Part shown: piece after piece, positions 1-64,000 of the stretch
Layout of the letters: every line of letters begins with the position of its first letter
How positions within the stretch are numbered: position 1 is the first letter of the stretch
NCBI RefSeq assembly: GCF_000153765.1
Contig: NZ_DS022295.1
Coordinates: 959,008-1,023,007 of the forward strand
Direction of reading: 5' to 3'
From: Mariprofundus ferrooxydans PV-1
Lineage (GTDB): Bacteria; Pseudomonadota; Zetaproteobacteria; Mariprofundales; Mariprofundaceae
Length of the DNA stretch: 64,000 nt
Position numbers and translations under genes: made by a program
The notes under the pieces: model-generated
The model's database searches: none
The model's input: only the letters and a program-made list of their open reading frames with translations
Told to the model about the DNA's origin: nothing

Positions 1-584
1 GGCGCCGCGCGCTCACCGGGATCGACACCATACCCAAACCCACAATGGTGATTACCGTGCGTGAACTGCCCGAACCGTCAGTACAACAGGTGACCCACGG
101 TGCAACTGCGATTACACGGCCTGACATCCGTTGGAAGCGCTGTGACATCAAATCGATCGCCCTGCTGGCCAACGTCATGGGCAAGCAGGAGGCAGCCCAG
201 CTCGGAGCCGATGAATGCTTCTGGCAGGATGAGCGGGAATCGATACTGGAGGGGTGCAGCAGCAATGCGCTGGCTCTCATCAACGGCACGCTGGTAACCC
301 ATCCGCTGGATCATCAGGTGCTTGGCGGCATTGCTCGCAGTATGATCCTGCGTCTGGCAGCCGAGCATGACATTCCCGTGGAAGAGCGCGCCTGGCGGCT
401 GGATGAGAACGGACTCAGCGAATGTATGATGTGCAGTACCACGGATGCTGTCATGCCGGTCTGCCATATTAACGGGCACGCGGTTTGTGACGGCAAACCG
501 GGCCCTGTCAGCATGATGCTGCGACAAGCGATGCTGGATGAGTTTAATGCGCTAAGACAAACAAGGCAGGAGATAGCATCATGA
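1..584 (+). CDS. D-amino acid aminotransferase (class IV), 3' part
   Basis: Partial gene entering from the left edge; the reading frame is open from base 3. The protein matches the C-terminal half of PLP-dependent class IV aminotransferases of the D-alanine aminotransferase type. These interconvert D-Ala + 2-oxoglutarate and pyruvate + D-Glu in the cytoplasm. Diagnostic stretches are the glycine/serine-rich substrate segment (LEGCSSNALALINGTLVTHP), the following 'HQVLGGIARSMIL' helix and the late 'NGHAVCDGKPGPVSMML' motif. The usual '(T/S)SSTKEV' phosphate-binding stretch reads MCSTTDAV. The PLP lysine would lie upstream of the window. The stop overlaps the next ATG (ATGA), so it is translationally coupled to the HAD gene. 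A branched-chain or 4-amino-4-deoxychorismate relative cannot be excluded from the C-terminus alone. Confidence 0.8.
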   Translation, partial: RRALTGIDTIPKPTMVITVRELPEPSVQQVTHGATAITRPDIRWKRCDIKSIALLANVMGKQEAAQLGADECFWQDERESILEGCSSNALALINGTLVTHPLDHQVLGGIARSMILRLAAEHDIPVEERAWRLDENGLSECMMCSTTDAVMPVCHINGHAVCDGKPGPVSMMLRQAMLDEFNALRQTRQEIAS

Positions 585-1216
585 TCAACGGCGTGTTACT
601 GGATATGGATGGCACCCTCGTCGATGCGTTCCCTCCGATTATCCGCGCACTGAACCAGACCTTCAGCGAGTTCGGCCTGCCACAGATGACCGCGCAGGAG
701 GTCAAACGGCACACCGGCCGCGGTGACTGCGGCATGAAAGCTCTGTTCGGAGAACACCGGGAGGCGGCCGGCGCCCGTTTCCTGGAGATTCATGATGAGG
801 ATTATCTGCAGCGCATTACGCCACTGCAGGGTGCTGAAACACTGCTGCTCTGGTTACAGGATAACGCCCTCCCCTGTGCCATCGTCACCAGCAAATCGCA
901 GTCGCGCGCCGAGGCGCAGCTGGATATTCTCGGCTGGTCTGATCTGGTGCAGGCCGTTATCGGCAAGATCGAAGGCCGTCCCGAGAAACCCGATCCGGCG
1001 CCATTATGGCTTGCCTGTGAAAGACTGGGCATCACAGCAACGGAGTGCGTCATGGTCGGCGACGGCGTGGCAGACATGCAGGCAGCTACCCGTGCCGGCA
1101 GCCGCGCCCTTGGCCTGTGTGACGGCTTTAGCGCAACCGAGCTGACCGAAGCCGGTGCCGATTTCTGTTTTGATTCCCTGACTGGAGTACATGCATGGCT
1201 GAAAAACAACCGATAA
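581..1216 (+). CDS. gph: HAD-superfamily phosphatase, phosphoglycolate phosphatase-like
   Basis: A 211-residue HAD hydrolase. Motif I is DMDGTLVD at residues 8-15, motif II is the Thr in IVTSKS (about residue 105), the motif III Lys is in the RPEKPDPAP stretch (about 135), and motif IV is GDGVADMQAA (about 160). The alpha-helical cap inserted after motif I is the phosphoglycolate phosphatase / PGMB type. The likely role is removal of phosphate from 2-phosphoglycolate or a similar small sugar phosphate, but substrate cannot be read from sequence in this family. The start ATG overlaps the aminotransferase stop, and its own 3' end overlaps hslO by 22 bases, so the genes form one operon. Confidence 0.8.
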   Translation: MINGVLLDMDGTLVDAFPPIIRALNQTFSEFGLPQMTAQEVKRHTGRGDCGMKALFGEHREAAGARFLEIHDEDYLQRITPLQGAETLLLWLQDNALPCAIVTSKSQSRAEAQLDILGWSDLVQAVIGKIEGRPEKPDPAPLWLACERLGITATECVMVGDGVADMQAATRAGSRALGLCDGFSATELTEAGADFCFDSLTGVHAWLKNNR

Positions 1217-2046
1217 GCGTCCCTGATGACAGTCTGATCCGATTTCTGCTGCCGGAGGCCCATACACGCGGCGTCATCATTCGCGGTACCGGCATCATCG
1301 CTGAAGGCGCGCGCATTCACAGGCTGGATGCCGCCGATGCACTGCTCTTCGGCCAGTCACTGCTGGCTGCCATCCTGCTGCTCTCCATCAGTAAGGGTGG
1401 CATGCGGCAGGTACTGCAGCTCGACAGCACATCGGATGCTTCGCCATGGCAGCGGGTACTCACCGAGTCCCGACAGGGTGCTGTGCGCGGCTATATCAAC
1501 CGTCATGAATCCGGCGACACAATCGATGCGACGACCATAGGCTCGCGCCTGGGCAATAAACTGCGCATCTCCACCGTGCGCGATCTGGGCTTCGGACATC
1601 CCTATATCTCCACCGTTGAACATGAATCGCCGTTCCTGGCCGATCACCTGATCCGCTATCTGACCCAATCGGTACAGATTCGCGCCGATATTATTCTGCA
1701 CGGCGATCTGGCCATCATGATTGAGGCCATGCCCGGTTGCGATGAGGAGAGCTGGTTTAAAGCGGTCGAAACGATGGCCAAAATTCCGGATGCGGCGCTG
1801 GAGAACGAGGCGCCTGAGCGACTGCTTCACTATTTTGATACATTGCGTTGCAAGCAGGCAGGCATCGACAGCTACGGCTATCACTGCATCTGCAACCCCG
1901 AACAGATGGCCAATGCCATTCAGGCCATGCCGAACGAGCAGCTGGATGACATGCTCGATGCCAGCGGCCAGATCACGGTGACCTGCCAGTATTGTGGCAG
2001 CCACTACAGCCTGCCGCACAGTGTGGATGCCAGTCGCCTGCAGTGA
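1195..2046 (+). CDS. hslO: Hsp33 redox-regulated chaperone
   Basis: A 283-residue protein covering the whole Hsp33 family length. Hsp33 is a cytosolic holdase activated by oxidation and unfolding. The C-terminal zinc switch is complete: a CxC pair in YHCICNPEQM (about residue 231) and a CxxC pair in TCQYCGSHY (about residue 265). The N-terminal core carries the characteristic 'DALLFGQSLLAAILLLSISK' helix region and the 'GNKLRISTVRDLGFGHPY' segment. It begins inside the preceding HAD gene and ends in a GTGA overlap with the following metalloprotease, so it is in the middle of a tightly overlapped operon. No anomaly seen. Confidence 0.95.
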   Translation: MAEKQPISVPDDSLIRFLLPEAHTRGVIIRGTGIIAEGARIHRLDAADALLFGQSLLAAILLLSISKGGMRQVLQLDSTSDASPWQRVLTESRQGAVRGYINRHESGDTIDATTIGSRLGNKLRISTVRDLGFGHPYISTVEHESPFLADHLIRYLTQSVQIRADIILHGDLAIMIEAMPGCDEESWFKAVETMAKIPDAALENEAPERLLHYFDTLRCKQAGIDSYGYHCICNPEQMANAIQAMPNEQLDDMLDASGQITVTCQYCGSHYSLPHSVDASRLQ

Positions 2047-2729
2047 GCGGAATCAGTTATAATATCGTGCGCAGTGCGCGGCGCAGAACGGCCAGCATTG
2101 TCATTCATCCGGATAACCGGATCGACGTGCGGGCGCCAAGCCACCTTTCCGACAGCCATATCGACGCATGGGTGGCCAGCAAGCAGCCGTGGATTGAAAA
2201 AAAGCTCCACTTCAACACCCATTCACGCCGACAACATCAACCGAAAACATTCCGGCAGGGTGAGCGATTCACGCTACTGGGCTGCAATTATGCACTATCT
2301 GTTGAACCGTCAACCAGACGGCAGGTGATACTGAACGGCTACCAGCTTGTATGCCGCTCGCCGCTGCCGGATCACAGGGAAGCATTGCGCAAACAAATTA
2401 CCGCCTGGTACCGGCAATATGCTGCACGGTACCTGCAGCAACGGGTTGAACATTATGCTCAACTTACCGGCCTCACCCCGACGCTGACCGGTATCAAAAA
2501 CTACCGCAGCCGCTGGGGCTCCTGTCATATCGACGGGCGCATCTATTTCAACTGGCGCATCATCATGGCCCCGCCGCATATCGCTGATTATGTGGTTGTA
2601 CACGAAATGTGCCACCTGCAGCACCACAACCACTCCCCCGCTTTCTGGCAGCTGGTGGCATCCATCCTGCCCGACTACCGTGAGGCAAAAAAATGGTTCA
2701 AACTTAACGGTCTGTCGCTGGATTTGTAG
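2043..2729 (+). CDS. YgjP-family (DUF45) metal-dependent protease-like protein
   Basis: The frame stays open upstream, but the sensible start is the GTG at 2043, which overlaps the hslO stop (GTGA). This gives 228 residues and begins 'VSGISYNIVRSARRR', as is usual in the family. The C-terminal half has the zincin HExxH motif in VVHEMCHLQHHNH, preceded by the family signature RSRWGSCH and 'IYFNWRIIMAPPHIADYVV'. The third ligand region is SPAFWQLV. The family is called M48/SprT-like. Its E. coli member YgjP is poorly characterised, so substrate is unknown. It is the last gene of the aminotransferase-gph-hslO operon. Confidence 0.85.
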   Translation: MSGISYNIVRSARRRTASIVIHPDNRIDVRAPSHLSDSHIDAWVASKQPWIEKKLHFNTHSRRQHQPKTFRQGERFTLLGCNYALSVEPSTRRQVILNGYQLVCRSPLPDHREALRKQITAWYRQYAARYLQQRVEHYAQLTGLTPTLTGIKNYRSRWGSCHIDGRIYFNWRIIMAPPHIADYVVVHEMCHLQHHNHSPAFWQLVASILPDYREAKKWFKLNGLSLDL

Positions 2730-2790
2730 AGGAGAACAAGGTTCGCCGTCTGCCTCGAATCGGACCGTAAGGCCTGCTTCTTATAACGGC

Positions 2791-2952
2791 TTACACCTGA
2801 ATCTGCATGCCCTGTTCATCTTCAACATAGAGCGTATGGCCCAGATGACGTAACCAGCAAGCAACCCGTACCAACTTTTGGTGTTTGCCGTTTACATGCC
2901 GGACGATACCGGCATCGATAAAAAGTCTGTATTGATGGTTTACGTTTACCAT
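2791..2952 (-). CDS. Small hypothetical protein (53 aa)
   Basis: An ATG-initiated ORF of 53 residues on the minus strand, in the gap between the YgjP-like gene and tgt. The ATG (2950-2952) has a strong Shine-Dalgarno (AGGGAGG) about 6 bases upstream. The product is basic and His-rich (MVNVNHQYRL start, VRVACWLRHLGHTLYVE middle) and has no signal peptide. I do not recognise a family. The good ribosome site and an uninterrupted frame argue for a real gene, but the short length leaves doubt. It diverges from tgt, and the palindrome at 3020-3038 lies between the two starts. Confidence 0.5.
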   Translation of the reverse strand: MVNVNHQYRLFIDAGIVRHVNGKHQKLVRVACWLRHLGHTLYVEDEQGMQIQV

Positions 2953-3019
2953 GACCGGCCTCCCTGATGGCTTTGGTTCGCTGTCATCATACCATGTGTC
3001 GACAACAGTTGATCAAAAT

Positions 3020-3038
3020 CAGACATTTATAGTGTCTG
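3020..3038. promoter_or_regulatory. Inverted repeat, candidate operator
   Basis: CAGACA, seven AT-rich bases, then TGTCTG: a perfect 6-7-6 inverted repeat between the divergent small ORF (start 2952) and tgt (start 3189). It has no T-tract, so it looks more like a protein-binding site than a terminator. The rest of 2953-3188 shows no clear sigma-70 promoter by eye. Confidence 0.35.
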
Positions 3039-3164
3039 TTTGCCACAGTAAAGCCTGATTAACACGCCGGAAGTTCACCGCCCCTCTAGCAACATTCACC
3101 CCTCAATGAAATCGGCCCCGGCAGCACATACGGATGAAATCCAGTTGTAACTTGCTGCAACTGA

Positions 3165-4313
<1,149 letters not shown>

Positions 4314-4347
4314 TCCCGGCCTCTAATTATTCAGGAGCTCATCCATC

Positions 4348-4695
4348 ATGAAATCTATCATCAACCACTCAATCGCAGCCATGGCTGCAGCATCTGCCTT
4401 GATTACTCCGGCCATGGCCGAAGGCGTCGGCGGCCCCGGCGGCGGCATTGCCTCACTGCTCCCTCTGGCGCTGATTATGGTCATCTTCTATTTCCTGCTG
4501 GTTCGCCCGCAGCAGAAAAAGGTCAAGGAACACCGCACGATTATCGAAGCGCTGAAAAAAGGTGACAAAGTCATTACCGGCGGTGGCTTCTATGGCACAG
4601 TCGTCGATGTAAAAGATGACTTCCTGAAAGTGGAAATCGCCGAAAACGTCCGCGTCAAAATAAAACGCGATACCATCACAGGCCTGTCCGACTAA
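4348..4695 (+). CDS. yajC: Preprotein translocase subunit YajC
   Basis: A 115-residue small inner-membrane protein of the SecDF-YajC complex. It has an N-terminal, possibly cleaved, hydrophobic segment ending in MAEG (about residue 25). A second membrane helix, LLPLALIMVIFYFLLVRPQQKK, follows, and its RPQQKK end is the family hallmark. The cytoplasmic part contains KKGDKVITGGGFYGTV, also typical. The AGGAG ribosome site lies 8-10 bases upstream of the ATG. The N-terminal segment ahead of the conserved helix is longer than in E. coli YajC, as seen in several lineages. Co-directional with tgt and secD at short spacing. Confidence 0.95.
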   Translation: MKSIINHSIAAMAAASALITPAMAEGVGGPGGGIASLLPLALIMVIFYFLLVRPQQKKVKEHRTIIEALKKGDKVITGGGFYGTVVDVKDDFLKVEIAENVRVKIKRDTITGLSD

Positions 4696-4724
4696 TAATC
4701 GCAGTACACAAAAGGATCTGATTC

Positions 4725-6311
4725 ATGCATAGCTTCCCGCGCTGGAAAATCTGGTTAATTCTGACCGTCCTGGTCGTATCGCTGATGGGCTCATTGCCCA
4801 ATATCATGAGCACTCCATCGTGGTGGCCCTCTGCCCTGAGCCATCCGATGAGTCTCGGACTCGATCTGAAGGGCGGCGTCCATCTGGTACTCGATGTGGA
4901 TGTCAACAAAGCTGTCACACACAGTGTGGAAGAGGATGTCGATACCGCAAGGCAGGTGCTGCGCAAGGAAAAGATACGTTATCGCAAGCTGGCCAGTGAA
5001 GGCAATACGCTGAAAATTACGATCAAGGAAGCCAGTGATCTGGCTGCGGCCGAAACCTTGCTCAAGGATACTTTCAGCAATTATAACCTCTCTCCTGCCG
5101 CAGCTGATAACACCTTCGTGTTGACGCTTAAAGATTCAGTCGCCGATGAGACGCGCAAATTTGCCGTAGATCAGGCCATTGAAGTGATCCGCGGCCGAAT
5201 TGATGCACTGGGCACAACCGAGCCGGTGATTGTCAAACAGGGCGACCACCGCATCCTGGTACAGATACCAGGCTACGAGGACTCAGCCCGTGCCAAGCAG
5301 TTGATCGGACGCACAGCAGAATTGCAGTTCAAGCTCGTGGATGAGAAGGGCGATCTGGAAAAAGCCATGGCCGGCAGCATCCCCCCCGGCGATATCATCA
5401 TGTACGGCCCTGCAAAGAGGGGCGCCAACGGTCAGCTTAACCGTCAGCCCTACCTGCTGAAGAAACACACCGAGCTCTCCGGCAGTGAAATTGCCGATGC
5501 CCGCGTCTCCATTGATTCCCGCTTCAACGAATATGCCGTCACACTGAAATTCAACAGCAAGGGTTCGCATCGTTTCGATAAATTGACTGCGGCCCATGTC
5601 GGCGAGCGTTTCGCCATCATCCTTGAAGGTGTCGTCAACTCCGCACCGGTGATCCGCGAACGCATTTCCGGCGGCTCTGCCCAGATTACCGGCAGCTTCA
5701 CACCCGCTGAGGCGCATGATCTGGCGATCATCCTCAGAGCAGGCGCCCTGCCCGCTCCGGTGCAGGTGGTGGAAGAGCGCTCCATCGGTCCGAGCCTCGG
5801 TCAGGACTCAATCGACCAGGGCATGAAATCCATTATCATCGGTACTCTTTTCGTACTGGTCTTCATGGGCATCTATTATCGCATGTTCGGCATGGTCGCC
5901 AATGTCGCACTGATCTTCAATATGCTGCTGATTATTGGCGCGATGAGCATGATCGGCAGCACACTAACCCTGCCGGGCATGGCCGGTATCGTGCTGACGA
6001 TCGGTATGGCGGTGGATGCCAATGTACTGATCTTCGAACGTATCCGGGAAGAGCTGAATCTGGGTAAAACGCCGCTGGCCGCGATTGACGGCGGTTACGA
6101 CAAGGCATTCTCCACCATTATTGATGCCAACATCACCACCCTGATTGCCGCCATCGTGCTGTTCCAGTTCGGTTCCGGCCCGGTCAAGGGCTTCGCGGTA
6201 ACACTCTCCGTCGGTATTCTGGCCTCAATGTTCACCGCCATTACCGTCACCCGCGCCATCATTGCCGTAAGCACTGAAAAGCGCGCTCGTATCGAAAAAC
6301 TGAGCATTTGA
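4725..6311 (+). CDS. secD: Protein translocase subunit SecD
   Basis: A 528-residue inner-membrane RND-like subunit that uses the proton gradient to complete protein export. It has one N-terminal helix and a large periplasmic domain (about residues 45-350), with the SecD signature LGLDLKGGVHLVLDVD near residue 45. Five C-terminal helices begin at 'GMKSIIIGTLFVLVFMGIYY'. The conserved TM4 stretch GMAVDANVLIFERIREEL contains the functional Asp. It is shorter than the 615-residue E. coli protein, mostly in the periplasmic part, which is within the family range. An AAGGATC ribosome site precedes the ATG, and secF follows after nine bases. Confidence 0.97.
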   Translation: MHSFPRWKIWLILTVLVVSLMGSLPNIMSTPSWWPSALSHPMSLGLDLKGGVHLVLDVDVNKAVTHSVEEDVDTARQVLRKEKIRYRKLASEGNTLKITIKEASDLAAAETLLKDTFSNYNLSPAAADNTFVLTLKDSVADETRKFAVDQAIEVIRGRIDALGTTEPVIVKQGDHRILVQIPGYEDSARAKQLIGRTAELQFKLVDEKGDLEKAMAGSIPPGDIIMYGPAKRGANGQLNRQPYLLKKHTELSGSEIADARVSIDSRFNEYAVTLKFNSKGSHRFDKLTAAHVGERFAIILEGVVNSAPVIRERISGGSAQITGSFTPAEAHDLAIILRAGALPAPVQVVEERSIGPSLGQDSIDQGMKSIIIGTLFVLVFMGIYYRMFGMVANVALIFNMLLIIGAMSMIGSTLTLPGMAGIVLTIGMAVDANVLIFERIREELNLGKTPLAAIDGGYDKAFSTIIDANITTLIAAIVLFQFGSGPVKGFAVTLSVGILASMFTAITVTRAIIAVSTEKRARIEKLSI

Positions 6312-6320
6312 GGCACTGAC

Positions 6321-7265
6321 ATGCAACTGATCCGTCCGGATATCAACATTAACTTCATCGGCAAGCGCAAGCTTGCAATGGCCATCTCGGCGCTGATGAT
6401 CATCATTTCTCTGGGAATGCTGGCCATTAAGGGACTGAATTTCGGCATCGACTTTACCGGTGGTACGCTGGTTGAAGTCAAATTCGACAAACCTGCAAAG
6501 ATCGCTGACATACGCTCGGCCATATCACCCAAAGGCTATGGCAATGCCGTCATTCAGGAGTTCGGATCTCCCGAAGAGATCCTGATCCGCGTACAGAACA
6601 GGGAGGGCGAGAAGTCGTCTACCATCAGCACCGCCATCCTCGATAGTTTAAACGCAAAATTCACGGCTGACGCAGTGGAGATGCGACGGGTAGAGTTTGT
6701 CGGGCCGCAGGTGGGTGACGAGCTCACACATGCCGGTATCATGGCTGTTCTGATCTCCATGCTGGCGATTCTGATCTACGTCACCTTCCGCTTTGAATTC
6801 CGTTTTGCGCTCGGCGCTGATGCCGCACTGCTGCACGATATCACTATTGTACTCGGCCTGTTCGCCATTACCGGCAAGGAGTTCACGTTGCCGGTCATTG
6901 CAGCTCTGCTGACCGTCATCGGTTACTCATTGAATGATACGATTGTGGTGTTTGACCGTATCCGTGAAAACTTTGCCGCCAATCGCAAGCGCAAGAATCC
7001 GGAGGATGAAGGGCTGATTGCCAATAACGCGATTAACCAGACTCTGGGACGTACCCTGATGACATCGTTTACCACATTATTGGTGGTCTTTTCCCTGTTC
7101 CTGTTCGGCGGTGAAGTCATTCATGATTTCGCTTTCGCACTGATTGCAGGCATTGGCGTCGGTACTTACTCATCAATCTTCATTGCCAGCCCGATCATGC
7201 TGTCACTGGCAGGCTATTTTAAAGGCAACGCTGATGAGACTCGCGAGATGGAGGCAAGACCCTGA
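6321..7265 (+). CDS. secF: Protein translocase subunit SecF
   Basis: A 314-residue partner of SecD. Features seen: the N-terminal helix, then the Sec_GG motif GLNFGIDFTGGTLVEVKF (about residues 38-55), a short periplasmic domain, and five C-terminal helices including the signature GYSLNDTIVVFDRIREN (about 205-222). The length is normal. The 3' end overlaps the next gene: the stop TGA at 7263-7265 is shared with a CTG start at 7262. The GGAGG inside the last secF codons is placed to serve that downstream gene. Confidence 0.97.
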   Translation: MQLIRPDININFIGKRKLAMAISALMIIISLGMLAIKGLNFGIDFTGGTLVEVKFDKPAKIADIRSAISPKGYGNAVIQEFGSPEEILIRVQNREGEKSSTISTAILDSLNAKFTADAVEMRRVEFVGPQVGDELTHAGIMAVLISMLAILIYVTFRFEFRFALGADAALLHDITIVLGLFAITGKEFTLPVIAALLTVIGYSLNDTIVVFDRIRENFAANRKRKNPEDEGLIANNAINQTLGRTLMTSFTTLLVVFSLFLFGGEVIHDFAFALIAGIGVGTYSSIFIASPIMLSLAGYFKGNADETREMEARP

Positions 7266-7663
7266 GTTCCGCCTTTTTCAAGGGCGATATCAGCCCTGAA
7301 CTCGAGCGTGAAGCGCTGTTATTCACCGGCTATGACAATGACTGCATCAGAGTCAACCAACAGCCGTACAACAGCAGTCTCTGTATCCATGCCGGTCACC
7401 TGACAGCGCCGTGGGGGCCCGAACGGCTCCGCGATATAACTGTCGATAGTCTGGATATCTTTATGGACAAAGAACCCGAGATACTGATTATCGGCACCGG
7501 TCGCACCACCGCATTCCCGGAGCCGGATGCTCTGCAGCGTTTAAGCGAGCGTCATATCGGTTTTGAGTGCATGGATTCACGCTCAGCCGCCCGCACTTAT
7601 AACATCCTGTTGGCTGAAGGACGCAATGTATCGGCAGCCATGCTGTTGCCCGGGAGTCGCTAA
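7262..7663 (+). CDS. Mth938-like (DUF498) domain protein, apparent CTG start
   Basis: An open frame from 7238 to 7663 encodes a 133-residue Mth938/DUF498-type protein, a small fold of unknown function often found beside secF in proteobacteria. Family features include 'YDNDCIRVNQQPYNSSLCI', the block PEILIIGTGRTTAFP, and 'GFECMDSRSAARTYNILLAEGRNVSAAML'. The only ATG in the first half (7463) would delete the front half of the domain. No ATG, GTG or TTG lies upstream in frame. The CTG at 7262 has a GGAGG seven bases before it and overlaps the secF stop, so it is the best candidate start. The stop overlaps queD (TAATG). Confidence 0.75.
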   Translation: MSSAFFKGDISPELEREALLFTGYDNDCIRVNQQPYNSSLCIHAGHLTAPWGPERLRDITVDSLDIFMDKEPEILIIGTGRTTAFPEPDALQRLSERHIGFECMDSRSAARTYNILLAEGRNVSAAMLLPGSR

Positions 7664-8037
7664 TGGCGCGCTTTGAACTAAGTATCGAAACCCATTTCTC
7701 CGCCGCACACAGCCTGCGCGACTATCCCGGCGACTGCGCCCGACTGCATGGACACAACTGGCATGTAAAACTGTATGTCGAATGCACGGAACTCGATGAA
7801 CTGGGTCTGGGCATTGACTACAAGGTATTGAAAAGCGAGTTGAAGGAGGCTCTGGAGCCTTGGGATCATTATAATCTCAACGATGTGCCACCCTTTGATC
7901 GCATCAACCCGTCCAGCGAAAATGTCGCTGCCGAGCTGTACAAGAAGATGAGCAGCCGTCTGGATAATGAACGCGTACGCGTCTCCCGTATCGAAATCTG
8001 CGAAACCTGTACCGCAATGGTGACCTACTGGCCCTGA
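7663..8037 (+). CDS. queD: 6-carboxy-5,6,7,8-tetrahydropterin synthase
   Basis: A 124-residue QueD/PTPS-family enzyme. It converts 7,8-dihydroneopterin triphosphate to 6-carboxytetrahydropterin in preQ0/queuosine synthesis. The zinc ligands are visible as H16 (THFSAAH) and H29/H31 (RLHGHNWH), with the catalytic Cys25 in the CARLHGH context that separates QueD from PTPS-III variants. The late motif RIEICETCTAMVTYWP carries the pterin-anchoring Glu. The ATG overlaps the upstream stop by one base. Its position in the tgt run fits a shared role in queuosine modification. Confidence 0.95.
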   Translation: MARFELSIETHFSAAHSLRDYPGDCARLHGHNWHVKLYVECTELDELGLGIDYKVLKSELKEALEPWDHYNLNDVPPFDRINPSSENVAAELYKKMSSRLDNERVRVSRIEICETCTAMVTYWP

Positions 8038-8039
8038 AC

Positions 8040-8058
8040 CCCCTCACCTGAAGAGGGG
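8040..8058 (+). terminator. Hairpin just after queD
   Basis: CCCCTC, a seven-base loop and GAGGGG form a perfect 6-bp stem three bases past the queD stop. The following bases (CCTGCTTATT) are not a clear U-tract, so it may be a weak terminator or an mRNA-end stabiliser for the tgt-queD transcript. Confidence 0.45.
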
Positions 8059-8245
8059 CCTGCTTATTACAACTTACAGATAAAAAATGGTATCCGACGG
8101 GTCGCCAACCACAATCTGTGATCCCGATCATTTAGCCCCCCGCCCGTTTTGTCATAATGATTTAAGGAAGCTGTGTTTCCATGGCCCTTACGGTCGGAGA
8201 CCATTCCGGCGGCATTGAAACGATTCGACTTCTAACGGAGGCAGC

Positions 8246-8428
8246 ATGTACAAAAAATTATATACCGCCCTGGCGGTTCTGGTGATGGGCATGACAATGA
8301 GCGGCTGCGTTGAATTTTACGACCCGTTCGACTACGGATACCAGCGCAGCCATCAGCATAGTGATCGCGGCGACGACAGAAGTTATCGTAGCGAGAGCGG
8401 CGATCGTGAACATCATCACGACGACTGA
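8246..8428 (+). CDS. Small hypothetical lipoprotein
   Basis: A 60-residue protein with a textbook lipoprotein signal: basic MYKK start, hydrophobic LYTALAVLVMGM, lipobox MSGC with Cys at residue 21. The mature part is very short, acidic and rich in Ser/Arg/His/Asp (about residues 33-60, ending EHHHDD), with no fold that I recognise. The His/Asp-rich tail could bind metal; that is inference only. A strong ribosome site (GGAGG) lies six bases before the ATG, and the gene is closed by the bidirectional terminator at 8465-8493. It stands alone as a single transcription unit. Confidence 0.65.
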   Translation: MYKKLYTALAVLVMGMTMSGCVEFYDPFDYGYQRSHQHSDRGDDRSYRSESGDREHHHDD

Positions 8429-8464
8429 TCTTTTGACTCCGCCCGCTATTTCCGGGCAGGACAC

Positions 8465-8493
8465 AAAAAAGGGCCCGAACAGGGCCCTTTTTA
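8465..8493. terminator. Bidirectional rho-independent terminator
   Basis: A-rich tract plus GGGCCC, five-base loop, GGGCCC, then TTTTT. The stem extends through the A/T tracts to about 11 bp and is symmetric, so it can stop the lipoprotein transcript from the left and the minus-strand Rho_N/SAP-like gene from the right. Confidence 0.9.
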
Positions 8494-8514
8494 TGTTATA
8501 GCATGCAGATGCTT

Positions 8515-8709
8515 TTAAACCTGACACTCAGCGCGATACATGCATGGGGTAACTGCGCAATTGGTGATGGTCTGAAAGCATGGAGAGTTGCCTTCCGCAA
8601 TCTGGATTGTATGAATCAGAGCAGCCTTGTTCAACTTGGCCGCACCTTTGATATTCAGATCAGAAGCCATTTCCAGCAGCTGTTTTTTGGTTACTTTTTT
8701 TGAGCTCAT
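8515..8709 (-). CDS. Small Rho_N/SAP-like protein with Cys-rich tail
   Basis: A 64-residue protein. Residues 6-38 (KKQLLEMASDLNIKGAAKLN and onward) match the helix-extension-helix fold of the Rho N-terminal/SAP-like nucleic acid-binding domain. The tail has four cysteines (C44, C51, C56, C62) in the pattern EGNxxCF...C....C.....C, seen in small proteins of this type and suggestive of a metal site. Role unknown; DNA or RNA binding is inferred from the domain. It ends at the shared terminator and is convergent with the lipoprotein gene. Confidence 0.7.
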   Translation of the reverse strand: MSSKKVTKKQLLEMASDLNIKGAAKLNKAALIHTIQIAEGNSPCFQTITNCAVTPCMYRAECQV

Positions 8710-8826
8710 TGAGTTATTCCACCTGATTTAGTTTGCACGCATGGTAACTGCATTGAAAGTATCGGCAAGTTATCCATACTCAGTGTAACATTTAAACACA
8801 CTAGTGCATCACCATGACAGAACGAG

Positions 8827-9726
8827 TCATGGCTTATGTAGTACCAGAATCGATCGGTTCCACTGCCCCTGCCTGAAGTTTCGTAGGTTGTTCATTCGGG
8901 ATAGAGTATCTTCAATGCTCTGGTAGAATCTATCCAGTTGACCTGAGGGAAGAATCTTCTGCAGGCCATGCTCAGAAAATCCCCGTAAAAACCCGGTGAT
9001 CCCCGTAGCTGTTTTCTCGCTGAGGCTCTGCTGAAACAGGTGTGCCTCCACGACACTGAAGCCTGCACTGTGAATACAATTAAAGAGATCTGTTTCATCA
9101 GGGTAATAGAGTGGAAACAACAATTCGCAAGCCACTCCGGATACACCGTATGCATGCAGCGTATCGTCTACGAGTTGCCACAGCTTATCCAGCTGTCCCT
9201 TGCGCCCGAATTGCAAAACAGCATAGCCGTTGGCTGCCGTCATTTGATGCAAATTCGACAATGATGCAGTCAACAACTGATTACCAATCGTGACAAAGCG
9301 ATTACCGAACTGCTCCCTTAACAGCCTAGGGGTATCTGCCAAAAGCTCTGCATGCTCATCCAGCACACTCGGGATCCAGTGCAGCCCTTCATTGGAAAAG
9401 ATCAGGTCGAACTGCTGCCCGCCACACAACGGCACATGGAAACTCTGTTGATACGTTCTACAGCCGGGCAGTTTTCTTGCAGTGCTCGCCAGCATGGCAG
9501 GATCGTGGTCAAGCGCAGACACTTCTATATGTATGCCATGGCTTTGCAATCGGTCAACAAGCTGCTTGGTCAGGGTCCCCGGCCCACAGGCAACATCAAT
9601 CAATCGCACCGTACGCGATGGTGCATGCGCAGCAAACAGACGCTCGGCTGTATCAATAAGCTCCCGCCCGATATCAAGTTGCGAATCAGACCACTCCGCA
9701 TAACGAGGAGACATAATGGAACTCAT
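8827..9726 (-). CDS. Class I SAM-dependent methyltransferase
   Basis: A 299-residue Rossmann-fold methyltransferase. Motif I is LIDVACGPGTLT (about residues 42-53), the acidic loop is VSALDHDPAML (about 70-80), and motif IV is FDLIFSNEGLHWI (about 105-117). The last resembles trans-aconitate/BioC-like methyltransferases. The C-terminal 130 residues lack a recognisable motif and are probably the substrate lid. Substrate unknown. It is the last gene of the minus-strand set MurL-MurD2-HEPN-D-glutamate cyclase-methyltransferase, starting 19 bases after the cyclase stop. There is no clear Shine-Dalgarno before either candidate ATG (9726 or 9714), so it may rely on coupling. Confidence 0.75.
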   Translation of the reverse strand: MSSIMSPRYAEWSDSQLDIGRELIDTAERLFAAHAPSRTVRLIDVACGPGTLTKQLVDRLQSHGIHIEVSALDHDPAMLASTARKLPGCRTYQQSFHVPLCGGQQFDLIFSNEGLHWIPSVLDEHAELLADTPRLLREQFGNRFVTIGNQLLTASLSNLHQMTAANGYAVLQFGRKGQLDKLWQLVDDTLHAYGVSGVACELLFPLYYPDETDLFNCIHSAGFSVVEAHLFQQSLSEKTATGITGFLRGFSEHGLQKILPSGQLDRFYQSIEDTLSRMNNLRNFRQGQWNRSILVLHKP

Positions 9727-9745
9727 ATGATTATACTACTCAATA

Positions 9746-10570
9746 CTATATCAGACTGGCAACAATGGATTGTTCCACTTCCGCATCAAACCCGTCTACC
9801 ACGCACTCAGGCAGTCCCGACATACCATTGACTGCCCCCATCCCGACAATCTTTGCCACAAATGCCTGCTGCTGCTCAGGTGTCGGTAGCAAACCAGACC
9901 GGGATGATGCTATTTCCAGCTCCCTGATCAGGCCATAAGCCCCCCAGTTTGATACGGTGGCGATCAACAACTCATCTACCGGCACGATACAGGGATCAAT
10001 ATCCAGGCCCTCATGAATCACTTCCACCAGGTTACCCATGCCGATTTCATTACCGCCATCACCAATCCCTACGCTATACGATTCACTTGCCAACAGCTCG
10101 AACACCTCGTCGACTTTTGCCGTGTGTGCACCAATATCTTTTCCCCGCATGTTTTTATACTTGCCATCGGCCGCACGACCACAACGCTCAATCGCAATAA
10201 TCACGGAAGGGTTCAGGCTATCCCGAATAGAGCGGGCAAATGCCTTGGAGTCCACATCCTCCCCCAGGGGCATATTAATCAGGCTTTCGTAGCCGACAGC
10301 GTTACACATCAGTGGAAACACAATAGGATCGACAAGCAGCGCAACTTCGTAACCTATCTTTTTGAGCGCATGATAAAGAAAAAATGCCCCCGGAGGTCCG
10401 TCTGTTTCAGCTGAGTTGGCAACAAAAAAGCCGGTTGTAATCAGGGCAACTTTTCTTTCATCGTCCACCAGCCTGTTAGCACAACGAACGTAAATATCCT
10501 CATCCACATAATCCTTGAGAATATCCATTCCCCTGCTTCCATGCTGCAACACTTTCTCTTTCGTATTCAC
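9746..10570 (-). CDS. D-glutamate cyclase-like protein (DUF4392)
   Basis: A 274-residue protein of the DUF4392 / D-glutamate cyclase family, related to the C-terminal domain of mammalian DGLUCY. That family dehydrates D-Glu to 5-oxo-D-proline. Family motifs are TGFFVANSAETDGPPGA (residues 46-62) and GDGGNEIGMGN (170-180). The latter is followed by the acidic metal-site region and 'VSNWGAYGLI'. The start is a GTG at 10570 with GGAGG five bases upstream. Its neighbours MurD2 and MurL build D-Glu onto the peptidoglycan precursor, so a role in clearing free D-Glu, for example from wall turnover, is a reasonable inference. Confidence 0.8.
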   Translation of the reverse strand: MNTKEKVLQHGSRGMDILKDYVDEDIYVRCANRLVDDERKVALITTGFFVANSAETDGPPGAFFLYHALKKIGYEVALLVDPIVFPLMCNAVGYESLINMPLGEDVDSKAFARSIRDSLNPSVIIAIERCGRAADGKYKNMRGKDIGAHTAKVDEVFELLASESYSVGIGDGGNEIGMGNLVEVIHEGLDIDPCIVPVDELLIATVSNWGAYGLIRELEIASSRSGLLPTPEQQQAFVAKIVGMGAVNGMSGLPECVVDGFDAEVEQSIVASLI

Positions 10571-10654
10571 AATGCCTCCGGAAATATTTCTATCAACTGG
10601 TACTTACGTCTTCCCCCAACCTGTTGCCAACACCAGCCAGGGAATACGGATGAT

Positions 10655-11902
10655 TTAAAAATAGTCGTCAAGATCGTCATGTTCCTGATCCGAAAATCCG
10701 GACCAGAACTCTATTGCAAGTTGCGCATCTGACTCGGATAGCCCAAAATCAGTCCGTTTGGACTCCACTGTATGCCTGAATTCCTCTGAAGCCAGATTTA
10801 CTTTACGCGTCAAATATTCCATCATGTCCTTTGCCACGCGCGCTGTCAGATGGGTCCCTGATGCAAACAGGTTATCATACATACTCCTGAGCGCAGAAAA
10901 CCCTCCCTTCCCTGCCACGTGCAAGTACACCTGATTACCTCCCTGTTTATCATGCGAGCCAAAAAGCCATGCGTGCCCGACAGAAGGATCTTTCTTGCTG
11001 TAGAGCAAAATCAGATTAATCAGTGGGATGCCATTCAGACTCGTTTCTACTGGTTTGTCAGGTATCTGCAGGTTCGAAACCTCAATGATGCTGATGCTGA
11101 CCTGTCCTTCGTTAATTTTATCATAGTATCTGGGAAACTGGGACAGCAGGACCCATAACGCTTTTTGCGTCCGCGACCTGCCACTACCTCCTGGCAGGCT
11201 GACAACCCGGCGCAGAGTAATCGTACCATTATTCACGGCACTAGCTATCGAAGACCAGTACTGCTGGATCGGTGCTGCTTGAGTTTGAAGACCAGGTATC
11301 ACATCCGAAAAATAAGTAACGTCAACAGAGTCTATATCTTCATCCTGAAGGACCTGATTGAGAGAATCATACAGTTGTACTTCACCCAACAACACTTCGG
11401 TAGCCAGCAATGTATCCAGGCTACTCTGCAGCCCTTTGCTTTTTTGCTCTCTGGAAAACTCAAACAAGGTAAATGCGTGCAAAAAGCTTGCTGTATAGTT
11501 CAGTGCAAAATCTGCTTCAGTTTTCTCCGCTTTATAATGATTGTGGACAGCATCATTTCTCAAACTCACCAGATGACTCAGCTTATCCAGCGCCAGTAAC
11601 TTGAACCTGTTTTCTATCACACCGCCCTGTTCACTGATATCATTCCATATCTTTTGCGCTGTAAACATGCCATACAGCTGCCCGAACCCCAGTTTCCGGT
11701 AAGACAAACCGGCATACTTCTCTTCCATGTAATGAATCAGGACCTTCTGCCTGGCCGGAGACATTTTTGGAAAGTAGGCTTCATAGAGATCCTTCAGGGC
11801 AGACTCAATCAACTCGCCGGCGTCGCGAATCACTCCCCGGAAATCATTAGCCGAAGCCTTATTACTCAAGGCTACGTATTCTTCGTTATAATCTCTACTC
11901 AT
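10655..11902 (-). CDS. Hypothetical protein with HEPN-type Rx4H motif
   Basis: A 415-residue protein not assignable to a named family by eye. The N-terminal ~150 residues are helical and contain SLRNDAVHNH, where R115-N-D-A-V-H120 matches the HEPN signature R(N/H/D)xxxH found in nucleotide-acting RNases and nucleotidyltransferase partners. Residues about 225-370 are a mixed alpha/beta domain with GHAWLFGSHDKQGGNQVYLH, and the tail is acidic (HDDLDDYF). It sits 42 bases after murD2 and 84 before the cyclase, same strand, with GGAAGGGA upstream of the ATG. An RNA-targeting or regulatory role is possible. HEPN folds without catalysis also exist. Confidence 0.55.
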   Translation of the reverse strand: MSRDYNEEYVALSNKASANDFRGVIRDAGELIESALKDLYEAYFPKMSPARQKVLIHYMEEKYAGLSYRKLGFGQLYGMFTAQKIWNDISEQGGVIENRFKLLALDKLSHLVSLRNDAVHNHYKAEKTEADFALNYTASFLHAFTLFEFSREQKSKGLQSSLDTLLATEVLLGEVQLYDSLNQVLQDEDIDSVDVTYFSDVIPGLQTQAAPIQQYWSSIASAVNNGTITLRRVVSLPGGSGRSRTQKALWVLLSQFPRYYDKINEGQVSISIIEVSNLQIPDKPVETSLNGIPLINLILLYSKKDPSVGHAWLFGSHDKQGGNQVYLHVAGKGGFSALRSMYDNLFASGTHLTARVAKDMMEYLTRKVNLASEEFRHTVESKRTDFGLSESDAQLAIEFWSGFSDQEHDDLDDYF

Positions 11903-11944
11903 GACCCCGTCCCTTCCAGTGCAACTGGCTTTATTTAAGCTGTA

Positions 11945-13327
11945 TCATGCCAGACTCTTGATACACTCCCTGAAGTGCTCACCTCGCGCTGTATAATCCT
12001 TATATACGCCGAAGCTGGGGGCAGCCGGGCTTAGCAGGCATATGTAATTCTCGGCTGTATATTGCAGCGCCGTCTCTACAGCAGCAACCATATCGTTGAC
12101 CTCATGCATACAGACGGTAAACCCCGTGTTATTGAAGTATCGCTGCAGGATATCCCGCATGGCCGGGCCGTTCTGCGGCAAAAATATAAGATGCTGCACA
12201 CCATACAAGCGGATCATCGCAGCCAGGCGCTCGTAACGTTCGGTCGCAACAGGTCTGGCCTGCCCGCCCAGAATCAGTGTACCTACCGACGCCTCAAATG
12301 CACTCAGAGCCGCACAAGTCGTATCCGGCGTCGTCGAAATCGAATCGTTGATAAAGGTTACCCCCTGCACAACGGAGACATACTCCATACGGTCAGGCAA
12401 ACCGGTAAACCCCTTCAGGGCCTGCTCAATCACCGCCCTGTTCACAACAGCCATCCGGGAAGTCGCCAGTATTGCGGCCATGACATTATACATATTAAAC
12501 GCACCTAAAAGCTCACAACATGCATGGGGCACCTCGATATCTCCCCCATCCGTCTGTATATGGATACTTGATTCATCAAACCAAGCATCAAGCTGACAAT
12601 CATCATGTGAAAACTGCAACTTTTTAGCCAGTGCTGTCGTCGTCATTTCGCGGCATTCGGGGCTGTCAGCATTGAGTACCAGATAATCATCTGGCCCTTG
12701 ATAGCGGAAGACAGCAGTTTTGGCCTGATAATAGGCATCCAAACTACTGTAATAGTCGAGGTGCTCCGGAAAAAGATTCAGCAACACCGCCACATTCGGG
12801 CTACGTGTCACGGTAGTCAGCTGGTGACTGGAGAGTTCGCAAACGATCACATCCGCCTGCTCCAGTGCCTCCAGCTCATCAAATGCCGGCTTCCCGATAT
12901 TCCCAACCAGTACCGACGATTTGCCAGCAGCCTGCAACATACGGTGAATGATCGTGGATGTGGTACTCTTGCCTTTGGTACCGGTTACCGCGATCGTCTT
13001 CTCCGCACAAGCACACATCAATACATCAGCCTGACTGGTTATCCGTTGTGTTGCGATGAAACGACTGCTGATAGCTGCCAACGGCACACCTGGCGCTGCA
13101 AATACCACATCATAATCCGCTACCCGATCTAGGTAAGTCGACCCTACAAACAGGTTAACACTGTCGGGCACGCCATCAGCTATCGGGTTCGCATCTGCAA
13201 CAGCAATACACCCAGACTGGCCATCACGCAGCAGCGCCTTCAGTGTGCTCCGCCCTTCTCGGCCAAAACCCAATACCAATACACGCTTTCCGCGCGTCAA
13301 ACCCTCAAGGTAAAGCCGTACACTCAT
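11945..13327 (-). CDS. murD2: MurD2-type UDP-MurNAc-L-Ala:L-glutamate ligase
   Basis: A 460-residue Mur ligase. Residues 14-30 form a nucleotide-binding N-terminal domain (KRVLVLGFGREGRST). The ATP P-loop is GTKGKST (116-122). The middle domain has NLFPEHLDYY and the conserved 'AKTAVFRYQ' Lys region. The C-terminal ligand domain carries FINDSISTTPDT and LLSPAAPSFGVYKDYTARG. The order matches MurD. Because it overlaps murL by ATGA, it is called MurD2, which in Xanthomonas adds L-Glu rather than D-Glu to UDP-MurNAc-L-Ala. A normal MurD cannot be excluded from sequence alone; the assignment rests mainly on the MurL partner. Confidence 0.8.
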   Translation of the reverse strand: MSVRLYLEGLTRGKRVLVLGFGREGRSTLKALLRDGQSGCIAVADANPIADGVPDSVNLFVGSTYLDRVADYDVVFAAPGVPLAAISSRFIATQRITSQADVLMCACAEKTIAVTGTKGKSTTSTIIHRMLQAAGKSSVLVGNIGKPAFDELEALEQADVIVCELSSHQLTTVTRSPNVAVLLNLFPEHLDYYSSLDAYYQAKTAVFRYQGPDDYLVLNADSPECREMTTTALAKKLQFSHDDCQLDAWFDESSIHIQTDGGDIEVPHACCELLGAFNMYNVMAAILATSRMAVVNRAVIEQALKGFTGLPDRMEYVSVVQGVTFINDSISTTPDTTCAALSAFEASVGTLILGGQARPVATERYERLAAMIRLYGVQHLIFLPQNGPAMRDILQRYFNNTGFTVCMHEVNDMVAAVETALQYTAENYICLLSPAAPSFGVYKDYTARGEHFRECIKSLA

Positions 13328-14703
13328 TCTATAGCAGTCTGAAACAATGGCGGCACAAAATCATCCGCAGCTCTATCCAGGGAGCGCGACAGCTCAGCCG
13401 TATCCAGCCATTGCATTGACTGGCCATACTCGGCAAAGAAGCTAGCAACCAGCGCAGGCATGTCCACGCCATCCCGATCCCGAATGCTCAGCAAGGCACT
13501 TCTTATCTCCTCATAAGTACCAACACACTCCAGCGGCTTGTGTTCACCAAAGCCTGCCAGCAATGCGAGCAGCTCTGAGAGTTCAGTATCTGCCATGATA
13601 TCGCACCCAATAATGCGCTCCACCTGTTCTGCTGACAGGTAAACGGACAACATCACAGCAACAAACAGGCATTTGGGACAAGTCCCACACCAAGCATCAT
13701 CTCTGCCCGCCCGGTTACAGCTGACAAATGCAGCATGGTATTCAGGCATGTCGGCAAACAGTCGCGTGATTTTCATTTCGCCCATCGAACGCAGCAAGCT
13801 AAAATAATCAAATGCAGTACCCGAAATATGGTTTGCCACATAATCACGGAAATCTGCTTCAAACTCGAAGCTTTTCGAGTACTGATGATTCACATCCATC
13901 TGATGATACAAAATATTACCCTGATTCGCGCTCGCCTCATTGGAGAGTACAATACTACGAATGCCTAGCAGCGCAGCGCTTAATAGGCCAATGAAGGCAA
14001 TAGAAGCGGAAAACGGCACATGCCCGTTGAGATATCCTTGTTTATTCATCTCCAGCAAACGGGCATCCAAACGTCGTGCCACCCGTACAAAGTCCGTTTC
14101 GCTAACGCCACTGATACGTGCACATCGCTCTGCCGCTGCTATGGGGTTCACCATTAAAATATAGCGGTGCAGGCCGGGTACAAGCTGAGTCAGGTTCAGC
14201 GTCACTGCAGAATCCTTACCACCACCAACAGGTATCAACGCCCTGTGTGGATCACTGATAAAATCCACCGGCTGCATCTGGACTGCCGATGGTGAACAGG
14301 AGAAACGGCATGCACGAATTACATCAACATCAATGCCATTTACGAACATGTATTCACCCAGTCCGTTTAAATACAGTTTGTACCAGAATTGTACCTGATC
14401 AGAATTCAGTCGATATGGGTGAATCTCAATTCGCTCAGGGCAAGCCAGTTTGAAATAACTGATCAACTCAACCATGCCAAGATTAAATATCAGCAGCTCC
14501 AACTGCTCACCCTGCAGCCCCTCCCTCCTGATGGCGGCATTGTACAGACTCAATCTATGATCAAAGGCAATGCCCGGATCCAGTTCGAAGTGCCAGACAA
14601 TATGGCAAGCACCATCAACCAGTTCATAGTCATGGCTGAGGTAGCTGATTCGTGCATGCTGCTTACGCAACTGTATCAATCTCTTCATACCCTGCTTATT
14701 CAT
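13324..14703 (-). CDS. murL: MurL-type UDP-MurNAc-L-Ala-L-Glu epimerase
   Basis: A 459-residue protein matching the MurL glycopeptidyl-glutamate epimerase, which inverts the terminal L-Glu made by MurD2 to D-Glu using ATP. Seen in the sequence: a PP-loop-like motif VGGGKDSAVTLN (residues 159-170), LSNEASANQGN (253-263), and a cysteine cluster CGTCPKC (C339, C342, C345). The start ATG at 14703 follows GGGAGA; an alternative ATG lies five codons in. It heads the five-gene set and overlaps murD2 by four bases. Only 78 bases separate it from crcB with no visible terminator, so read-through from upstream is possible. Confidence 0.85.
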   Translation of the reverse strand: MNKQGMKRLIQLRKQHARISYLSHDYELVDGACHIVWHFELDPGIAFDHRLSLYNAAIRREGLQGEQLELLIFNLGMVELISYFKLACPERIEIHPYRLNSDQVQFWYKLYLNGLGEYMFVNGIDVDVIRACRFSCSPSAVQMQPVDFISDPHRALIPVGGGKDSAVTLNLTQLVPGLHRYILMVNPIAAAERCARISGVSETDFVRVARRLDARLLEMNKQGYLNGHVPFSASIAFIGLLSAALLGIRSIVLSNEASANQGNILYHQMDVNHQYSKSFEFEADFRDYVANHISGTAFDYFSLLRSMGEMKITRLFADMPEYHAAFVSCNRAGRDDAWCGTCPKCLFVAVMLSVYLSAEQVERIIGCDIMADTELSELLALLAGFGEHKPLECVGTYEEIRSALLSIRDRDGVDMPALVASFFAEYGQSMQWLDTAELSRSLDRAADDFVPPLFQTAIE

Positions 14704-14781
14704 CTGAGGCTATCTCCCGATTTGAACGGATAAGGCGGGTGGGTCATCAAATATCCACTGATGAGAAGATGATCAGAACAC

Positions 14782-15159
14782 TCACAGTGATCTGGCAAGC
14801 TGTACACCCAGCCAGGCAAGCGGCAGGCACACCAGCAGCTGGCCAGCGATATTACCGAATGCCATCTGAAAGGCACCCTCCTGCAGCAGACGTACGGATT
14901 CCAGTGAATAGGTGGAAAAGGTAGTAAAAGCACCGAGAAACCCGACAGTAATCGCCAGTCGCAGCAACTCACCGGCGGTAGATCGTTCAATTAACCAGAC
15001 GAACAGAAAACCCAGCAGAAACGAGCCCAGCGCATTAACAGCGAATGTACCCCATGGAAAAGCACCGCCGGCCACTCTCTGTATGGCCGATGCCATCAGC
15101 CAGCGGGCCACGGCACCGGCTGCACCGCCAATCGCTACGGCTGCGAGTTGCTGCATCAT
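14782..15159 (-). CDS. crcB: Fluoride channel CrcB/Fluc
   Basis: A 125-residue four-helix membrane protein of the Fluc family, which works as a dual-topology dimer exporting fluoride. Hallmarks are GGAAGAVARWLMA near the N-terminus (the Gly/Arg pattern), 'WGTFAVNALGSFLLGF' in helix 2 and the phenylalanine-box helix GFLGAFTTFSTYSLE. The length is typical. It overlaps the rarA stop by ATGA, so it is translationally coupled to rarA. No fluoride riboswitch is present, and none would be expected in mid-operon. Confidence 0.95.
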   Translation of the reverse strand: MMQQLAAVAIGGAAGAVARWLMASAIQRVAGGAFPWGTFAVNALGSFLLGFLFVWLIERSTAGELLRLAITVGFLGAFTTFSTYSLESVRLLQEGAFQMAFGNIAGQLLVCLPLAWLGVQLARSL

Positions 15160-16493
15160 ACAGACTCTCCCCCCTCTTCATCGTCAGGCTTGAGCTTGCC
15201 ATGACGCGCTGCTTTGAGCCAGTCAATGCGCTCACGCAGTGTGCGCTCGAATCCGCGCGCAACCGGCCGGTAAAGAGTCGGCCTGCCCAGCTCAGTGGGA
15301 AAATGGCGTTGATCCACCACCCCGTTCTCCTCATCGTGGGCATACCGGTAACCGGCACCATGGCCCAGCTGCTGCATCAGCCTGGTCGGCGCATTGCGCA
15401 GATGCATCGGCACTTCCGCCGCTCGCGTCAGGCCCGCCAGTTTCCTGGCCTCTTTTTCCGCCATATAGGCGGCATTACTCTTGGCGGAAAGAGCCAGATA
15501 AATCGCCGCCTCAAACAAGCCCTGTTCCCCCTCCGGCGAGCCGAGAATTTCAAACATGCGATGCGCATCCAGCGCGATGTTCAACGCCTTCGGATCAGCC
15601 AGGCCGATATCCTCTGTAGCCATGCGAATCAGACGACGAGCGATATACAATGGCTGCTCACCCGCCTCCAGCATACGCGCCAGCCAGTACACCGCTGCAT
15701 CCGGATCGGAGTCGCGAATACACTTGTGCAGAGCTGAAATCAGATCGTAATGTGCATCGCCATCGCGATCATAGCGGGCTGCGCGCCGCAGGCTCTGTTG
15801 TTGAACGGCCTGCAGTGACCAGCATCGTTCCGCATCGGCCTGAAAGAGCGACTCCAGCGCATTGAGCGCATAGCGGGCATCGCCATCACTATTTTCCGCC
15901 AACCAGACAAGCGCATCATCATCAAGGCTAAACGCTTTGGCCTGATCTCCCAGATAACGGCATGCGCGTTTCAGGATCACGGCCACGTCGCTGGCCTGTA
16001 AGGCTTGCAGTACAATGACACGGCAACGGGAGAGCAGCGCATTATTGAGCGAGAACGACGGGTTTTCAGTCGTTGCACCAACAAGCACCAGTGTGCCGTC
16101 CTCAATACAGGGCAGCAGCACATCCTGCTGTGCCTTGTTAAAGCGGTGAATCTCATCAAGAAACAACAGCCATGTCTGACCGGCTGAGCGGGCACGTTTT
16201 ACCACATCCTGTACTTCCGCCTTGCCGGCGGATACGGCCGAGAGCTGAACAAAGGGGATGCCGGCCGCATCGGCCATGACGGTAGCCAATGTCGTTTTTC
16301 CGACCCCCGGCGGCCCCCAGAATATGCAGGAGCAGCAGCGCCCTTCGCTCACCATGGTGGAGAACCAGGAGTCGGCTGCGGTGAGGTCAGGCTGACCGGC
16401 CACATCCTGCAATACAGCAGGTCGAATCCGGTAAGCCAGCGGGATGCTCACATCAGAGGCAATGTTATCGAGCAACGACGCCTGTTTGCTCAC
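15156..16493 (-). CDS. rarA: Replication-associated recombination protein RarA (MgsA)
   Basis: An AAA+ ATPase of the RarA/Mgs1/WRNIP1 family that acts at stalled replication forks. Motifs are Walker A GPPGVGKTT, Walker B LLFLDEIHRF, sensor GATTENPSF, the arginine-finger region LLSRCRV, and the C-terminal tetramerisation domain with VPMHLRNAPTRLM and GYRYAHDEE. The frame stays open far upstream into fadL. The start chosen is the GTG at 16493, with AAGGTG six bases before it, giving 445 residues (E. coli 447). The GTG at 16502 is the alternative. It lies 10 bases after the fadL stop and overlaps crcB. Confidence 0.93.
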   Translation of the reverse strand: MSKQASLLDNIASDVSIPLAYRIRPAVLQDVAGQPDLTAADSWFSTMVSEGRCCSCIFWGPPGVGKTTLATVMADAAGIPFVQLSAVSAGKAEVQDVVKRARSAGQTWLLFLDEIHRFNKAQQDVLLPCIEDGTLVLVGATTENPSFSLNNALLSRCRVIVLQALQASDVAVILKRACRYLGDQAKAFSLDDDALVWLAENSDGDARYALNALESLFQADAERCWSLQAVQQQSLRRAARYDRDGDAHYDLISALHKCIRDSDPDAAVYWLARMLEAGEQPLYIARRLIRMATEDIGLADPKALNIALDAHRMFEILGSPEGEQGLFEAAIYLALSAKSNAAYMAEKEARKLAGLTRAAEVPMHLRNAPTRLMQQLGHGAGYRYAHDEENGVVDQRHFPTELGRPTLYRPVARGFERTLRERIDWLKAARHGKLKPDDEEGGESV

Positions 16494-16503
16494 CGGCTGC
16501 ACC

Positions 16504-17613
16504 TTAATCGAATTGGTTGGAAACAGTGAAGACGATACTCTGCTTACGATCGCGGTAGTTACCGGCATAGGCACCGGTGGCGGTTTTACTACTGTAAAAC
16601 GTATATTGATAGGCCAGATCCATGTGCATGCCGAACATATCACCGCCGCCGCCCAGACTGACCCTGTGGCCATCCTGATCGGCAATCAGCGGATTATAAT
16701 TGCGACTCCGGTTTGCACCCTGATCATAGGCATAACCCAGACGGATCTGGGTATTCTCGCGCCACGTCCAGGTCAGGCCGGCCATAACCGTCAGCGTGTC
16801 GCGCAGATTCAGGCTGTTCGGCTGACTGACCACACCGGCCGTAACCACGTTCATGCTTTTCAGCACCGACCAGCGCGTCCACTTCACATCCGTCTCCAGA
16901 CGCCAGACATCGTTAAAATCATGGGCAAGCGCCAAGGTCGCCTGATCCGGCAACTTGAATGCCAGGCTGCTGGTTGACTTGCTCATGCTCACACTGGCAC
17001 CGGAGCGGTACACTGCTCCGATCGACCATGCCGGTAGCGGTTTCCACAGCAGAGAGGCATGGCCGCCAAAGCTGGCAATGTCAGTAGCCTTAAAGTTATT
17101 TGTCCCCTGCGACAACGTGGCCCGGGTAACATACCAGTCACCGCCCATACCGACAGCCAGATCGCTATTAATCGCATAGACCAGGTCGGCGGTCGTGTGA
17201 TCCACCGTCAGTTTACCCACACCGGAGGCCGTACCGAATGCATCACTCCAGTTGTTGTTGGCTGCATACATCGGTGAGAAGCCGATGCCGGCCGACAGCC
17301 GCCCGTCACGCGGTACCCAGGCGGCATACACCTGCCCGAATGTCGGCTCAGTTCCCGTATTGGAAGCAACACCACCCGGTATTTTTACCGAGGAGTTGCG
17401 ATAATTCAGATCAATGCCTGCACTGACAGACACACCGGACTGCCAGGCAATACCGGCCGGGTTATAGGCCAGCGCCGAAGCATCGCTGGCGGTAGCCGCA
17501 AAGGCATTGGAGACACCTGCTGCTGCGGCAGACTGATTCACCTGCTCGAAACCGCCGGCATGGGCCGATACGGCATACGAGAATGCGGCAATACATATAC
17601 AAATACGTTTCAT
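16504..17613 (-). CDS. OmpP1/FadL-family outer membrane protein
   Basis: A 369-residue outer-membrane beta-barrel of the FadL/OmpP1/TodX family, which imports long-chain fatty acids or other hydrophobic compounds. The start is the ATG at 17613, preceded by AAGGAAG; in-frame sequence further upstream runs back into lolA and is not used. The signal peptide is MKRICICIAAFSYAVSAHAGG, cleaved after AHA. The mature protein begins with the family's plug-like segment, 'GFEQVNQSAAAAGVSNAFAA' and then 'ASALAYNPAGIAW', and ends in an aromatic F-D, as barrels do. It is shorter than E. coli FadL (446). It lies between lolA and rarA in a tight minus-strand run. Confidence 0.88.
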   Translation of the reverse strand: MKRICICIAAFSYAVSAHAGGFEQVNQSAAAAGVSNAFAATASDASALAYNPAGIAWQSGVSVSAGIDLNYRNSSVKIPGGVASNTGTEPTFGQVYAAWVPRDGRLSAGIGFSPMYAANNNWSDAFGTASGVGKLTVDHTTADLVYAINSDLAVGMGGDWYVTRATLSQGTNNFKATDIASFGGHASLLWKPLPAWSIGAVYRSGASVSMSKSTSSLAFKLPDQATLALAHDFNDVWRLETDVKWTRWSVLKSMNVVTAGVVSQPNSLNLRDTLTVMAGLTWTWRENTQIRLGYAYDQGANRSRNYNPLIADQDGHRVSLGGGGDMFGMHMDLAYQYTFYSSKTATGAYAGNYRDRKQSIVFTVSNQFD

Positions 17614-17623
17614 GAGAACTTCC

Positions 17624-18292
17624 TTATTTACGGGGGGCTGAGCGCAGGTCAAGCACGTCCACACCTTCAGGCGGCGTGAAGCTAAATAGTTTCTCGGCCG
17701 GTGCAACGTAAGAGCAGTCGGAGAGGTGCATCATATTACGATTACCCAGCAAATCCTGTCGCTCAATATAGACCAGATCACCGTGGCGCGAGAAACCCAG
17801 CCAGACCTGCGGCGCATCGGTAACCTGCACCTTGAAACGGTGGATGTTCAGTTTATTGTCGTAACTGCGCTCCACCACCTTGATATCACTCAACGGTATA
17901 CGACCATCCAGCAACTTCATCACCACCGGATTGATCGCCTCCAGATCCGTCAGTCGCTCGGCCTGCATCAGATCCGGCTCATAGTGCCAGATCACCCGGC
18001 CGTCGCCGACATAGAGCTGATCATAAGGTTTACGGTACTGCCAGCGAAAGTGACCGGGCTTTAAAACGGCCAGCTCACCCGAATAGTGTTGATTACCACC
18101 ATCGGAAAACTCCATGATCTGATCAAAACGGCAGGAGAAACCACGCTGTGACCCCAGCCGCTCGATATTATTTGCAAACTGGGCGCCTTTATCCCGCCCA
18201 TCCAGCTGCCACTCCTGTTTCACTGTCGCGGCCGATGCCGTTGTGATCAACCATAGCGCACTGCAAACCAGTGCGGCAATCAGTTTTCTCAT
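17624..18292 (-). CDS. lolA: Outer membrane lipoprotein carrier LolA-like
   Basis: A 222-residue periplasmic chaperone that moves lipoproteins from LolCDE to the outer membrane. The signal peptide is MRKLIAALVCSALWLITTASA. The mature part has the LolA landmarks: the FSCRFDQIM strand, 'GELAVLKPGHFRWQYRKPYDQLYVGDGRVIWHY' (the family's F/W-R-W and Y-P-D pattern) and a closing 'FSFTPPEGVDVLDL'. It overlaps the ftsK stop by ATGA, the common ftsK-lolA order. rarA follows one gene later, as in many genomes where ftsK-lolA-rarA are linked. Confidence 0.9.
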   Translation of the reverse strand: MRKLIAALVCSALWLITTASAATVKQEWQLDGRDKGAQFANNIERLGSQRGFSCRFDQIMEFSDGGNQHYSGELAVLKPGHFRWQYRKPYDQLYVGDGRVIWHYEPDLMQAERLTDLEAINPVVMKLLDGRIPLSDIKVVERSYDNKLNIHRFKVQVTDAPQVWLGFSRHGDLVYIERQDLLGNRNMMHLSDCSYVAPAEKLFSFTPPEGVDVLDLRSAPRK

Positions 18293-20493
18293 TCGATTAC
18301 TCCGCCACCATCAGCACCGGATCGGGCCAGCACCTTGCGCAGTCCGCCGGAGCCGGGCGGTGTCACCAGACCATCGCGCTCCATCTGCTCAACCAGACGG
18401 CTGGCCCGGTTATAGCCGATACGCAAGTATCTTTGCACCATCGACACCGAGCAGGAGCCCTTCTCAATCACCAGCGCGGCCGCTTCATCATATTTATCAT
18501 CATGCTCATCATCACCCGGGCCACCGGGTCCGGCAGTGGCATCCGCCACACTGGCAATCTCGAATACCTCTTCGCGGTAATCCGGCTCGCCCTGCCCTTT
18601 CAGGTGCTCGACCAACTCCAACACTTCCGAATCGGAGACAAAGGCACCGTGCACACGACGCAGATCTCGACCGCCGCTGAGAAACAGACTGTCACCATGG
18701 CCAAGTAGCTGTTCAGCGCCCATCTGGTCGAGAATCGTGCGTGAGTCGATCTTGGATGAGACCTGAAAGGAGAGGCGACTGGGCAAGTTGGCTTTAATCA
18801 GGCCGGTAATCACATCCACACTCGGGCGCTGGGTGGCCAGAATCAGGTGCAGGCCGGCGGCACGCGCCTTCTGCGCAATGCGGCAAATCGCCTGTTCCAC
18901 CTCTTTACCGGCCACCATCATCAGATCCGCCAGCTCATCAATTACAATCACAATCATCGGCAGCCGTTCCGTTTCCTCGAGCTTCTCGGCCGCCTTGTTG
19001 TAACCGTCGATATTGCGCACCTTGGCATCGCTCATCAGCTGATAACGACGCTCCATCTCGTACACCGCCCAGGCCAGCGCCTTGGCGGCCTTGTGCGGAT
19101 TGGTCACCACCGGCACCAGCAGATGCGGAATATCATCGTAAACCGACAGCTCCAGCATTTTCGGATCCACCAGAATCATGCGCAGATCCTGTGGCGTGCA
19201 GGTCATCAGCATCGAGCAGATCATCGCATTGACCGCTACCGACTTACCGGAGCCGGTCGTACCAGCCACCAACAGATGCGGCATCTTGGCCAGATCAGCC
19301 ACCACCGGATGGCCGGAGATATCCACACCCATCGCCATCGGCAGCTGCAAACGCTTGTTGGCAAATTCGGGGCTGGCGAGTACCTGATGCAGCACAACAA
19401 TCTCCCGAACCTCATTCGGTATCTCAATGCCGATCACGCTCTTGCCGGGAATATTGCCGGCCACGCGCACACTGATTGCCGACATCGAACGGGCCAGATC
19501 ATCCTGCAGCGCCACAATACGGTTAACCTTGGTTCCCGGCGACGGTTCCAACTCAAACTGGGTGACCACCGGCCCCGGCTGTACGGCAACAACCTGGCCC
19601 TCCACCCGGTAATCCAGCAGTTTTTTCTCCAGCATACGGGCAACCGCCTGCAGTGTCTGCGGATCCTGTTCATGATGCGTACTCTGACCACGATCAAACA
19701 GGCTCAGACTGGGCAGTTTGAATCCGGAATCGGCAGGCTCCTTGAAAGCCAGTTCAGTCTGCTGCTCGGTTTTTGCCCGACGGGAGACCTTGACCTTCGC
19801 CTGCTCCGCCACTTCCGCTTTAGATTCGGCAATATGAACCGGTCGTGTATTGCGCACTTTTTTGCGCTCCACCCGAGCCTCAATGCGCTCTTTTTTGTCC
19901 GAAGCACGATGCAGCGCCACTTTTGCACGAGCCACCAGCCAGCCGACGGCTGCACACAACCATCCGTAGAGTGTTTCCAGCATCGCCAACAGTGACCAGT
20001 GCGTAGCGGTAACACCCGAACTGAGCAGCAGCGTTGCCAGCAGCACGTCGCGTCCGACATCTTTCAAAGCCAGATAAATGGCCTGATCGAGCATGGCCCC
20101 CAACGCCCCCCCTGCACCGGCCGGCAAAGCAAGCGGATCGAACGCACCGCCGACAGGCAGATGGGCATCGAGCAGCGCCGCCATAGCCAGCACAAACGGC
20201 AACCATACCAATGACGTCCAGCCAACCAGCCACGGACGCTTATCCCAGGCAATGCGCACAAGCAACACCGCCAGCAGCACAACCCATACCCAGGCCGCAT
20301 AACCGAACAACTGATAGATAAAGTCGGCCACATAGGCGCCGGCGATGCCTGCCAGATTGGTGGCAGCCGCCTGCGTTTCATGGTTCAGGGAGGGATCAGC
20401 GGGAGAAAAGCTGACCATCGCCAGCGCCATCATCAGTACCATACCGGCCATCAGCAGGGCCAGCGATTCACGCGCGAGCAAGCGAACATTCAT
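18289..20493 (-). CDS. ftsK: DNA translocase FtsK
   Basis: A 734-residue septal DNA pump. It has four predicted N-terminal membrane helices (about residues 10-180) and a short charged linker (about 185-265). The alpha/beta motor has Walker A AGTTGSGKSVAVN (about residue 412), Walker B MIVIVIDELADLMM and 'IAQKARAAGLHLILATQRPS'. A C-terminal winged-helix gamma domain (about 665-725, YLRIGYNRASRLVEQME) would read KOPS sequences. The linker is far shorter than in E. coli FtsK (1329 residues) and resembles SpoIIIE-size proteins. It abuts rnj with zero spacing and overlaps lolA. Confidence 0.96.
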   Translation of the reverse strand: MNVRLLARESLALLMAGMVLMMALAMVSFSPADPSLNHETQAAATNLAGIAGAYVADFIYQLFGYAAWVWVVLLAVLLVRIAWDKRPWLVGWTSLVWLPFVLAMAALLDAHLPVGGAFDPLALPAGAGGALGAMLDQAIYLALKDVGRDVLLATLLLSSGVTATHWSLLAMLETLYGWLCAAVGWLVARAKVALHRASDKKERIEARVERKKVRNTRPVHIAESKAEVAEQAKVKVSRRAKTEQQTELAFKEPADSGFKLPSLSLFDRGQSTHHEQDPQTLQAVARMLEKKLLDYRVEGQVVAVQPGPVVTQFELEPSPGTKVNRIVALQDDLARSMSAISVRVAGNIPGKSVIGIEIPNEVREIVVLHQVLASPEFANKRLQLPMAMGVDISGHPVVADLAKMPHLLVAGTTGSGKSVAVNAMICSMLMTCTPQDLRMILVDPKMLELSVYDDIPHLLVPVVTNPHKAAKALAWAVYEMERRYQLMSDAKVRNIDGYNKAAEKLEETERLPMIVIVIDELADLMMVAGKEVEQAICRIAQKARAAGLHLILATQRPSVDVITGLIKANLPSRLSFQVSSKIDSRTILDQMGAEQLLGHGDSLFLSGGRDLRRVHGAFVSDSEVLELVEHLKGQGEPDYREEVFEIASVADATAGPGGPGDDEHDDKYDEAAALVIEKGSCSVSMVQRYLRIGYNRASRLVEQMERDGLVTPPGSGGLRKVLARSGADGGGVIE

Positions 20494-22152
20494 TTAAATT
20501 GCAACCACCATGGGCAGAACCATCGGCCTGCGCCCAAGCCGGCGCTTGCACCAGCGACGCAGAAACAGACGCACCTCTTCCTTGGTTGCATCCAGATCAG
20601 CCAGCAGTTCGTGATCGAGTCCACCCAGAAAACCGGCCAGATCATGTGACGCATCGGTCAGCACATCTTCGCTCACGTCTTCATGCAGCACACCGCGCGC
20701 TTCCAACTCAGGTGGAGAGAGCAGCGTACCCTCATGCTGGCTGAATATAACCGTCGCCGAAATCATGCCATCCTCAGCCAGAAAGCGTCGATCACGCAGT
20801 ACAAAGCCGTCAATTTCATCGCGACTGTCACCATCGACAAAGATCGCGCCGGCATGAAAACCCGGTCCCGGACGAATACCTGCGCTATCGAGCTCTACAG
20901 AGTGACCGTTCTCGGCAATGATCGTGCGCTCAAACGCAACACCTGTCGCCACTGCCAGATCGCGATGCTCCATCAGGTTACGGAACTCACCGTGTACAGG
21001 ATAAAAATACTTCGGCCGGGTCAGCTGAATCATCATTTTCAACTCATGGGCCTGGGCATGACCGGAAACATGCACCGACGCCTGGCCTGCATGCAAAATG
21101 CGCGCGCCGCGCCGGTAAATATGATTATACAAGCCGGCAATGACCCGCTCATTTCCGGGGATATTACTGGAGGAGAAGATTACCAGATCACCCTGTCCCA
21201 GCTGCACGCCGGTAAAGCGACCATGCGCAATGCGCCCGACCGCCGCACGCGACTCGCCCTGCGAACCGGTAGCGATAATCAGCAACTCATGATCCGGCAC
21301 ATGCTGCGACTGTTTGATATCAACAAACGTACCGGCCGGAATATTCAAACGCTTCAGATCCTGCGCGATGCTCATATTGCGTTCCAGACTGCGTCCGGCA
21401 ACCGATACGCGCCGCCCGCAGGCAATGGCTGCATCCACAATCTGCTGGATGCGGAACATATTCGAAGCAAACGTCGTGACTACCACCTTGCCCTTGCACT
21501 GGGAAACAGCCTGCCTGATTGCCGGACCGACAATACGCTCGGAAGGGCCACTGCCTGCGCGCGTGGCATTGGTGGAGTCAGAAGCAAGCAACACAACACC
21601 CTGATCGCCCAGTTGGGCAAAGCGGTGCAGTGCTGTTGCACGTCCGTCAATCGGTGCCGGATCAAATTTAAAATCACCGGTATGAATCACCACACCCAGA
21701 ACGGTATGAATAGCCACGGATACTGCATCCATGATCGAATGGGTCACCGGAACACCTTCCACCTGAAACGGTCCGATGGGAATGGTCGTGCCATCTTCGG
21801 GCAGTGCCCGCAGATCACCCTTATAGTTTGTTTCAGACAGTTTGGACCTTACCAGCGCCAGCGTCACTTCGGTGCCATACACCGGCAGCTTCAATCGCGG
21901 CAGCAGAATCGGCACGCCACCGATATGATCTTCATGGCCATGTGTCAGTATCAACGCATGAATCTTCAGCCCCAGCTCATCAAGCGCTGCGATATCCGGC
22001 ACCACGATATCCACACCATGCTGACCCGGCTCCGGAAAGCCCATACCGCAATCAACAATCACTGCATCATCATCGACGGCGTAAACCATCATATTTTTGC
22101 CAAATTCTCCTACGCCACCAAATGGAAAACAGCGAAGCACCGGATCAGTCAT
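20494..22152 (-). CDS. rnj: Ribonuclease J
   Basis: A 552-residue metallo-beta-lactamase/beta-CASP nuclease that acts as both endo- and 5'-3' exoribonuclease in mRNA decay and rRNA processing. The zinc motif LTHGHEDHIGG lies at about residues 74-84. Further motifs are HSIMDAVSVAI, VIHTGDFKFDPAP, ATGSQGE in the beta-CASP part, 'HVSGHAQAHELKMMI' and 'PVHGE'. A C-terminal domain of about 100 residues follows. The ribosome site AAGGAG is seven bases before the ATG. It runs directly into ftsK. RNase J in a Gram-negative is known in several classes and is not anomalous. Confidence 0.95.
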   Translation of the reverse strand: MTDPVLRCFPFGGVGEFGKNMMVYAVDDDAVIVDCGMGFPEPGQHGVDIVVPDIAALDELGLKIHALILTHGHEDHIGGVPILLPRLKLPVYGTEVTLALVRSKLSETNYKGDLRALPEDGTTIPIGPFQVEGVPVTHSIMDAVSVAIHTVLGVVIHTGDFKFDPAPIDGRATALHRFAQLGDQGVVLLASDSTNATRAGSGPSERIVGPAIRQAVSQCKGKVVVTTFASNMFRIQQIVDAAIACGRRVSVAGRSLERNMSIAQDLKRLNIPAGTFVDIKQSQHVPDHELLIIATGSQGESRAAVGRIAHGRFTGVQLGQGDLVIFSSSNIPGNERVIAGLYNHIYRRGARILHAGQASVHVSGHAQAHELKMMIQLTRPKYFYPVHGEFRNLMEHRDLAVATGVAFERTIIAENGHSVELDSAGIRPGPGFHAGAIFVDGDSRDEIDGFVLRDRRFLAEDGMISATVIFSQHEGTLLSPPELEARGVLHEDVSEDVLTDASHDLAGFLGGLDHELLADLDATKEEVRLFLRRWCKRRLGRRPMVLPMVVAI

Positions 22153-22233
22153 GTAATCTCCTTGTAAAGGCTAATCATTTCATCTGTTACGCGGGTTGCC
22201 GTGTGCCTTGTCACAGCTCACCCATCAATCTGT

Positions 22234-22815
22234 TTATGCTGCGCCGCGACTACCCGGTTTAATAGCCGGCACTCCGCCATCAACACACAGCGGGCAGGCA
22301 TCGGCCGCATAGGTTTCCACATCCAGCGTCAGGGCTGTCGCATACGGTACATCAAATCGCCCTTCGACTCCCGGCGCACGATCCACCACAGCCAATACCT
22401 TCACAGGCACACCACCATGCTCACGCACCACGACCATACACTCACGAACGGAGCCACCCGTGGTAATCACATCTTCAACCACCAGCAATCTGCTGCCTTC
22501 AGGGATGGAAAAACCGCGTCGCAGCTGCATCTCCCCCTCCTTGCGTTCGGTAAACAGAAAAGGCTTGTTCAACTGACGCGCCACTTCCTGGCCGATTACC
22601 AGGCCGCCGATGGCCGGCGACACCACCATATCAACCGTGGATGCATCCACCTTTTTGACCAGCTCACGCGCCAGTTCCGTAGCATTATTCAAATCCATCA
22701 GCACCAGGGCCGATTGCAAATATCGCGCAGAGTGGCGACCACTGGAGAGAATAAAATGGCCATTGAGCAAAGCTCCGGCTTTTTCATACATGGCCAACAT
22801 ATCCTGTTCGTTCAT
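22234..22815 (-). CDS. pyrE: Orotate phosphoribosyltransferase
   Basis: A 193-residue type I phosphoribosyltransferase that makes OMP from orotate and PRPP in pyrimidine synthesis. The PRPP-binding motif VVEDVITTGGSVRE lies at about residues 112-125, with the catalytic loop FTERKEGEMQLRRGF ahead of it. The N-terminus 'GHFILSSGRHSARYLQ' is typical of the PyrE branch lacking the E. coli-type extension. GAGGGG precedes the ATG. It lies 81 bases upstream of rnj on the same strand. Confidence 0.95.
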   Translation of the reverse strand: MNEQDMLAMYEKAGALLNGHFILSSGRHSARYLQSALVLMDLNNATELARELVKKVDASTVDMVVSPAIGGLVIGQEVARQLNKPFLFTERKEGEMQLRRGFSIPEGSRLLVVEDVITTGGSVRECMVVVREHGGVPVKVLAVVDRAPGVEGRFDVPYATALTLDVETYAADACPLCVDGGVPAIKPGSRGAA

Positions 22816-22983
22816 TCACACCCCTCATCTCTGGTCAGTTCGGGCGATAGCCTGACTGCCACAATATTTTGCGGCAGTGTAACAGCTTCATCCTTGCGGC
22901 AGAACCTTACACCTTGAATCAGGTCTGTACGCTATTAATTTCTATACTGATAACAGGGCGAAGACGGGGCGGATACCGCCTGT

Positions 22984-25038
22984 TTAATGATAGGTATACG
23001 TCACCTGGGCATAATAGCGTTGCGGTATTCTGGCAGCGTAGCCGACAATACTATCCGTATTGCTCTGGTATGAAGCCTGCAGCATATCCTGCCCGACCAG
23101 ACTGACCTCCAGGTATTCAACCGGCTTCCAGGCCAGTCTCATGTCCAGGCGGTGATATCCGTGAATGTCGCCCTCACGAAAGGGGCCGGTAAAATAGAGA
23201 TTCGCATCGAACTCGATCCCCTTAACCGGATTCACGCCAACACCCAGATGAAAACGATTGGCCGGATCCTGCCCCTTGTTCGAGCGCACTGTCCAGATAG
23301 TTTCACCATCCTTGACCGGGTAATCCGTGTAAACCTGATGCAGGTAGGTATAGGAGCCTTTCAGCGTTAGCCACTGCCATGGATTGTAGCGAAAATTAGC
23401 TTCAAAGCCATCGCCTTCTCCATTGAGGACATTGGTCAGGTACTCCGGAATGATACCGTTAATAATATAGGGGTTGGTTGCACTGCGATTCTGCCATGTA
23501 TCCAGCACACCTTTATAGCGGATCTTGAAAGCGGTAAGTTCGATCAGGCTCTCCTCCACCGGACGCAGGCGGGCCCCCACCTCATAGGAGAGCACCTTTT
23601 CTGTTCTGGCAACGCCTGAACCAATCTGTCGCACCAGCTTGCCTGCGGAACTTTTCAGATTCCACCGCAGTCCGTTTTCCATGTCGTTGGGGGTACGCGC
23701 CGCCTGCGATGCGGATACCCACAGGGCCCAGTTATCATCGGATACAATGGCTCGGGCACTCGGCTGGTAGACCCAACCGGTGTAGGAGTTACGCTCCATC
23801 TTCATGCCACCGATAATACGAAACAGACCGTCAAACAGACGCAGTTCATCATTGATGAAAAAAGAGGCCAGTTTGGTGGTACGACTGGGTAGCTGAAATT
23901 GCGGTGTATTGTGCATGCGCGTCCGCAAGCGGCGGATATTCGTACCCAAAGAAATATTCTGACTCAGCACATTATTAAAATCGACCTGAAAATCGCCGTC
24001 AAAGGTCTCTTTCTGCTCACGCATAATCTGCGTATGCAATTTATACTGATCGTAAAACAGCTGTCCCTTGAACAGGATGTCCGGTACAAGCTCTTTCTCC
24101 AGGCGAAAGACCATATTCTTGCCGTTGAAACCGTTCAAACCTCTGTATTCCCGGGCAGGCTGGACCGGAAGGGTAACAATCGGCATCCAGTAGTTAGCCA
24201 CCCCGGTTTTTACCTGATAGGCATCACCGTGCAGGGTAATCCGGGTCGTTGCACCCGCATCCCAGTCCATGCGGAATCCCTGTTGATTCACACGCCTGAA
24301 ATCAGGTGTATTTTGACCAGCCGGGTAGACAGTCAGATGCGAGAGCCCCCCATGCGTAGGTAGTCCGCCACCACGCAACTCATTCATGGCATACACCCTG
24401 TAATCCAGGTTGCCTGCATGCGAGCCGAAACTGATATTACCGAAACCCTTGTCGGTCGTACCGCCACCGCCGGTGATACGCAGCCCCTGCGTTGCGCCGG
24501 AATTTTTGGTGATAATATTGATCACACCGTTGACGGCATTGGATCCCCATACAGCGCCGCCGGGGCCGCGCACGATTTCAATGCGCTCGATATCCTGCAG
24601 CGGATAATTCTGCGCCACCCACCAGACACCGGAAAAGGTCGTGGTGTAAATCGGCCGGCCATCCACCATCACCAACAGCAGATCGGTGAAAAAATCCGTC
24701 TGCCCTCGTATGCCGATCTGAAACTGGTTCATATTCGACTGCGACACCTGCAGCCCCGGCGCCAGCCTCAAAGCATCCGGAATACTTCTGGCACCCGAGC
24801 GACGAATATCGTCACTGCTGATGACAAATACGGCGCCAGCCGTCGACATATATTTCTCTTCGTGTTTGGACAGCGTTGTCACTTTGACGTTAACGAGATC
24901 CTCAATCTTCATCGAGAGCAGATCATCTGCCGAATAGCGATTCGCAGCCGCGACCGCCGTAGCACCAGTCGCCACCATTATTGGCAGCAGGCATGCAAAC
25001 ATGCAAGACCGTCGAAATACATCGTAACCTGACAGCAT
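22984..25038 (-). CDS. TonB-dependent outer membrane receptor
   Basis: A 684-residue receptor. The start is the ATG at 25038, preceded by AGGAGAGGGG; an upstream in-frame start is unlikely. The signal peptide ends at about VAAA/NRY. The plug domain (about residues 45-180) holds 'DLVNVKVTTLSKHEEK', 'IPDALRLAPGLQVSQ' and IERIEIVRGPGGAVWGSNAVNG. The 22-strand barrel follows and ends in an aromatic Y-H. The ligand is unknown; resemblance is to the vitamin B12/colicin I receptor-like group. It is transcribed after a YfiR-like protein and a hybrid kinase, so the kinase may sense or control its substrate. The 81-base gap to the kinase shows no terminator. Confidence 0.9.
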   Translation of the reverse strand: MLSGYDVFRRSCMFACLLPIMVATGATAVAAANRYSADDLLSMKIEDLVNVKVTTLSKHEEKYMSTAGAVFVISSDDIRRSGARSIPDALRLAPGLQVSQSNMNQFQIGIRGQTDFFTDLLLVMVDGRPIYTTTFSGVWWVAQNYPLQDIERIEIVRGPGGAVWGSNAVNGVINIITKNSGATQGLRITGGGGTTDKGFGNISFGSHAGNLDYRVYAMNELRGGGLPTHGGLSHLTVYPAGQNTPDFRRVNQQGFRMDWDAGATTRITLHGDAYQVKTGVANYWMPIVTLPVQPAREYRGLNGFNGKNMVFRLEKELVPDILFKGQLFYDQYKLHTQIMREQKETFDGDFQVDFNNVLSQNISLGTNIRRLRTRMHNTPQFQLPSRTTKLASFFINDELRLFDGLFRIIGGMKMERNSYTGWVYQPSARAIVSDDNWALWVSASQAARTPNDMENGLRWNLKSSAGKLVRQIGSGVARTEKVLSYEVGARLRPVEESLIELTAFKIRYKGVLDTWQNRSATNPYIINGIIPEYLTNVLNGEGDGFEANFRYNPWQWLTLKGSYTYLHQVYTDYPVKDGETIWTVRSNKGQDPANRFHLGVGVNPVKGIEFDANLYFTGPFREGDIHGYHRLDMRLAWKPVEYLEVSLVGQDMLQASYQSNTDSIVGYAARIPQRYYAQVTYTYH

Positions 25039-25119
25039 CCCCTCTCCTTGTGTTGGCGTCAACCCGAGATAAACCAGCAATTCTCAGGCCAAAACCTGGC
25101 CGTTCTGCCGAAAAACAGT

Positions 25120-27831
25120 TCAACCCCTGTTTGCCAAATCCATCAACATCTCACTCAATACATTCAGTGAAAACGGTTTTTGCAGAAATCCGCTTGGCTG
25201 AACCTCATCAAACATGTCTGCAACGCTTTCATGACGGTAACCGCTGCAGATAAATACCGGCAGCGATACGTCCAGATCACGCAACTGTTTCAGCGCCTCT
25301 TTCCCACCCATCACCGGCATCGTCATATCCAGCAACACCACATCAATCTCCTGCCGATGCCTGCGGAACACGTCTACAGCCTCCTTGCCGTCTGCCGCCA
25401 ACATCACCTTACACCCCAGTCGCCCCAACAGGCGCTCAACCACTTTTCTGACCATCATTTCATCATCAACAACCAGTATGGTACGGGACAGGTTATGCGG
25501 CCTCACGGTTTTATCATCTGCTGTCACCTGATCAGCATCATCGCTGACACTGACCGGCAACAGGATTTTAAAACAGGTACCACTCCCCGGTTTACTATCG
25601 ATCTGAATCGTGCCGCCATGCGCACGCACAATACCGAGCACGGCGCTCATACCCAGACCGCGTCCGGTAAACTTGGTGGTGAAAAACGGATCGAATATTT
25701 TTCCCATCGTGGCTTTATCCATGCCGCAGCCGTTGTCGGTCACCTCCAACAGGACATACTCACCCGGTTCACGTATGGCATCGATATAGGGGCACGCTAA
25801 CGCCTTACTGTCAGCCTCAATCACCGTGGTCATGATCGTGATATCGCCCTGCTTCTCTTCACCGATGCTTTCCGCTGCATTGGTCACCAGATTCATAATA
25901 ATCTGTTGCATCTGGGTTTTATCCGCACATACAGATGGCAATACGTTCGACAACTCCAGCTTCAATGAGATGTTTTTTGATATCGATATATCAATAAGCT
26001 GGAGTTCCTTTTCAACCAGCGTTGTTATATTCACTTCGCTTTTTACAAACATACCCTGACCGGAATACGCCAGCATCTGTTTGCATAAATCCGCCGCCCG
26101 GGCAGATCCGCCAATAATGTTCTTCAACTCCTGCTGCACGGGCAGGCCATCAAGCGCATTGAATTGCGCCAATTCCGCATTCCCCATAATGGCCGCCAGG
26201 ATATTATTGAAGTCATGTGCTATACCGCCAGCGAGTATGCCCAGCGACTCCAGCCGTTGCACATGGGTCATCTTGTTTTCCATCTCCTGTTTCTGCAAAT
26301 CGGCCTGAACCAGCTGGCTGATATCGCGCAACACTCCCTCTACACCCGTCACTTTACCCTGTTCATCTTTCATCACGCGGGCAGAGATCGAGGCCCATAT
26401 GGCATGGCCGGATTTGTGTTTGAGCTGAACCTTCTGGTTGATGATTGCCCCGTCGTGCTGCCGCAACGCATCGGCCAGTTGCGTAAACTGCTGTCCATCT
26501 ACGGATAATGCCTGAAGAGAGAGGCCGGCAATTTCAGATGGCTGATAACCCAGCAGGGAGAAGACCGATGCCGAGGCCCGCTCTACAACGCCATCAGCAC
26601 GAATGCGGTAGTAGGTATCGATCATATTATCCAGCGTCGACTGCAACTCATCTTTGGTCGCCTGCAATGCCGCTGTACGTTTGGCTACCCGTTGCTCCAG
26701 GAGCTGGTTGTTTTTCTCCAGCACCTGCTCCACATTTTTTTGTTCTGTAATGTCGACAAAGGCACTGAACAGGGCCGGAGCACCTTCAAATCTCATCACA
26801 TTCATCGACAGTGAAATCCAGAAGGGTTTGTCATTGACGCCGACCACCTCCAGTTCATAGCCATGAATCTCACCCTCTGTTTCCAGCGTCTGCATCAATT
26901 GCTGGCGTTGCTCCGGATGTTGATAAAAGTCAGGAGCACTGAACCGCCCGGAAACGCCGTCCGTAACCACCCCAAACAGCTTTAGCGCCGCCTGATTATA
27001 AAACAGCAAGTGCCCGTCTGACGGGCGCGTAATGATCACCGGTACAGGAGCCAGCTCAACAATCGTACGAAAGCGCTCCTCACTCTGTTGCAGGTGCTTA
27101 TGATGCTCTTCAGCCTCGCTAAAGCTGTGCTCGATTTCTGCCGCCATCTGATCAAATCCGACCAGCAGCTCTTCTGTTTCCCTGTTAAATGCAGGGTTCG
27201 TCGTGCGCAGGCTGTAATCGCCATCAACACTCATCTGTCGCATCAATTTTGCCAGCGCACTGATGGGCTCAGCGATTTTGTGTTGCAACCTGGAGGCCAG
27301 CACCAGTCCGACAACAAGACAGCCGAGCATTGTCAGAACTACTGTCATTATGCCGGCAAACCGGTTCTCCTGCATGTGGTTAAGAACGGATTTCAGATAA
27401 ATAACACCCACAGGTCGACCTTTATGCATAACAACCCGATACAGAGACAGCTTCCCACCTCCATAGGCACTGCTATTGCTGTTCTGAAAAGTGACCGGCC
27501 CGGTACTATCTGCATGATCACCTTTGGCACGGTAGTTATACAGAGTCTTCCCGTCAGCGGTAAACAGTGTTACGACCGATATATCCGTGTCAAATTGCAT
27601 GCTTTGCAACAGCTCTCCCGCCAGCTGCCGATCATTAAACATCAAAGCCGGCTTGACTGCCGCACCTATAATCTCGCTCTCGACAGTCAACACGCGTTCA
27701 GCTTCTCTCTCATGCAGCACCTGATCGTATGAGATCCACACCCCACCCATAAGCAGCACGATAAACCCCAATGCAAGCACAAAATAGAGCTGGAGCTGAT
27801 GCTTGATAGAAATAGAAGACTCTCTATTCAT
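25120..27831 (-). CDS. Hybrid sensor histidine kinase (CHASE8-like, HAMP, two PAS, receiver)
   Basis: A 903-residue membrane kinase. TM1 (about residues 13-33) and TM2 (about 160-180) flank a periplasmic domain like the CHASE8 domain of YfiN. HAMP follows (about 185-240), then two PAS domains (about 255-370 and 400-510) separated by a coiled coil. The HisKA site is GGIAHDFNN (His about 538). The ATPase has NLVTNAAESIG, DNGCGMD and GRGLGMS. A C-terminal receiver has VVLLDMTMP (Asp about 833) and Lys in LQKPF. It overlaps the YfiR gene by eight bases, suggesting that the periplasmic YfiR-like protein acts on the CHASE8-like domain. Confidence 0.9.
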   Translation of the reverse strand: MNRESSISIKHQLQLYFVLALGFIVLLMGGVWISYDQVLHEREAERVLTVESEIIGAAVKPALMFNDRQLAGELLQSMQFDTDISVVTLFTADGKTLYNYRAKGDHADSTGPVTFQNSNSSAYGGGKLSLYRVVMHKGRPVGVIYLKSVLNHMQENRFAGIMTVVLTMLGCLVVGLVLASRLQHKIAEPISALAKLMRQMSVDGDYSLRTTNPAFNRETEELLVGFDQMAAEIEHSFSEAEEHHKHLQQSEERFRTIVELAPVPVIITRPSDGHLLFYNQAALKLFGVVTDGVSGRFSAPDFYQHPEQRQQLMQTLETEGEIHGYELEVVGVNDKPFWISLSMNVMRFEGAPALFSAFVDITEQKNVEQVLEKNNQLLEQRVAKRTAALQATKDELQSTLDNMIDTYYRIRADGVVERASASVFSLLGYQPSEIAGLSLQALSVDGQQFTQLADALRQHDGAIINQKVQLKHKSGHAIWASISARVMKDEQGKVTGVEGVLRDISQLVQADLQKQEMENKMTHVQRLESLGILAGGIAHDFNNILAAIMGNAELAQFNALDGLPVQQELKNIIGGSARAADLCKQMLAYSGQGMFVKSEVNITTLVEKELQLIDISISKNISLKLELSNVLPSVCADKTQMQQIIMNLVTNAAESIGEEKQGDITIMTTVIEADSKALACPYIDAIREPGEYVLLEVTDNGCGMDKATMGKIFDPFFTTKFTGRGLGMSAVLGIVRAHGGTIQIDSKPGSGTCFKILLPVSVSDDADQVTADDKTVRPHNLSRTILVVDDEMMVRKVVERLLGRLGCKVMLAADGKEAVDVFRRHRQEIDVVLLDMTMPVMGGKEALKQLRDLDVSLPVFICSGYRHESVADMFDEVQPSGFLQKPFSLNVLSEMLMDLANRG

Positions 27832-28402
27832 GATCTCTCCCTATGATCTCACCGAGTTGCAACAGTTGCGCACTGATATAGAGGCCCGAACGATTCACGG
27901 CCTGTAAATTGACTACAAAGGTGAGTTTTTTATTGTCATATCTGATTTCGATCATGCCGCCATGCGCGGCGAAACCCGGAATATCTGAAATAGTGAGAAC
28001 GGGATGCCCTGCCACCAGGTCCAGCAGACGCGGATAATCATCACGCTCGCCTGATCCAATGAACAGAGCGGATGCAGCGCTGATACAGCTATCGGTCGCA
28101 CAGGATTCAACGCTAAGTCCGATCTCTCTGGCGGCTTTTTTCTCCGCGATCGACTGCATGGTTGAAAGGATGTCACGATCACCCAGCACAAGTAGCTTTA
28201 CGTCGGAACCACGCTTCAGACCGGTCCGCAGTGGCCAGTCGGTAAAACGGATAAAGTTAAAGATATAAACAGCTTTCAGGTCGTTAACGCCAGCCTTTAC
28301 ATCCTCTTGGGCAAAGAGAGTTGAGGCACAGGCGAAAATCAACACCGCACACAAAAGCGTATAAAGTGAAGCAACAAAAGAGTGTCTGAAATGATTATTC
28401 AA
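27824..28402 (-). CDS. YfiR-family (DUF4154) periplasmic protein
   Basis: A 192-residue exported protein with an N-terminal signal segment (about residues 10-32, ending LFAQ) and the DUF4154/YfiR core: 'LKAVYIFNFIRFTDWP', VLGDRDI, a C-x-x-x-x-C pair (ATDSCIS region) and GMIEIRYDNKKLTFVVNL. In Pseudomonas, YfiR represses the diguanylate cyclase YfiN through its CHASE8 domain. Here the downstream gene is a kinase instead of a cyclase. The start appears to be a TTG at 28402, which overlaps the stop of a short upstream ORF (TTGA). First gene of the YfiR-kinase-TonB receptor operon. Confidence 0.85.
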   Translation of the reverse strand: MNNHFRHSFVASLYTLLCAVLIFACASTLFAQEDVKAGVNDLKAVYIFNFIRFTDWPLRTGLKRGSDVKLLVLGDRDILSTMQSIAEKKAAREIGLSVESCATDSCISAASALFIGSGERDDYPRLLDLVAGHPVLTISDIPGFAAHGGMIEIRYDNKKLTFVVNLQAVNRSGLYISAQLLQLGEIIGRDHE

Positions 28403-28515
28403 GGACCAGCCCTCACAGAGAGAGCAGACATGGGTGAAGCCGGAGATAACACACGGGCGGCCAGCGAACCAAACAAGGCATCGAGGTCGTTTAAACCCAT
28501 CAGCATACCATACAT
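28399..28515 (-). CDS. Possible 38-aa leader ORF
   Basis: An ATG-initiated ORF of 38 codons (starting MYGMLMGLNDLDALFGS) whose TGA stop overlaps the TTG start of the YfiR-like gene. No Shine-Dalgarno is evident at its own ATG. The stop-start overlap would allow coupled translation of a gene with a weak TTG start. It could equally be chance. Confidence 0.25.
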   Translation of the reverse strand: MYGMLMGLNDLDALFGSLAARVLSPASPMSALSVRAGP

Positions 28516-29037
28516 CAGGCCATGATGTCAGAGACAGACAAACTGATCATATACAACATCATATCTTCTCCAAATGACATCCATCATGGTTTTCGCACAA
28601 GACTATAGTTGATAAAACTATGCACGACTATTCACAAACGTAAAGTATTGAGCCTGTCACAGTGCTGGCGTTCACATCAAGACCTCAATGGCCGCTACTT
28701 TGAAAACAATTCACAGTTAACACCGGATCCCGGCGGCATCACCCCCGCTGCCTGAGCAATAGCTACGGAAAAACTGAGTGACCCAATCACCCGTAAACAG
28801 CATGCCGACACAACAGGCAGTCATGCTTATTTATTCACCACATAAGGTCTGACGATGGCCATATAAACGTTGAAAACAGGTATGATAAGGCACAAACACC
28901 CATGGCATGATCGTTGCTATTTAACATTATTATGTGCTTCTCCACCTTTATCCAAAGCATGCAGCGTTCCACCCTGCCATAAGCAGAAACTCCCGCTGCA
29001 ACTAAGAGGAGAAATCCGCACAGGGAGGAGACGCGCC
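28516..29037. other. Intergenic region between divergent operons
   Basis: About 520 bases between the YfiR operon (leftward) and the ATP-grasp operon (rightward). It is AT-richer than the flanks. I found no convincing ORF, no GEMM-type c-di-GMP riboswitch core, and no hairpin with a U-tract. In-frame codons do extend upstream of the ATP-grasp ATG, but they carry no conserved sequence. Both promoters should lie here, although no clean -35/-10 pair stood out by eye. Confidence 0.5.
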
Positions 29038-30513
29038 ATGTTCGATATAAGCGATGCCGCACCGTTTGATGAAGCTTTTGGCGAATCCGGAGCCGTACGT
29101 GATGAATATGTTGCGGCCTATAACTATTTCTCACAGAAGGGCGTGTCCGGCATCGAACACATGCAGCAAAGCGCCGACCTTTCCCTGCTGAATCAGGGCG
29201 TCACGTTCACCGTCTACTCCGATGCGCGCGGTACGGAAAAAATATTCCCCTACGACCTGATGCCCCGTCTGATCACGGCAACCGAGTGGGCCCGTATCGA
29301 GGCCGGTATCATCCAGCGCATCACCGCATTAAACCTGTTTCTCGAAGATATCTATCACGATCAGAACATTCTGCGTAGCGGATTGATTCCGGCTTCCCAG
29401 ATTCTGGGCTCAAACCTGTACTGCCGCGAAATGTCGGGACTCGACCCTGCCGGAGGCATACACATACATATTGCCGGAGTTGACCTGATTCGCAATCAGG
29501 ATGGCGAATTCATGGTGCTGGAAGACAACCTGCGCTGCCCGTCCGGCGTCTCCTATGTGGTTGAAAATCGTATGGTCAGCAGTCGCATTATGCCCGAATT
29601 GCTCGGCAGCTATCGTGTCCGGCCCGTCAGCCAGTATCCACAGATGCTATTTGAGGCCCTTGCCTCATTCTCCGGCGAGAATAAGCCGGTGATCGCCCTG
29701 CTCACTCCCGGCGTCTATAACTCGGCCTATTTCGAGCATGCATTTCTGGCCTCCCAGATGGGGGCGCAACTGGTGCAAGGACAAGATCTGCTGGTGAACA
29801 ACGATATTCTGTATATGAAATCTACTCGCGGCATTCAGCGCATTGATGTGCTCTACCTGCGCCTGGATACCGAATTCATCGACCCGCTTGTATTTCGTCC
29901 GGACTCCCTGCTTGGCGTACCGGGTCTGATGCACGCCTACCGTGCCGGCAATGTCACGCTGGCCAATGCGCCGGGTAATGGCGTCGCCGATGACAAGTCG
30001 CTCTACGCCTACACTCCCGATATCATACGCTACTATCTGGGCGAAGATCCGATCCTTCCGATTGTCCCCACCTATCTGGGCTCCCGCCCTGCGGATCTGG
30101 CCTATATGCTGGACAACCTCGACAAACTGGTACTCAAGCCGACCGATGCTTCCGGCGGCTACGGCATTCTGGTAGGCAGCCATGCCAGCAAGCAGGAACT
30201 GGCCGAATTCAAAGCCAAACTAAAGGCGGAGCCAGCCCATTATATTGGCCAGCCCATTCAACAGCTATCCACTCACCCCAGTTTTCTGGAACAGGATAAC
30301 AGCAAGAAATTTTGCGCGCGTCATATCGACCTGCGCCCGTTTGCCGTTTGCAGTGCAGATGGCACCGTCAGGGTACTCTCCGGCGGACTTACCCGCGTAG
30401 CGCTCAGACGCGGCAGCCTCGTGGTCAACTCGTCTCAGGGCGGGGGCAGCAAGGATACCTGGGTACTTTATCCGGATAGCGCCGATACGGCGCCAGGGGG
30501 GCAACATGCTTAG
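29038..30513 (+). CDS. Circularly permuted ATP-grasp type 2 family protein (DUF404/407)
   Basis: A 491-residue protein of the circularly permuted ATP-grasp family (COG2308), predicted peptide or amide ligases. The start is the ATG at 29038 with GGGAGGAG upstream. Characteristic stretches are 'IFPYDLMPRLITATEWARIEAG', 'LNLFLEDIYHDQNILRSG', 'FMVLEDNLRCPSGVSYVVENR', the ATP-site segment DKLVLKPTDASGGYGILVG, and the C-terminal SQGGGSKDTWVL. It overlaps the alpha-E gene by eight bases and is followed by a transglutaminase, a conserved trio often linked to the Anbu peptidase. The product it makes is unknown. Confidence 0.9.
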   Translation: MFDISDAAPFDEAFGESGAVRDEYVAAYNYFSQKGVSGIEHMQQSADLSLLNQGVTFTVYSDARGTEKIFPYDLMPRLITATEWARIEAGIIQRITALNLFLEDIYHDQNILRSGLIPASQILGSNLYCREMSGLDPAGGIHIHIAGVDLIRNQDGEFMVLEDNLRCPSGVSYVVENRMVSSRIMPELLGSYRVRPVSQYPQMLFEALASFSGENKPVIALLTPGVYNSAYFEHAFLASQMGAQLVQGQDLLVNNDILYMKSTRGIQRIDVLYLRLDTEFIDPLVFRPDSLLGVPGLMHAYRAGNVTLANAPGNGVADDKSLYAYTPDIIRYYLGEDPILPIVPTYLGSRPADLAYMLDNLDKLVLKPTDASGGYGILVGSHASKQELAEFKAKLKAEPAHYIGQPIQQLSTHPSFLEQDNSKKFCARHIDLRPFAVCSADGTVRVLSGGLTRVALRRGSLVVNSSQGGGSKDTWVLYPDSADTAPGGQHA

Positions 30514-31543
30514 CCGCACAGCACACAGCCTGTACCAACTGGGCTTTCTGATCGAACGCACAGAAAACATCGCCCGTATCCTTGATGTAAACAGTCGCAT
30601 GAGTGTGGAGCACGAAGTCTTTTCCGAGCTGGATGTCTGGTCCCCTATCCTGGAAATCACCGATAATATGGACAACTTTGAAGAGCACTACGGTGAGATA
30701 TGCGAGGCCAGTGTGGTTCGCCTGTTACTGGCTGACAGTGACAACCCCTACAGCGTTCGCGCCTGCCTGCTCAATGCCCGTGAAATCGCCCGCTCGGTAC
30801 GCGAATTGATATCCGAAGAGATCTGGCTGCATATCAACCTGTTCTTTCACGAAATGGAACGTGAGTTCTCCGGGGGCGAGCTGCGCAGATGGCAGCACTT
30901 CAGTGAAAAAGTGCACATGTTTGCCAACGCATTCCATGGCATGATTTACAATACCATGGTGCGTGGCGATGCATGGCAGTTTATGCGTCTGGGTTTCGGG
31001 CTGGAACGGGCCCGCATGATTCCGCGCATTCTGCAAATTAAATATCATATGCTGCTGCCGTCACCAGAGGCTGTCGGCAGTCCGCTGGACATTCATCAGT
31101 GGCAGGCACTGCTGCGCTCTGTTTCCGGCTATGAAGCCTACAGGCGGCTCTATCAGGCCAGAATTGAACCGGCAAAAGTGGTAAATCTGCTGCTTCTGAA
31201 TCCCGGCTTTCCCCGCTCGCTCCACTTCGGCATACGCGAGGTATCGCTGGCACTACGCGAAATCGGTATGTATAATGAAGATCAATACAGGCTCTATCAG
31301 CATACTGAACGTTTTCTGGATGATCTGCGCGGCGGCGCAGCCAGCGAAGATATTATTGCCATGGGATTGAATGACTATCTCTCTACAGTCAACCAACGCT
31401 GTAAAACACTCGCATTGATGATCAACAAGACATTCTTCGATACCATTACCGTGACACTGACCGATCAGCAATCCGGCAGTTTAACCATTCAGATTCCCCA
31501 ACAGCAGCAGATACAACTGTATACTGAACAGCAGGCAGGATAA
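30506..31543 (+). CDS. Alpha-E domain protein (DUF403)
   Basis: A 345-residue, almost entirely helical alpha-E protein (COG2307). The signature begins LSRTAHSLYQLGFLIERTENIARILDVN; the family usually has W for Q/L in 'YWLGRYLERAE'. It continues with 'NPYSVRACLLNAREIARSVRELIS' and GDAWQFMRLGFGLERARM. Function is unknown, but it nearly always sits with the circularly permuted ATP-grasp and is thought to assist it. It overlaps the upstream gene by eight bases and has a G-rich ribosome site inside its 3' end. The C-terminal ~60 residues end in a Gln-rich tail. Confidence 0.9.
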   Translation: MLSRTAHSLYQLGFLIERTENIARILDVNSRMSVEHEVFSELDVWSPILEITDNMDNFEEHYGEICEASVVRLLLADSDNPYSVRACLLNAREIARSVRELISEEIWLHINLFFHEMEREFSGGELRRWQHFSEKVHMFANAFHGMIYNTMVRGDAWQFMRLGFGLERARMIPRILQIKYHMLLPSPEAVGSPLDIHQWQALLRSVSGYEAYRRLYQARIEPAKVVNLLLLNPGFPRSLHFGIREVSLALREIGMYNEDQYRLYQHTERFLDDLRGGAASEDIIAMGLNDYLSTVNQRCKTLALMINKTFFDTITVTLTDQQSGSLTIQIPQQQQIQLYTEQQAG

Positions 31544-31582
31544 AATCATGAAACTGTCTGATTCGACCCCCAGGGAGCATAT

Positions 31583-32467
31583 ATGACCATCTTAGGTGAA
31601 GGCGACCACATTTCACTGACGGTACAGCACAAAACGACACTCAGCTACAGCGCTCCTGTCACCTGTTCCCATAATGAATTGCGCATGTCACCCGTTGATA
31701 CAGGACTGCAACGGGTATTGAACCACAATATCTGCGTCATGCCGGATACGCAAATCAGGATGCACCGGGACCACTTCGGCAATAATGTCGCGCATTTCAA
31801 TCTGCTCGAACCGCACCAGCGTATGGAGATCATTGCCACCTCCACCGTGGAGACGACCAATGCCATTAGCTGCGGTCCCGAATCAGCACCGGATCCCCGC
31901 CCCTACCAGCAACGCTGGCAGGAGTTTCTGCAGTGGTCACCCGGCGTACCGGAACTCGCCGAATACAGCAGCATTAACATTCCGCGCATGATTTCTATGG
32001 ATATGGATGATATTGAATTCGGCCACGGCCTCTATGAGATGGCGCGCTACTTCTTCAATACCTTCCGATATGATCCGGATATCACGCATGTGCACTCCAG
32101 CCCGAAAGAGCTGTTTGATCATGGCGGCGGTGTCTGTCAGGACATGGCGCATGCAATGATCGGCGTACTGCGTCAGGCAGGCATTCCATCCCGCTATGTC
32201 AGCGGTTATATATTCGATCCTGCCTACGGCGAAGTGACCGGCGCGCACTTGCGCGGTGCGGCTGCCACACATGCCTGGGTGCAGGCATGGCATGAAGGCT
32301 ATGGCTGGATGGGAGTCGATCCGACCAACAAAAAACTGGTCGACTGGCAATATGTACGTACGGCCATCGGCCGCGACTATTTCGATGTACCACCCAATCG
32401 CGGCATTTTCTGCGGCCCCGCCGATCAGAACGTCGAGGTTGCCGTGCATATTGATCTGGTGCCATAG
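31583..32467 (+). CDS. Transglutaminase-like cysteine peptidase family protein
   Basis: A 294-residue protein with an N-terminal beta-sandwich domain (about residues 10-90, 'NELRMSPVDTGLQRVL'), typical of bacterial transglutaminase proteins. The catalytic core triad is Cys in GGGVCQDMAH (about 185), His in THAWVQAW (about 230) and Asp in GVDPTN (about 246). Such proteins probably hydrolyse or form isopeptide bonds. No signal peptide is seen, so it is cytoplasmic like its ATP-grasp and alpha-E partners. AGGGAG precedes the ATG. Third gene of the ATP-grasp operon. Confidence 0.9.
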   Translation: MTILGEGDHISLTVQHKTTLSYSAPVTCSHNELRMSPVDTGLQRVLNHNICVMPDTQIRMHRDHFGNNVAHFNLLEPHQRMEIIATSTVETTNAISCGPESAPDPRPYQQRWQEFLQWSPGVPELAEYSSINIPRMISMDMDDIEFGHGLYEMARYFFNTFRYDPDITHVHSSPKELFDHGGGVCQDMAHAMIGVLRQAGIPSRYVSGYIFDPAYGEVTGAHLRGAAATHAWVQAWHEGYGWMGVDPTNKKLVDWQYVRTAIGRDYFDVPPNRGIFCGPADQNVEVAVHIDLVP

Positions 32468-32532
32468 TCGTACTTATCGGGCCACTACCGGCATTGTTTT
32501 GACCATAGCGCTCGCACAAAAAGGCACACGAC

Positions 32533-32994
32533 ATGCAGGAAGCACCTCCGACAGCATTGAATCTCTTCACCTACGGCTCGCTGATGTTTGAGCCCGTATG
32601 GTCGAGGCTTGTCTCCGGCCACTATCCGGCCAGCCCGGCCACACTCACAGGTTTTGTACGCCGCTGCGTCAAGGATGACTCCTACCCCGTCATTTTCAGA
32701 GGAAGCTCATCCGACACCGTTGAAGGCGTGCTCTACCGGAATGTTACGAGCGAGGATGTTGCCGTGCTGGATGCATTCGAGGGCGACTATTATGCCCGCG
32801 AGGCCGTAACGCTGCGGCTCCCCGATGGCTCCGCATTCCCGGCCCAGACCTATGTGCTGAAAGATCAGTACCGCCATATAGCCGATGACCGCGAATGGGA
32901 TGCCGCCCGCTTCTCCTCCACCGACATCCATCACTTTCTGGCTCAATACAGCGGATTTCTCGTCTCTGACAGAGCAACCCCTGAACAGCCCTAA
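32533..32994 (+). CDS. Gamma-glutamylcyclotransferase family (AIG2-like) protein
   Basis: A 153-residue protein of the AIG2/GGCT fold. The substrate loop is LFTYGSLMFEPVW (residues 11-23), and the acid/base Glu is in VLDAFEGDYYAR (about residue 80). Family members release 5-oxoproline from gamma-glutamyl peptides or isopeptides. It follows the transglutaminase by 65 bases on the same strand, so it may belong to the same operon and act on the same gamma-glutamyl-type product. No clear Shine-Dalgarno is visible. Confidence 0.85.
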   Translation: MQEAPPTALNLFTYGSLMFEPVWSRLVSGHYPASPATLTGFVRRCVKDDSYPVIFRGSSSDTVEGVLYRNVTSEDVAVLDAFEGDYYAREAVTLRLPDGSAFPAQTYVLKDQYRHIADDREWDAARFSSTDIHHFLAQYSGFLVSDRATPEQP

Positions 32995-33031
32995 CGGGCG
33001 ACTTTCGGCCAGAACCGGTCATTCAGTTTGA

Positions 33032-33054
33032 GATATACATAACAAGGGTATATC
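33032..33054. repeat. Inverted repeat upstream of cassette island
   Basis: GATATAC, nine bases, GTATATC: a perfect 7-bp inverted repeat. The AT-rich stretch around it (to about 33085) contains further TATA/TATG repeats, and a perfect 10-base palindrome AACCTAGGTT lies at 33145-33154. The region 32995-33220 has no gene. It may mark the left boundary of the cassette island; no attI-like or R'-type site was recognised. Confidence 0.35.
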
Positions 33055-33220
33055 AATATCCAATGTTATATATGCGTATACATAACCACGATATTTCATT
33101 GTAAATGGATAACACCTGCCCAAACTTGCAACCTGGACTGTCCTAACCTAGGTTGAAGAACAAGGAATCAGAGGGAAGACATTATAATCACCTGGCAAAA
33201 AGATACGTGCGTATATTAAT

Positions 33221-33676
33221 ATGTTAGCCACCAACCGGGAGCGTAGCGCCTTGGATTCGGAGAGCGACACGAGGTTATCACCGGCGCAATATGAGGATGT
33301 GGTCCGGACCATGATTCACCGGGAAAACGAGGTGATTAATCACCGGGTGAATTGGCTGACTGCTGTTCAAGGCCTATTGTTTGCTGCACTCGGCTTCTCT
33401 TGGGGCAAGGTCGGTGTCGAGCCGTTTGTCGTATTGCTGTGCTGCGTCGGTATCTCAATGGCGCTGATTATGCTCCTTGCACTTCATGCGGCTACTCAAG
33501 CAATGAAAAGGCTTTATGAATGGTGGGAAGTAAACAAACCATCGGACTATGCTGGGCCAGATGTAATTGGTTTGCCCCTTCTGAAATCGAAATTGTCGCG
33601 CAATTTCGGGCCATGGATCTTTATCCCCATTTTGTTCATTGTCGCATGGTTTATCGTATGGTATATCAAGGGCTAA
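33221..33676 (+). CDS. Cassette-encoded hypothetical membrane protein
   Basis: A 151-residue protein with three predicted membrane helices: about 44-62 (NWLTAVQGLLFAALGFSW), 68-92, and 130-149 (FIPILFIVAWFIVWY). A conserved-looking RENEVINHRVNW precedes the first helix. It resembles small membrane proteins often found in integron cassettes, but no function is known. The stop codon lies inside the left core of an attC site, as is usual in gene cassettes. The first ATG (33221) has no clear ribosome site, so a downstream start such as the ATG at residue 31 is possible. Confidence 0.65.
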   Translation: MLATNRERSALDSESDTRLSPAQYEDVVRTMIHRENEVINHRVNWLTAVQGLLFAALGFSWGKVGVEPFVVLLCCVGISMALIMLLALHAATQAMKRLYEWWEVNKPSDYAGPDVIGLPLLKSKLSRNFGPWIFIPILFIVAWFIVWYIKG

Positions 33677-33749
33677 CAATTGGCTCCACAAGGACGTCAA
33701 ACTCTTCGCTACGCTCAGAGTTTGCCGCCTGTGAGCCTTGGCGTTAGGC
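33671..33749 (+). repeat. attC recombination site 1
   Basis: Left core GGCTAACAA (R'') pairs with right core GCGTTAGGC (R'), 79 bases in all. The inner arms GGCTC and GAGCC (L''/L') pair, and a central hairpin CAAACTC...GAGTTTG completes the folded bottom-strand structure. R' ends in GTTAGGC, fitting GTTRRRY. The upstream ORF stops within R''. Confidence 0.85.
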
Positions 33750-33768
33750 ATTTAAACGAACCAAGCCA

Positions 33769-34203
33769 ATGATTTGGAAATTAGCTCTAATTTTGTTCGC
33801 CATAGTGGGTATAAGCCACTTAATTTTTGGCATTGTATATGTCACTGCAAACGAATTTATGCCATATCATGCGCAAGCCTTAAATGTTAATTGGAATAGT
33901 CTTGATGAAAACTACAAAACTCTGTTCCTCGCCTTAATCAGGTTAGCAGGCGCCGGAGGACTAGTAGCTGGCCTCGTCAACGTAACCCTTGTAACTTATC
34001 TCTATCATCGCGTCGAATGTAGACTTATCTGGCTATTAATAGTATCAAGCTTAATTTTTCAATTTGTGACTAATTATGTCGTCTACTATGTGGTTACAAA
34101 TACACCCGGCGATCCTCCTCTACTGATGGTAAGTATAGGTTCAGTAATTATTATCATCGCAACCATATTTCTGTTTGCAGGTATACGAGGTAAGCATGCC
34201 TGA
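33769..34203 (+). CDS. Cassette-encoded hypothetical membrane protein
   Basis: A 144-residue protein with four predicted membrane helices: about 4-26, 52-78, 84-108 and 118-138. Its base composition is clearly more AT-rich than the core genes on either side. The ORF starts 20 bases after the attC-1 right core, and its stop falls within the left core of the next attC-like sequence. That is the arrangement of a single-gene integron cassette. No functional motif is recognised; the sequence is dominated by hydrophobic and aromatic residues. Confidence 0.65.
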   Translation: MIWKLALILFAIVGISHLIFGIVYVTANEFMPYHAQALNVNWNSLDENYKTLFLALIRLAGAGGLVAGLVNVTLVTYLYHRVECRLIWLLIVSSLIFQFVTNYVVYYVVTNTPGDPPLLMVSIGSVIIIIATIFLFAGIRGKHA

Positions 34204-34263
34204 CAATGGGCTTCAGCGGATTCGATTTCTCCGTTCGCTCTCCAGTGAGCCCGTGAGTTACGC
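34195..34263 (+). repeat. Degenerate attC-like site 2
   Basis: Left GCATGCCTGACAA; inner arms GGGCTT and GAGCCC; a partly paired centre (AGCGGA / TCCGTTCGCT); right GAGTTACGC. The fold and length fit attC, and the inner arm GTGAGCC is shared with attC-1. The cores deviate from consensus (CCTGAC for YYYAAC, GTTACGC for GTTRRRY), so it may be decayed or not functional. Confidence 0.45.
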
Positions 34264-34405
34264 GGCAAAATAATATCTGCGAGATGTAGTTCATGGTTTA
34301 AATATAAATAACTGCTTTTGGTCAAGAGTAGCTGGTTGAACTAAACTAATATCAGTTACGGGTATTATCGACATACATACGTAGACGAAAATGAGGTCTC
34401 TTCGA

Positions 34406-35959
34406 ATGACAGCTAAACCATCAACTAATGAGTTCGATGTCATTGTCATTGGCTCTGGCATGGGTGGCATGACGACGGCCACTGCACTCTCCCGTATGGG
34501 TCACAAAGTCTTGCTTTTAGAGCAAGCGCAGGCCATTGGCGGACTGACTCATTCTTTTACTCGCGAAGGTTTTAGCTGGGACGTTGGTCTCCATTATTGC
34601 GGCATATTCGGCCATGACCAGTTTGCCGGCCGGATCCTGGACTGGCTCAGTGGAGGCACCATTAAGTTTCACTCAATCGGTACTATCTATGACACGCTGC
34701 ACTTCCCGGATGGTTTCGACATACCCGTAGGGCGCCCCGCTGAAGCCTACAAGATGGAACTCAAAGACCGGTTTCCCGACAATGCAGCCGAAATCGATGC
34801 CTACTTTGAAGCATTGCAGTCAGCACAGGAAGCTGCATATATGGTAGGTACCGAGCGATCGATTCCTGAGCCTTTTCGTTCCGCCCATCATTGGTGGAAT
34901 AAAAAGAAGATCCAGCGCTGGGCTAGTCGCACGACCGGTGAGGTGATCGATGAACTCATCAGTAATCCGAAGCTGGCCGCCGTGTTGTCGGCGCAGTGGG
35001 GTACGTATGGCGGCAAGCCGAAAGAAGCGAGTTTCGCCTTTCATGGGATGGTCATGGGGCATTATCTTGAAGGCGCCGCCTATCCCGTCGGCGGTGCCGG
35101 CGCCATTGCAAAAGGACTGGTTCCTGTGATCGAAGCTGCGGGGGGCAGTGCTCGCGCTGCAACACCGGTTAGCGAGATATTGCTTGAAGATGGTAAAGCC
35201 GTGGGCGTGCGCACCCAATCCGGTGAAGAATTTAATGCACCCATTATCGTCTCGGCGATCGGCGCTGGTGAAACCGTGAGGCACCTGCTGCCAGAGGATA
35301 TTCGCCAACAGTCCTGGGCTCAGGAGATAGCCACGTTCAAACCATCGATCTGTCACTTCGATCTTTATCTGGGCTTAGAGGGTGACATCGCTAAACACGG
35401 GGCAACGCGTGCGAACCACTGGTATTTTAATAGCTGGGATACCTATGACAGCACCTGGGCGGGGGGAGACACGGAACCATTTTCGATGGCGTTTGTGTCG
35501 TTTTCTTCACTTAAGAATCCCGCGCATGATCCGGGTCCGACGAACAAGCACACCGCCGATGTGATGCTTTTGGCTGACTGGTCGTCGGTCGCCGAATTTG
35601 CGAATGGCGGTGGGGCTGAACATCCCGACGAGTGGGCAGCGTTCAAGCAGAGTATCGAATCCAGGTTGCTGGACTTCTTCAAGGACAAGTTTCCGGATCT
35701 GGCGCCAATGATCGCCTACCATGAACTTGGTACGCCATTGGCAACGGCATTTTTTACCGGCCACGAGCAAGGTGGATTTTATGGTGTCGAAACAACGCCG
35801 CGTCGAATGTTATCGGATGCACTCAACGCTCGTACACCTGTATCCGGTCTGTTCCTGGCAGGTCAGGACGTGATGAGTCCAGGCATCGCCGGAGCGCTTG
35901 CCGGTGGTATGTTTAGTGCGGCGGCGATTGACCCACGTGTCTTTCAAAACCTAAAATAA
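34406..35959 (+). CDS. FAD-dependent oxidoreductase, phytoene desaturase / RetSat-like
   Basis: A flavoprotein of the CrtI/all-trans-retinol saturase group. Near the N-terminus is the dinucleotide motif VIVIGSGMGGMTTATALSRMG, followed by LLLEQAQAIGGLTHSF. Near the C-terminus is the FAD-closing motif GLFLAGQDVMSPGIAGALAGG. Substrate is likely a polyene or lipid but is unknown. The ATG at 34406 is preferred over 34391 because GAGGTCT lies 8 bases before it; this gives 517 residues. It lies inside the cassette island but is larger than typical cassette genes and has no attC directly after it, so it may share a two-gene cassette with the next ORF. Confidence 0.85.
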   Translation: MTAKPSTNEFDVIVIGSGMGGMTTATALSRMGHKVLLLEQAQAIGGLTHSFTREGFSWDVGLHYCGIFGHDQFAGRILDWLSGGTIKFHSIGTIYDTLHFPDGFDIPVGRPAEAYKMELKDRFPDNAAEIDAYFEALQSAQEAAYMVGTERSIPEPFRSAHHWWNKKKIQRWASRTTGEVIDELISNPKLAAVLSAQWGTYGGKPKEASFAFHGMVMGHYLEGAAYPVGGAGAIAKGLVPVIEAAGGSARAATPVSEILLEDGKAVGVRTQSGEEFNAPIIVSAIGAGETVRHLLPEDIRQQSWAQEIATFKPSICHFDLYLGLEGDIAKHGATRANHWYFNSWDTYDSTWAGGDTEPFSMAFVSFSSLKNPAHDPGPTNKHTADVMLLADWSSVAEFANGGGAEHPDEWAAFKQSIESRLLDFFKDKFPDLAPMIAYHELGTPLATAFFTGHEQGGFYGVETTPRRMLSDALNARTPVSGLFLAGQDVMSPGIAGALAGGMFSAAAIDPRVFQNLK

Positions 35960-35992
35960 GTCAGAAGCTCAAATAAAGCATAAGAGTTTTCC

Positions 35993-36781
35993 ATGAAAAT
36001 AAGACACTTTCTTTACAATTCGTTTCTAATAGAAAGTGGTAAAAACAAAATTGCCATTGACCCGGGTCAAAATCTCTGGATTTTTAATCTAAGCAGCCTC
36101 ATTCCAGAAACAGAATGGAAAAGTATTACGCATATTCTGATAACCCATGGTGACCCAGACCATTACTGGCAAGCAGATCGGGTAGCCGAAGCCAGCAATG
36201 CACCCGTTGTATGTGGGAAAGAACTGGCTAAAGTTGAAAATGGCGAAACACTGCTGGTCGATCCTCGCGGTAGAGGTTTAACGTCCTGGATTCCATTTAA
36301 AGATGCACATCCATTAGATATTGGAGAGGCTGTCATTTTAGGCGATGTTAAAATTGAAGCAGTCAAAACCGTTCATGGTCCCATCAGTGTACCAATCCTA
36401 TGGTTCAGAATAAGGAAGCAACCAGGGCCAGGAGAACGTGTCGGCATCGGTTCTGTAGGCTTTAAAATCACATTAGATGGAAAAACGATTGTGAATCTGG
36501 GAGATTCTATTTTACAAACTGAATGGGCAGGTTTGAAACCGGATATATTGATGCTTCCGATTGGTGGACCAGGTGATAATGCGTGGACAATGGATGTATC
36601 CGATGCGCTTGAGGCAGTGAAACTCATAGCACCAAAAATGGTAATTCCTTGCCATTATAACGTTGCATTTTTCTGGATTAAAAATATCGCTTCAGCAGAT
36701 GATCAATTGTTCAAGCGTGAAGTAGAGAAGCTGGGTGTTGAATGCAGTATCATGCGGTATGGTGATGTGATTGAAATATAA
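35993..36781 (+). CDS. Metallo-beta-lactamase-fold hydrolase (UPF0173/UlaG-like)
   Basis: A 262-residue MBL-fold protein. The metal motif reads THGDPDH (residues 51-57), with Asp at the place of the second His of HxHxDH. Downstream ligand regions are TVHGP (about 124), NLGDSIL (about 165) and IPCHYN (about 223), the last being a normal His site. Such variants occur in UlaG-like and related hydrolases, so activity is still possible. The gene is AT-richer than the core genes. Its stop lies just left of attC-3, so it is the last ORF of a cassette. No clear Shine-Dalgarno. Confidence 0.75.
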   Translation: MKIRHFLYNSFLIESGKNKIAIDPGQNLWIFNLSSLIPETEWKSITHILITHGDPDHYWQADRVAEASNAPVVCGKELAKVENGETLLVDPRGRGLTSWIPFKDAHPLDIGEAVILGDVKIEAVKTVHGPISVPILWFRIRKQPGPGERVGIGSVGFKITLDGKTIVNLGDSILQTEWAGLKPDILMLPIGGPGDNAWTMDVSDALEAVKLIAPKMVIPCHYNVAFFWIKNIASADDQLFKREVEKLGVECSIMRYGDVIEI

Positions 36782-36782
36782 T

Positions 36783-36867
36783 GTCTAACAAACCATTCAA
36801 GTTCGCCTGCATAATGTGCGGGCTGGGACCTCGCTAATCGCTCGGCCCCTTAATTGAAACGTTAGAA
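36783..36867 (+). repeat. attC recombination site 3
   Basis: Left core TCTAACAA (R'') pairs with CGTTAGA (R'), about 85 bases. The inner arms TTCAAG and CTTAATTGAA (L''/L' with extrahelical bases) are typical, and a GC-rich centre (GGGC...GCCC) folds between them. The site begins two bases after the MBL gene stop. Confidence 0.85.
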
Positions 36868-36892
36868 CTATATTTAAAATAAGGAGAAAATA

Positions 36893-36919
36893 ATGACGGG
36901 GTCAGGTCTAGCATCGTAG
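36893..36919 (+). pseudogene. Possible remnant of a RAYT/IS200-like transposase start
   Basis: AAGGAG, seven bases, then an ATG followed by ACGGGGTCAGGTCT and a stop after eight codons. From memory, GACGGGGTCAGGTCT-type sequence recurs at the start of REP-associated tyrosine transposases and related elements in many proteobacteria. No transposase body follows, so at most the leading end remains. The rest of 36920-37016 holds nothing recognisable. Confidence 0.3.
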
Positions 36920-37016
36920 CATCCGTCGGAAAAATGGGGCGGAATTTCTAATTCAGTTTGGCGAATGGCTGATTGTGGGCCGGTTACAGACTGTCATGGA
37001 CTTCGCCGTTGCCGCC

Positions 37017-38492
37017 TCAGGTGCCGCAGAAGGTTTCCTGAACTTCCTCGTGCGGTTCGGGTGGCAGTTCATAGTGCTCAAAACCGGGCTGCTCATCAAA
37101 CGGGTGAGATAACAGATCGACCAGCTCATGAAAGGGTGCAAAGTTGCCTTGTTGGGCCTGCTCGATCACCTGCTCCACCCTGTGATTTCTCGGGATATAG
37201 ATCGGATTCGACTGCTTCATCAGTTTCACAGCCGCTTCCCTGTCGGGCCTGTCGGCCAGACGTTGTCGCCATAACTCAAGCCACCGGCTGCCCGCCCCGG
37301 CATCGGCAAACAGCGCCACCAGAGCACCCTCTTCCTCTCCTTCTGCTACCTGAGTCAGGTGTCTGAAAAAGAGTGTGAAATCGACTGCATTGTCGGCCAG
37401 TACCGAGAGCGTCTGCCTGATGAAGGCTTCATTGTCGGCCTGATTCTCATCGGCTTCAGCCAACCCCAGCTTGGCTGAATAAATGCTCACATAGTGATTC
37501 CGGAATGCTTCACTAAACTGTGCAAGCACAGCCTCGGCTGCAGCAATTGCTTTGGTCTGATCCGCATCGATCAGCGGTAGCAGCGCCTCGGCCAGACGCG
37601 CCAGATTCCATTTGGCCATGCGCGACTGCCTGTTCCAGGCATAGCGACCCGCCGCATCAATCGAGCTGAACACCTTGTCGGGATGGAAACGATCCATAAA
37701 GGCACAGGGGCCGAAATCAATGGTCTCGCCAACCACCTGCATATTATCGGTGTTCATCACGCCGTGGATAAAGCCAATCCCCATCCAACGGGCAATCAGT
37801 TCCGCCTGCCGGAGCGCCACCGCTTCAAACAGCGCAAGATACGGATTTTCCGCCTGCCGCAGTTCGGGAAAGTGGCGTTCGATCACATAGTCGGCCAGCA
37901 GCGTTACACCTTCCCGATCATTTCGGATTGCAAAATACTGGAATGTACCGACACGCACATGACTTTGAGCCATGCGGGTAAGCACGGCGCCGGGCACAGA
38001 CCCGTCGCGAAAAACATGCTCACCGGTCAGCACCGCAGCCAGTGTACGCGTAGCCGGAATCCCCAGAGCGGCAAAAGCCTCGCTGACGATGTATTCCCGC
38101 AACACCGGACCAAGCGCTGCCTTACCGTCGCCGCGACGGGAGAAGGCCGTGCGCCCCGATCCCTTGAGATGAACATCAAAGCGCACGCCGTGACTGTCGA
38201 CAAGCTCACCGAGCAGATGTGCACGCCCGTCACCCAGCTGCGGAGAGAGGCCACCGAACTGATGACCGGCATAGGCCATGGCGATGGCTTGCGAGCTTTC
38301 CGGCAGGCGGGAGCCGGAGAACATAGCGACCCCGTCCGCCGATCTGAGCCAGTCGATATCGAGATTGAATGCTTCGGCCAGCGCCTCATTAACCCTGATC
38401 AGCTCAGGTATTGGCGCTTGCTCCGGATGAATGCGCTGATAAAAACGCTCCGGCAGCGCGGCATAAGTATTCTCAAACAGGATCGGTCTCAT
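37017..38492 (-). CDS. selO: Protein adenylyltransferase SelO (YdiU)
   Basis: A 491-residue pseudokinase-fold protein that transfers AMP from ATP to Ser/Thr/Tyr of target proteins, linked in E. coli to redox stress. Seen: the N-terminal 'LFENTYAALPERFYQRIHP', then 'AMAYAGHQFGGLSPQLGDGRAHLLGE', 'DVHLKGSGRTAFSRRGDGKA', 'HGVMNTDNMQVVGETIDFGPCAFMD' (metal and active site), and the C-terminal conserved CGT with the redox-active Cys. Full length. It is the first core gene to the right of the cassette island and is read toward it. Confidence 0.95.
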   Translation of the reverse strand: MRPILFENTYAALPERFYQRIHPEQAPIPELIRVNEALAEAFNLDIDWLRSADGVAMFSGSRLPESSQAIAMAYAGHQFGGLSPQLGDGRAHLLGELVDSHGVRFDVHLKGSGRTAFSRRGDGKAALGPVLREYIVSEAFAALGIPATRTLAAVLTGEHVFRDGSVPGAVLTRMAQSHVRVGTFQYFAIRNDREGVTLLADYVIERHFPELRQAENPYLALFEAVALRQAELIARWMGIGFIHGVMNTDNMQVVGETIDFGPCAFMDRFHPDKVFSSIDAAGRYAWNRQSRMAKWNLARLAEALLPLIDADQTKAIAAAEAVLAQFSEAFRNHYVSIYSAKLGLAEADENQADNEAFIRQTLSVLADNAVDFTLFFRHLTQVAEGEEEGALVALFADAGAGSRWLELWRQRLADRPDREAAVKLMKQSNPIYIPRNHRVEQVIEQAQQGNFAPFHELVDLLSHPFDEQPGFEHYELPPEPHEEVQETFCGT

Positions 38493-38592
38493 AGGCGGGA
38501 CGATACACCCCCATCAGGCAAAGGAAGACGGACAGTTTCTATGGAATAGTCACACTGCCAAATTGCTGGCTTTACAGGCAATCGATTGGCGC

Positions 38593-39651
38593 TCAAAAGA
38601 GTTGCTGCTGCACTGCCCTTCCGGGCACACGAAACAGGTCACTGCGCAGCTGCCACTCTTCACTGTTTAGTCCCAGCCGGGCGCAGGTCTTGCGGGCACG
38701 ATCAATAAGCAGGCGCGCCATGATACCCTGGCCGCTCATACGCGTACCGAAACCCGCATCGTAGAGCTCGCCGCCGCGCATCTCCCGCAACTGACGCAGT
38801 ACGCCGGCAGCGCGATCTGGATAGTTCTCCGTAAGCCAGGCGGGGAAGATCTCCTTCAGCTCGTGCGGCAGTCGCAGTAACACGTGGGCTCCCCAGCGCG
38901 CGCCGTGGTCGCGAGCAGTCTGCAGAGCTCCCTCCAGCTCATGATCATTCAGGTGAGGGATGACCGGGGCAACCAGCACACCGACCGGCACACCTGCATC
39001 GGCCAGAGAACGCATCGTCTGCAAACGGCGTGCCGGTGTGGCTGCACGCGGCTCCATGCGGCGAGCCAACTCCGGATCAATGGTCGGCAGCGAGATCGCG
39101 ACCGAGACCAGGCCTTTTTCCGCCATCGGGGCCAGCAGATCGAGATCGCGCACAATCAGCGCCGACTTGGTGACGATGGAGACCGGATGATTGAATTCGG
39201 CCAGTACGGCCAGAATTCGGCGGGTCAGTTTCAAACGCTTCTCCAGCGGCTGCCAGCCATCGGTATTGATGCCGAGCGCCACCGGGGCTGCGCGGTATCC
39301 CGGCTTCGACAGCTCGCAGCGCAGAAGCTCCGGCGCTTCCGGCTTGTGGAATATCATCGTCTCGAAATCGAGTCCCGGCGAGAGATCGAGAAAACTGTGG
39401 GCAGGACGCGCAAAGCAGTAGGGACAGCCGTGTTCACAGCCGCGGTAAGGGTTAATCGAGCGATCAAACGGGACATCGGGCGAGTTGTTATAGTTGATGA
39501 TCGTCCGCGCCGAATCGGTGAGCAGCCGGGTTTGTGGCGACGGCTCATCATCCTGCCACCAGCCGTCGTCGAACTCCTCGCTCTGCTGCAGCGCGAAACG
39601 CCCCGCCGGATTGACCGTAGCCCCCCGCCCTCTCATCGCCGGCTTCTTCAT
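38593..39651 (-). CDS. PA0069-family radical SAM protein
   Basis: Radical SAM enzyme of the PA0069/Rv2578c-like group (related to spore photoproduct lyase-like SplB). The cluster motif CEHGCPYCFAR (C-x3-C-x2-C) comes early, after the conserved GRGATVNPAGRF and 'TARTIINYNNSPDVPFDRSINPYRG'-type lead-in. The start is the ATG at 39651 (352 residues). A TTG at 39693 is in frame, but it precedes the family's usual N-terminus and lacks support. The reaction is unknown. 100 bases separate it from selO; both are on the minus strand. Confidence 0.85.
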   Translation of the reverse strand: MKKPAMRGRGATVNPAGRFALQQSEEFDDGWWQDDEPSPQTRLLTDSARTIINYNNSPDVPFDRSINPYRGCEHGCPYCFARPAHSFLDLSPGLDFETMIFHKPEAPELLRCELSKPGYRAAPVALGINTDGWQPLEKRLKLTRRILAVLAEFNHPVSIVTKSALIVRDLDLLAPMAEKGLVSVAISLPTIDPELARRMEPRAATPARRLQTMRSLADAGVPVGVLVAPVIPHLNDHELEGALQTARDHGARWGAHVLLRLPHELKEIFPAWLTENYPDRAAGVLRQLREMRGGELYDAGFGTRMSGQGIMARLLIDRARKTCARLGLNSEEWQLRSDLFRVPGRAVQQQLF

Positions 39652-39708
39652 GCCCGCATTGTTAGCGATACGCGTCGACTTGGGAAGATACAACGAGCGT
39701 GACGGATA

Positions 39709-40470
39709 TCAGTTGCCGAGCATCCCCTTGAGCGCGCCGCCGAGCTTGTCGGTGGCGCCTGCTCCGCCAACACCGGACATCTGCGCCTTGATCGCATCGG
39801 CGGATTTTCCGAGATATTTATCCACACCGATTTTTGCCACCGAGCCCTTGATATTGCTCAGCATTCTGCCCGACAACTGTGTTGCCACTTCGGCTGCGGT
39901 TGCTCCGCCGCTCTTCTTACCGATATCGGTCATAACAATCCGCGGCAGCGCCACGGTCTGATCCTTGCCGAGGGCGGCAATGCGCACTTTCGCCGAAGTA
40001 CCTTCAACAACAAGCTTGCGGATAATCATCTTCACCTGATTGCCGCCGGATGAGCCGGCCGACTTGTCACTCCCGCCTACGCCGAGGTTCTTTTTCAGCA
40101 CATCGATATTGGAGACGCCCGACTTGTTGATTTCATAGACCACGGTCGGTGCGCCGATATGGATCTCATCGATGATAATCGGATTCTTGTTGATCGATGC
40201 GATATCGACCTTCGTACTGATCACGCCCAGAGCAAAGATATCCGGGTCGGTAAAGCCTGCCGGATTGGCCACGGTCAAACCGCTGATTTGCGCCTTGCCG
40301 TTCTTCAGCTCCAGCTTGACACTATCGACACGTACGGCGGTTTTTGTCGCCTCGGAGCCGTAGGTCTGGATAGCTTCCTTGACGATGCTGTCGAGATTCG
40401 CCCCCACATAGACCAGCGCTCCAACGGCAACCACCACCAACGCTGCCACAACAATCAATACTTTTTTCAT
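39709..40470 (-). CDS. AsmA-like membrane-anchored protein
   Basis: A 253-residue protein with one N-terminal membrane helix (about residues 3-24, KVLIVVAALVVVAVGALVYV). An AsmA/DUF748-like beta domain in the periplasm follows: 'VRVDSVKLELKNGKAQISGLTVANPAGF' and 'IIIDEIHIGAPTVVYEINKSG' are typical of that fold. A Gly/Ser-rich segment lies near residues 130-145, and the tail is Gly-rich. GGAGG precedes the ATG. Full-length AsmA proteins are much longer, so this is a short single-module relative. Function unknown; lipid transport or envelope maintenance is inferred from the family. Confidence 0.65.
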   Translation of the reverse strand: MKKVLIVVAALVVVAVGALVYVGANLDSIVKEAIQTYGSEATKTAVRVDSVKLELKNGKAQISGLTVANPAGFTDPDIFALGVISTKVDIASINKNPIIIDEIHIGAPTVVYEINKSGVSNIDVLKKNLGVGGSDKSAGSSGGNQVKMIIRKLVVEGTSAKVRIAALGKDQTVALPRIVMTDIGKKSGGATAAEVATQLSGRMLSNIKGSVAKIGVDKYLGKSADAIKAQMSGVGGAGATDKLGGALKGMLGN

Positions 40471-40596
40471 AACCTGCCTCCAGCCGGCGCAAACCGGATT
40501 GTTTGCCTGATTGTAGGCGAGTACGGCGCTATAGGCAATTTCAGCCCTTTACCGCGGCTGTTGTGCAGCAAAGATCACGGCACTGCCGATACCCGC

Positions 40597-41631
40597 TTAC
40601 GGAGCCGGGTTGGGGTAATACTGGTGTACTGTTTCGATCTGCTCCAGCACGTCGGCCGACAGATCAACATCGGCGCTGTCCAGGTTCTCATTCAGCTGTG
40701 CAAGGCTGGTAGCTCCGAGAATCACACTGCTGGTAAACCAGCGACTGCGCGCGAAAGCCAGCGCCATATGTACAGGATTCAGCCCGGCATCGGCGGCGAT
40801 GCGCAGATATTCGGCAGTGGCCGGTTGCACATTCGGTTTGTTATAACGCTGACCAAAACCCGGAAACAGGGTAATGCGGCCGCTGGCCTCTGCATCGGCA
40901 TGATATTTACCGGAGAGCCAGCCAAAGGCGAGCGGACTGTAAGCCAGCAGCCCTACTTCCGAGTGGCGACACACCTCGGCCAGACCGGACTCATAGGTGC
41001 GATTCATCAGGTGATAGGCATTCTGGATCGACACCACTTCAGGCAGGCCGAGTGCTTCGGCACAACGGATAAACTCAGCAACGCCCCAGGGCGTTTCATT
41101 GCTCAGGCCGATGTAACGCACTTTCCCAGCTGCCACCAGTTCGCCAAGCGCCTGCAACTGCTCGCTAATAGGCGTGGACTCATGCTCCTCTGACAACTCG
41201 TAACTGCTGCTGCCAAACATCGGCACATAGCGATCCGGCCAGTGAATCTGGTAGAGATCCAGATAATCGGTTTGCAGCCGGGCAAGAGAGGCATCAACGG
41301 CAGCATGGATATGTTCGGCGTTGATGCGCGGTCCGTTGCGAATCCACTTAAAGCCGCGCGACGGTCCTGCGATCTTGCTGGCGATAATGAGTTGGTCGCG
41401 CTCTCGCCCCTTCAGCCAACTGCCGATATAGCTCTCGGTGCGATGCACTGTCTCACCACGCGGCGGCACCGGGTACATCTCGGCTGTATCGATCAGATTC
41501 ACCCCGCGATCAACGGCCAGATCAAGCTGCGCATGCGCCTCAGCCTCGCTGTTCTGCTCACCGAAGGTCATCGTACCCAGACTTAGCGCCGAGACCTGTA
41601 GATCACTGTTTCCAAGCTGCCTGTATTCCAT
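40597..41631 (-). CDS. tas: NADP(H)-dependent aldo-keto reductase, Tas-like
   Basis: A 344-residue TIM-barrel aldo-keto reductase. Catalytic tetrad: Asp and Tyr in NLIDTAEMYPVPP (about residues 45-57), Lys in IIASKIAGP (about 85) and His in YQIHWPDRY (about 130). The Tas-type long insertion 'RYVPMFGSSSYELSEEHEST' and the 'LSNETPWGV' motif are present. The physiological substrate is unknown. It is a single gene in a minus-strand run; downstream lies the AsmA-like gene after 126 bases without a clear terminator. Confidence 0.92.
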   Translation of the reverse strand: MEYRQLGNSDLQVSALSLGTMTFGEQNSEAEAHAQLDLAVDRGVNLIDTAEMYPVPPRGETVHRTESYIGSWLKGRERDQLIIASKIAGPSRGFKWIRNGPRINAEHIHAAVDASLARLQTDYLDLYQIHWPDRYVPMFGSSSYELSEEHESTPISEQLQALGELVAAGKVRYIGLSNETPWGVAEFIRCAEALGLPEVVSIQNAYHLMNRTYESGLAEVCRHSEVGLLAYSPLAFGWLSGKYHADAEASGRITLFPGFGQRYNKPNVQPATAEYLRIAADAGLNPVHMALAFARSRWFTSSVILGATSLAQLNENLDSADVDLSADVLEQIETVHQYYPNPAP

Positions 41632-41679
41632 TTACTCTCTCCGTAATCCGTCCGTCATTGCATCTGTGCTCCCTCGCTT

Positions 41680-42609
41680 TCAGGGCAGATAAACGCAGTA
41701 GGTACCCTTTCCCTTCGCCTTGGCCTGATAAAGTGCGATATCGGAGTGTTTCATCAGCGACTCCACACTATTTGCATGCGTGGGTATCATGGCAATACCA
41801 ATACTGCTGCCCATGGAAAGGATATGGCCGTCAATTTCTACCGGCTGTGCAAACTGGCTGAGAACCTTTTCGGCCACATGCGTCACCTGGGTAATATCGG
41901 TAATATCTTCAAGAATAATGGCGAATTCATCGCCACCCAAGCGGCTGACTACGTCTGCCTTGCGCACCACATGTTTCAGTCTATCGGCGACTGTTCTGAG
42001 AAACAGGTCCCCGGCAGGATGGCCGTAGTTGTCATTAATATACTTGAAGTTATCCAGATCCAGCATCAACAGGGCGAGCCCGTTTTTTGAGCGCAGCGTC
42101 CTGTCAAAAGCATGTTCCAGATGGTTCATCATCGACAGACGATTATTCAGCCCCGTCAGGGCATCGGTCAGGGCCATCTCCTGATACATTTTTTCGGCTT
42201 TTTTGCGGTCGGTTATATCCAGAATCGCCCCGACGATGCCTTCAATATTTTCGTGACTCGCCTGAAAAACAGCCTTGTGAAACATCACATCGCGTACCGA
42301 ACCGTCAGCATATTCAACCTGAGCTTCGTACACCTGGTGCTCGCGGCTTTCGAACAGGGCGCGATCAGCCTCAAAATAAACCTGAGCCAGCTCCTGATCA
42401 AACAGCTCATGTACCCCCTTGCCGATCAATTCACCGCGCGTTTTGCCGGTATATTGCTCAAACGCACGGTTGCAGCCGAGGTAACGCCCCTCGGTATCCT
42501 TGAAAAAAATCGGTGCCGGAACGGCATTGATGACGGCCTGAAGCAGGTATTTCTCCTGAATTTCAGCCGTATAACGTGTCGTATCGTTTGGTTCAGCATC
42601 CTTGCTCAT
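41680..42609 (-). CDS. PAS-GGDEF diguanylate cyclase
   Basis: A 309-residue cytoplasmic protein with one PAS domain (about residues 25-140, 'VPAPIFFKDTEGRYLGCNRAFEQY') and a GGDEF domain (about 145-305) that would make c-di-GMP. The active site RLGGDEFAI is intact, with an RxxD inhibitory I-site (RKAD) five residues before it. There are no membrane segments. The PAS signal is unknown. It diverges from the second GGDEF gene at 42937 across a 327-base gap that contains the gene fragment at 42735-42848. Confidence 0.93.
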   Translation of the reverse strand: MSKDAEPNDTTRYTAEIQEKYLLQAVINAVPAPIFFKDTEGRYLGCNRAFEQYTGKTRGELIGKGVHELFDQELAQVYFEADRALFESREHQVYEAQVEYADGSVRDVMFHKAVFQASHENIEGIVGAILDITDRKKAEKMYQEMALTDALTGLNNRLSMMNHLEHAFDRTLRSKNGLALLMLDLDNFKYINDNYGHPAGDLFLRTVADRLKHVVRKADVVSRLGGDEFAIILEDITDITQVTHVAEKVLSQFAQPVEIDGHILSMGSSIGIAMIPTHANSVESLMKHSDIALYQAKAKGKGTYCVYLP

Positions 42610-42734
42610 AGGCGACCCTGATTACAAATGTCTGTGCTAAAAACAGCATCTTCAACAACAGCGACGTTAACACAACCATGTATCGGAAAAAACGTCCATA
42701 CACAATAATATGACTAAACGAAGACTGGCAACGA

Positions 42735-42848
42735 TCAGTTATTCTCCACCACCATCAGCTTGCCGTCCGCACCAGTAATTTTGGTACGCTGCAGCTTGCC
42801 GTCGCTGTAGCTGTACAACACCTCCAGATAAGCCTCGTAAATCCCGAT
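42735..42848 (-). pseudogene. C-terminal gene remnant (37 codons)
   Basis: On the minus strand, an open frame with no start codon reads IYEAYLEVLYSYSDGKLQRT, then KITGADGKLMVVENN and a stop. It is preceded by an in-frame TAA. The composition looks like true protein (a strand-turn-strand DGK repeat), so it may be the tail of a deleted gene. The remaining bases 42610-42734 show nothing. Confidence 0.35.
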
Positions 42849-42936
42849 TTACCGCATATGAGTGAAAGTTCAAATATTTTCTAATTCTTGCCAAAGAGTT
42901 TATACTTTCTTCTGGACGATTCGGGAGAATGCAATA

Positions 42937-44532
42937 TTGTGGAAAAAACAACCTGACAACGGCGAAGTAGCACGACTGCCCGGAAACGGCGCTACCCCGG
43001 ATGAGTCTGCAGCCCGGTTGCATACAGCTGGAGTCGGTAACCAGTCCGACTCCCTGCAGGCAGAACAGGTCAGACTACTCTATTCCCACCTGCCTGTATC
43101 CATTGCAATCAGTGCGATGCTTGCTGCGATCCTGATCAGCATTCAGTCATCAGTAATCGACCCTGTCCTGCTATTTGGGTGGTTCGCTATCCTTGGCGCG
43201 GTGTTAATAGGCCGAACAGGGTTGTTTATCGCCTGGAAACGACAAGCAAGCACAACTTACCCTGCCGATACTGATCGCTGGCTGTTTCGCTTTCGGGTCG
43301 GCATCGTCATTACCGGTATCGTTTGGGGGCTTGGCGGCATTTTGCTCTCACCAGCCAGAGATATCGCACATACAATCTATATTTCATTCACATTAGCCGG
43401 ACTATGTGCAGGAGCAGCCTCGACTCTGGCCATTGACCGTAAATCGCTGATGGGCTTCATAGTGCCTCCCCTGGTATCGCACGCTGTGTTCCTGGCTGCC
43501 GAAGGTGATGTGATCTTTCTCGGCTTGAGCGCGATGATTCTGCTGTTTTTAATGTTTTTGCTATTCAGCGGACGGCAATCCGAACTCCGATTCGAGGAGA
43601 ATTTTAACCTGCGCATCAAGGCGAGCGAAAATGAATCCAGATTACTTCAGATACTGGAGAGCAGCCCCATTGCCACTCGCATCGCGGATGCAGCCAGCAA
43701 CCGGGTGGTTTTTGCCAATAGTTGTTACGAAAACCTGATCGAATTGCCGGCTGGAAAGGTTATTGGCGCCAAGCCATCCAGCTATTACGCCCACCCGGAA
43801 GAGTATACCGAAGTCGTGAAAATGCTCGCCGGCGGTGGGCAGGTCGTGAACCGACAGGTCGAGATTCGCTCGCCCGGGTCACCTCAATGGACCAAATGGG
43901 TGTTGGCCTCTTATTTCCCAATCGAATACCAGGAAAAGCCGGCCGTGCTTGGCTGGTTTTACGATATTACCGAACGTAAACTTATGGAAGATAAGGTCGA
44001 GTACCAAGCCTTTTACGATACACTCACCGGACTGGCGAATCGATCACTGTTTCACAACACCCTGCATCAGGCGATAGCCAATGCCAAACGTGAAAAATGT
44101 TCCCTTGCGCTTATATTTGTCGATCTGGACAAATTCAAACCCGTCAACGACCAGTTCGGACACGGCATCGGAGACCTGCTGCTGAAGGCAGTTGCAGATC
44201 GCATCACTGGTTGCCTGCGAGAATCCGACTCCGCAGCCCGAATAGGTGGCGATGAATTTGTTGTTCTGCTCCCCTCGGTAGGAGTCATAAAAAATGCCTT
44301 GAAGATCGCAGAGAAGGTTCGGCATGAATTAAATCAACCTTTCGAAATCGAGGGGCTGACTCTCAATATATCCTCAAGCAACGGAGTAGCCCTCTATCCG
44401 GATCATGCCGATGATGCCGAGCAACTCATCAAACGGGCAGACATCGCTATGTATTATGCCAAAACCGAGGGAAAAAATAGTGTAAAAGCATATCGACCGG
44501 AAATGAGCGCTCAAACCAACCAGGAGCTATGA
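42937..44532 (+). CDS. Membrane GGDEF diguanylate cyclase with PAS
   Basis: The likely start is the TTG at 42937, with GGGAGAA about 8 bases upstream (531 residues); an in-frame ATG at 42862 is the alternative. The N-terminal half has about six membrane helices in a MASE-like sensor, then a PAS domain ('RLLQILESSPIATRIADA') and a GGDEF domain beginning YDTLTGLANR. The active site RIGGDEFVV and I-site RESD are intact, so c-di-GMP synthesis is expected. No EAL domain. It stands alone, convergent with the tRNA/chemosensory operon. Confidence 0.9.
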   Translation: MWKKQPDNGEVARLPGNGATPDESAARLHTAGVGNQSDSLQAEQVRLLYSHLPVSIAISAMLAAILISIQSSVIDPVLLFGWFAILGAVLIGRTGLFIAWKRQASTTYPADTDRWLFRFRVGIVITGIVWGLGGILLSPARDIAHTIYISFTLAGLCAGAASTLAIDRKSLMGFIVPPLVSHAVFLAAEGDVIFLGLSAMILLFLMFLLFSGRQSELRFEENFNLRIKASENESRLLQILESSPIATRIADAASNRVVFANSCYENLIELPAGKVIGAKPSSYYAHPEEYTEVVKMLAGGGQVVNRQVEIRSPGSPQWTKWVLASYFPIEYQEKPAVLGWFYDITERKLMEDKVEYQAFYDTLTGLANRSLFHNTLHQAIANAKREKCSLALIFVDLDKFKPVNDQFGHGIGDLLLKAVADRITGCLRESDSAARIGGDEFVVLLPSVGVIKNALKIAEKVRHELNQPFEIEGLTLNISSSNGVALYPDHADDAEQLIKRADIAMYYAKTEGKNSVKAYRPEMSAQTNQEL

Positions 44533-44724
44533 CTGCGCCTGCCCTCATTTCCGGTAGATTTGTCGGTATAGGACCGGAGGTTACAGACAAAGCCAATACC
44601 CTATCAGCTATTCGCGGCAATCTAGTCCACATTGGGCTCCCGATTGTAAGCACATCGAACTGAGACGGTGCATTGAAACAAGACTTCGTCTGGAACGGTT
44701 TACATGTCAGTTTCGTTACAGCAA

Positions 44725-44760
44725 GAAAAAAGGCTCAGAAACACCGGGTTTCTGAGCCTT
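44725..44760 (-). terminator. Rho-independent terminator after tRNA-Glu
   Basis: On the minus strand, GGCTCAGAAACC, a short loop and GTTTCTGAGCC form an 11-12 bp stem followed by TTTTTT. It ends the transcript that contains tRNA-Glu and probably the chemosensory genes upstream. The symmetric stem may also slow the plus-strand GGDEF transcript. Confidence 0.92.
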
Positions 44761-44784
44761 CATGAATCCTGTTGGATTCTCTTT

Positions 44785-44859
44785 TGGTACTCCCAAGGGG
44801 AATCGAACCCCTGTTTCCGGCGTGAGAGGCCAGCGTCCTAACCGCTAGACGATGGGAGC
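44785..44859 (-). tRNA. tRNA-Glu (CTC)
   Basis: A 75-base cloverleaf with encoded CCA. Acceptor stem GCTCCCA/TGGGAGT, D-arm GTC/GAC, anticodon stem CTGGC/GCCGG with loop CTCTCAC (anticodon CTC at 44824-44826), T-arm AGGGG-TTCGATT-CCCCT. It begins 27 bases after the cheA-like stop on the same strand. Confidence 0.97.
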
Positions 44860-44886
44860 ATCTTTGCGGGGGTGCGATTTGTACTG

Positions 44887-47532
44887 TTATCCGAGCGATT
44901 CGTCAACGTTAATCAAACGCGACACTGTTTCACGCAGGATTTTTTCCCTGCCTTTGATGTGTCGCTTGACCAGATAGGCATTGGCACCGGCATCCAGTGC
45001 GAGCTGTCGATCCTCATCAGCCTCGCGCGTAGCGATAATGAGGATAGGAATGTGCGCAAACTCCGCCTGCTCGCGTAAATGACGAATCAGACTGATACCA
45101 TCCATCTCCGGCATCTCGACATCCGAGACCAGTAGATCATAGCCGTGCAGACCAACCTTCTCGAGCATGTCGGATGCACCGATAGCGGTATCGACCTGAA
45201 AACCGAGCGCTTCGAACATCGATTTCTCCACCTGCAGGGCGATAGTGGAATCATCCACCAGCAGAATACGTCGTCCGGTATAGAGCGACTTACCGTCACG
45301 CAATTTATCGACATCAACATCCGGAGTCGTCCGCCACATCAGCTTCAGGCCGTCCGGTTCAATCAATAACAGCACTGAACCGTCATCAATAATTGCGCAG
45401 CCCATCAGCCCGACAGGGTGGTAATATCGCAGATAGGGATCGATCTCCCGAACCATCAACTGTTGCGTATCGAACAACTCATCAACAACCAGCCCCAGAT
45501 AACCTTCAAGGTGTTCGACAATCAGAATACCCGAATTCGCATCCGGCGCACTCTCCTCACCCATCATCAGTGCCGTTCGCAGATCAATCAGCGGCACCCT
45601 GTGCTGTTCATAGTCGATATAGCCCCGCGCATAGGGTCCGTGTCCCTGCCGGATCGTCTGCTCCTGCAGGGGCAACACTTTTTTCACCAGATTGCTGATC
45701 ATACCAAAGCGCTGATCGGCGATGCGGAAAACAATAACCGGCTGCAAACCGATTGCCACCGGCAGTGTCAGGCGAAAACGGGTTCCTCTGCCCTTTTCAG
45801 TATGTATATGAATCGTCCCTCTGAGCTCACGCATGACATCCTGCACCACGCTCATGCCCATGCCTCTGCCTGCCAGATCATCGACCACACTGCGTGTAGA
45901 AAAGCCCGGATGAAAAATAAGCTCCAGAACCTCCCTGTCATCCATATCGACGGCTTCCGCGTCACTGATCAACCCTTTGGCAATAGCTTTTGTACGCAGT
46001 TCGTCCACATCCATACCAAGACCGTCATCCATCACATCGATGGAAACAAGCCCACCCGTCCGGCGTGCAGTCACGGTAATCTGCCCCTCTTCTGGCTTGC
46101 CCGATGCAAGCCGCATGGCACTGTTTTCAATACCATGGGCAATAGCATTATTGACCAGATGAACCAACGGCTCCGTCAGTGATTCAGCCGCAAGTTGATC
46201 CATCTCAATCGACTCACCGGTAATCAGCAATTGTACTTTTTTGCCGCTACGGCCGGCCACATCGCGCACCGTACGCGGAAACACCGAAAATACGCTGGCC
46301 AGCGGCCTGAGCATCAAGCCAAACACCTGATCGCGCAAATCATCGAGCATGGCTGCCGAACGCTTGTGCTGATGGTGCAATTCTCCGGCCAGAATCTGCG
46401 CCTGCCTGCCCTGCCGCTCCAGATCTGCAGCCAATACCCTCATGCCATGGCCGCCATCTGATCCGGTCAGTGCCTGTATACGCTCTTTCATGGCCGTTAT
46501 ATCGTCAGCCAGCTTGCGCAGCCGGGCTTCGGATGCATCCGGACGATAACGATCCGAGCCAAGCTCAATAATCTGATTGGACAGTCGCAACAGGCGGGCT
46601 CTGTCCACTCGCAGGAAATTACCGGAGTTCTGTTGAGACTCGGGTTGTTGTGCAGGCACAACTTCGTCCGGCGGCCTGAAGTCAATCGGTGTAGATGCCA
46701 CCGGAGCACTCTCGCTGCCAGCCCCGACAGAGAGATCGGTCGCCGCATTTTCACCGCGTTCCAGAGATTCCTCAATGGAGCCCTTGATCGCAACGAGCAA
46801 TGCTTTTGGCACCTGTCGCTTGCGTTTGCGGGCTTTGCCACTGCGTGGTGCGCTATCCGGCGCAGCAGATGAGGCAGCAACTTTTTCTCCCGGCACAGCA
46901 GGCGTGTTTGCATGCTCCACCCCTGCCTGCAAATCCGGAGCAGGCTCACGCTTTGTAGCGGCGGCTAACGAGTTTTCCAACGAGTCCTTGATAGTCGCCA
47001 GAACATCTCTGGACACCTTGCCATTACGTCGCACCCCTTTGCCGCCCTGCCTTGTTTTTGGCTTCTGTTTGGCCCTGTCCGATTGCGTATCGGCTTGCTC
47101 AGACATGTTGTTCGATTTTTCCGCTGAGGATTTGATAGCGGCGTCCGGAGCAGGAGTACACAACTGTTGGAAGCGCTCATACAGCAATGACGTATCCAGC
47201 CTGCGTTTGGCATCATGATGGCCGATACGCTCCTGTAGCGCATCATGCACATCATAAAGAAACTGGGTCAATGCATCGACATCTTCAGGCGAGTGCCTGA
47301 TGGTATATTCCATAGCATCTTCAAACAGATGCCCCAGCTCACTGACATCCTGCACACCCAGCATTTGCGCTGAACCCTTGATTGTATGCGCATCCCGGCG
47401 CATCAGATTCAGGCCATCGCTGTCAAGGCTCCCCGCCTCCAGCAATACCAGCCTGCGATTGATTGACAGCAGGCGTTCTCTGGCCTCATCAAAAAATGAG
47501 GCAAGAAAACCCGACACATCAAACTCAGACAT
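44887..47532 (-). CDS. Hybrid CheA-type chemotaxis kinase with receiver domain
   Basis: An 881-residue kinase. An N-terminal Hpt domain has the phospho-His in RRDAHTIKGSAQML (H49). A long low-complexity linker (about residues 125-305) holds repeated segments with KxKxR...KALLVAIKGSIEESLE and similar 'VLATIKDSLENSL' units. Then come the dimerisation helices, an ATPase domain (LVHLVNNAIAHGIE, DDGLGMD, GRGMGMS), a CheW-like domain and a C-terminal receiver (VSDVEMPEMDG, Asp about 804). It is like ChpA/PilL kinases of type IV pilus chemosensory systems. The next genes are an MCP-like protein, CheW and PilB-receiver. Confidence 0.92.
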   Translation of the reverse strand: MSEFDVSGFLASFFDEARERLLSINRRLVLLEAGSLDSDGLNLMRRDAHTIKGSAQMLGVQDVSELGHLFEDAMEYTIRHSPEDVDALTQFLYDVHDALQERIGHHDAKRRLDTSLLYERFQQLCTPAPDAAIKSSAEKSNNMSEQADTQSDRAKQKPKTRQGGKGVRRNGKVSRDVLATIKDSLENSLAAATKREPAPDLQAGVEHANTPAVPGEKVAASSAAPDSAPRSGKARKRKRQVPKALLVAIKGSIEESLERGENAATDLSVGAGSESAPVASTPIDFRPPDEVVPAQQPESQQNSGNFLRVDRARLLRLSNQIIELGSDRYRPDASEARLRKLADDITAMKERIQALTGSDGGHGMRVLAADLERQGRQAQILAGELHHQHKRSAAMLDDLRDQVFGLMLRPLASVFSVFPRTVRDVAGRSGKKVQLLITGESIEMDQLAAESLTEPLVHLVNNAIAHGIENSAMRLASGKPEEGQITVTARRTGGLVSIDVMDDGLGMDVDELRTKAIAKGLISDAEAVDMDDREVLELIFHPGFSTRSVVDDLAGRGMGMSVVQDVMRELRGTIHIHTEKGRGTRFRLTLPVAIGLQPVIVFRIADQRFGMISNLVKKVLPLQEQTIRQGHGPYARGYIDYEQHRVPLIDLRTALMMGEESAPDANSGILIVEHLEGYLGLVVDELFDTQQLMVREIDPYLRYYHPVGLMGCAIIDDGSVLLLIEPDGLKLMWRTTPDVDVDKLRDGKSLYTGRRILLVDDSTIALQVEKSMFEALGFQVDTAIGASDMLEKVGLHGYDLLVSDVEMPEMDGISLIRHLREQAEFAHIPILIIATREADEDRQLALDAGANAYLVKRHIKGREKILRETVSRLINVDESLG

Positions 47533-47537
47533 ATCGC

Positions 47538-48983
47538 TCAGGACATGTGCAGCAGGCTTTCAGAGGCTTCGCTCAAACGAGCCGATGCCTCTTTATGCGC
47601 CTTCATTTTGTCACCGGAGATATGCAGTAGCTCGGAAATGTGCTGGAGCGCCTGCAGAATTTTCACATTCCGATCACTCTGCCGCTCGGCTCCCTGTAAC
47701 AGGATCAATGTAGCCTCGATATTTTTCAGCGACACACTCTCCAGCCGCTTCAACACATCCACCGTTTGCCCGCAACTCTCAAGATAACTCTCCAGCTGTT
47801 TCACATCGTCATTGCTGCCTGCAACACGACTTGCCGCATCAACAGCCAGCTGCAGATCTGCACGTATGTTATCGAGATATTCGCGTGTCTGTCCCGCCAT
47901 ACGCTGCACTTCACCGGTAAAGCTGCCCGGAACGTTTTCGCTGCCGTCAATCGACGCATTGAGCACCAGCAACTGGCTCTCATCGGCAATATCCTGAATC
48001 CTGTCCAGTCCGCCGGCCACCTGCTCAAGCCTGCTTTCAAGCTCGGCTACGCGCTGAGGAATAGCAATCATGGACTCGCGAACGCCAGCCATGCCGGCAG
48101 CAAGGGCCTCTGCTTCCGCCGCGCCCCCTCTGGCAAATGAGGCCGCAATCTTCCAGTTCTTTTCCAGCGCCTTGATATTCACTGTCATCTTCTTGCCTGC
48201 ATCGGCAATCAACGCCAGGCCTTTTGTCACTCGCTCCATAAAACGCGACTGCTGCTCGGTAGCGCCCGACTGTAACTCGCTGACTTCCAGGATATCACCT
48301 ACGCTTTCGGCAACGCTGCTGGAGGCCTTCGACACCACCACGGCACGGGAGAGCAGCCCGCGATTAAGAAATTCCAGCAACAATACAATCAGTACAATAA
48401 AGGCCAGCAGGATATACATCTGCATTCTGGTATCCTGTTGATATTGAACCGAACGCTCGTTCAACCGGCTTTCAAGCCCGCTGACAATCACCGACAGCTT
48501 TTTCTGGGCGGCCAGCACAAGGTTCTGAGCCAGCAGCGTGACCTGAGCCGCCTGATCAGCCGGAATTTTATTGTCAGCCACATCATTGGCCATATTCATC
48601 ACTTCGGACATCAGACCCGCCACCTGATTCAGCGCCTTTTGATCCTGCCCGTTCAGGCCGGGAATCGCCTTCACGCTGTCATAGCTTTTCCGGTAATCGG
48701 CCACAGCCTGCCTGAGTTTGGTGAAATTCTTCTCTTCCGCCGTCAGCGTGAAATCATTCATCGGCACCATGATATTGGACAGGGACGCTTTAAACTGTTC
48801 AATCCGGAACTGATCCTTGTATTCGTTTTCCAGATGTTGCATGCCCAGACTGCCCCGCCACGATGACGCAAACACAATACCGATCAGCACCAGAAACAGC
48901 AGCAATGACAGCATAAAATTGCGCCTGGCCAGACCGCGCAAGGATCTTTGCCTGGATGTGCCCGGATCAACCTGCCTGTTCAT
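47538..48983 (-). CDS. MCP/PilJ-like protein with divergent signalling tip
   Basis: A 481-residue membrane protein; the start is the ATG at 48983 directly after AGGAGAGGGG. TM1 is at about residues 23-40. A helical periplasmic domain (about 45-185) follows, then TM2 at about 190-206 and a long cytoplasmic coiled coil. At the place of the MCP hairpin tip it reads QLLVLNASIDGSENVPGSF (about 337-355), instead of the near-invariant LALNAAIEAARAGE...GF pattern. It therefore resembles PilJ-type receptors but with the kinase/CheW contact region eroded. It lies directly upstream of the CheA-like gene (5-base gap) and downstream of cheW. Confidence 0.75.
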   Translation of the reverse strand: MNRQVDPGTSRQRSLRGLARRNFMLSLLLFLVLIGIVFASSWRGSLGMQHLENEYKDQFRIEQFKASLSNIMVPMNDFTLTAEEKNFTKLRQAVADYRKSYDSVKAIPGLNGQDQKALNQVAGLMSEVMNMANDVADNKIPADQAAQVTLLAQNLVLAAQKKLSVIVSGLESRLNERSVQYQQDTRMQMYILLAFIVLIVLLLEFLNRGLLSRAVVVSKASSSVAESVGDILEVSELQSGATEQQSRFMERVTKGLALIADAGKKMTVNIKALEKNWKIAASFARGGAAEAEALAAGMAGVRESMIAIPQRVAELESRLEQVAGGLDRIQDIADESQLLVLNASIDGSENVPGSFTGEVQRMAGQTREYLDNIRADLQLAVDAASRVAGSNDDVKQLESYLESCGQTVDVLKRLESVSLKNIEATLILLQGAERQSDRNVKILQALQHISELLHISGDKMKAHKEASARLSEASESLLHMS

Positions 48984-49089
48984 ATCCCCTCTCCTCATAA
49001 AACTCTCATACTCGATAGCGCTGCAACATTGGCAACGAATCAATCATCCTGTTCATCTGTTGCAATAGCAATATTCGCCACTCATTCAC

Positions 49090-49503
49090 CTACCCGGGCA
49101 ATCCGGCTTTCTCACCATGCAAAAGCTGTCTGCAATCAAGCACAGATACCGGCAGATCGTCGACTGTAATCTGCTGGACAAGGCACTCCCCCGTCAGCTC
49201 ATGTTCAGGAATCCGTCTGATACCAAGCACGTTGTCAACCTGAATACCTACATGCATGGCAGGGTCACGCAATAACAGAAACCGCGTATGTGTAGTTCCG
49301 GGCTGTTCAGCAGATGGCAACATTGTCACGCGGCCGGCATCAATGATGCATACAATCTGGCCATGAATATTGGCCAGGCCCAGCAAATGATCCGGTCCCA
49401 TTGGAACCGGCGTAAGCTCATGCGGACGCAACACCTCCCTGATCTGGGATGAACGTATCAGGGCAGGCTCACCACCGATCACCACATGCAACATATCAAG
49501 CAT
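49090..49503 (-). CDS. CheW-like adaptor protein
   Basis: A 137-residue single CheW/SH3-like domain that would couple receptor to kinase. Typical landmarks are the HLLGLANIHGQIVCIIDAGR stretch (family 'GxxNxRGxxxPVxDL') and a C-terminal 'VDDLPVSVLDCRQLL'. The conserved Arg of RG is replaced by His-Gly. PilI-like size. It lies between pilB-receiver (upstream, 38 bases) and the MCP-like gene (downstream, 106 bases), all minus strand. Confidence 0.85.
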   Translation of the reverse strand: MLDMLHVVIGGEPALIRSSQIREVLRPHELTPVPMGPDHLLGLANIHGQIVCIIDAGRVTMLPSAEQPGTTHTRFLLLRDPAMHVGIQVDNVLGIRRIPEHELTGECLVQQITVDDLPVSVLDCRQLLHGEKAGLPG

Positions 49504-49541
49504 CTATGCCGGCCTCTGCTGACGGGACATACATACGTTGT

Positions 49542-51740
49542 TCATCCCCGCCCTCCCCTGTGATAAATATGCTCGTAGAGGCTCAGTGTTTTGCGCACGC
49601 GCGCCTGCAACTTCAGCGGTTCTACCGGCTTGCCGATATAATCGGCCGCGCCGGCTTTCAGCCCCTGAACCTCATCCTCTTCACTACGTCTGGCTGTCAG
49701 CAGAATCACCGGCACATCATCAAAACGGTCCTGTTCGCGCATCTGTTTCAGCAGCTCCATACCGGTCATATTCGGCATCTCGCAATCGGTAAGTACCAGA
49801 CTGGGTTTCATCCGCTGAAGCATATCCCAGGCTTGTTGGCCGTCTTCGGCCTGCAATACTTTATAACCATCGGCATCGAGCACAAACTCGACCAGATTAC
49901 GTACGCTGCTGGAATCATCAACCACCAGAACCGTCTGTTGATCACTGGCAATCGTATAGCGGGCATGCTCCTTATCCCGTCGCCGCTGCACTTCCCCATA
50001 GCTGATAAACTGATGATTCTCGTCCAGGTGGTCGTTCAGGTCGAAACCTTCGGGTACCGTACAAACACGCATAACCTCCGGCAGACTGGTCTGACCCGCC
50101 AGAGCCTTGGACATCCCGTCCTCAAACAGTGTCAGCATATCCTCATCGCGTGCGGCCTGCATCAACTCCCGATCCGTTGCCCCGCGCGCAATCAACTTGC
50201 GTATACGATCACTCACATAGAGCACTTCATGCACGCCCATGCGCCCTTTATAGCCGATATTCATACAGTGCTTGCAACCGGCCTTGTCATAAAACCTGAC
50301 ACCCTCCGGAATACCCAAACGCTCGATGAGCTCATCTGTCGGTTTCGATTCCACGCGACATTGAGGGCAGAGACGGCGCACCAGTCGCTGGGCGACAATC
50401 AGGTTTAACGATGAGGCAAGCATGCTTGGCTCGATCCCCATATCGAGCAGTCGGGTGACCGTTGAAGGCGCATCATTGGTATGCAGCGTGGAGAGCACCA
50501 GATGGCCGGTTTGCGCCGCATGCAGCGCAATTTCGGCCGTCTCCTCATCACGAATCTCACCCACCATCACCACATCCGGGTCCTGACGCAAAATCGAACG
50601 CAATACAGCCGCGAATGTCATGCCTGCCTTCGGATTCACCTGTACCTGATTGATGCCTGCTATCTGAAATTCAACCGGATCTTCAATCGTGATCAGGTTC
50701 ATCTCCTCATTCTGGATGTGGTGCAGAAAAGAGTAGAGTGTTGTCGTTTTACCGCTGCCGGTTGGTCCTGTCACCAGCACGGCACCGGTCGGTTGCTCAA
50801 TACACTGGCGAATATGTTTGTAGGCCGTCTCTTCAAAACATAACACATCCAGATTCAGTGCCAGACCGCCCTGATCCAGAATACGCATCACTACTTTTTC
50901 ACCATGCATGGCCGGCAGCGTGGAGATACGCATATCGTAGCTCTTGCCCAGCATTTTGACTCGGGCACGGCCATCCTGAGGTGTGCGTGTATTGGAGATA
51001 TCCAGTTTCGACATAATCTTGATTCTGGAGACAACCAGCGGATGGGCCTTGGAGGGGAAACGAATCATCGGACGCAGACGTCCGTCCACACGCAAGCGCA
51101 CAACACTCTGCTTGTCACCCGGTTCGATATGGATGTCGGACGAGCCGATTTTCATCGCCTGCACAATCACGCCGTTGACCAACTTAATGATCGGAGAGTC
51201 TTCCGCTCCCCGTTTCAACTCATCGAGATTAGCCGTCTCCTGTGTCGAATCCATCTCCTGGGTGAGTGCATGCTCATCATCCAGGTCATCCATTGCCGCA
51301 GTAAAGGCAGAATCTCCATCCTGATACGACTCATTGATCTTGTGCAGAATCTGGTCGGGCCGGGCAAGCCTGGGCACAATCCGCCGGCCAAGTTTAAAAC
51401 CCAGCGCATCAAGCATAGAGACGTCCAGCGGCGTCGCCGTAGCAATCACGATATCCGTTTCATTCCGGCCAACCGGAACAAACATATACTGATAGCAGAG
51501 CTTCTCCGGACACAGCTCCATCAGCTGCGGATCGATGACCGTCTTTGAAATATCTATATAGGATGTCTTATAGAGTCTGGAGAGTGCATTGAACAGCGCG
51601 TCAACATCAACGCCCTCCGTCTCGATCAGCGCGGCGAGCAGACTCTTCTTTTTTGCCAACCCTAACTGCTCAGCTTCACTCAATTGAGCTTCTGTCAGTA
51701 TGCCGGATTGAATCAGTTGCCGTTGATATTTTAAGTGCAT
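49542..51740 (-). CDS. PilB/GspE-type ATPase fused to a receiver domain
   Basis: A 732-residue protein. The N-terminal GspE-N domain (about residues 1-145) is followed by the secretion/pilus ATPase core (about 175-560) with Walker A TGPTGSGKTTT (about 325), the Asp box, MVGEIRDEETAEIA, the His box TGHLVLSTLHTNDAP, and a zinc site CPQC...CKHC. After a linker, a complete CheY-like receiver (about 598-725) has LVVDDSSSVR, phospho-Asp in VLTDCEMP (about 650) and IGKPVEPL. The ATPase would power pilus extension or a type II-like pseudopilus. The receiver could be phosphorylated by the neighbouring CheA. Confidence 0.9.
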   Translation of the reverse strand: MHLKYQRQLIQSGILTEAQLSEAEQLGLAKKKSLLAALIETEGVDVDALFNALSRLYKTSYIDISKTVIDPQLMELCPEKLCYQYMFVPVGRNETDIVIATATPLDVSMLDALGFKLGRRIVPRLARPDQILHKINESYQDGDSAFTAAMDDLDDEHALTQEMDSTQETANLDELKRGAEDSPIIKLVNGVIVQAMKIGSSDIHIEPGDKQSVVRLRVDGRLRPMIRFPSKAHPLVVSRIKIMSKLDISNTRTPQDGRARVKMLGKSYDMRISTLPAMHGEKVVMRILDQGGLALNLDVLCFEETAYKHIRQCIEQPTGAVLVTGPTGSGKTTTLYSFLHHIQNEEMNLITIEDPVEFQIAGINQVQVNPKAGMTFAAVLRSILRQDPDVVMVGEIRDEETAEIALHAAQTGHLVLSTLHTNDAPSTVTRLLDMGIEPSMLASSLNLIVAQRLVRRLCPQCRVESKPTDELIERLGIPEGVRFYDKAGCKHCMNIGYKGRMGVHEVLYVSDRIRKLIARGATDRELMQAARDEDMLTLFEDGMSKALAGQTSLPEVMRVCTVPEGFDLNDHLDENHQFISYGEVQRRRDKEHARYTIASDQQTVLVVDDSSSVRNLVEFVLDADGYKVLQAEDGQQAWDMLQRMKPSLVLTDCEMPNMTGMELLKQMREQDRFDDVPVILLTARRSEEDEVQGLKAGAADYIGKPVEPLKLQARVRKTLSLYEHIYHRGGRG

Positions 51741-51939
51741 GACACCCTGTACCCGCTCCTGCTTATTATTTGCAGCGCCTTAACATTAGCATTTAACTGT
51801 TTATACACAAAGGATATCAGGATCATACAACCTGAGGCCCTGTCCGTTCGAGTCTCAAACACGCACCTGCAGGGAAATGCTCCCTGTGCCCGGAGTTTGC
51901 GCTGCCTGTCGCAAAGCCTGTCAAACAGGGGGTGCGCTC

Positions 51940-52464
51940 TTAGTCACCGGAGCTGACATTGGCATAAAATGCGATACCGCTGTCCTTATCCTCATACAAC
52001 TCCACCCAGGCATCGATACCCTGCTCGGTATCAGGCAGGCTGGACATCGGAATAATCGCCGTAACATTGGCATTGAGTGAGTCCAGAATTTTGCACAGAC
52101 CACCCAGTTCAAAATCTGTATTATCGGTCGTACTGTGGTCGCGAAAACTCAGGCTGCAATTGATGCCGATATCATTCAGACCTTCAGAGGAATCGCGCAG
52201 CACATCCTGCTGGATATTGATCACATCCCCGTCCACCGAGTTACGCGTATGCGAAAGCAGCAACACCTGCGATCCTTGCATGGCCGTGATAAAACTGCTG
52301 AATTTTCCCAGCACAATGGCTTCAAATTCAAAGTTATCATCAACCTTCTGGAAGATGGCAAAGTTTATATTTCTGATCTCGCCCGCACCCGATATCTGCG
52401 GCACTGCCGTCGATAGCAAACCGAGAAAAATAAGCGGCAGCACATAAAAACGCACAAATCGCAT
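51940..52464 (-). CDS. Exported protein of unknown function, tandem copy 2
   Basis: A 174-residue protein (start at the ATG 52464 after GGAAGGGG) with a signal peptide (MRFVRFYVLPLIFLGLLSTA, ending near SGAG). The mature domain has FQKVDDNFEFEAIVLGKFSS, the segment SQVLLLSHTRNSVDGDVINI, two cysteines (C in GINCSLSF and GGLCKIL) likely forming a disulfide, and IAFYANVSSG at the end. It is nearly the same as the upstream gene over the whole mature part, so the two arose by tandem duplication. No known family recognised. Last gene of a three-gene minus-strand set of small exported proteins. Confidence 0.7.
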   Translation of the reverse strand: MRFVRFYVLPLIFLGLLSTAVPQISGAGEIRNINFAIFQKVDDNFEFEAIVLGKFSSFITAMQGSQVLLLSHTRNSVDGDVINIQQDVLRDSSEGLNDIGINCSLSFRDHSTTDNTDFELGGLCKILDSLNANVTAIIPMSSLPDTEQGIDAWVELYEDKDSGIAFYANVSSGD

Positions 52465-52506
52465 GGATAAAACCCCTTCCCTCATTCTAATGATCCTGTT
52501 GTCCGT

Positions 52507-53019
52507 TCAGTCTGAACTGACATTGGCATAAAATGCGATACCGTTGGCTTCATCCTCATACAACTCCACCCAGGCATCGATACCCTGCTCGGTATCAGGC
52601 AGGCTGGCCATCGGAATAATCGCAGTAACATTGCTATTGAGAGAATCCAGCATTTTGCACAGACCGCCCAGTTCGAATGACGTATCATCATCCGTGCTGT
52701 GATCGCGAAATGTCATATGACAATTGATGCCGATATCATTAAGCCCTTCAGATGAGTCGCGCAGCACATCCTGTTGGATATTGATCACATCCCCGTCCAC
52801 CGCGTTTCGCGTATGCGAAAGCAGCAACACCTGCGATCCTGGCATGGCCGTGATAAAACTGCTGAATTTCCCCAGCACAATGGCTTCAAATTCAAAGTCG
52901 GCATCAACCTTCTGGAAGACGGCTATATTCACATGTCTGAGCTCGGCCGCCCCCGAAACAAACGGCATTGCCACCAGCAGCAACGCAAGCGTGAAAACAT
53001 TATAGCGAACGAATCGCAT
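52507..53019 (-). CDS. Exported protein of unknown function, tandem copy 1
   Basis: A 170-residue paralogue of the neighbouring gene, with signal peptide MRFVRYNVFTLALLLVAMPF ending near SGAA. Same layout: FQKVDADFEFEAIVLGKFSS, two conserved cysteines (GINCHMTF and GGLCKML), the stretch MASLPDTEQGIDAWVELYED and the YANVSSD end. More than three quarters of mature positions match the other copy, and the DNA is also nearly identical in long stretches. The differences are concentrated in the signal peptide and an acidic patch (TDDDTSFE versus TTDNTDFE). It overlaps the preceding small exported protein gene by 20 bases. Confidence 0.7.
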   Translation of the reverse strand: MRFVRYNVFTLALLLVAMPFVSGAAELRHVNIAVFQKVDADFEFEAIVLGKFSSFITAMPGSQVLLLSHTRNAVDGDVINIQQDVLRDSSEGLNDIGINCHMTFRDHSTDDDTSFELGGLCKMLDSLNSNVTAIIPMASLPDTEQGIDAWVELYEDEANGIAFYANVSSD

Positions 53020-53302
53020 AGATAGCGTCTTCCATCATCTGATTGATTTTGTCCTTCATGGCACTGCGCATCCGGTCAACATCCTTTTTATCCAGACCGG
53101 CTTTTTCAAGTTCATCAAAATCTTTCATGCTGCCCATCGCATCACGCAGTTTTTTCAGGATCAGGTTCAGACGTTTCATTCCATCCACAGCATCTGCCGC
53201 GCAGGCATGCTGAAACCCGAATGAATAATTCGAAGACGTACCCACCGGAACCGACACCCCCAACAACAGTGCCAGCGCCATTGTTATCACCACTTTTTTC
53301 AA
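53000..53302 (-). CDS. Small exported helical protein
   Basis: A 100-residue protein with signal peptide MKKVVITMALALLLGVSVPV and a mature part predicted to be two amphipathic helices (about residues 40-98) rich in Lys/Asp/Met, such as LNLILKKLRDAMGSMKDF. One Cys (HACAAD). The start is a TTG at 53302, with GGGGGG a few bases upstream; the strong promoter at 53341-53369 supports it. First gene of the three-gene set with the duplicated exported proteins. Function unknown. Confidence 0.6.
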   Translation of the reverse strand: MKKVVITMALALLLGVSVPVGTSSNYSFGFQHACAADAVDGMKRLNLILKKLRDAMGSMKDFDELEKAGLDKKDVDRMRSAMKDKINQMMEDAIYAIRSL

Positions 53303-53340
53303 GACAATCCCCCCAACTCCCTCATAATCGAAAACACCCG

Positions 53341-53369
53341 ATAGAAGCAGCTGCGCCAGGAACTGTCAA
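53341..53369 (-). promoter_or_regulatory. Sigma-70-type promoter for the exported protein operon
   Basis: On the minus strand, a perfect -35 TTGACA (53364-53369), 17-base spacer and -10 TTCTAT (53341-53346). Transcription would start about 30 bases before the TTG start at 53302. Confidence 0.65.
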
Positions 53370-53487
53370 GAAATTACCGCTGTAAATCAGGTAACATAGA
53401 GCCCCTTTTTTCCACCGCAACATGAAGCCCGTGCTCTCCCGCACACGCCGGCTTCCCCTTCGCGCAACAGATTCATAGAGTGAGCGC

Positions 53488-54471
53488 GTGATTGCATATC
53501 TGAGCAAGCGTCTGGCCGCAATGATTCCATTGCTGTTCGGCATTACCATTATCTCCTTCGGCATGATGCATCTGGCGCCGGGCGAGCCAAGCGTGGTCGG
53601 TCAGGAGTTCAATCCCAAGGTCTCTGCACAGGATATCGAACGGCTGCGTTCCTATTACGGGCTGGATAAACCGCTGTATGAACAATACTGGCACTGGCTT
53701 AAACGACTGGCAGTGCTGGACTTCGGTCAATCGTTCTCTGCCGACGGACGTGCCGTACTGGACAAGATAAGCGAGCGCATCCCTGTGACGCTATCAATCA
53801 ACATGCTGGCCATGCTGTTCATTATTCTCATTGCCATCCCCATTGGCGTAGCCAGCGCCGTACGGCGGGACTCCTGGTTCGACAAGGGTATGACCGTGTT
53901 CGTTTTTATCGGCTTTGCCATTCCCTCCTTCTGGCTCGGCCTGCTGTTGATGATCGGTCTCGGCGTCAATCTGGAGTGGCTGCCTGTTTCCGGCCTGCAT
54001 GACTACAGCTGGCAGCAGATGGGATTCTGGCAACAACAACTGGATCTGTGCGAGCACCTGCTGCTGCCGGTTTTCGTTTCGGCTATCGGCGGACTGGCCG
54101 GCATGAGTCGATTTATGCGCACCGGCATGCTGGATGTGATTCGGGCCGACTATATCACTACGGCACGCGCCATGGGCGTGCCGGAAGGTACGATCCGCTA
54201 CCGGTTGGCACTGAAAAACGCCATTCTGCCTATCATCACGCTGCTCGGCCTCTCCATCCCCGGCCTGATCGGCGGCTCGGTGATTGTCGAGCAGCTCTTC
54301 TCCCTGCCCGGCATGGGCCTGCTCTTTTTCGAAGCAGTCATGTCCCGCGATTATCCGCTGGTGATGGGTATTACCGTTATCGGTGCCGTGCTGACCCTGC
54401 TGGGCAACCTGATTGCCGACATCGCCTACGCCTGGGCTGATCCGCGCATACGCCATGGTCGTGATGCATGA
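53488..54471 (+). CDS. ABC transporter permease, DppB/OppB type
   Basis: A 327-residue inner-membrane permease with about six helices, starting at a GTG (53488). The N-terminal 'YLSKRLAAMIPLLFGITIISFGMMHLAPGEP' is the classic DppB/OppB start, and the EAA loop is 'DYITTARAMGVPEGTIRYRLALKNA'. Peptides or nickel are the usual substrates. It overlaps the next permease gene by ATGA. Neither the binding protein nor the ATPases are nearby in the window, so they must be elsewhere. Confidence 0.92.
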   Translation: MIAYLSKRLAAMIPLLFGITIISFGMMHLAPGEPSVVGQEFNPKVSAQDIERLRSYYGLDKPLYEQYWHWLKRLAVLDFGQSFSADGRAVLDKISERIPVTLSINMLAMLFIILIAIPIGVASAVRRDSWFDKGMTVFVFIGFAIPSFWLGLLLMIGLGVNLEWLPVSGLHDYSWQQMGFWQQQLDLCEHLLLPVFVSAIGGLAGMSRFMRTGMLDVIRADYITTARAMGVPEGTIRYRLALKNAILPIITLLGLSIPGLIGGSVIVEQLFSLPGMGLLFFEAVMSRDYPLVMGITVIGAVLTLLGNLIADIAYAWADPRIRHGRDA

Positions 54472-55325
54472 ATAACGCTGCCCTGAAAACATCCACCCTG
54501 CCCAACGCCATGCAGCGATTGCTGGCCCATCCGCTCATCGTTGCAGGCGGCACCATTGTGGCCGTTGTAGCTGTGCTGGCTCTGCTGGCACCGTGGATTG
54601 CACCCTATGACCCGACCAACATCGATGTCAGTGTCATTCTGATGCCGCCATCATGGCAACACTGGTGTGGCACAGACACGCTGGGCAGGGATGTCTTTTC
54701 CCGCATGCTCTTTGGCGCACGCGTATCGCTGGCCGTCGGTCTGGTTGCCGTTGGCATCTCACTGGTCATCGGCCTGATACTCGGAGCCATCGCCGGCTAT
54801 GCTGGCGGCCGCACCGATGCCATGCTGATGCGCGCCACCGATATGGTACTCTGCTTCCCCACATTCTTCCTGATTCTGGCCGTAATCGCATTTCTTGAGC
54901 CATCAATCTGGAATATCATGATCGTCATCGGCCTGACATCATGGATGGGAGTGGCCCGTCTGGTACGGGCTGAGTTCCTCAGCCTCAGGCAGCGCGAGTA
55001 TATTGCCGCAGCAGAAGGTCTCGGCGTATCGGCTGTGCGCATCATGTGGCGCTATCTGCTGCCCAACGCCATGGGGCCGGTGCTCGTATCGGCCGTGCTC
55101 GGTGTTGCAGGCGCCGTACTGGTGGAATCCGGCCTCTCATTCCTTGGTCTGGGCGTTCAACCGCCGAACCCCTCCTGGGGCAACATCCTGACCGAAGGTA
55201 AAGACAATATTCAAATCGCCTGGTGGCTCTCCATGTTCCCGGGCCTTGCCATCCTGATCACGGTGCTTGGCTATAACCTGCTCGGCGAAGGCCTGCGCGA
55301 CTACTTCGATCCCAAACTCAGGTGA
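54468..55325 (+). CDS. ABC transporter permease, DppC/OppC type
   Basis: A 285-residue second permease of the peptide-type importer. It has the family N-terminal helix, 'WIAPYDPTNIDVSV', the conserved HWCGTDTLGRDVFSRMLFGAR segment, and the EAA loop 'REYIAAAEGLGVSAVRIMWRYLLPNA'. The end 'WWLSMFPGLAILITVLGYNLLGEGLRDYFDP' is standard. It overlaps the DppB-type gene by four bases and precedes tadA by six bases. Confidence 0.93.
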   Translation: MNNAALKTSTLPNAMQRLLAHPLIVAGGTIVAVVAVLALLAPWIAPYDPTNIDVSVILMPPSWQHWCGTDTLGRDVFSRMLFGARVSLAVGLVAVGISLVIGLILGAIAGYAGGRTDAMLMRATDMVLCFPTFFLILAVIAFLEPSIWNIMIVIGLTSWMGVARLVRAEFLSLRQREYIAAAEGLGVSAVRIMWRYLLPNAMGPVLVSAVLGVAGAVLVESGLSFLGLGVQPPNPSWGNILTEGKDNIQIAWWLSMFPGLAILITVLGYNLLGEGLRDYFDPKLR

Positions 55326-55331
55326 GTAACC

Positions 55332-55805
55332 ATGATGGATGATCGGCACTACATGCAGAAAGCGCTGCTACTGGCTGAAACGGCAGCCGCAAACGGCGAG
55401 GTACCGGTTGGCGCACTGGTGGTATTGCCGGACGGACGTGAGTTTGCCGGCCATAATGCCCCGATCACCCTGCACGATCCTTCCGCCCATGCGGAGATGC
55501 GCGCCATGCGTGCCGCCTGTGCCGCAGTTGGCAATTACCGCCTGAATGATGCCACCCTCTATGTCACACTGGAGCCGTGCACGATGTGTGCCGGTGCAAT
55601 CGTACACGCACGCATCGGGCGCGTGGTTTACGGGGCTGATGATCCCAAAACAGGCGCGGTCACATCTCTCTATCAGATTCTTGCCGATCATCGGCTGAAT
55701 CATCAGCCGACAGTCACATCCGGCGTCATGGCCGATGAATGCAGCGCCCTGCTAAAGAATTTCTTCCGCCGCCGCAGACAAAACAGGGGAACCGTCGCAA
55801 ACTGA
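55332..55805 (+). CDS. tadA: tRNA-specific adenosine deaminase
   Basis: A 157-residue cytidine deaminase-fold enzyme that converts A34 to inosine in tRNA-Arg(ACG). Zinc site: HAEMRAM (His and catalytic Glu, about residues 55-61) and EPCTMCAGA (two Cys, about 83-91). The C-terminal helix FFRRRRQ is typical and basic for tRNA binding. It is essential in most bacteria. It lies six bases after the permease genes, so it is probably co-transcribed with them. Confidence 0.95.
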   Translation: MMDDRHYMQKALLLAETAAANGEVPVGALVVLPDGREFAGHNAPITLHDPSAHAEMRAMRAACAAVGNYRLNDATLYVTLEPCTMCAGAIVHARIGRVVYGADDPKTGAVTSLYQILADHRLNHQPTVTSGVMADECSALLKNFFRRRRQNRGTVAN

Positions 55806-55828
55806 GTCTCCGCATGCCAGGCAGAAAG

Positions 55829-55857
55829 TTGCTTGTATTCCTTAAATATGTTATGAA
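55829..55857 (+). promoter_or_regulatory. Candidate promoter upstream of GGDEF gene
   Basis: TTGCTT (55829-55834), 17 bases, TATGAA (55852-55857), placed about 30 bases before the TTG start at 55890. Only a partial match to sigma-70. Confidence 0.35.
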
Positions 55858-55889
55858 TAGCACCATGATTCATTGCAGAAGGTGATTTT

Positions 55890-57524
55890 TTGAGCAAACA
55901 GTGGTTTGACGGAAAATCGGAGACCATGCAAACCTTCATCAGGTTTGTCGGGATTTATCTGCCTTTGATGCTATTCATCATGGGCATCTCATGGGCTTAT
56001 TACCTTTCTGAAGAGAGTCAGTCTCTTGATGTATTGCGTTATCAGGAAACCTTCCATGTCGAATTGCAAACCAAGACGTTCCAACATGAATTCCAGTCGA
56101 TTATTTCCGACCTGCTGGTGCTATCCGCCCACCAACAGATGGAGCTGATCGCCGATGACTCCGGAGAAGCTGACGACGCCGCGCTGGCCGATGAGCTCCT
56201 CTCCTTCTGCCGCTACAAGAAAATGTATGATCAGGTACGTTTTATGGATACAACTGGCATGGAGCGAGTGCGGATCAATTTCAATGGCGGCCATCCGGCT
56301 ATCGCGCCAAAAACAGCGTTGCAAGACAAAAGCGGGCGTTATTACTTCAAGGATACCATTCGCCTTAAACAGGGCGAGGTGTTTGTCTCCCCTCTTGATC
56401 TGAATATCGAGAACGGAGCCATTGAACGACCATTCAAACCGACCATCCGTTTCGGCATCCCCGTCTTCAATAGCAAGGGCGAGAAACGGGGCATTATCGT
56501 GTTGAATTATTTCGCGGATCAGCTCATTACACAGTTGGAAAAGAGCTTGCATGACCCACTTGCCCCGGGCTTTGGCATGCTGCTCAACAGCGATGGCTAT
56601 TTCTTCAAGGGGATACGCAATGAGGATGAGTGGGGCTTCATGCTCCCCGGCAGAAAAGAGAGGACATTTTCGCATCTGTTCCCCAATGAATGGGGTAAAA
56701 TTGCGCAATCCCTGTCCGGCCAGTTTATCGATACCAAAGGACTCTTCACCTTCACAACGGTTTTTCCACTTGCCGAGGGTCTAAAATCAAGCGCCGGTTC
56801 GCCCGGTGCATGGAATGCCAGCGTCAGGGACCTCGACGCAAAGCAGTACCTCTGGAAAATCGTCACATTCATACCACGCGCATCCATCCTTGGCATGACG
56901 CATGATTTGCGCCAGGCGATTTTATTCTCCAATATGTTGATCGCACTGCTGGCTGGCACAGCTATCTGGCTGCTATCCGGGGCGATTACCAAACGCAAGG
57001 CTGCTGAGAAAGAACTGGTGCATATGGCCCACTTCGATCTGCTGACAGGGCTGCCGAACCGCCCCCTGCTTTACGACCGTCTGGACATGGCTATGGCCCA
57101 TGCGCACCGCGAAAAAAAGAAACTTGCCGTTATGTTTCTTGACCTGGATGGTTTCAAGGAGGTGAATGACCAACTTGGCCATCAGGCGGGAGATGAGGTA
57201 TTGCAAGAGGTGGCGCACCGCCTGCAACAGTGCGTAGGCCGACAAACAGATACCGTTGCAAGACTGGGCGGAGACGAGTTTGCGCTGCTGCTGGGCACCA
57301 TCAAAGACGGACAGGATGTGGAAACAATCGCCGCAAGAGTGATCGAATCGCTGGGTGAACCTGTCATGCTCAGCGATGGGCAACCGTGCAACATCGGCGC
57401 CAGCATCGGTATAGCAATTTACCCGGAGCATGGCCTCTCTCAGGATGAACTGTTGAGTAACTCGGATACCGCCATGTATTCCGCCAAAGAGAACGGAAAA
57501 AACAATTATCGCTTCTGCTCCTGA
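55890..57524 (+). CDS. GGDEF diguanylate cyclase with periplasmic Cache-like sensor
   Basis: A 544-residue membrane protein. The start is a TTG at 55890 with AGAAGG upstream; the first in-frame ATG is 12 codons later. TM1 is at about residues 18-38. A large periplasmic double-Cache-like domain (about 40-345) includes 'YYFKDTIRLKQGEVFVSPLDLN' and 'RFGIPVFNSKGEKRGIIVLNY'. TM2 is at about 348-368, then GGDEF begins at FDLLTGLPNRPLLYDRL. RLGGDEFALL and I-site RQTD are intact. Predicted to make c-di-GMP in response to an external small molecule. No EAL domain. Confidence 0.92.
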   Translation: MSKQWFDGKSETMQTFIRFVGIYLPLMLFIMGISWAYYLSEESQSLDVLRYQETFHVELQTKTFQHEFQSIISDLLVLSAHQQMELIADDSGEADDAALADELLSFCRYKKMYDQVRFMDTTGMERVRINFNGGHPAIAPKTALQDKSGRYYFKDTIRLKQGEVFVSPLDLNIENGAIERPFKPTIRFGIPVFNSKGEKRGIIVLNYFADQLITQLEKSLHDPLAPGFGMLLNSDGYFFKGIRNEDEWGFMLPGRKERTFSHLFPNEWGKIAQSLSGQFIDTKGLFTFTTVFPLAEGLKSSAGSPGAWNASVRDLDAKQYLWKIVTFIPRASILGMTHDLRQAILFSNMLIALLAGTAIWLLSGAITKRKAAEKELVHMAHFDLLTGLPNRPLLYDRLDMAMAHAHREKKKLAVMFLDLDGFKEVNDQLGHQAGDEVLQEVAHRLQQCVGRQTDTVARLGGDEFALLLGTIKDGQDVETIAARVIESLGEPVMLSDGQPCNIGASIGIAIYPEHGLSQDELLSNSDTAMYSAKENGKNNYRFCS

Positions 57525-57641
57525 AAGGCTTCGGGCCAGATCATTCAAACGTCGGTGGCGATTCATCCTCTTATAAGTGGCCATGTCAGGCGATACACAT
57601 TCAAAGCTATAGAATATCCACAAATCACAAGGGAGATTATT

Positions 57642-58046
57642 ATGACAAAAGAAGCAGATGTTGCAGCAGCAGTTTCAGGTTTTTATCAAGCGTTGAATAT
57701 ACTGTTTACCGGCGATGCTGAGCCGATGAAAAATGCGTGGTCGCATGCAGATGACAGCAGCTATATGGGGCCCGATGGACTTTATCTGCGCGGCTGGGAA
57801 CAGATAAAAGCGATGTGGGAGCATGTCGGCGCGCTGAAGCTTGGCGGTTGTGTAAACCCGAAACAGTTGAATACGGTAGTTGGAGCAGACATGGCCCTGA
57901 TCACATGCGTGGAGAGCGGTGAAAATGAAGTGGATGGTCAGGCTGAAACAGTTGGCATTCGTTCATCTACGGTCTTTCGCAAAGAGGGCGATGTCTGGAA
58001 AGTGGTCGCTCATCAGACAGATCTGTTGTCCTACCTGGCAGGGTAA
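57642..58046 (+). CDS. SnoaL/NTF2-like protein
   Basis: A 134-residue cone-shaped NTF2/SnoaL-like fold, starting at the ATG 57642 with AAGGGAG six bases before. Typical pattern: helix 'VAAAVSGFYQALNILFTGDAEPMKNAWS', then 'YMGPDGLYLRGWEQIKAMWE' and 'RSSTVFRKEGDVWKVVAHQTDLL'. Many such proteins are small cyclases, isomerases or ligand-binding proteins, and no catalytic dyad can be assigned here. It lies after the GGDEF gene and before a cupin, with its own ribosome site and no visible terminator. Confidence 0.75.
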   Translation: MTKEADVAAAVSGFYQALNILFTGDAEPMKNAWSHADDSSYMGPDGLYLRGWEQIKAMWEHVGALKLGGCVNPKQLNTVVGADMALITCVESGENEVDGQAETVGIRSSTVFRKEGDVWKVVAHQTDLLSYLAG

Positions 58047-58154
58047 TATATAACGCTGGCTTGGGCTATTGGGACTCTGTATAGAGCCCGCTAATGGTCG
58101 CATCGTCAACCCACTGGAAGTGCATTGCGAATTTTACCTCCGGGAGATATTACC

Positions 58155-58808
58155 ATGTTAAATATGAATTTTTCCGAGCGCCTTGTGGTAGAAACGCATC
58201 TAATGCCCTGGCTGCCAAGCCCCATAGAAGGTATCGAACGCAAGTTGCTCGCACGCGAAAATGCCGAATCGGGACACGCCACAAGTATAGTCCGTTATGC
58301 CGCCGGCGCTCGCTTTGCCCCCCACTCACATCCCCATGGGGAAGAGATTTTTGTTTTGGATGGGGTTTTCTCTGACGAGAATGGCGATTATCCGGCGGGC
58401 AGCTATATCCGTAACCCGGCAGGCAGCTCCCATACACCCTTCAGTAAGCGGGGCTGCACACTGTTCGTGAAGTGTGCACAGTTTACCGAAGGGGACACAT
58501 CGAGTGTTCGCATCAACACTAATCATGCTCTCTGGCACCCAGGGCAAGGTGGCTTGAAAGTCATGCCACTGCACAGTTTCGAGGGCGAGAATACGGCACT
58601 GGTTCAATGGCCGGAGAATGAGCGCTTTCTCCCTCACAGGCACTTTGGAGGAGAGGAGATACTGGTGTTGTCGGGCACCTTCATGGATGAGTATGGCCAG
58701 TATCCAGCCCTTAGCTGGTTACGTAGCCCTCATATGAGTCAGCACCATCCCTTCGTGAAAGAAAAGACGTTGATTTTGGTTAAAGTCGGGCACCTGCCAG
58801 TAGCCTGA
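58155..58808 (+). CDS. Double cupin, ChrR-like domain protein
   Basis: A 217-residue bicupin (start at the ATG 58155, GGGAG upstream). The two halves repeat the ChrR-type cupin: FAPHSHPHGEEIFVLDGVFS, then 'YPAGSYIRNPAGSSHTPF' in the first and FLPHRHFGGEEILVLSGTFM, then 'YPALSWLRSPHMSQHHPF' in the second. Both keep the HxH...E metal ligands. The fold matches the C-terminal domain of the anti-sigma factor ChrR but lacks the zinc anti-sigma N-terminus, so it is more likely a metal-dependent enzyme or sensor. Internal duplication is evident. Confidence 0.8.
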   Translation: MLNMNFSERLVVETHLMPWLPSPIEGIERKLLARENAESGHATSIVRYAAGARFAPHSHPHGEEIFVLDGVFSDENGDYPAGSYIRNPAGSSHTPFSKRGCTLFVKCAQFTEGDTSSVRINTNHALWHPGQGGLKVMPLHSFEGENTALVQWPENERFLPHRHFGGEEILVLSGTFMDEYGQYPALSWLRSPHMSQHHPFVKEKTLILVKVGHLPVA

Positions 58809-58886
58809 GCATCCCTGACAAACTCATGGCAAGCTGCCGCTTACCTGAACTGCCCCCCCCACGCCCACCGGGGAGCCCGATGCCTG

Positions 58887-59549
58887 CTACTCTACGGAGA
58901 GCGCTGCCTCGGCCTTGAATTCGCGGCCGAGCAGGAAGAATTCGGATGAGGTTTTGCGACTGGCTGCCGGCTTGATGTTTTTGATTTTTTTGAAGGAGAG
59001 GCCGAGCTCCTTACGGAAGGCATCGTAACCCTCGCCCATAAAGGTTTTCATCAGGATATCGCCACCCGGTCGCAGATACTGTCTGGCAAAGTGCAACGTC
59101 ATCTCATTCAGACCGATCATGCGCATCTGATCCACCAGTTTGTCACCGGCCATCTCGGGCGCCATATCGGACACCACCAGATCAACCATGCGTCCCTGCA
59201 GCGCCTCTGCCAACGCCGCCTGCCCATCCGGTGAATCGAAATCACCCTGAATCAGCGTCACGCCGGTAATACCGTCCAGCGGTAACAGGTCAATGCCAAT
59301 TACAATGCCACCGGGACCAACACGTCTGGCCAGCTCCACACTCCATGAGCCCGGTGCACAACCGAGATCGACAACCACTGCATTTTTGCTGATTTTCAGG
59401 CCATGCTCATCGAGAATTTCGGTCAGTTTGAATGCCGCGCGCGAGCGCTTCCCCTCTTTCTGGGCCCGCTTGACGTGCGGATCGTTGCTGTGCCGTTGAA
59501 ACCATGCGGAAGTTTTGCGGGCTGCCTTGCTTTTGGATTGCTGTGCCAT
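58887..59549 (-). CDS. rlmE: 23S rRNA (uridine-2552-2'-O)-methyltransferase
   Basis: A 220-residue FtsJ/RrmJ enzyme that 2'-O-methylates U2552 in the ribosomal A-loop. The KDKE tetrad is seen in RSRAAFKLTEI, VVSDMAPEMAG, DILMKTFMGEG and SSEFFLLG. The SAM motif is VVDLGCAPGSWS. The basic N-terminus 'KSKAARKTSAWFQRHSNDPHVKRA' is typical. AGAGGTAAC precedes the ATG. Usually followed by ftsH, which is not the case here. Confidence 0.96.
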   Translation of the reverse strand: MAQQSKSKAARKTSAWFQRHSNDPHVKRAQKEGKRSRAAFKLTEILDEHGLKISKNAVVVDLGCAPGSWSVELARRVGPGGIVIGIDLLPLDGITGVTLIQGDFDSPDGQAALAEALQGRMVDLVVSDMAPEMAGDKLVDQMRMIGLNEMTLHFARQYLRPGGDILMKTFMGEGYDAFRKELGLSFKKIKNIKPAASRKTSSEFFLLGREFKAEAALSVE

Positions 59550-59653
59550 CTGTTACCTCTTTTTTTACCCTGGCGAACGCGGAAGAAATAGTTGAAGCAA
59601 TATCGGAGACCTCTGCCGAAACAAGCATCTTACCCATTATGCCCCCGTCGCTT

Positions 59654-60424
59654 TTATTCCTTCATGTGCCAGCCGCTGCGCCAGAGCTGCCAGCAGGCGA
59701 TAACGGTCACCACCACGGTTACCAGCACCACGCCGACCGATGCATAGGGATCGGTATCGCCAACCCCGAGAAAACCGTAACGGAACCCGTCGGTCAGATA
59801 AAAGAATGGATTGGCATGGTTGATCACTTGCCAGAATTCAGGCAGTTGCTTCACCGAATAAAACACCCCGGAGAGAAAGGTCAGCGGCAGGATGACAAAG
59901 TTGGTAACCATCGCCACCTGATCGAAATCCCGTGCCCACATGCCGCCGATCAAACCCAGGCCGCCCATAATAATTGAGGCGCATATACCGTATAACAGGA
60001 CAATGCCCGGGTGCGGCATCGACAGGTCAACAAACGGCATCAATACAAGCAGAAACACCGTTGCCACGACAACCGCACGCACAACCGCACCGGCCAGAAA
60101 GGCAACCACCACCTCAAATGCAGAGAGCGGCGCCATCAGCAGGTAGATATGCATACCCATCACCTTGCCCATGATCATCGAACTGGAGGTATTGGCAAAA
60201 GCATTCTGCAACATCGCCATCATGGCCAGACCCGGCACCAGAAAGGTGAAATAATCGACATTCATACCCGGCACATGACGATCACCCATGGCATAGCGGA
60301 AAATAACCAGATAGAGCATCGCGGTCAGCGCCGGAGTCATAATCGTCTGCATCTTTACTTTCAGAAAACGGCGCACTTCGCGCAAAAACAGGCTCCATGC
60401 GCCCAGTAAATTCCACTGCCTCAT
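59654..60424 (-). CDS. ABC-2 type transporter permease, YadH-like
   Basis: A 256-residue permease with six membrane helices. The start chosen is the ATG at 60424, overlapping the ATPase stop (ATGA); a GTG three codons upstream is in frame. The N-terminal 'WSLFLREVRRFLKVKMQTIMTPALTAMLYL' and the late 'ILPLTFLSGVFYSVKQLPEFW' are diagnostic of YadH-like ABC-2 permeases. Forms an exporter with the upstream ATPase; the exported compound is unknown. Confidence 0.92.
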   Translation of the reverse strand: MRQWNLLGAWSLFLREVRRFLKVKMQTIMTPALTAMLYLVIFRYAMGDRHVPGMNVDYFTFLVPGLAMMAMLQNAFANTSSSMIMGKVMGMHIYLLMAPLSAFEVVVAFLAGAVVRAVVVATVFLLVLMPFVDLSMPHPGIVLLYGICASIIMGGLGLIGGMWARDFDQVAMVTNFVILPLTFLSGVFYSVKQLPEFWQVINHANPFFYLTDGFRYGFLGVGDTDPYASVGVVLVTVVVTVIACWQLWRSGWHMKE

Positions 60425-61380
60425 GACTTGCACTCCGCCGCCGCATCATCTCCGCCGGCACGTCTGGTCAAACGCAGGAACACATCTTCCAGATCTTCAC
60501 TGCGCACGCCGGCATCCAAAGGCGGTCCGAAACGGGCAACGGCCGCCTGATAGGTTTGATGGAAGGTCGAATCTCCATTTTCGCTCCTGCCCAGTTTCAG
60601 GCAAACACCCTCATCGCTGCTGCGCGGCTCAAGCCCCGCCAGTGCGTCGTGATCGGCGTCGGTGAGCGTCACAGCCTGACCGTAGTTCAGCCACAGATAA
60701 GAGCTGGCAATATCGCGCATCAGCGCCCGCATCGGTTGTGCGGTCAACAGTGCCCCATGATCAATAATGGCGACATGGTCGCACAGCTCTTCGGCCTCAT
60801 CGAGATAGTGTGTGGTCAGCAGAATCGTTGTACCGGCGTCATTGAGCTCGCGCATAAAGTCCCACAGTTTTCGCCGCAACTCCACATCCACACCGGCGGT
60901 CGGCTCATCCAGAATCACCAACTCAGGCCGGTGCACCAGCGCCTGCGCCACCAGCAGGCGACGACGCATGCCACCGGAGAGCTGGCGCGCCTTCTTGCCT
61001 GCATGAACCGTCAGCTCCAACCGATCCAGCAACTCATCCAGCCACGCCTCATCCGGCTTGCAACCGAACAGGCCGGAGGTAAAACGCAATACCTCACGCG
61101 GGGTAAAAAAGGGATCGAAGGCGATCTCCTGGGGCACCACGCCCATGCGTCGTTTGCACCAGTTACGCTCGTTAAACAGATCATGACCCAGCAGGCTGAC
61201 CGTGCCACTACTCGGGCGCACCGTATCAGCCAGGATATTGATCATCGTGCTCTTGCCCGCCCCGTTGGGGCCAAGCAGGGCATAAAAGCTGCCTTTAGGC
61301 ACGGTCAGGGATACATCGTTCAGCGCCCGGTTTCCATTCTCATAAACCTTGCTAAGACCATTTATTTCAAATGCATTCAT
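60421..61380 (-). CDS. ABC transporter ATPase, YadG-like
   Basis: A 319-residue ATPase starting at the ATG 61380. Walker A is LLGPNGAGKST, the signature is ARQLSGGMRRRL, Walker B is ELVILDEPTAGVD and the H-loop is LLTTHYLDEAEE. A C-terminal extension of about 80 residues follows, as in YadG/CcmA-type exporter ATPases. Pairs with the permease that overlaps its stop. Confidence 0.94.
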   Translation of the reverse strand: MNAFEINGLSKVYENGNRALNDVSLTVPKGSFYALLGPNGAGKSTMINILADTVRPSSGTVSLLGHDLFNERNWCKRRMGVVPQEIAFDPFFTPREVLRFTSGLFGCKPDEAWLDELLDRLELTVHAGKKARQLSGGMRRRLLVAQALVHRPELVILDEPTAGVDVELRRKLWDFMRELNDAGTTILLTTHYLDEAEELCDHVAIIDHGALLTAQPMRALMRDIASSYLWLNYGQAVTLTDADHDALAGLEPRSSDEGVCLKLGRSENGDSTFHQTYQAAVARFGPPLDAGVRSEDLEDVFLRLTRRAGGDDAAAECKS

Positions 61381-61507
61381 AGCGGCGCACCCTACCCTGT
61401 AAGCAGATCGCCCACCACAGAGACTGACCAGCCTCATTGATACCGCCCTGCTTCTCAACATGACACTGCACAGACAAAGGCCTCGTTTTTATGTTATCGA
61501 TATCCGC

Positions 61508-63463
61508 TTATTCACCCAGCCAGTAAAATCCATAGGCGGGGATAACCAGTTGATCGTTGAAAATGAGCGGGCGCTCTCCGGTATAGAGGTTTCTTACACT
61601 ATCAAGCTGAAGGAATCCCATGCGGCGCAGCTGCTCCAACTCCAGATGTTGCGGGTTACTGTCAAAATTACCGACCACCAGCACTCTTGAAGATGCATGC
61701 TGATAATCGAAATGGGCATAGGCCAGCAGATGCGGATTTTCCACCTCGAGCAGTTCGCGACCATTAAAATCGGCAAAAGCGGGAATCTCCTTGCGTACGG
61801 CAATCATCTTCTTCAGCCCTGTAAATATTCGGTATTCAACGCTGCCCGGCTGGTTCCTCAGCTCGGCCTTTTCCCAGTCTATGGCAGGACGATGAATCCA
61901 TCGGCTATCCTGTTGTTTGCTGTCATCATCCTGATAGCTGTAGTTATTGAGCGTGCCGATCTCATCGCCGTAATAGAGCAGCGGGATACCTCCGAACGAC
62001 AAAATCATGCTATGCAGCAGCAGGATAATATTGATCGCGGCATCAATGGCCTGTTCATCGCCCGATTCAAGCGCACTCTCCAGGCCTACCAGCGATGCCA
62101 GCGTGCCCGAGATACGTGCATCTCCTGTTTTCTCATTTTGTGCAAACGGATGACCGCGAGCCGTTGATGCCTCGAAATTGCCGGTAAAATAATCAACCAG
62201 AAAACGGCGATGCGCCGCCGGCTCATAACCGGCAAGACGGATATCCGTATCATCAAAGCCCAGCCCGATATCATCATGGCAGCGGATATAGTTCAGCCAG
62301 GTTGCGCGCTCCAGCTTGTCCGGCAGGCTCTTGATCCCTCTGTACAACAGCTCGGCCTTCTTCGTCGCCACAGCATCCCAGAGCAGTGCCATAAAGGTCG
62401 CGTTATATGCAATCTCGCACTCCTTGGCATTAATCGCATCTTCACCGAAATACTTGGTAATCTCCACCGGCGCCACGATGGCTTCAGCGATAAACAGCAC
62501 ACCGGGGGCCGTCACCTGACAGCAATCTTTAAGCAGCTGCAGAATCAGGTGGGCTTCCCGCTCATTCTGACAATTGCTGCCGATTTTTTTCCATAAAAAA
62601 GCAACTGCATCCAGACGGATGATGTCAGCACCGTGATTGGCCCAGTAGAGAATGATATCAAGCATTTCAATCAGTACGGCAGGATTACTGTAGTTCAGAT
62701 CCCACTGGTAGTTGTTGAACGAGGTCATCACCCAGCGGCCCATCTCCTCATCCCAGGTAAAGTTGCCGGGAGAGGTCTGCGGAAAGATCTCAACCATCGT
62801 CTCTTCAAACAGGTCGGGAATTTCCCTCTCTTTAAATACGTAATAATAGTCCTGATAGGTCTGCTCACCACTACGGGCGCGTTTGGCCCATTCGTGCTCA
62901 TCGGAGGTATGATTGAGTACCACGTCAAGCGTCAACAGCATATCACGCTTGTGCATGGAACCGGCCAGACTATCAATATCCTCAAGCGAGCCGATACGGC
63001 TGTCGATACGACGGAAATCGCGCACTGCATAACCGCCATCGCTCTTGCCCGGCGGACAATCCAGCACCGGCATCACATGTACCATATTGACGCCCAGCTC
63101 CTGCAGATAGTGAAGTCTGGACTGAAGTCCCTGCAGATCGCCGGCAAAACCGTCGCTATATAGCGCCATGCCGACCCATTGCTGACTCAAAAACCAGTTG
63201 TGATCCTTCTCCCTGTCCAGGTCCGTTGCCTTCAGATTGTCATTGCGGGCAATGTATTGCCTTGCCATGGTCTCAACCAGCGCGTGTATCTGCTCTTTAA
63301 AGTCAGCCCGATCACCGTACAGGCGTTGAAACAGCGAGTGGATGGCATAGAAGTTCGCCCCCAGACGGGTATAGAAATAACGCATCTGGGGCTGTTTGAC
63401 AATTTCCGGATCCAGCTCGATCAGGATCTCATTGAGCAGCGAATGTGAAACCTGTTCATACAT
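61508..63463 (-). CDS. ams: Amylosucrase (GH13)
   Basis: A 651-residue GH13 subfamily 4 enzyme that transfers glucose from sucrose to make alpha-1,4-glucan, releasing fructose. The N-terminal helical domain is about residues 1-90, then the (beta/alpha)8 barrel. The catalytic nucleophile is D285 (IIRLDAVAF), the acid/base E327 (LFIAEAIV), and the stabilising Asp is in CHDDIGL (D397/D398). The LNHTSDEH and 'QWDLNYSNPAV' motifs are also characteristic. The N. polysaccharea enzyme has D286/E328, so the numbering agrees closely. The gene before it is a fructokinase, as in sucrose-metabolising methanotrophs. Confidence 0.93.
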   Translation of the reverse strand: MYEQVSHSLLNEILIELDPEIVKQPQMRYFYTRLGANFYAIHSLFQRLYGDRADFKEQIHALVETMARQYIARNDNLKATDLDREKDHNWFLSQQWVGMALYSDGFAGDLQGLQSRLHYLQELGVNMVHVMPVLDCPPGKSDGGYAVRDFRRIDSRIGSLEDIDSLAGSMHKRDMLLTLDVVLNHTSDEHEWAKRARSGEQTYQDYYYVFKEREIPDLFEETMVEIFPQTSPGNFTWDEEMGRWVMTSFNNYQWDLNYSNPAVLIEMLDIILYWANHGADIIRLDAVAFLWKKIGSNCQNEREAHLILQLLKDCCQVTAPGVLFIAEAIVAPVEITKYFGEDAINAKECEIAYNATFMALLWDAVATKKAELLYRGIKSLPDKLERATWLNYIRCHDDIGLGFDDTDIRLAGYEPAAHRRFLVDYFTGNFEASTARGHPFAQNEKTGDARISGTLASLVGLESALESGDEQAIDAAINIILLLHSMILSFGGIPLLYYGDEIGTLNNYSYQDDDSKQQDSRWIHRPAIDWEKAELRNQPGSVEYRIFTGLKKMIAVRKEIPAFADFNGRELLEVENPHLLAYAHFDYQHASSRVLVVGNFDSNPQHLELEQLRRMGFLQLDSVRNLYTGERPLIFNDQLVIPAYGFYWLGE

Positions 63464-63475
63464 ATGGGGCCCCTT

Positions 63476-64000
63476 TTATATACCCCAATCACGGGTAAAA
63501 TGACGATAGAATTCCCTGTTTTCAGGCGTAGCACCACGAATTCCGACAATCGCACTGGCAAAAGACTGGGCCCTGTGCATCGAAACGTCCAGCGGCCACC
63601 CCAGTAACTGACCGGCAACAAACACGCTGCAAAAGGCATCGCCGGCCCCCACCGTATCAATTACGGCCGAAGCGGTTTCCGGCACAACTGAAATGCAGTC
63701 TGTGGTTGAAATTGCCGTCGCCCCCTGCTCGCCACCGGTCAGCACAATCTGCCCGCGCACCTGCCGGAGAAGACGGTCGACTCTCTCGGCTTCACTGCCC
63801 GCATCCGGATAGATTTCGGCCAGTTCCGCCTTGTTCAGTTTTACCCAATCTGCACCATCAAGCAGTTTAAGCACCAATGCCTTCCGCCACCATGGCGGAC
63901 GCAGGTTTATATCAACAAAGCGACTGTTTTCGCAGCTGCTCTTCAATGCCTCCAGCGCGGCGGCAGAGGCGGCATGCCGCAGTGCCAGCGAACCGTGATA
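63476..64000 (-). CDS. PfkB-family carbohydrate kinase, fructokinase-like (3' part)
   Basis: A partial gene running off the right edge; the frame is open to base 64000. The visible C-terminal ~174 residues include 'YHGSLALRHAASAA' (fructokinase-like), FVDINLRPPWW, ADWVKLNKAELAEIY, VLTGGEQGA and the PfkB signature DTVGAGDAFCSVF with the catalytic Asp. With amylosucrase 12 bases downstream it would phosphorylate the fructose released from sucrose. Sucrose-phosphate synthase and phosphatase genes would be expected upstream, beyond the window. Confidence 0.88.
   Translation of the reverse strand, partial: YHGSLALRHAASAAALEALKSSCENSRFVDINLRPPWWRKALVLKLLDGADWVKLNKAELAEIYPDAGSEAERVDRLLRQVRGQIVLTGGEQGATAISTTDCISVVPETASAVIDTVGAGDAFCSVFVAGQLLGWPLDVSMHRAQSFASAIVGIRGATPENREFYRHFTRDWGI

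Follow-up and report, generated by a model that had tools for sequence, protein, structure and literature searches.

The stretch of Mariprofundus ferrooxydans PV-1 DNA that was analysed (64,000 nucleotides, hereafter the window) carries five minus-strand open reading frames at positions 8827-14703, whose products are a MurL homologue, a MurD2-type Mur ligase, a HEPN-like protein, a DUF4392 protein, and a methyltransferase (Table 1). The murL and murD2 frames overlap by 4 bases and the remaining gaps measure 42, 84, and 19 bases; gene set, order, strand, overlap, and gaps are exactly those of the original prediction, which had been made from the sequence alone. The same prediction had described the five genes as less GC-rich, and this was borne out by a mean GC3 of 0.52 versus 0.60 for the other genes of the window (Mann-Whitney p = 0.003). 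A mobile-element or phage origin was considered and rejected: the cassette has no tRNA nearby (the single tRNA of the window lies at 44785) and no Rfam match, and MurL, the HEPN-like protein, and the putative cyclase were not found in viral contigs.

Table 1. Features of the five-gene cassette and its surroundings (positions are those of the window)
Feature	Position	Strand	Evidence
MurL homologue	13324..14703	-	NF041275 267 bits; motifs; AF2 pLDDT 92
MurD2, predicted L-Glu-adding Mur ligase, 460 aa	11945..13327	-	TIGR01087 294 bits; diagnostic residues
HEPN-like orphan protein, 415 aa	10655..11902	-	PF18735 sub-threshold; RNDAVHNH at 115-122
DUF4392 protein (D-glutamate-cyclase-like, metal-dependent), 274 aa	9746..10570, GTG start	-	PF14336 220.6 bits
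Class I SAM-dependent methyltransferase, 299 aa	8827..9726	-	PF13649 37.7 bits; DVACGPG motif
Replaced segment; counterpart in congener G009 is murI only	8751..14781	.	blastn of G009 versus window; gene order
Small conserved SAP-like ORF, left flank	8501..8707	-	beside murI in congeners
crcB and rarA, right flank	14782..16685	-	beside murI in congeners G009 and G002
Dat-like D-amino-acid transaminase, 3' two thirds	3..584	+	NF005209, TIGR01121

The supply of D-glutamate (D-Glu) is an essential, drug-targeted step of cell wall synthesis, for which the MurD2/MurL route is rarer than the usual D-glutamate (murI) route. The MurD of the cassette scores over the TIGR01087 cut-off of 212 bits. Four positions of E. 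coli MurD differ in MurD2 (D182, K348, A414, and L416 are replaced by E, R, P, and F), of which the changes at D182 and K348 together switch the stereospecificity, while K319 is a further control point (PMC8788868). At D182/K348/A414/L416/K319 the cassette enzyme has E, R, P, F, and I, the same residues as Xanthomonas MurD2, and its two L-Glu-determining residues (E197 and R358, equivalent to E. coli D182 and K348) are both conserved. The second MurD of PV-1, encoded in the dcw cluster, has D, K, A, Q, and K at these five positions and is, as judged by the decisive ones, of the canonical D-Glu type. Among MurL-adjacent MurDs of GTDB genomes, arginine at K348 is universal (71 of 71) and lysine at K319 does not occur (0 of 71). 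Elsewhere, MurL lies beside MurD2 in 74 of the 80 loci that were examined out of at least 565 in GTDB.

The MurL homologue remains under the NF041275 cut-off of 700 bits. This family is named for Xanthomonadales and its cut-off was treated as lineage-tuned, as it is likewise missed by the MurL of G119, a proteobacterium of another family (435 bits); the cassette protein was therefore filed as a MurL homologue of a different clade. It keeps the motifs GGGKDS, NGH, NHQ, CxxCPKC, and HKPxECVG, which are invariant or nearly so among 33 MurLs. A Foldseek search with its confident AF2 model gave no match under E = 0.001, and its top-ranking matches include several PP-loop enzymes, namely TtuA, NadE, GMP synthase, and argininosuccinate synthetase (best E 4e-3). 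These weak fold matches together with GGGKDS suggest that the core of the protein may be an ATP-pyrophosphatase, and such a core would fit the proposed adenylation step, as a suggestive point and not as proof. The predicted identity of both proteins is well supported. In a 36-row tree, a set with 100/99 support unites the cassette MurL with those of Bacillota, Bacteroidota, deltaproteobacteria, Campylobacterota, and CPR bacteria, and the Xanthomonas and G119 MurLs fall in a separate set. This placement suggests a distant donor. The branch of the cassette MurL is long and its closest row in the tree is 36% identical. MurL was found in 3 of 120 relatives, PV-1 itself counted, and in none of the congeners searched.

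It had been left to be seen whether the genome holds murI and a second murD. The PV-1 genome (2.99 Mb) has the canonical dcw MurD besides that of the cassette, and it has no match to murI (TIGR00067) or to other Asp/Glu racemases of PF01177; at a completeness of 99.75%, a murI hidden in masked or missing sequence is unlikely. A murI match is present in 21 of 22 congeners, in one of them partial. The closest rarA genes among the congeners are those of G009 (82% identity) and G002 (80%), and murI adjoins crcB-rarA in both. The order in G009 is secD-secF-queD, SAP-like gene, murI, crcB, and rarA, and the window repeats this order with the five-gene cassette standing where murI stands. DNA homology between the window and G009 (77-79%, blastn) ends at about 8750 and picks up again at about 14800, and murI is the only gene of G009 between these breakpoints. 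The SAP-like gene adjoins murI in eight of nine congeneric loci examined. A murI remnant in the window was sought by tblastn with congener murI and rejected, as only chance-level matches were obtained. Since murI occupies the identical slot in the nearest congeners and is not found in PV-1, we infer an in-place replacement by the MurL-MurD2 operon. The earlier suggestion that the genes were acquired as a unit is thereby well supported, the cassette being an exact replacement of murI.

The swap, the lack of an Asp/Glu racemase match, the MurD2-type residues, and the MurL motifs can be read directly from the DNA, and the reactions of the two enzymes are assigned here by homology with the MurD2-MurL pathway, whose biochemistry has been described (PMC8788868, PMC5808125). 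MurD2 would add L-Glu to the wall precursor, after which MurL would adenylate the attached L-Glu and epimerise it to D-Glu, converting ATP to AMP, and the precursor would thus be made without a racemase-derived pool of free D-Glu. We consider it probable that the murL-murD2 operon was acquired, took the ancestral position of murI, and now provides the D-Glu of the wall via MurD2 and MurL. The locus resembles that of Xanthomonas oryzae (XOO_1320/XOO_1319) in its adjacent murL and murD2, its MurD2-type residues and MurL motifs, and the absence of murI. In contrast to Xanthomonas, it sits in the murI slot with three extra genes downstream, its MurL is about 30% identical to Xanthomonas MurL and belongs to another clade, and neither the canonical MurD nor a Dat-like gene has been lost from the genome. 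The chemistry of MurL and MurD2 is already known; what is new is this setting, in which the operon has displaced murI at its own site, the canonical MurD and the Dat-like gene are retained, and the adjoining DUF4392 gene is one that recurs beside MurL elsewhere.

The DUF4392 protein, a stand-alone putative cyclase, has PF14336 as its only domain. It has this domain in common with the D-glutamate cyclase DGLUCY (DUF1445 plus DUF4392) and lacks the DUF1445 half. Its motifs ETD, IERCGRAADG, GDGGNE, and VDG hold the six metal-binding acids of TON_0340 (residues per PMC5132392). The original prediction had linked the cyclase to MurL and D-Glu and had proposed a search for co-occurrence, of which one part held: the adjacency recurs in the distant G119, where a DUF4392 gene (L212 17603-18496, 234.8 bits) directly precedes MurL and ends 13 bases ahead of it (MurL from 18510). 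The other part did not, as no DUF4392 gene lies near MurL at the 80 other MurL loci, none in 42 MurL genomes matches over the cut-off, and none was found in 60 relatives searched; a common DUF4392-MurL module is accordingly rejected as a general rule. The DUF4392 proteins of PV-1 and G119 share 34% identity and form no common group in a small tree, and given also the different MurL clades, the two pairings look independent. With two cases found after the fact, the pairing should be taken as a lead, without statistical weight. Four plasmid DUF4392 genes were examined, which lie beside a putative hydro-lyase, PxpA (5-oxoprolinase), and a D-amino-acid aminotransferase; beside an alanine racemase; beside an Asp/Glu racemase; and beside an amino-acid transporter. 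Three of the four thus sit with a racemase, a D-amino-acid aminotransferase, or a 5-oxoprolinase, and from these neighbourhoods and the G119 adjacency the predicted link gains support. Our preferred reading, plausible and held with modest confidence, is that the DUF4392 protein acts on and removes free D-Glu. With less confidence than for the MurD2 and MurL reactions, it would turn free D-Glu, coming from the Dat-like transaminase or from wall turnover, into 5-oxo-D-proline, and this removal would spare the canonical MurD that PV-1 has kept, along with other enzymes, from exposure to D-Glu.

For the HEPN-like protein, PF18735 gives E = 0.026 with the whole protein and 0.0037 with its N-terminal part, at no more than 17.6 bits against a cut-off of 28.4. 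RNDAVHNH fits the pattern R-x4-6-H, and the AF2 single-sequence model is poor (pLDDT 36.5). The HEPN label is therefore a weak one: N-terminal similarity and motif recall RiboL-PSP-HEPN, whereas the score is below gathering, the C-terminal part of about 265 residues has no Pfam match, and the locus has no PSP or antitoxin neighbour. Homologues were found neither in 120 relatives, 398 Pseudomonadota, plasmids, phages, and viral contigs nor in a GTDB pattern scan, which detects close relatives only. The methyltransferase is BioC/Tam-like, far under the equivalog cut-offs, and its matches on plasmids are no more than distant. None of the five genes has a convincing match to PADLOC defence families, the methyltransferase showing generic methyltransferase similarity only. 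The HEPN-like and methyltransferase genes had been proposed to regulate or defend the route, for which nothing was found in support. They stand beside MurL only here, with neither of them near any of the 80 other MurL loci, and this is the outcome that the original prediction had named as its refutation, as far as these two genes are concerned. They are co-acquired genes outside the usual MurL system.

It has to be weighed whether the acquired genes are indeed those that build the wall, because D-Glu can also arise from Dat-type transaminases (review, PMC8788868). The Dat-like fragment at the window edge scores 152 bits with NF005209 and 137 bits with TIGR01121, and its best PDB matches are D-alanine aminotransferases; a truncation at 179 aa was rejected, as the gene runs beyond the edge. 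Its presence also led us to reject the idea that there is no D-Glu source at all. Furthermore, murI loss is tolerated in the family, since five murI-less members (G025, G027, G028, G032, and G035) have no MurL match and carry three or four class IV aminotransferases each. A Dat-based supply in Mariprofundaceae is plausible from this gene content, and as the Dat-like gene and the canonical MurD are kept in PV-1 and murI-less kin have such aminotransferases, we do not claim an absence of free D-Glu. PV-1 has two MurDs over the cut-off, and with the canonical one and the Dat-like gene both present, the canonical route might still be in operation. Dat would then form D-Glu from D-Ala and 2-oxoglutarate for the dcw MurD, and murL-murD2, redundant or conditional, would merely have happened to insert at the site of murI loss. 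We regard this as somewhat unlikely, as the cassette stands exactly at the murI site, its ORFs are intact and the active-site motifs conserved, and most other MurL genomes have a single MurD only. At E 1e-40, the 42 other MurL genomes, many of which are incomplete MAGs, have one MurD in 39 cases, none in 1, and two in 2, and PV-1 is thus unusual among MurL genomes, 40 of the 42 others having at most one. If the exchange were recent or incomplete, one would expect the canonical MurD to be retained in this way.

The DUF4392 protein might alternatively have nothing to do with free D-Glu and serve as a metal-dependent phosphatase or salvage enzyme, acting for example on the AMP that MurL releases. 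It shares its single-domain architecture and metal-binding acids with the stand-alone TON_0340 (PDB 4dwz/4fc5/5gl2-4), which differs in being archaeal and in its reported weak phosphatase activity. To our knowledge, TON_0340 has no MurL neighbour. TON_0340 was reported to be a weak Mn-dependent phosphatase with the highest activity on AMP (PMC5132392) and MurL forms AMP (PMC5808125), but the activity of TON_0340 is very low, in mouse the DUF1445-DUF4392 protein acts as a D-glutamate cyclase (PMC5339696), and the plasmid genes adjoin racemases, Dat, and 5-oxoprolinase, which makes this reading unlikely in our judgement. Very unlikely is the wider proposal of the original prediction that all five genes form one module, with the cyclase as the remover of D-Glu and the HEPN-like protein and the methyltransferase as regulators or protectors of the route. 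The shared strand, short gaps, and uniform composition would suit it, as would the G119 adjacency, but cyclase, HEPN-like, and methyltransferase genes are near none of the 80 other MurL loci, no DUF4392 in the 42 MurL genomes exceeds the cut-off, and relatives of the HEPN-like protein were found nowhere searched; a five-gene unit is not supported beyond the PV-1 genome. If the DUF4392 protein does remove free D-Glu, as we prefer, a transferable module can be imagined, in which MurD2-MurL displace murI and the DUF4392 protein drains D-Glu, starves the Dat-MurD route, and locks the replacement in. We consider this a doubtful extension; were it true, the DUF4392-MurL pairing of G119 would be a second case of the same lock-in logic.

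As nearly all species of Mariprofundus, a genus of probable marine iron oxidisers, carry murI and a single one carries MurL-MurD2 at that site, the locus offers a direct before-and-after view of the exchange of one essential route for another in a genome that has not given up its canonical MurD. The repeated DUF4392-MurL pairing further suggests a testable tie between the bypass and the removal of free D-Glu, which could help to settle the function of bacterial DUF4392 proteins.

Outside the genus, DUF4392 and MurL also lie side by side in G119 (locus L212), a distant proteobacterium, where MurL is located close to the end of its contig and no MurD2 was seen; murI is present in G078, which belongs to the genus of G119. 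Two MurD genes passed the cut-off (E 1e-40) in only 2 of the 42 other MurL genomes, G399 and G408, which carry loci L066 and L081, respectively. MurL-like genes, about 25-30% identical, were furthermore found on two mobilizable Pseudonocardia plasmids (L062 and L063), where they form a long branch and have no annotated murD adjoining them, and their products are perhaps another peptide epimerase.

Within the window, the interval between queD and the SAP-like gene contains about 400 bases without a counterpart in the murI-bearing congener G009, and a short plus-strand ORF within it is lipoprotein-like in appearance. Two ORFs of low GC3 are possibly further acquired genes.

Features in the window and in G119
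Feature	Location	Remarks
Dat-like D-amino-acid transaminase gene	window 3-584	window edge; N-terminal third outside window
Segment between queD and SAP-like gene	window 8038-8455	
ORF	window 33769-34203	GC3 0.35, far below remainder of window
ORF	window 35993-36781	GC3 0.34, far below remainder of window
DUF4392-MurL pair	L212 17603-19842	13-base gap

Neither murI nor a PF01177 racemase was matched in five relatives of the same family (G025, G027, G028, G032, and G035) or in four of the same order (G073-G076), and those searched for MurL gave no match either. Each of these murI-less relatives encodes three or four class IV aminotransferases, and Dat may be their source of D-Glu.
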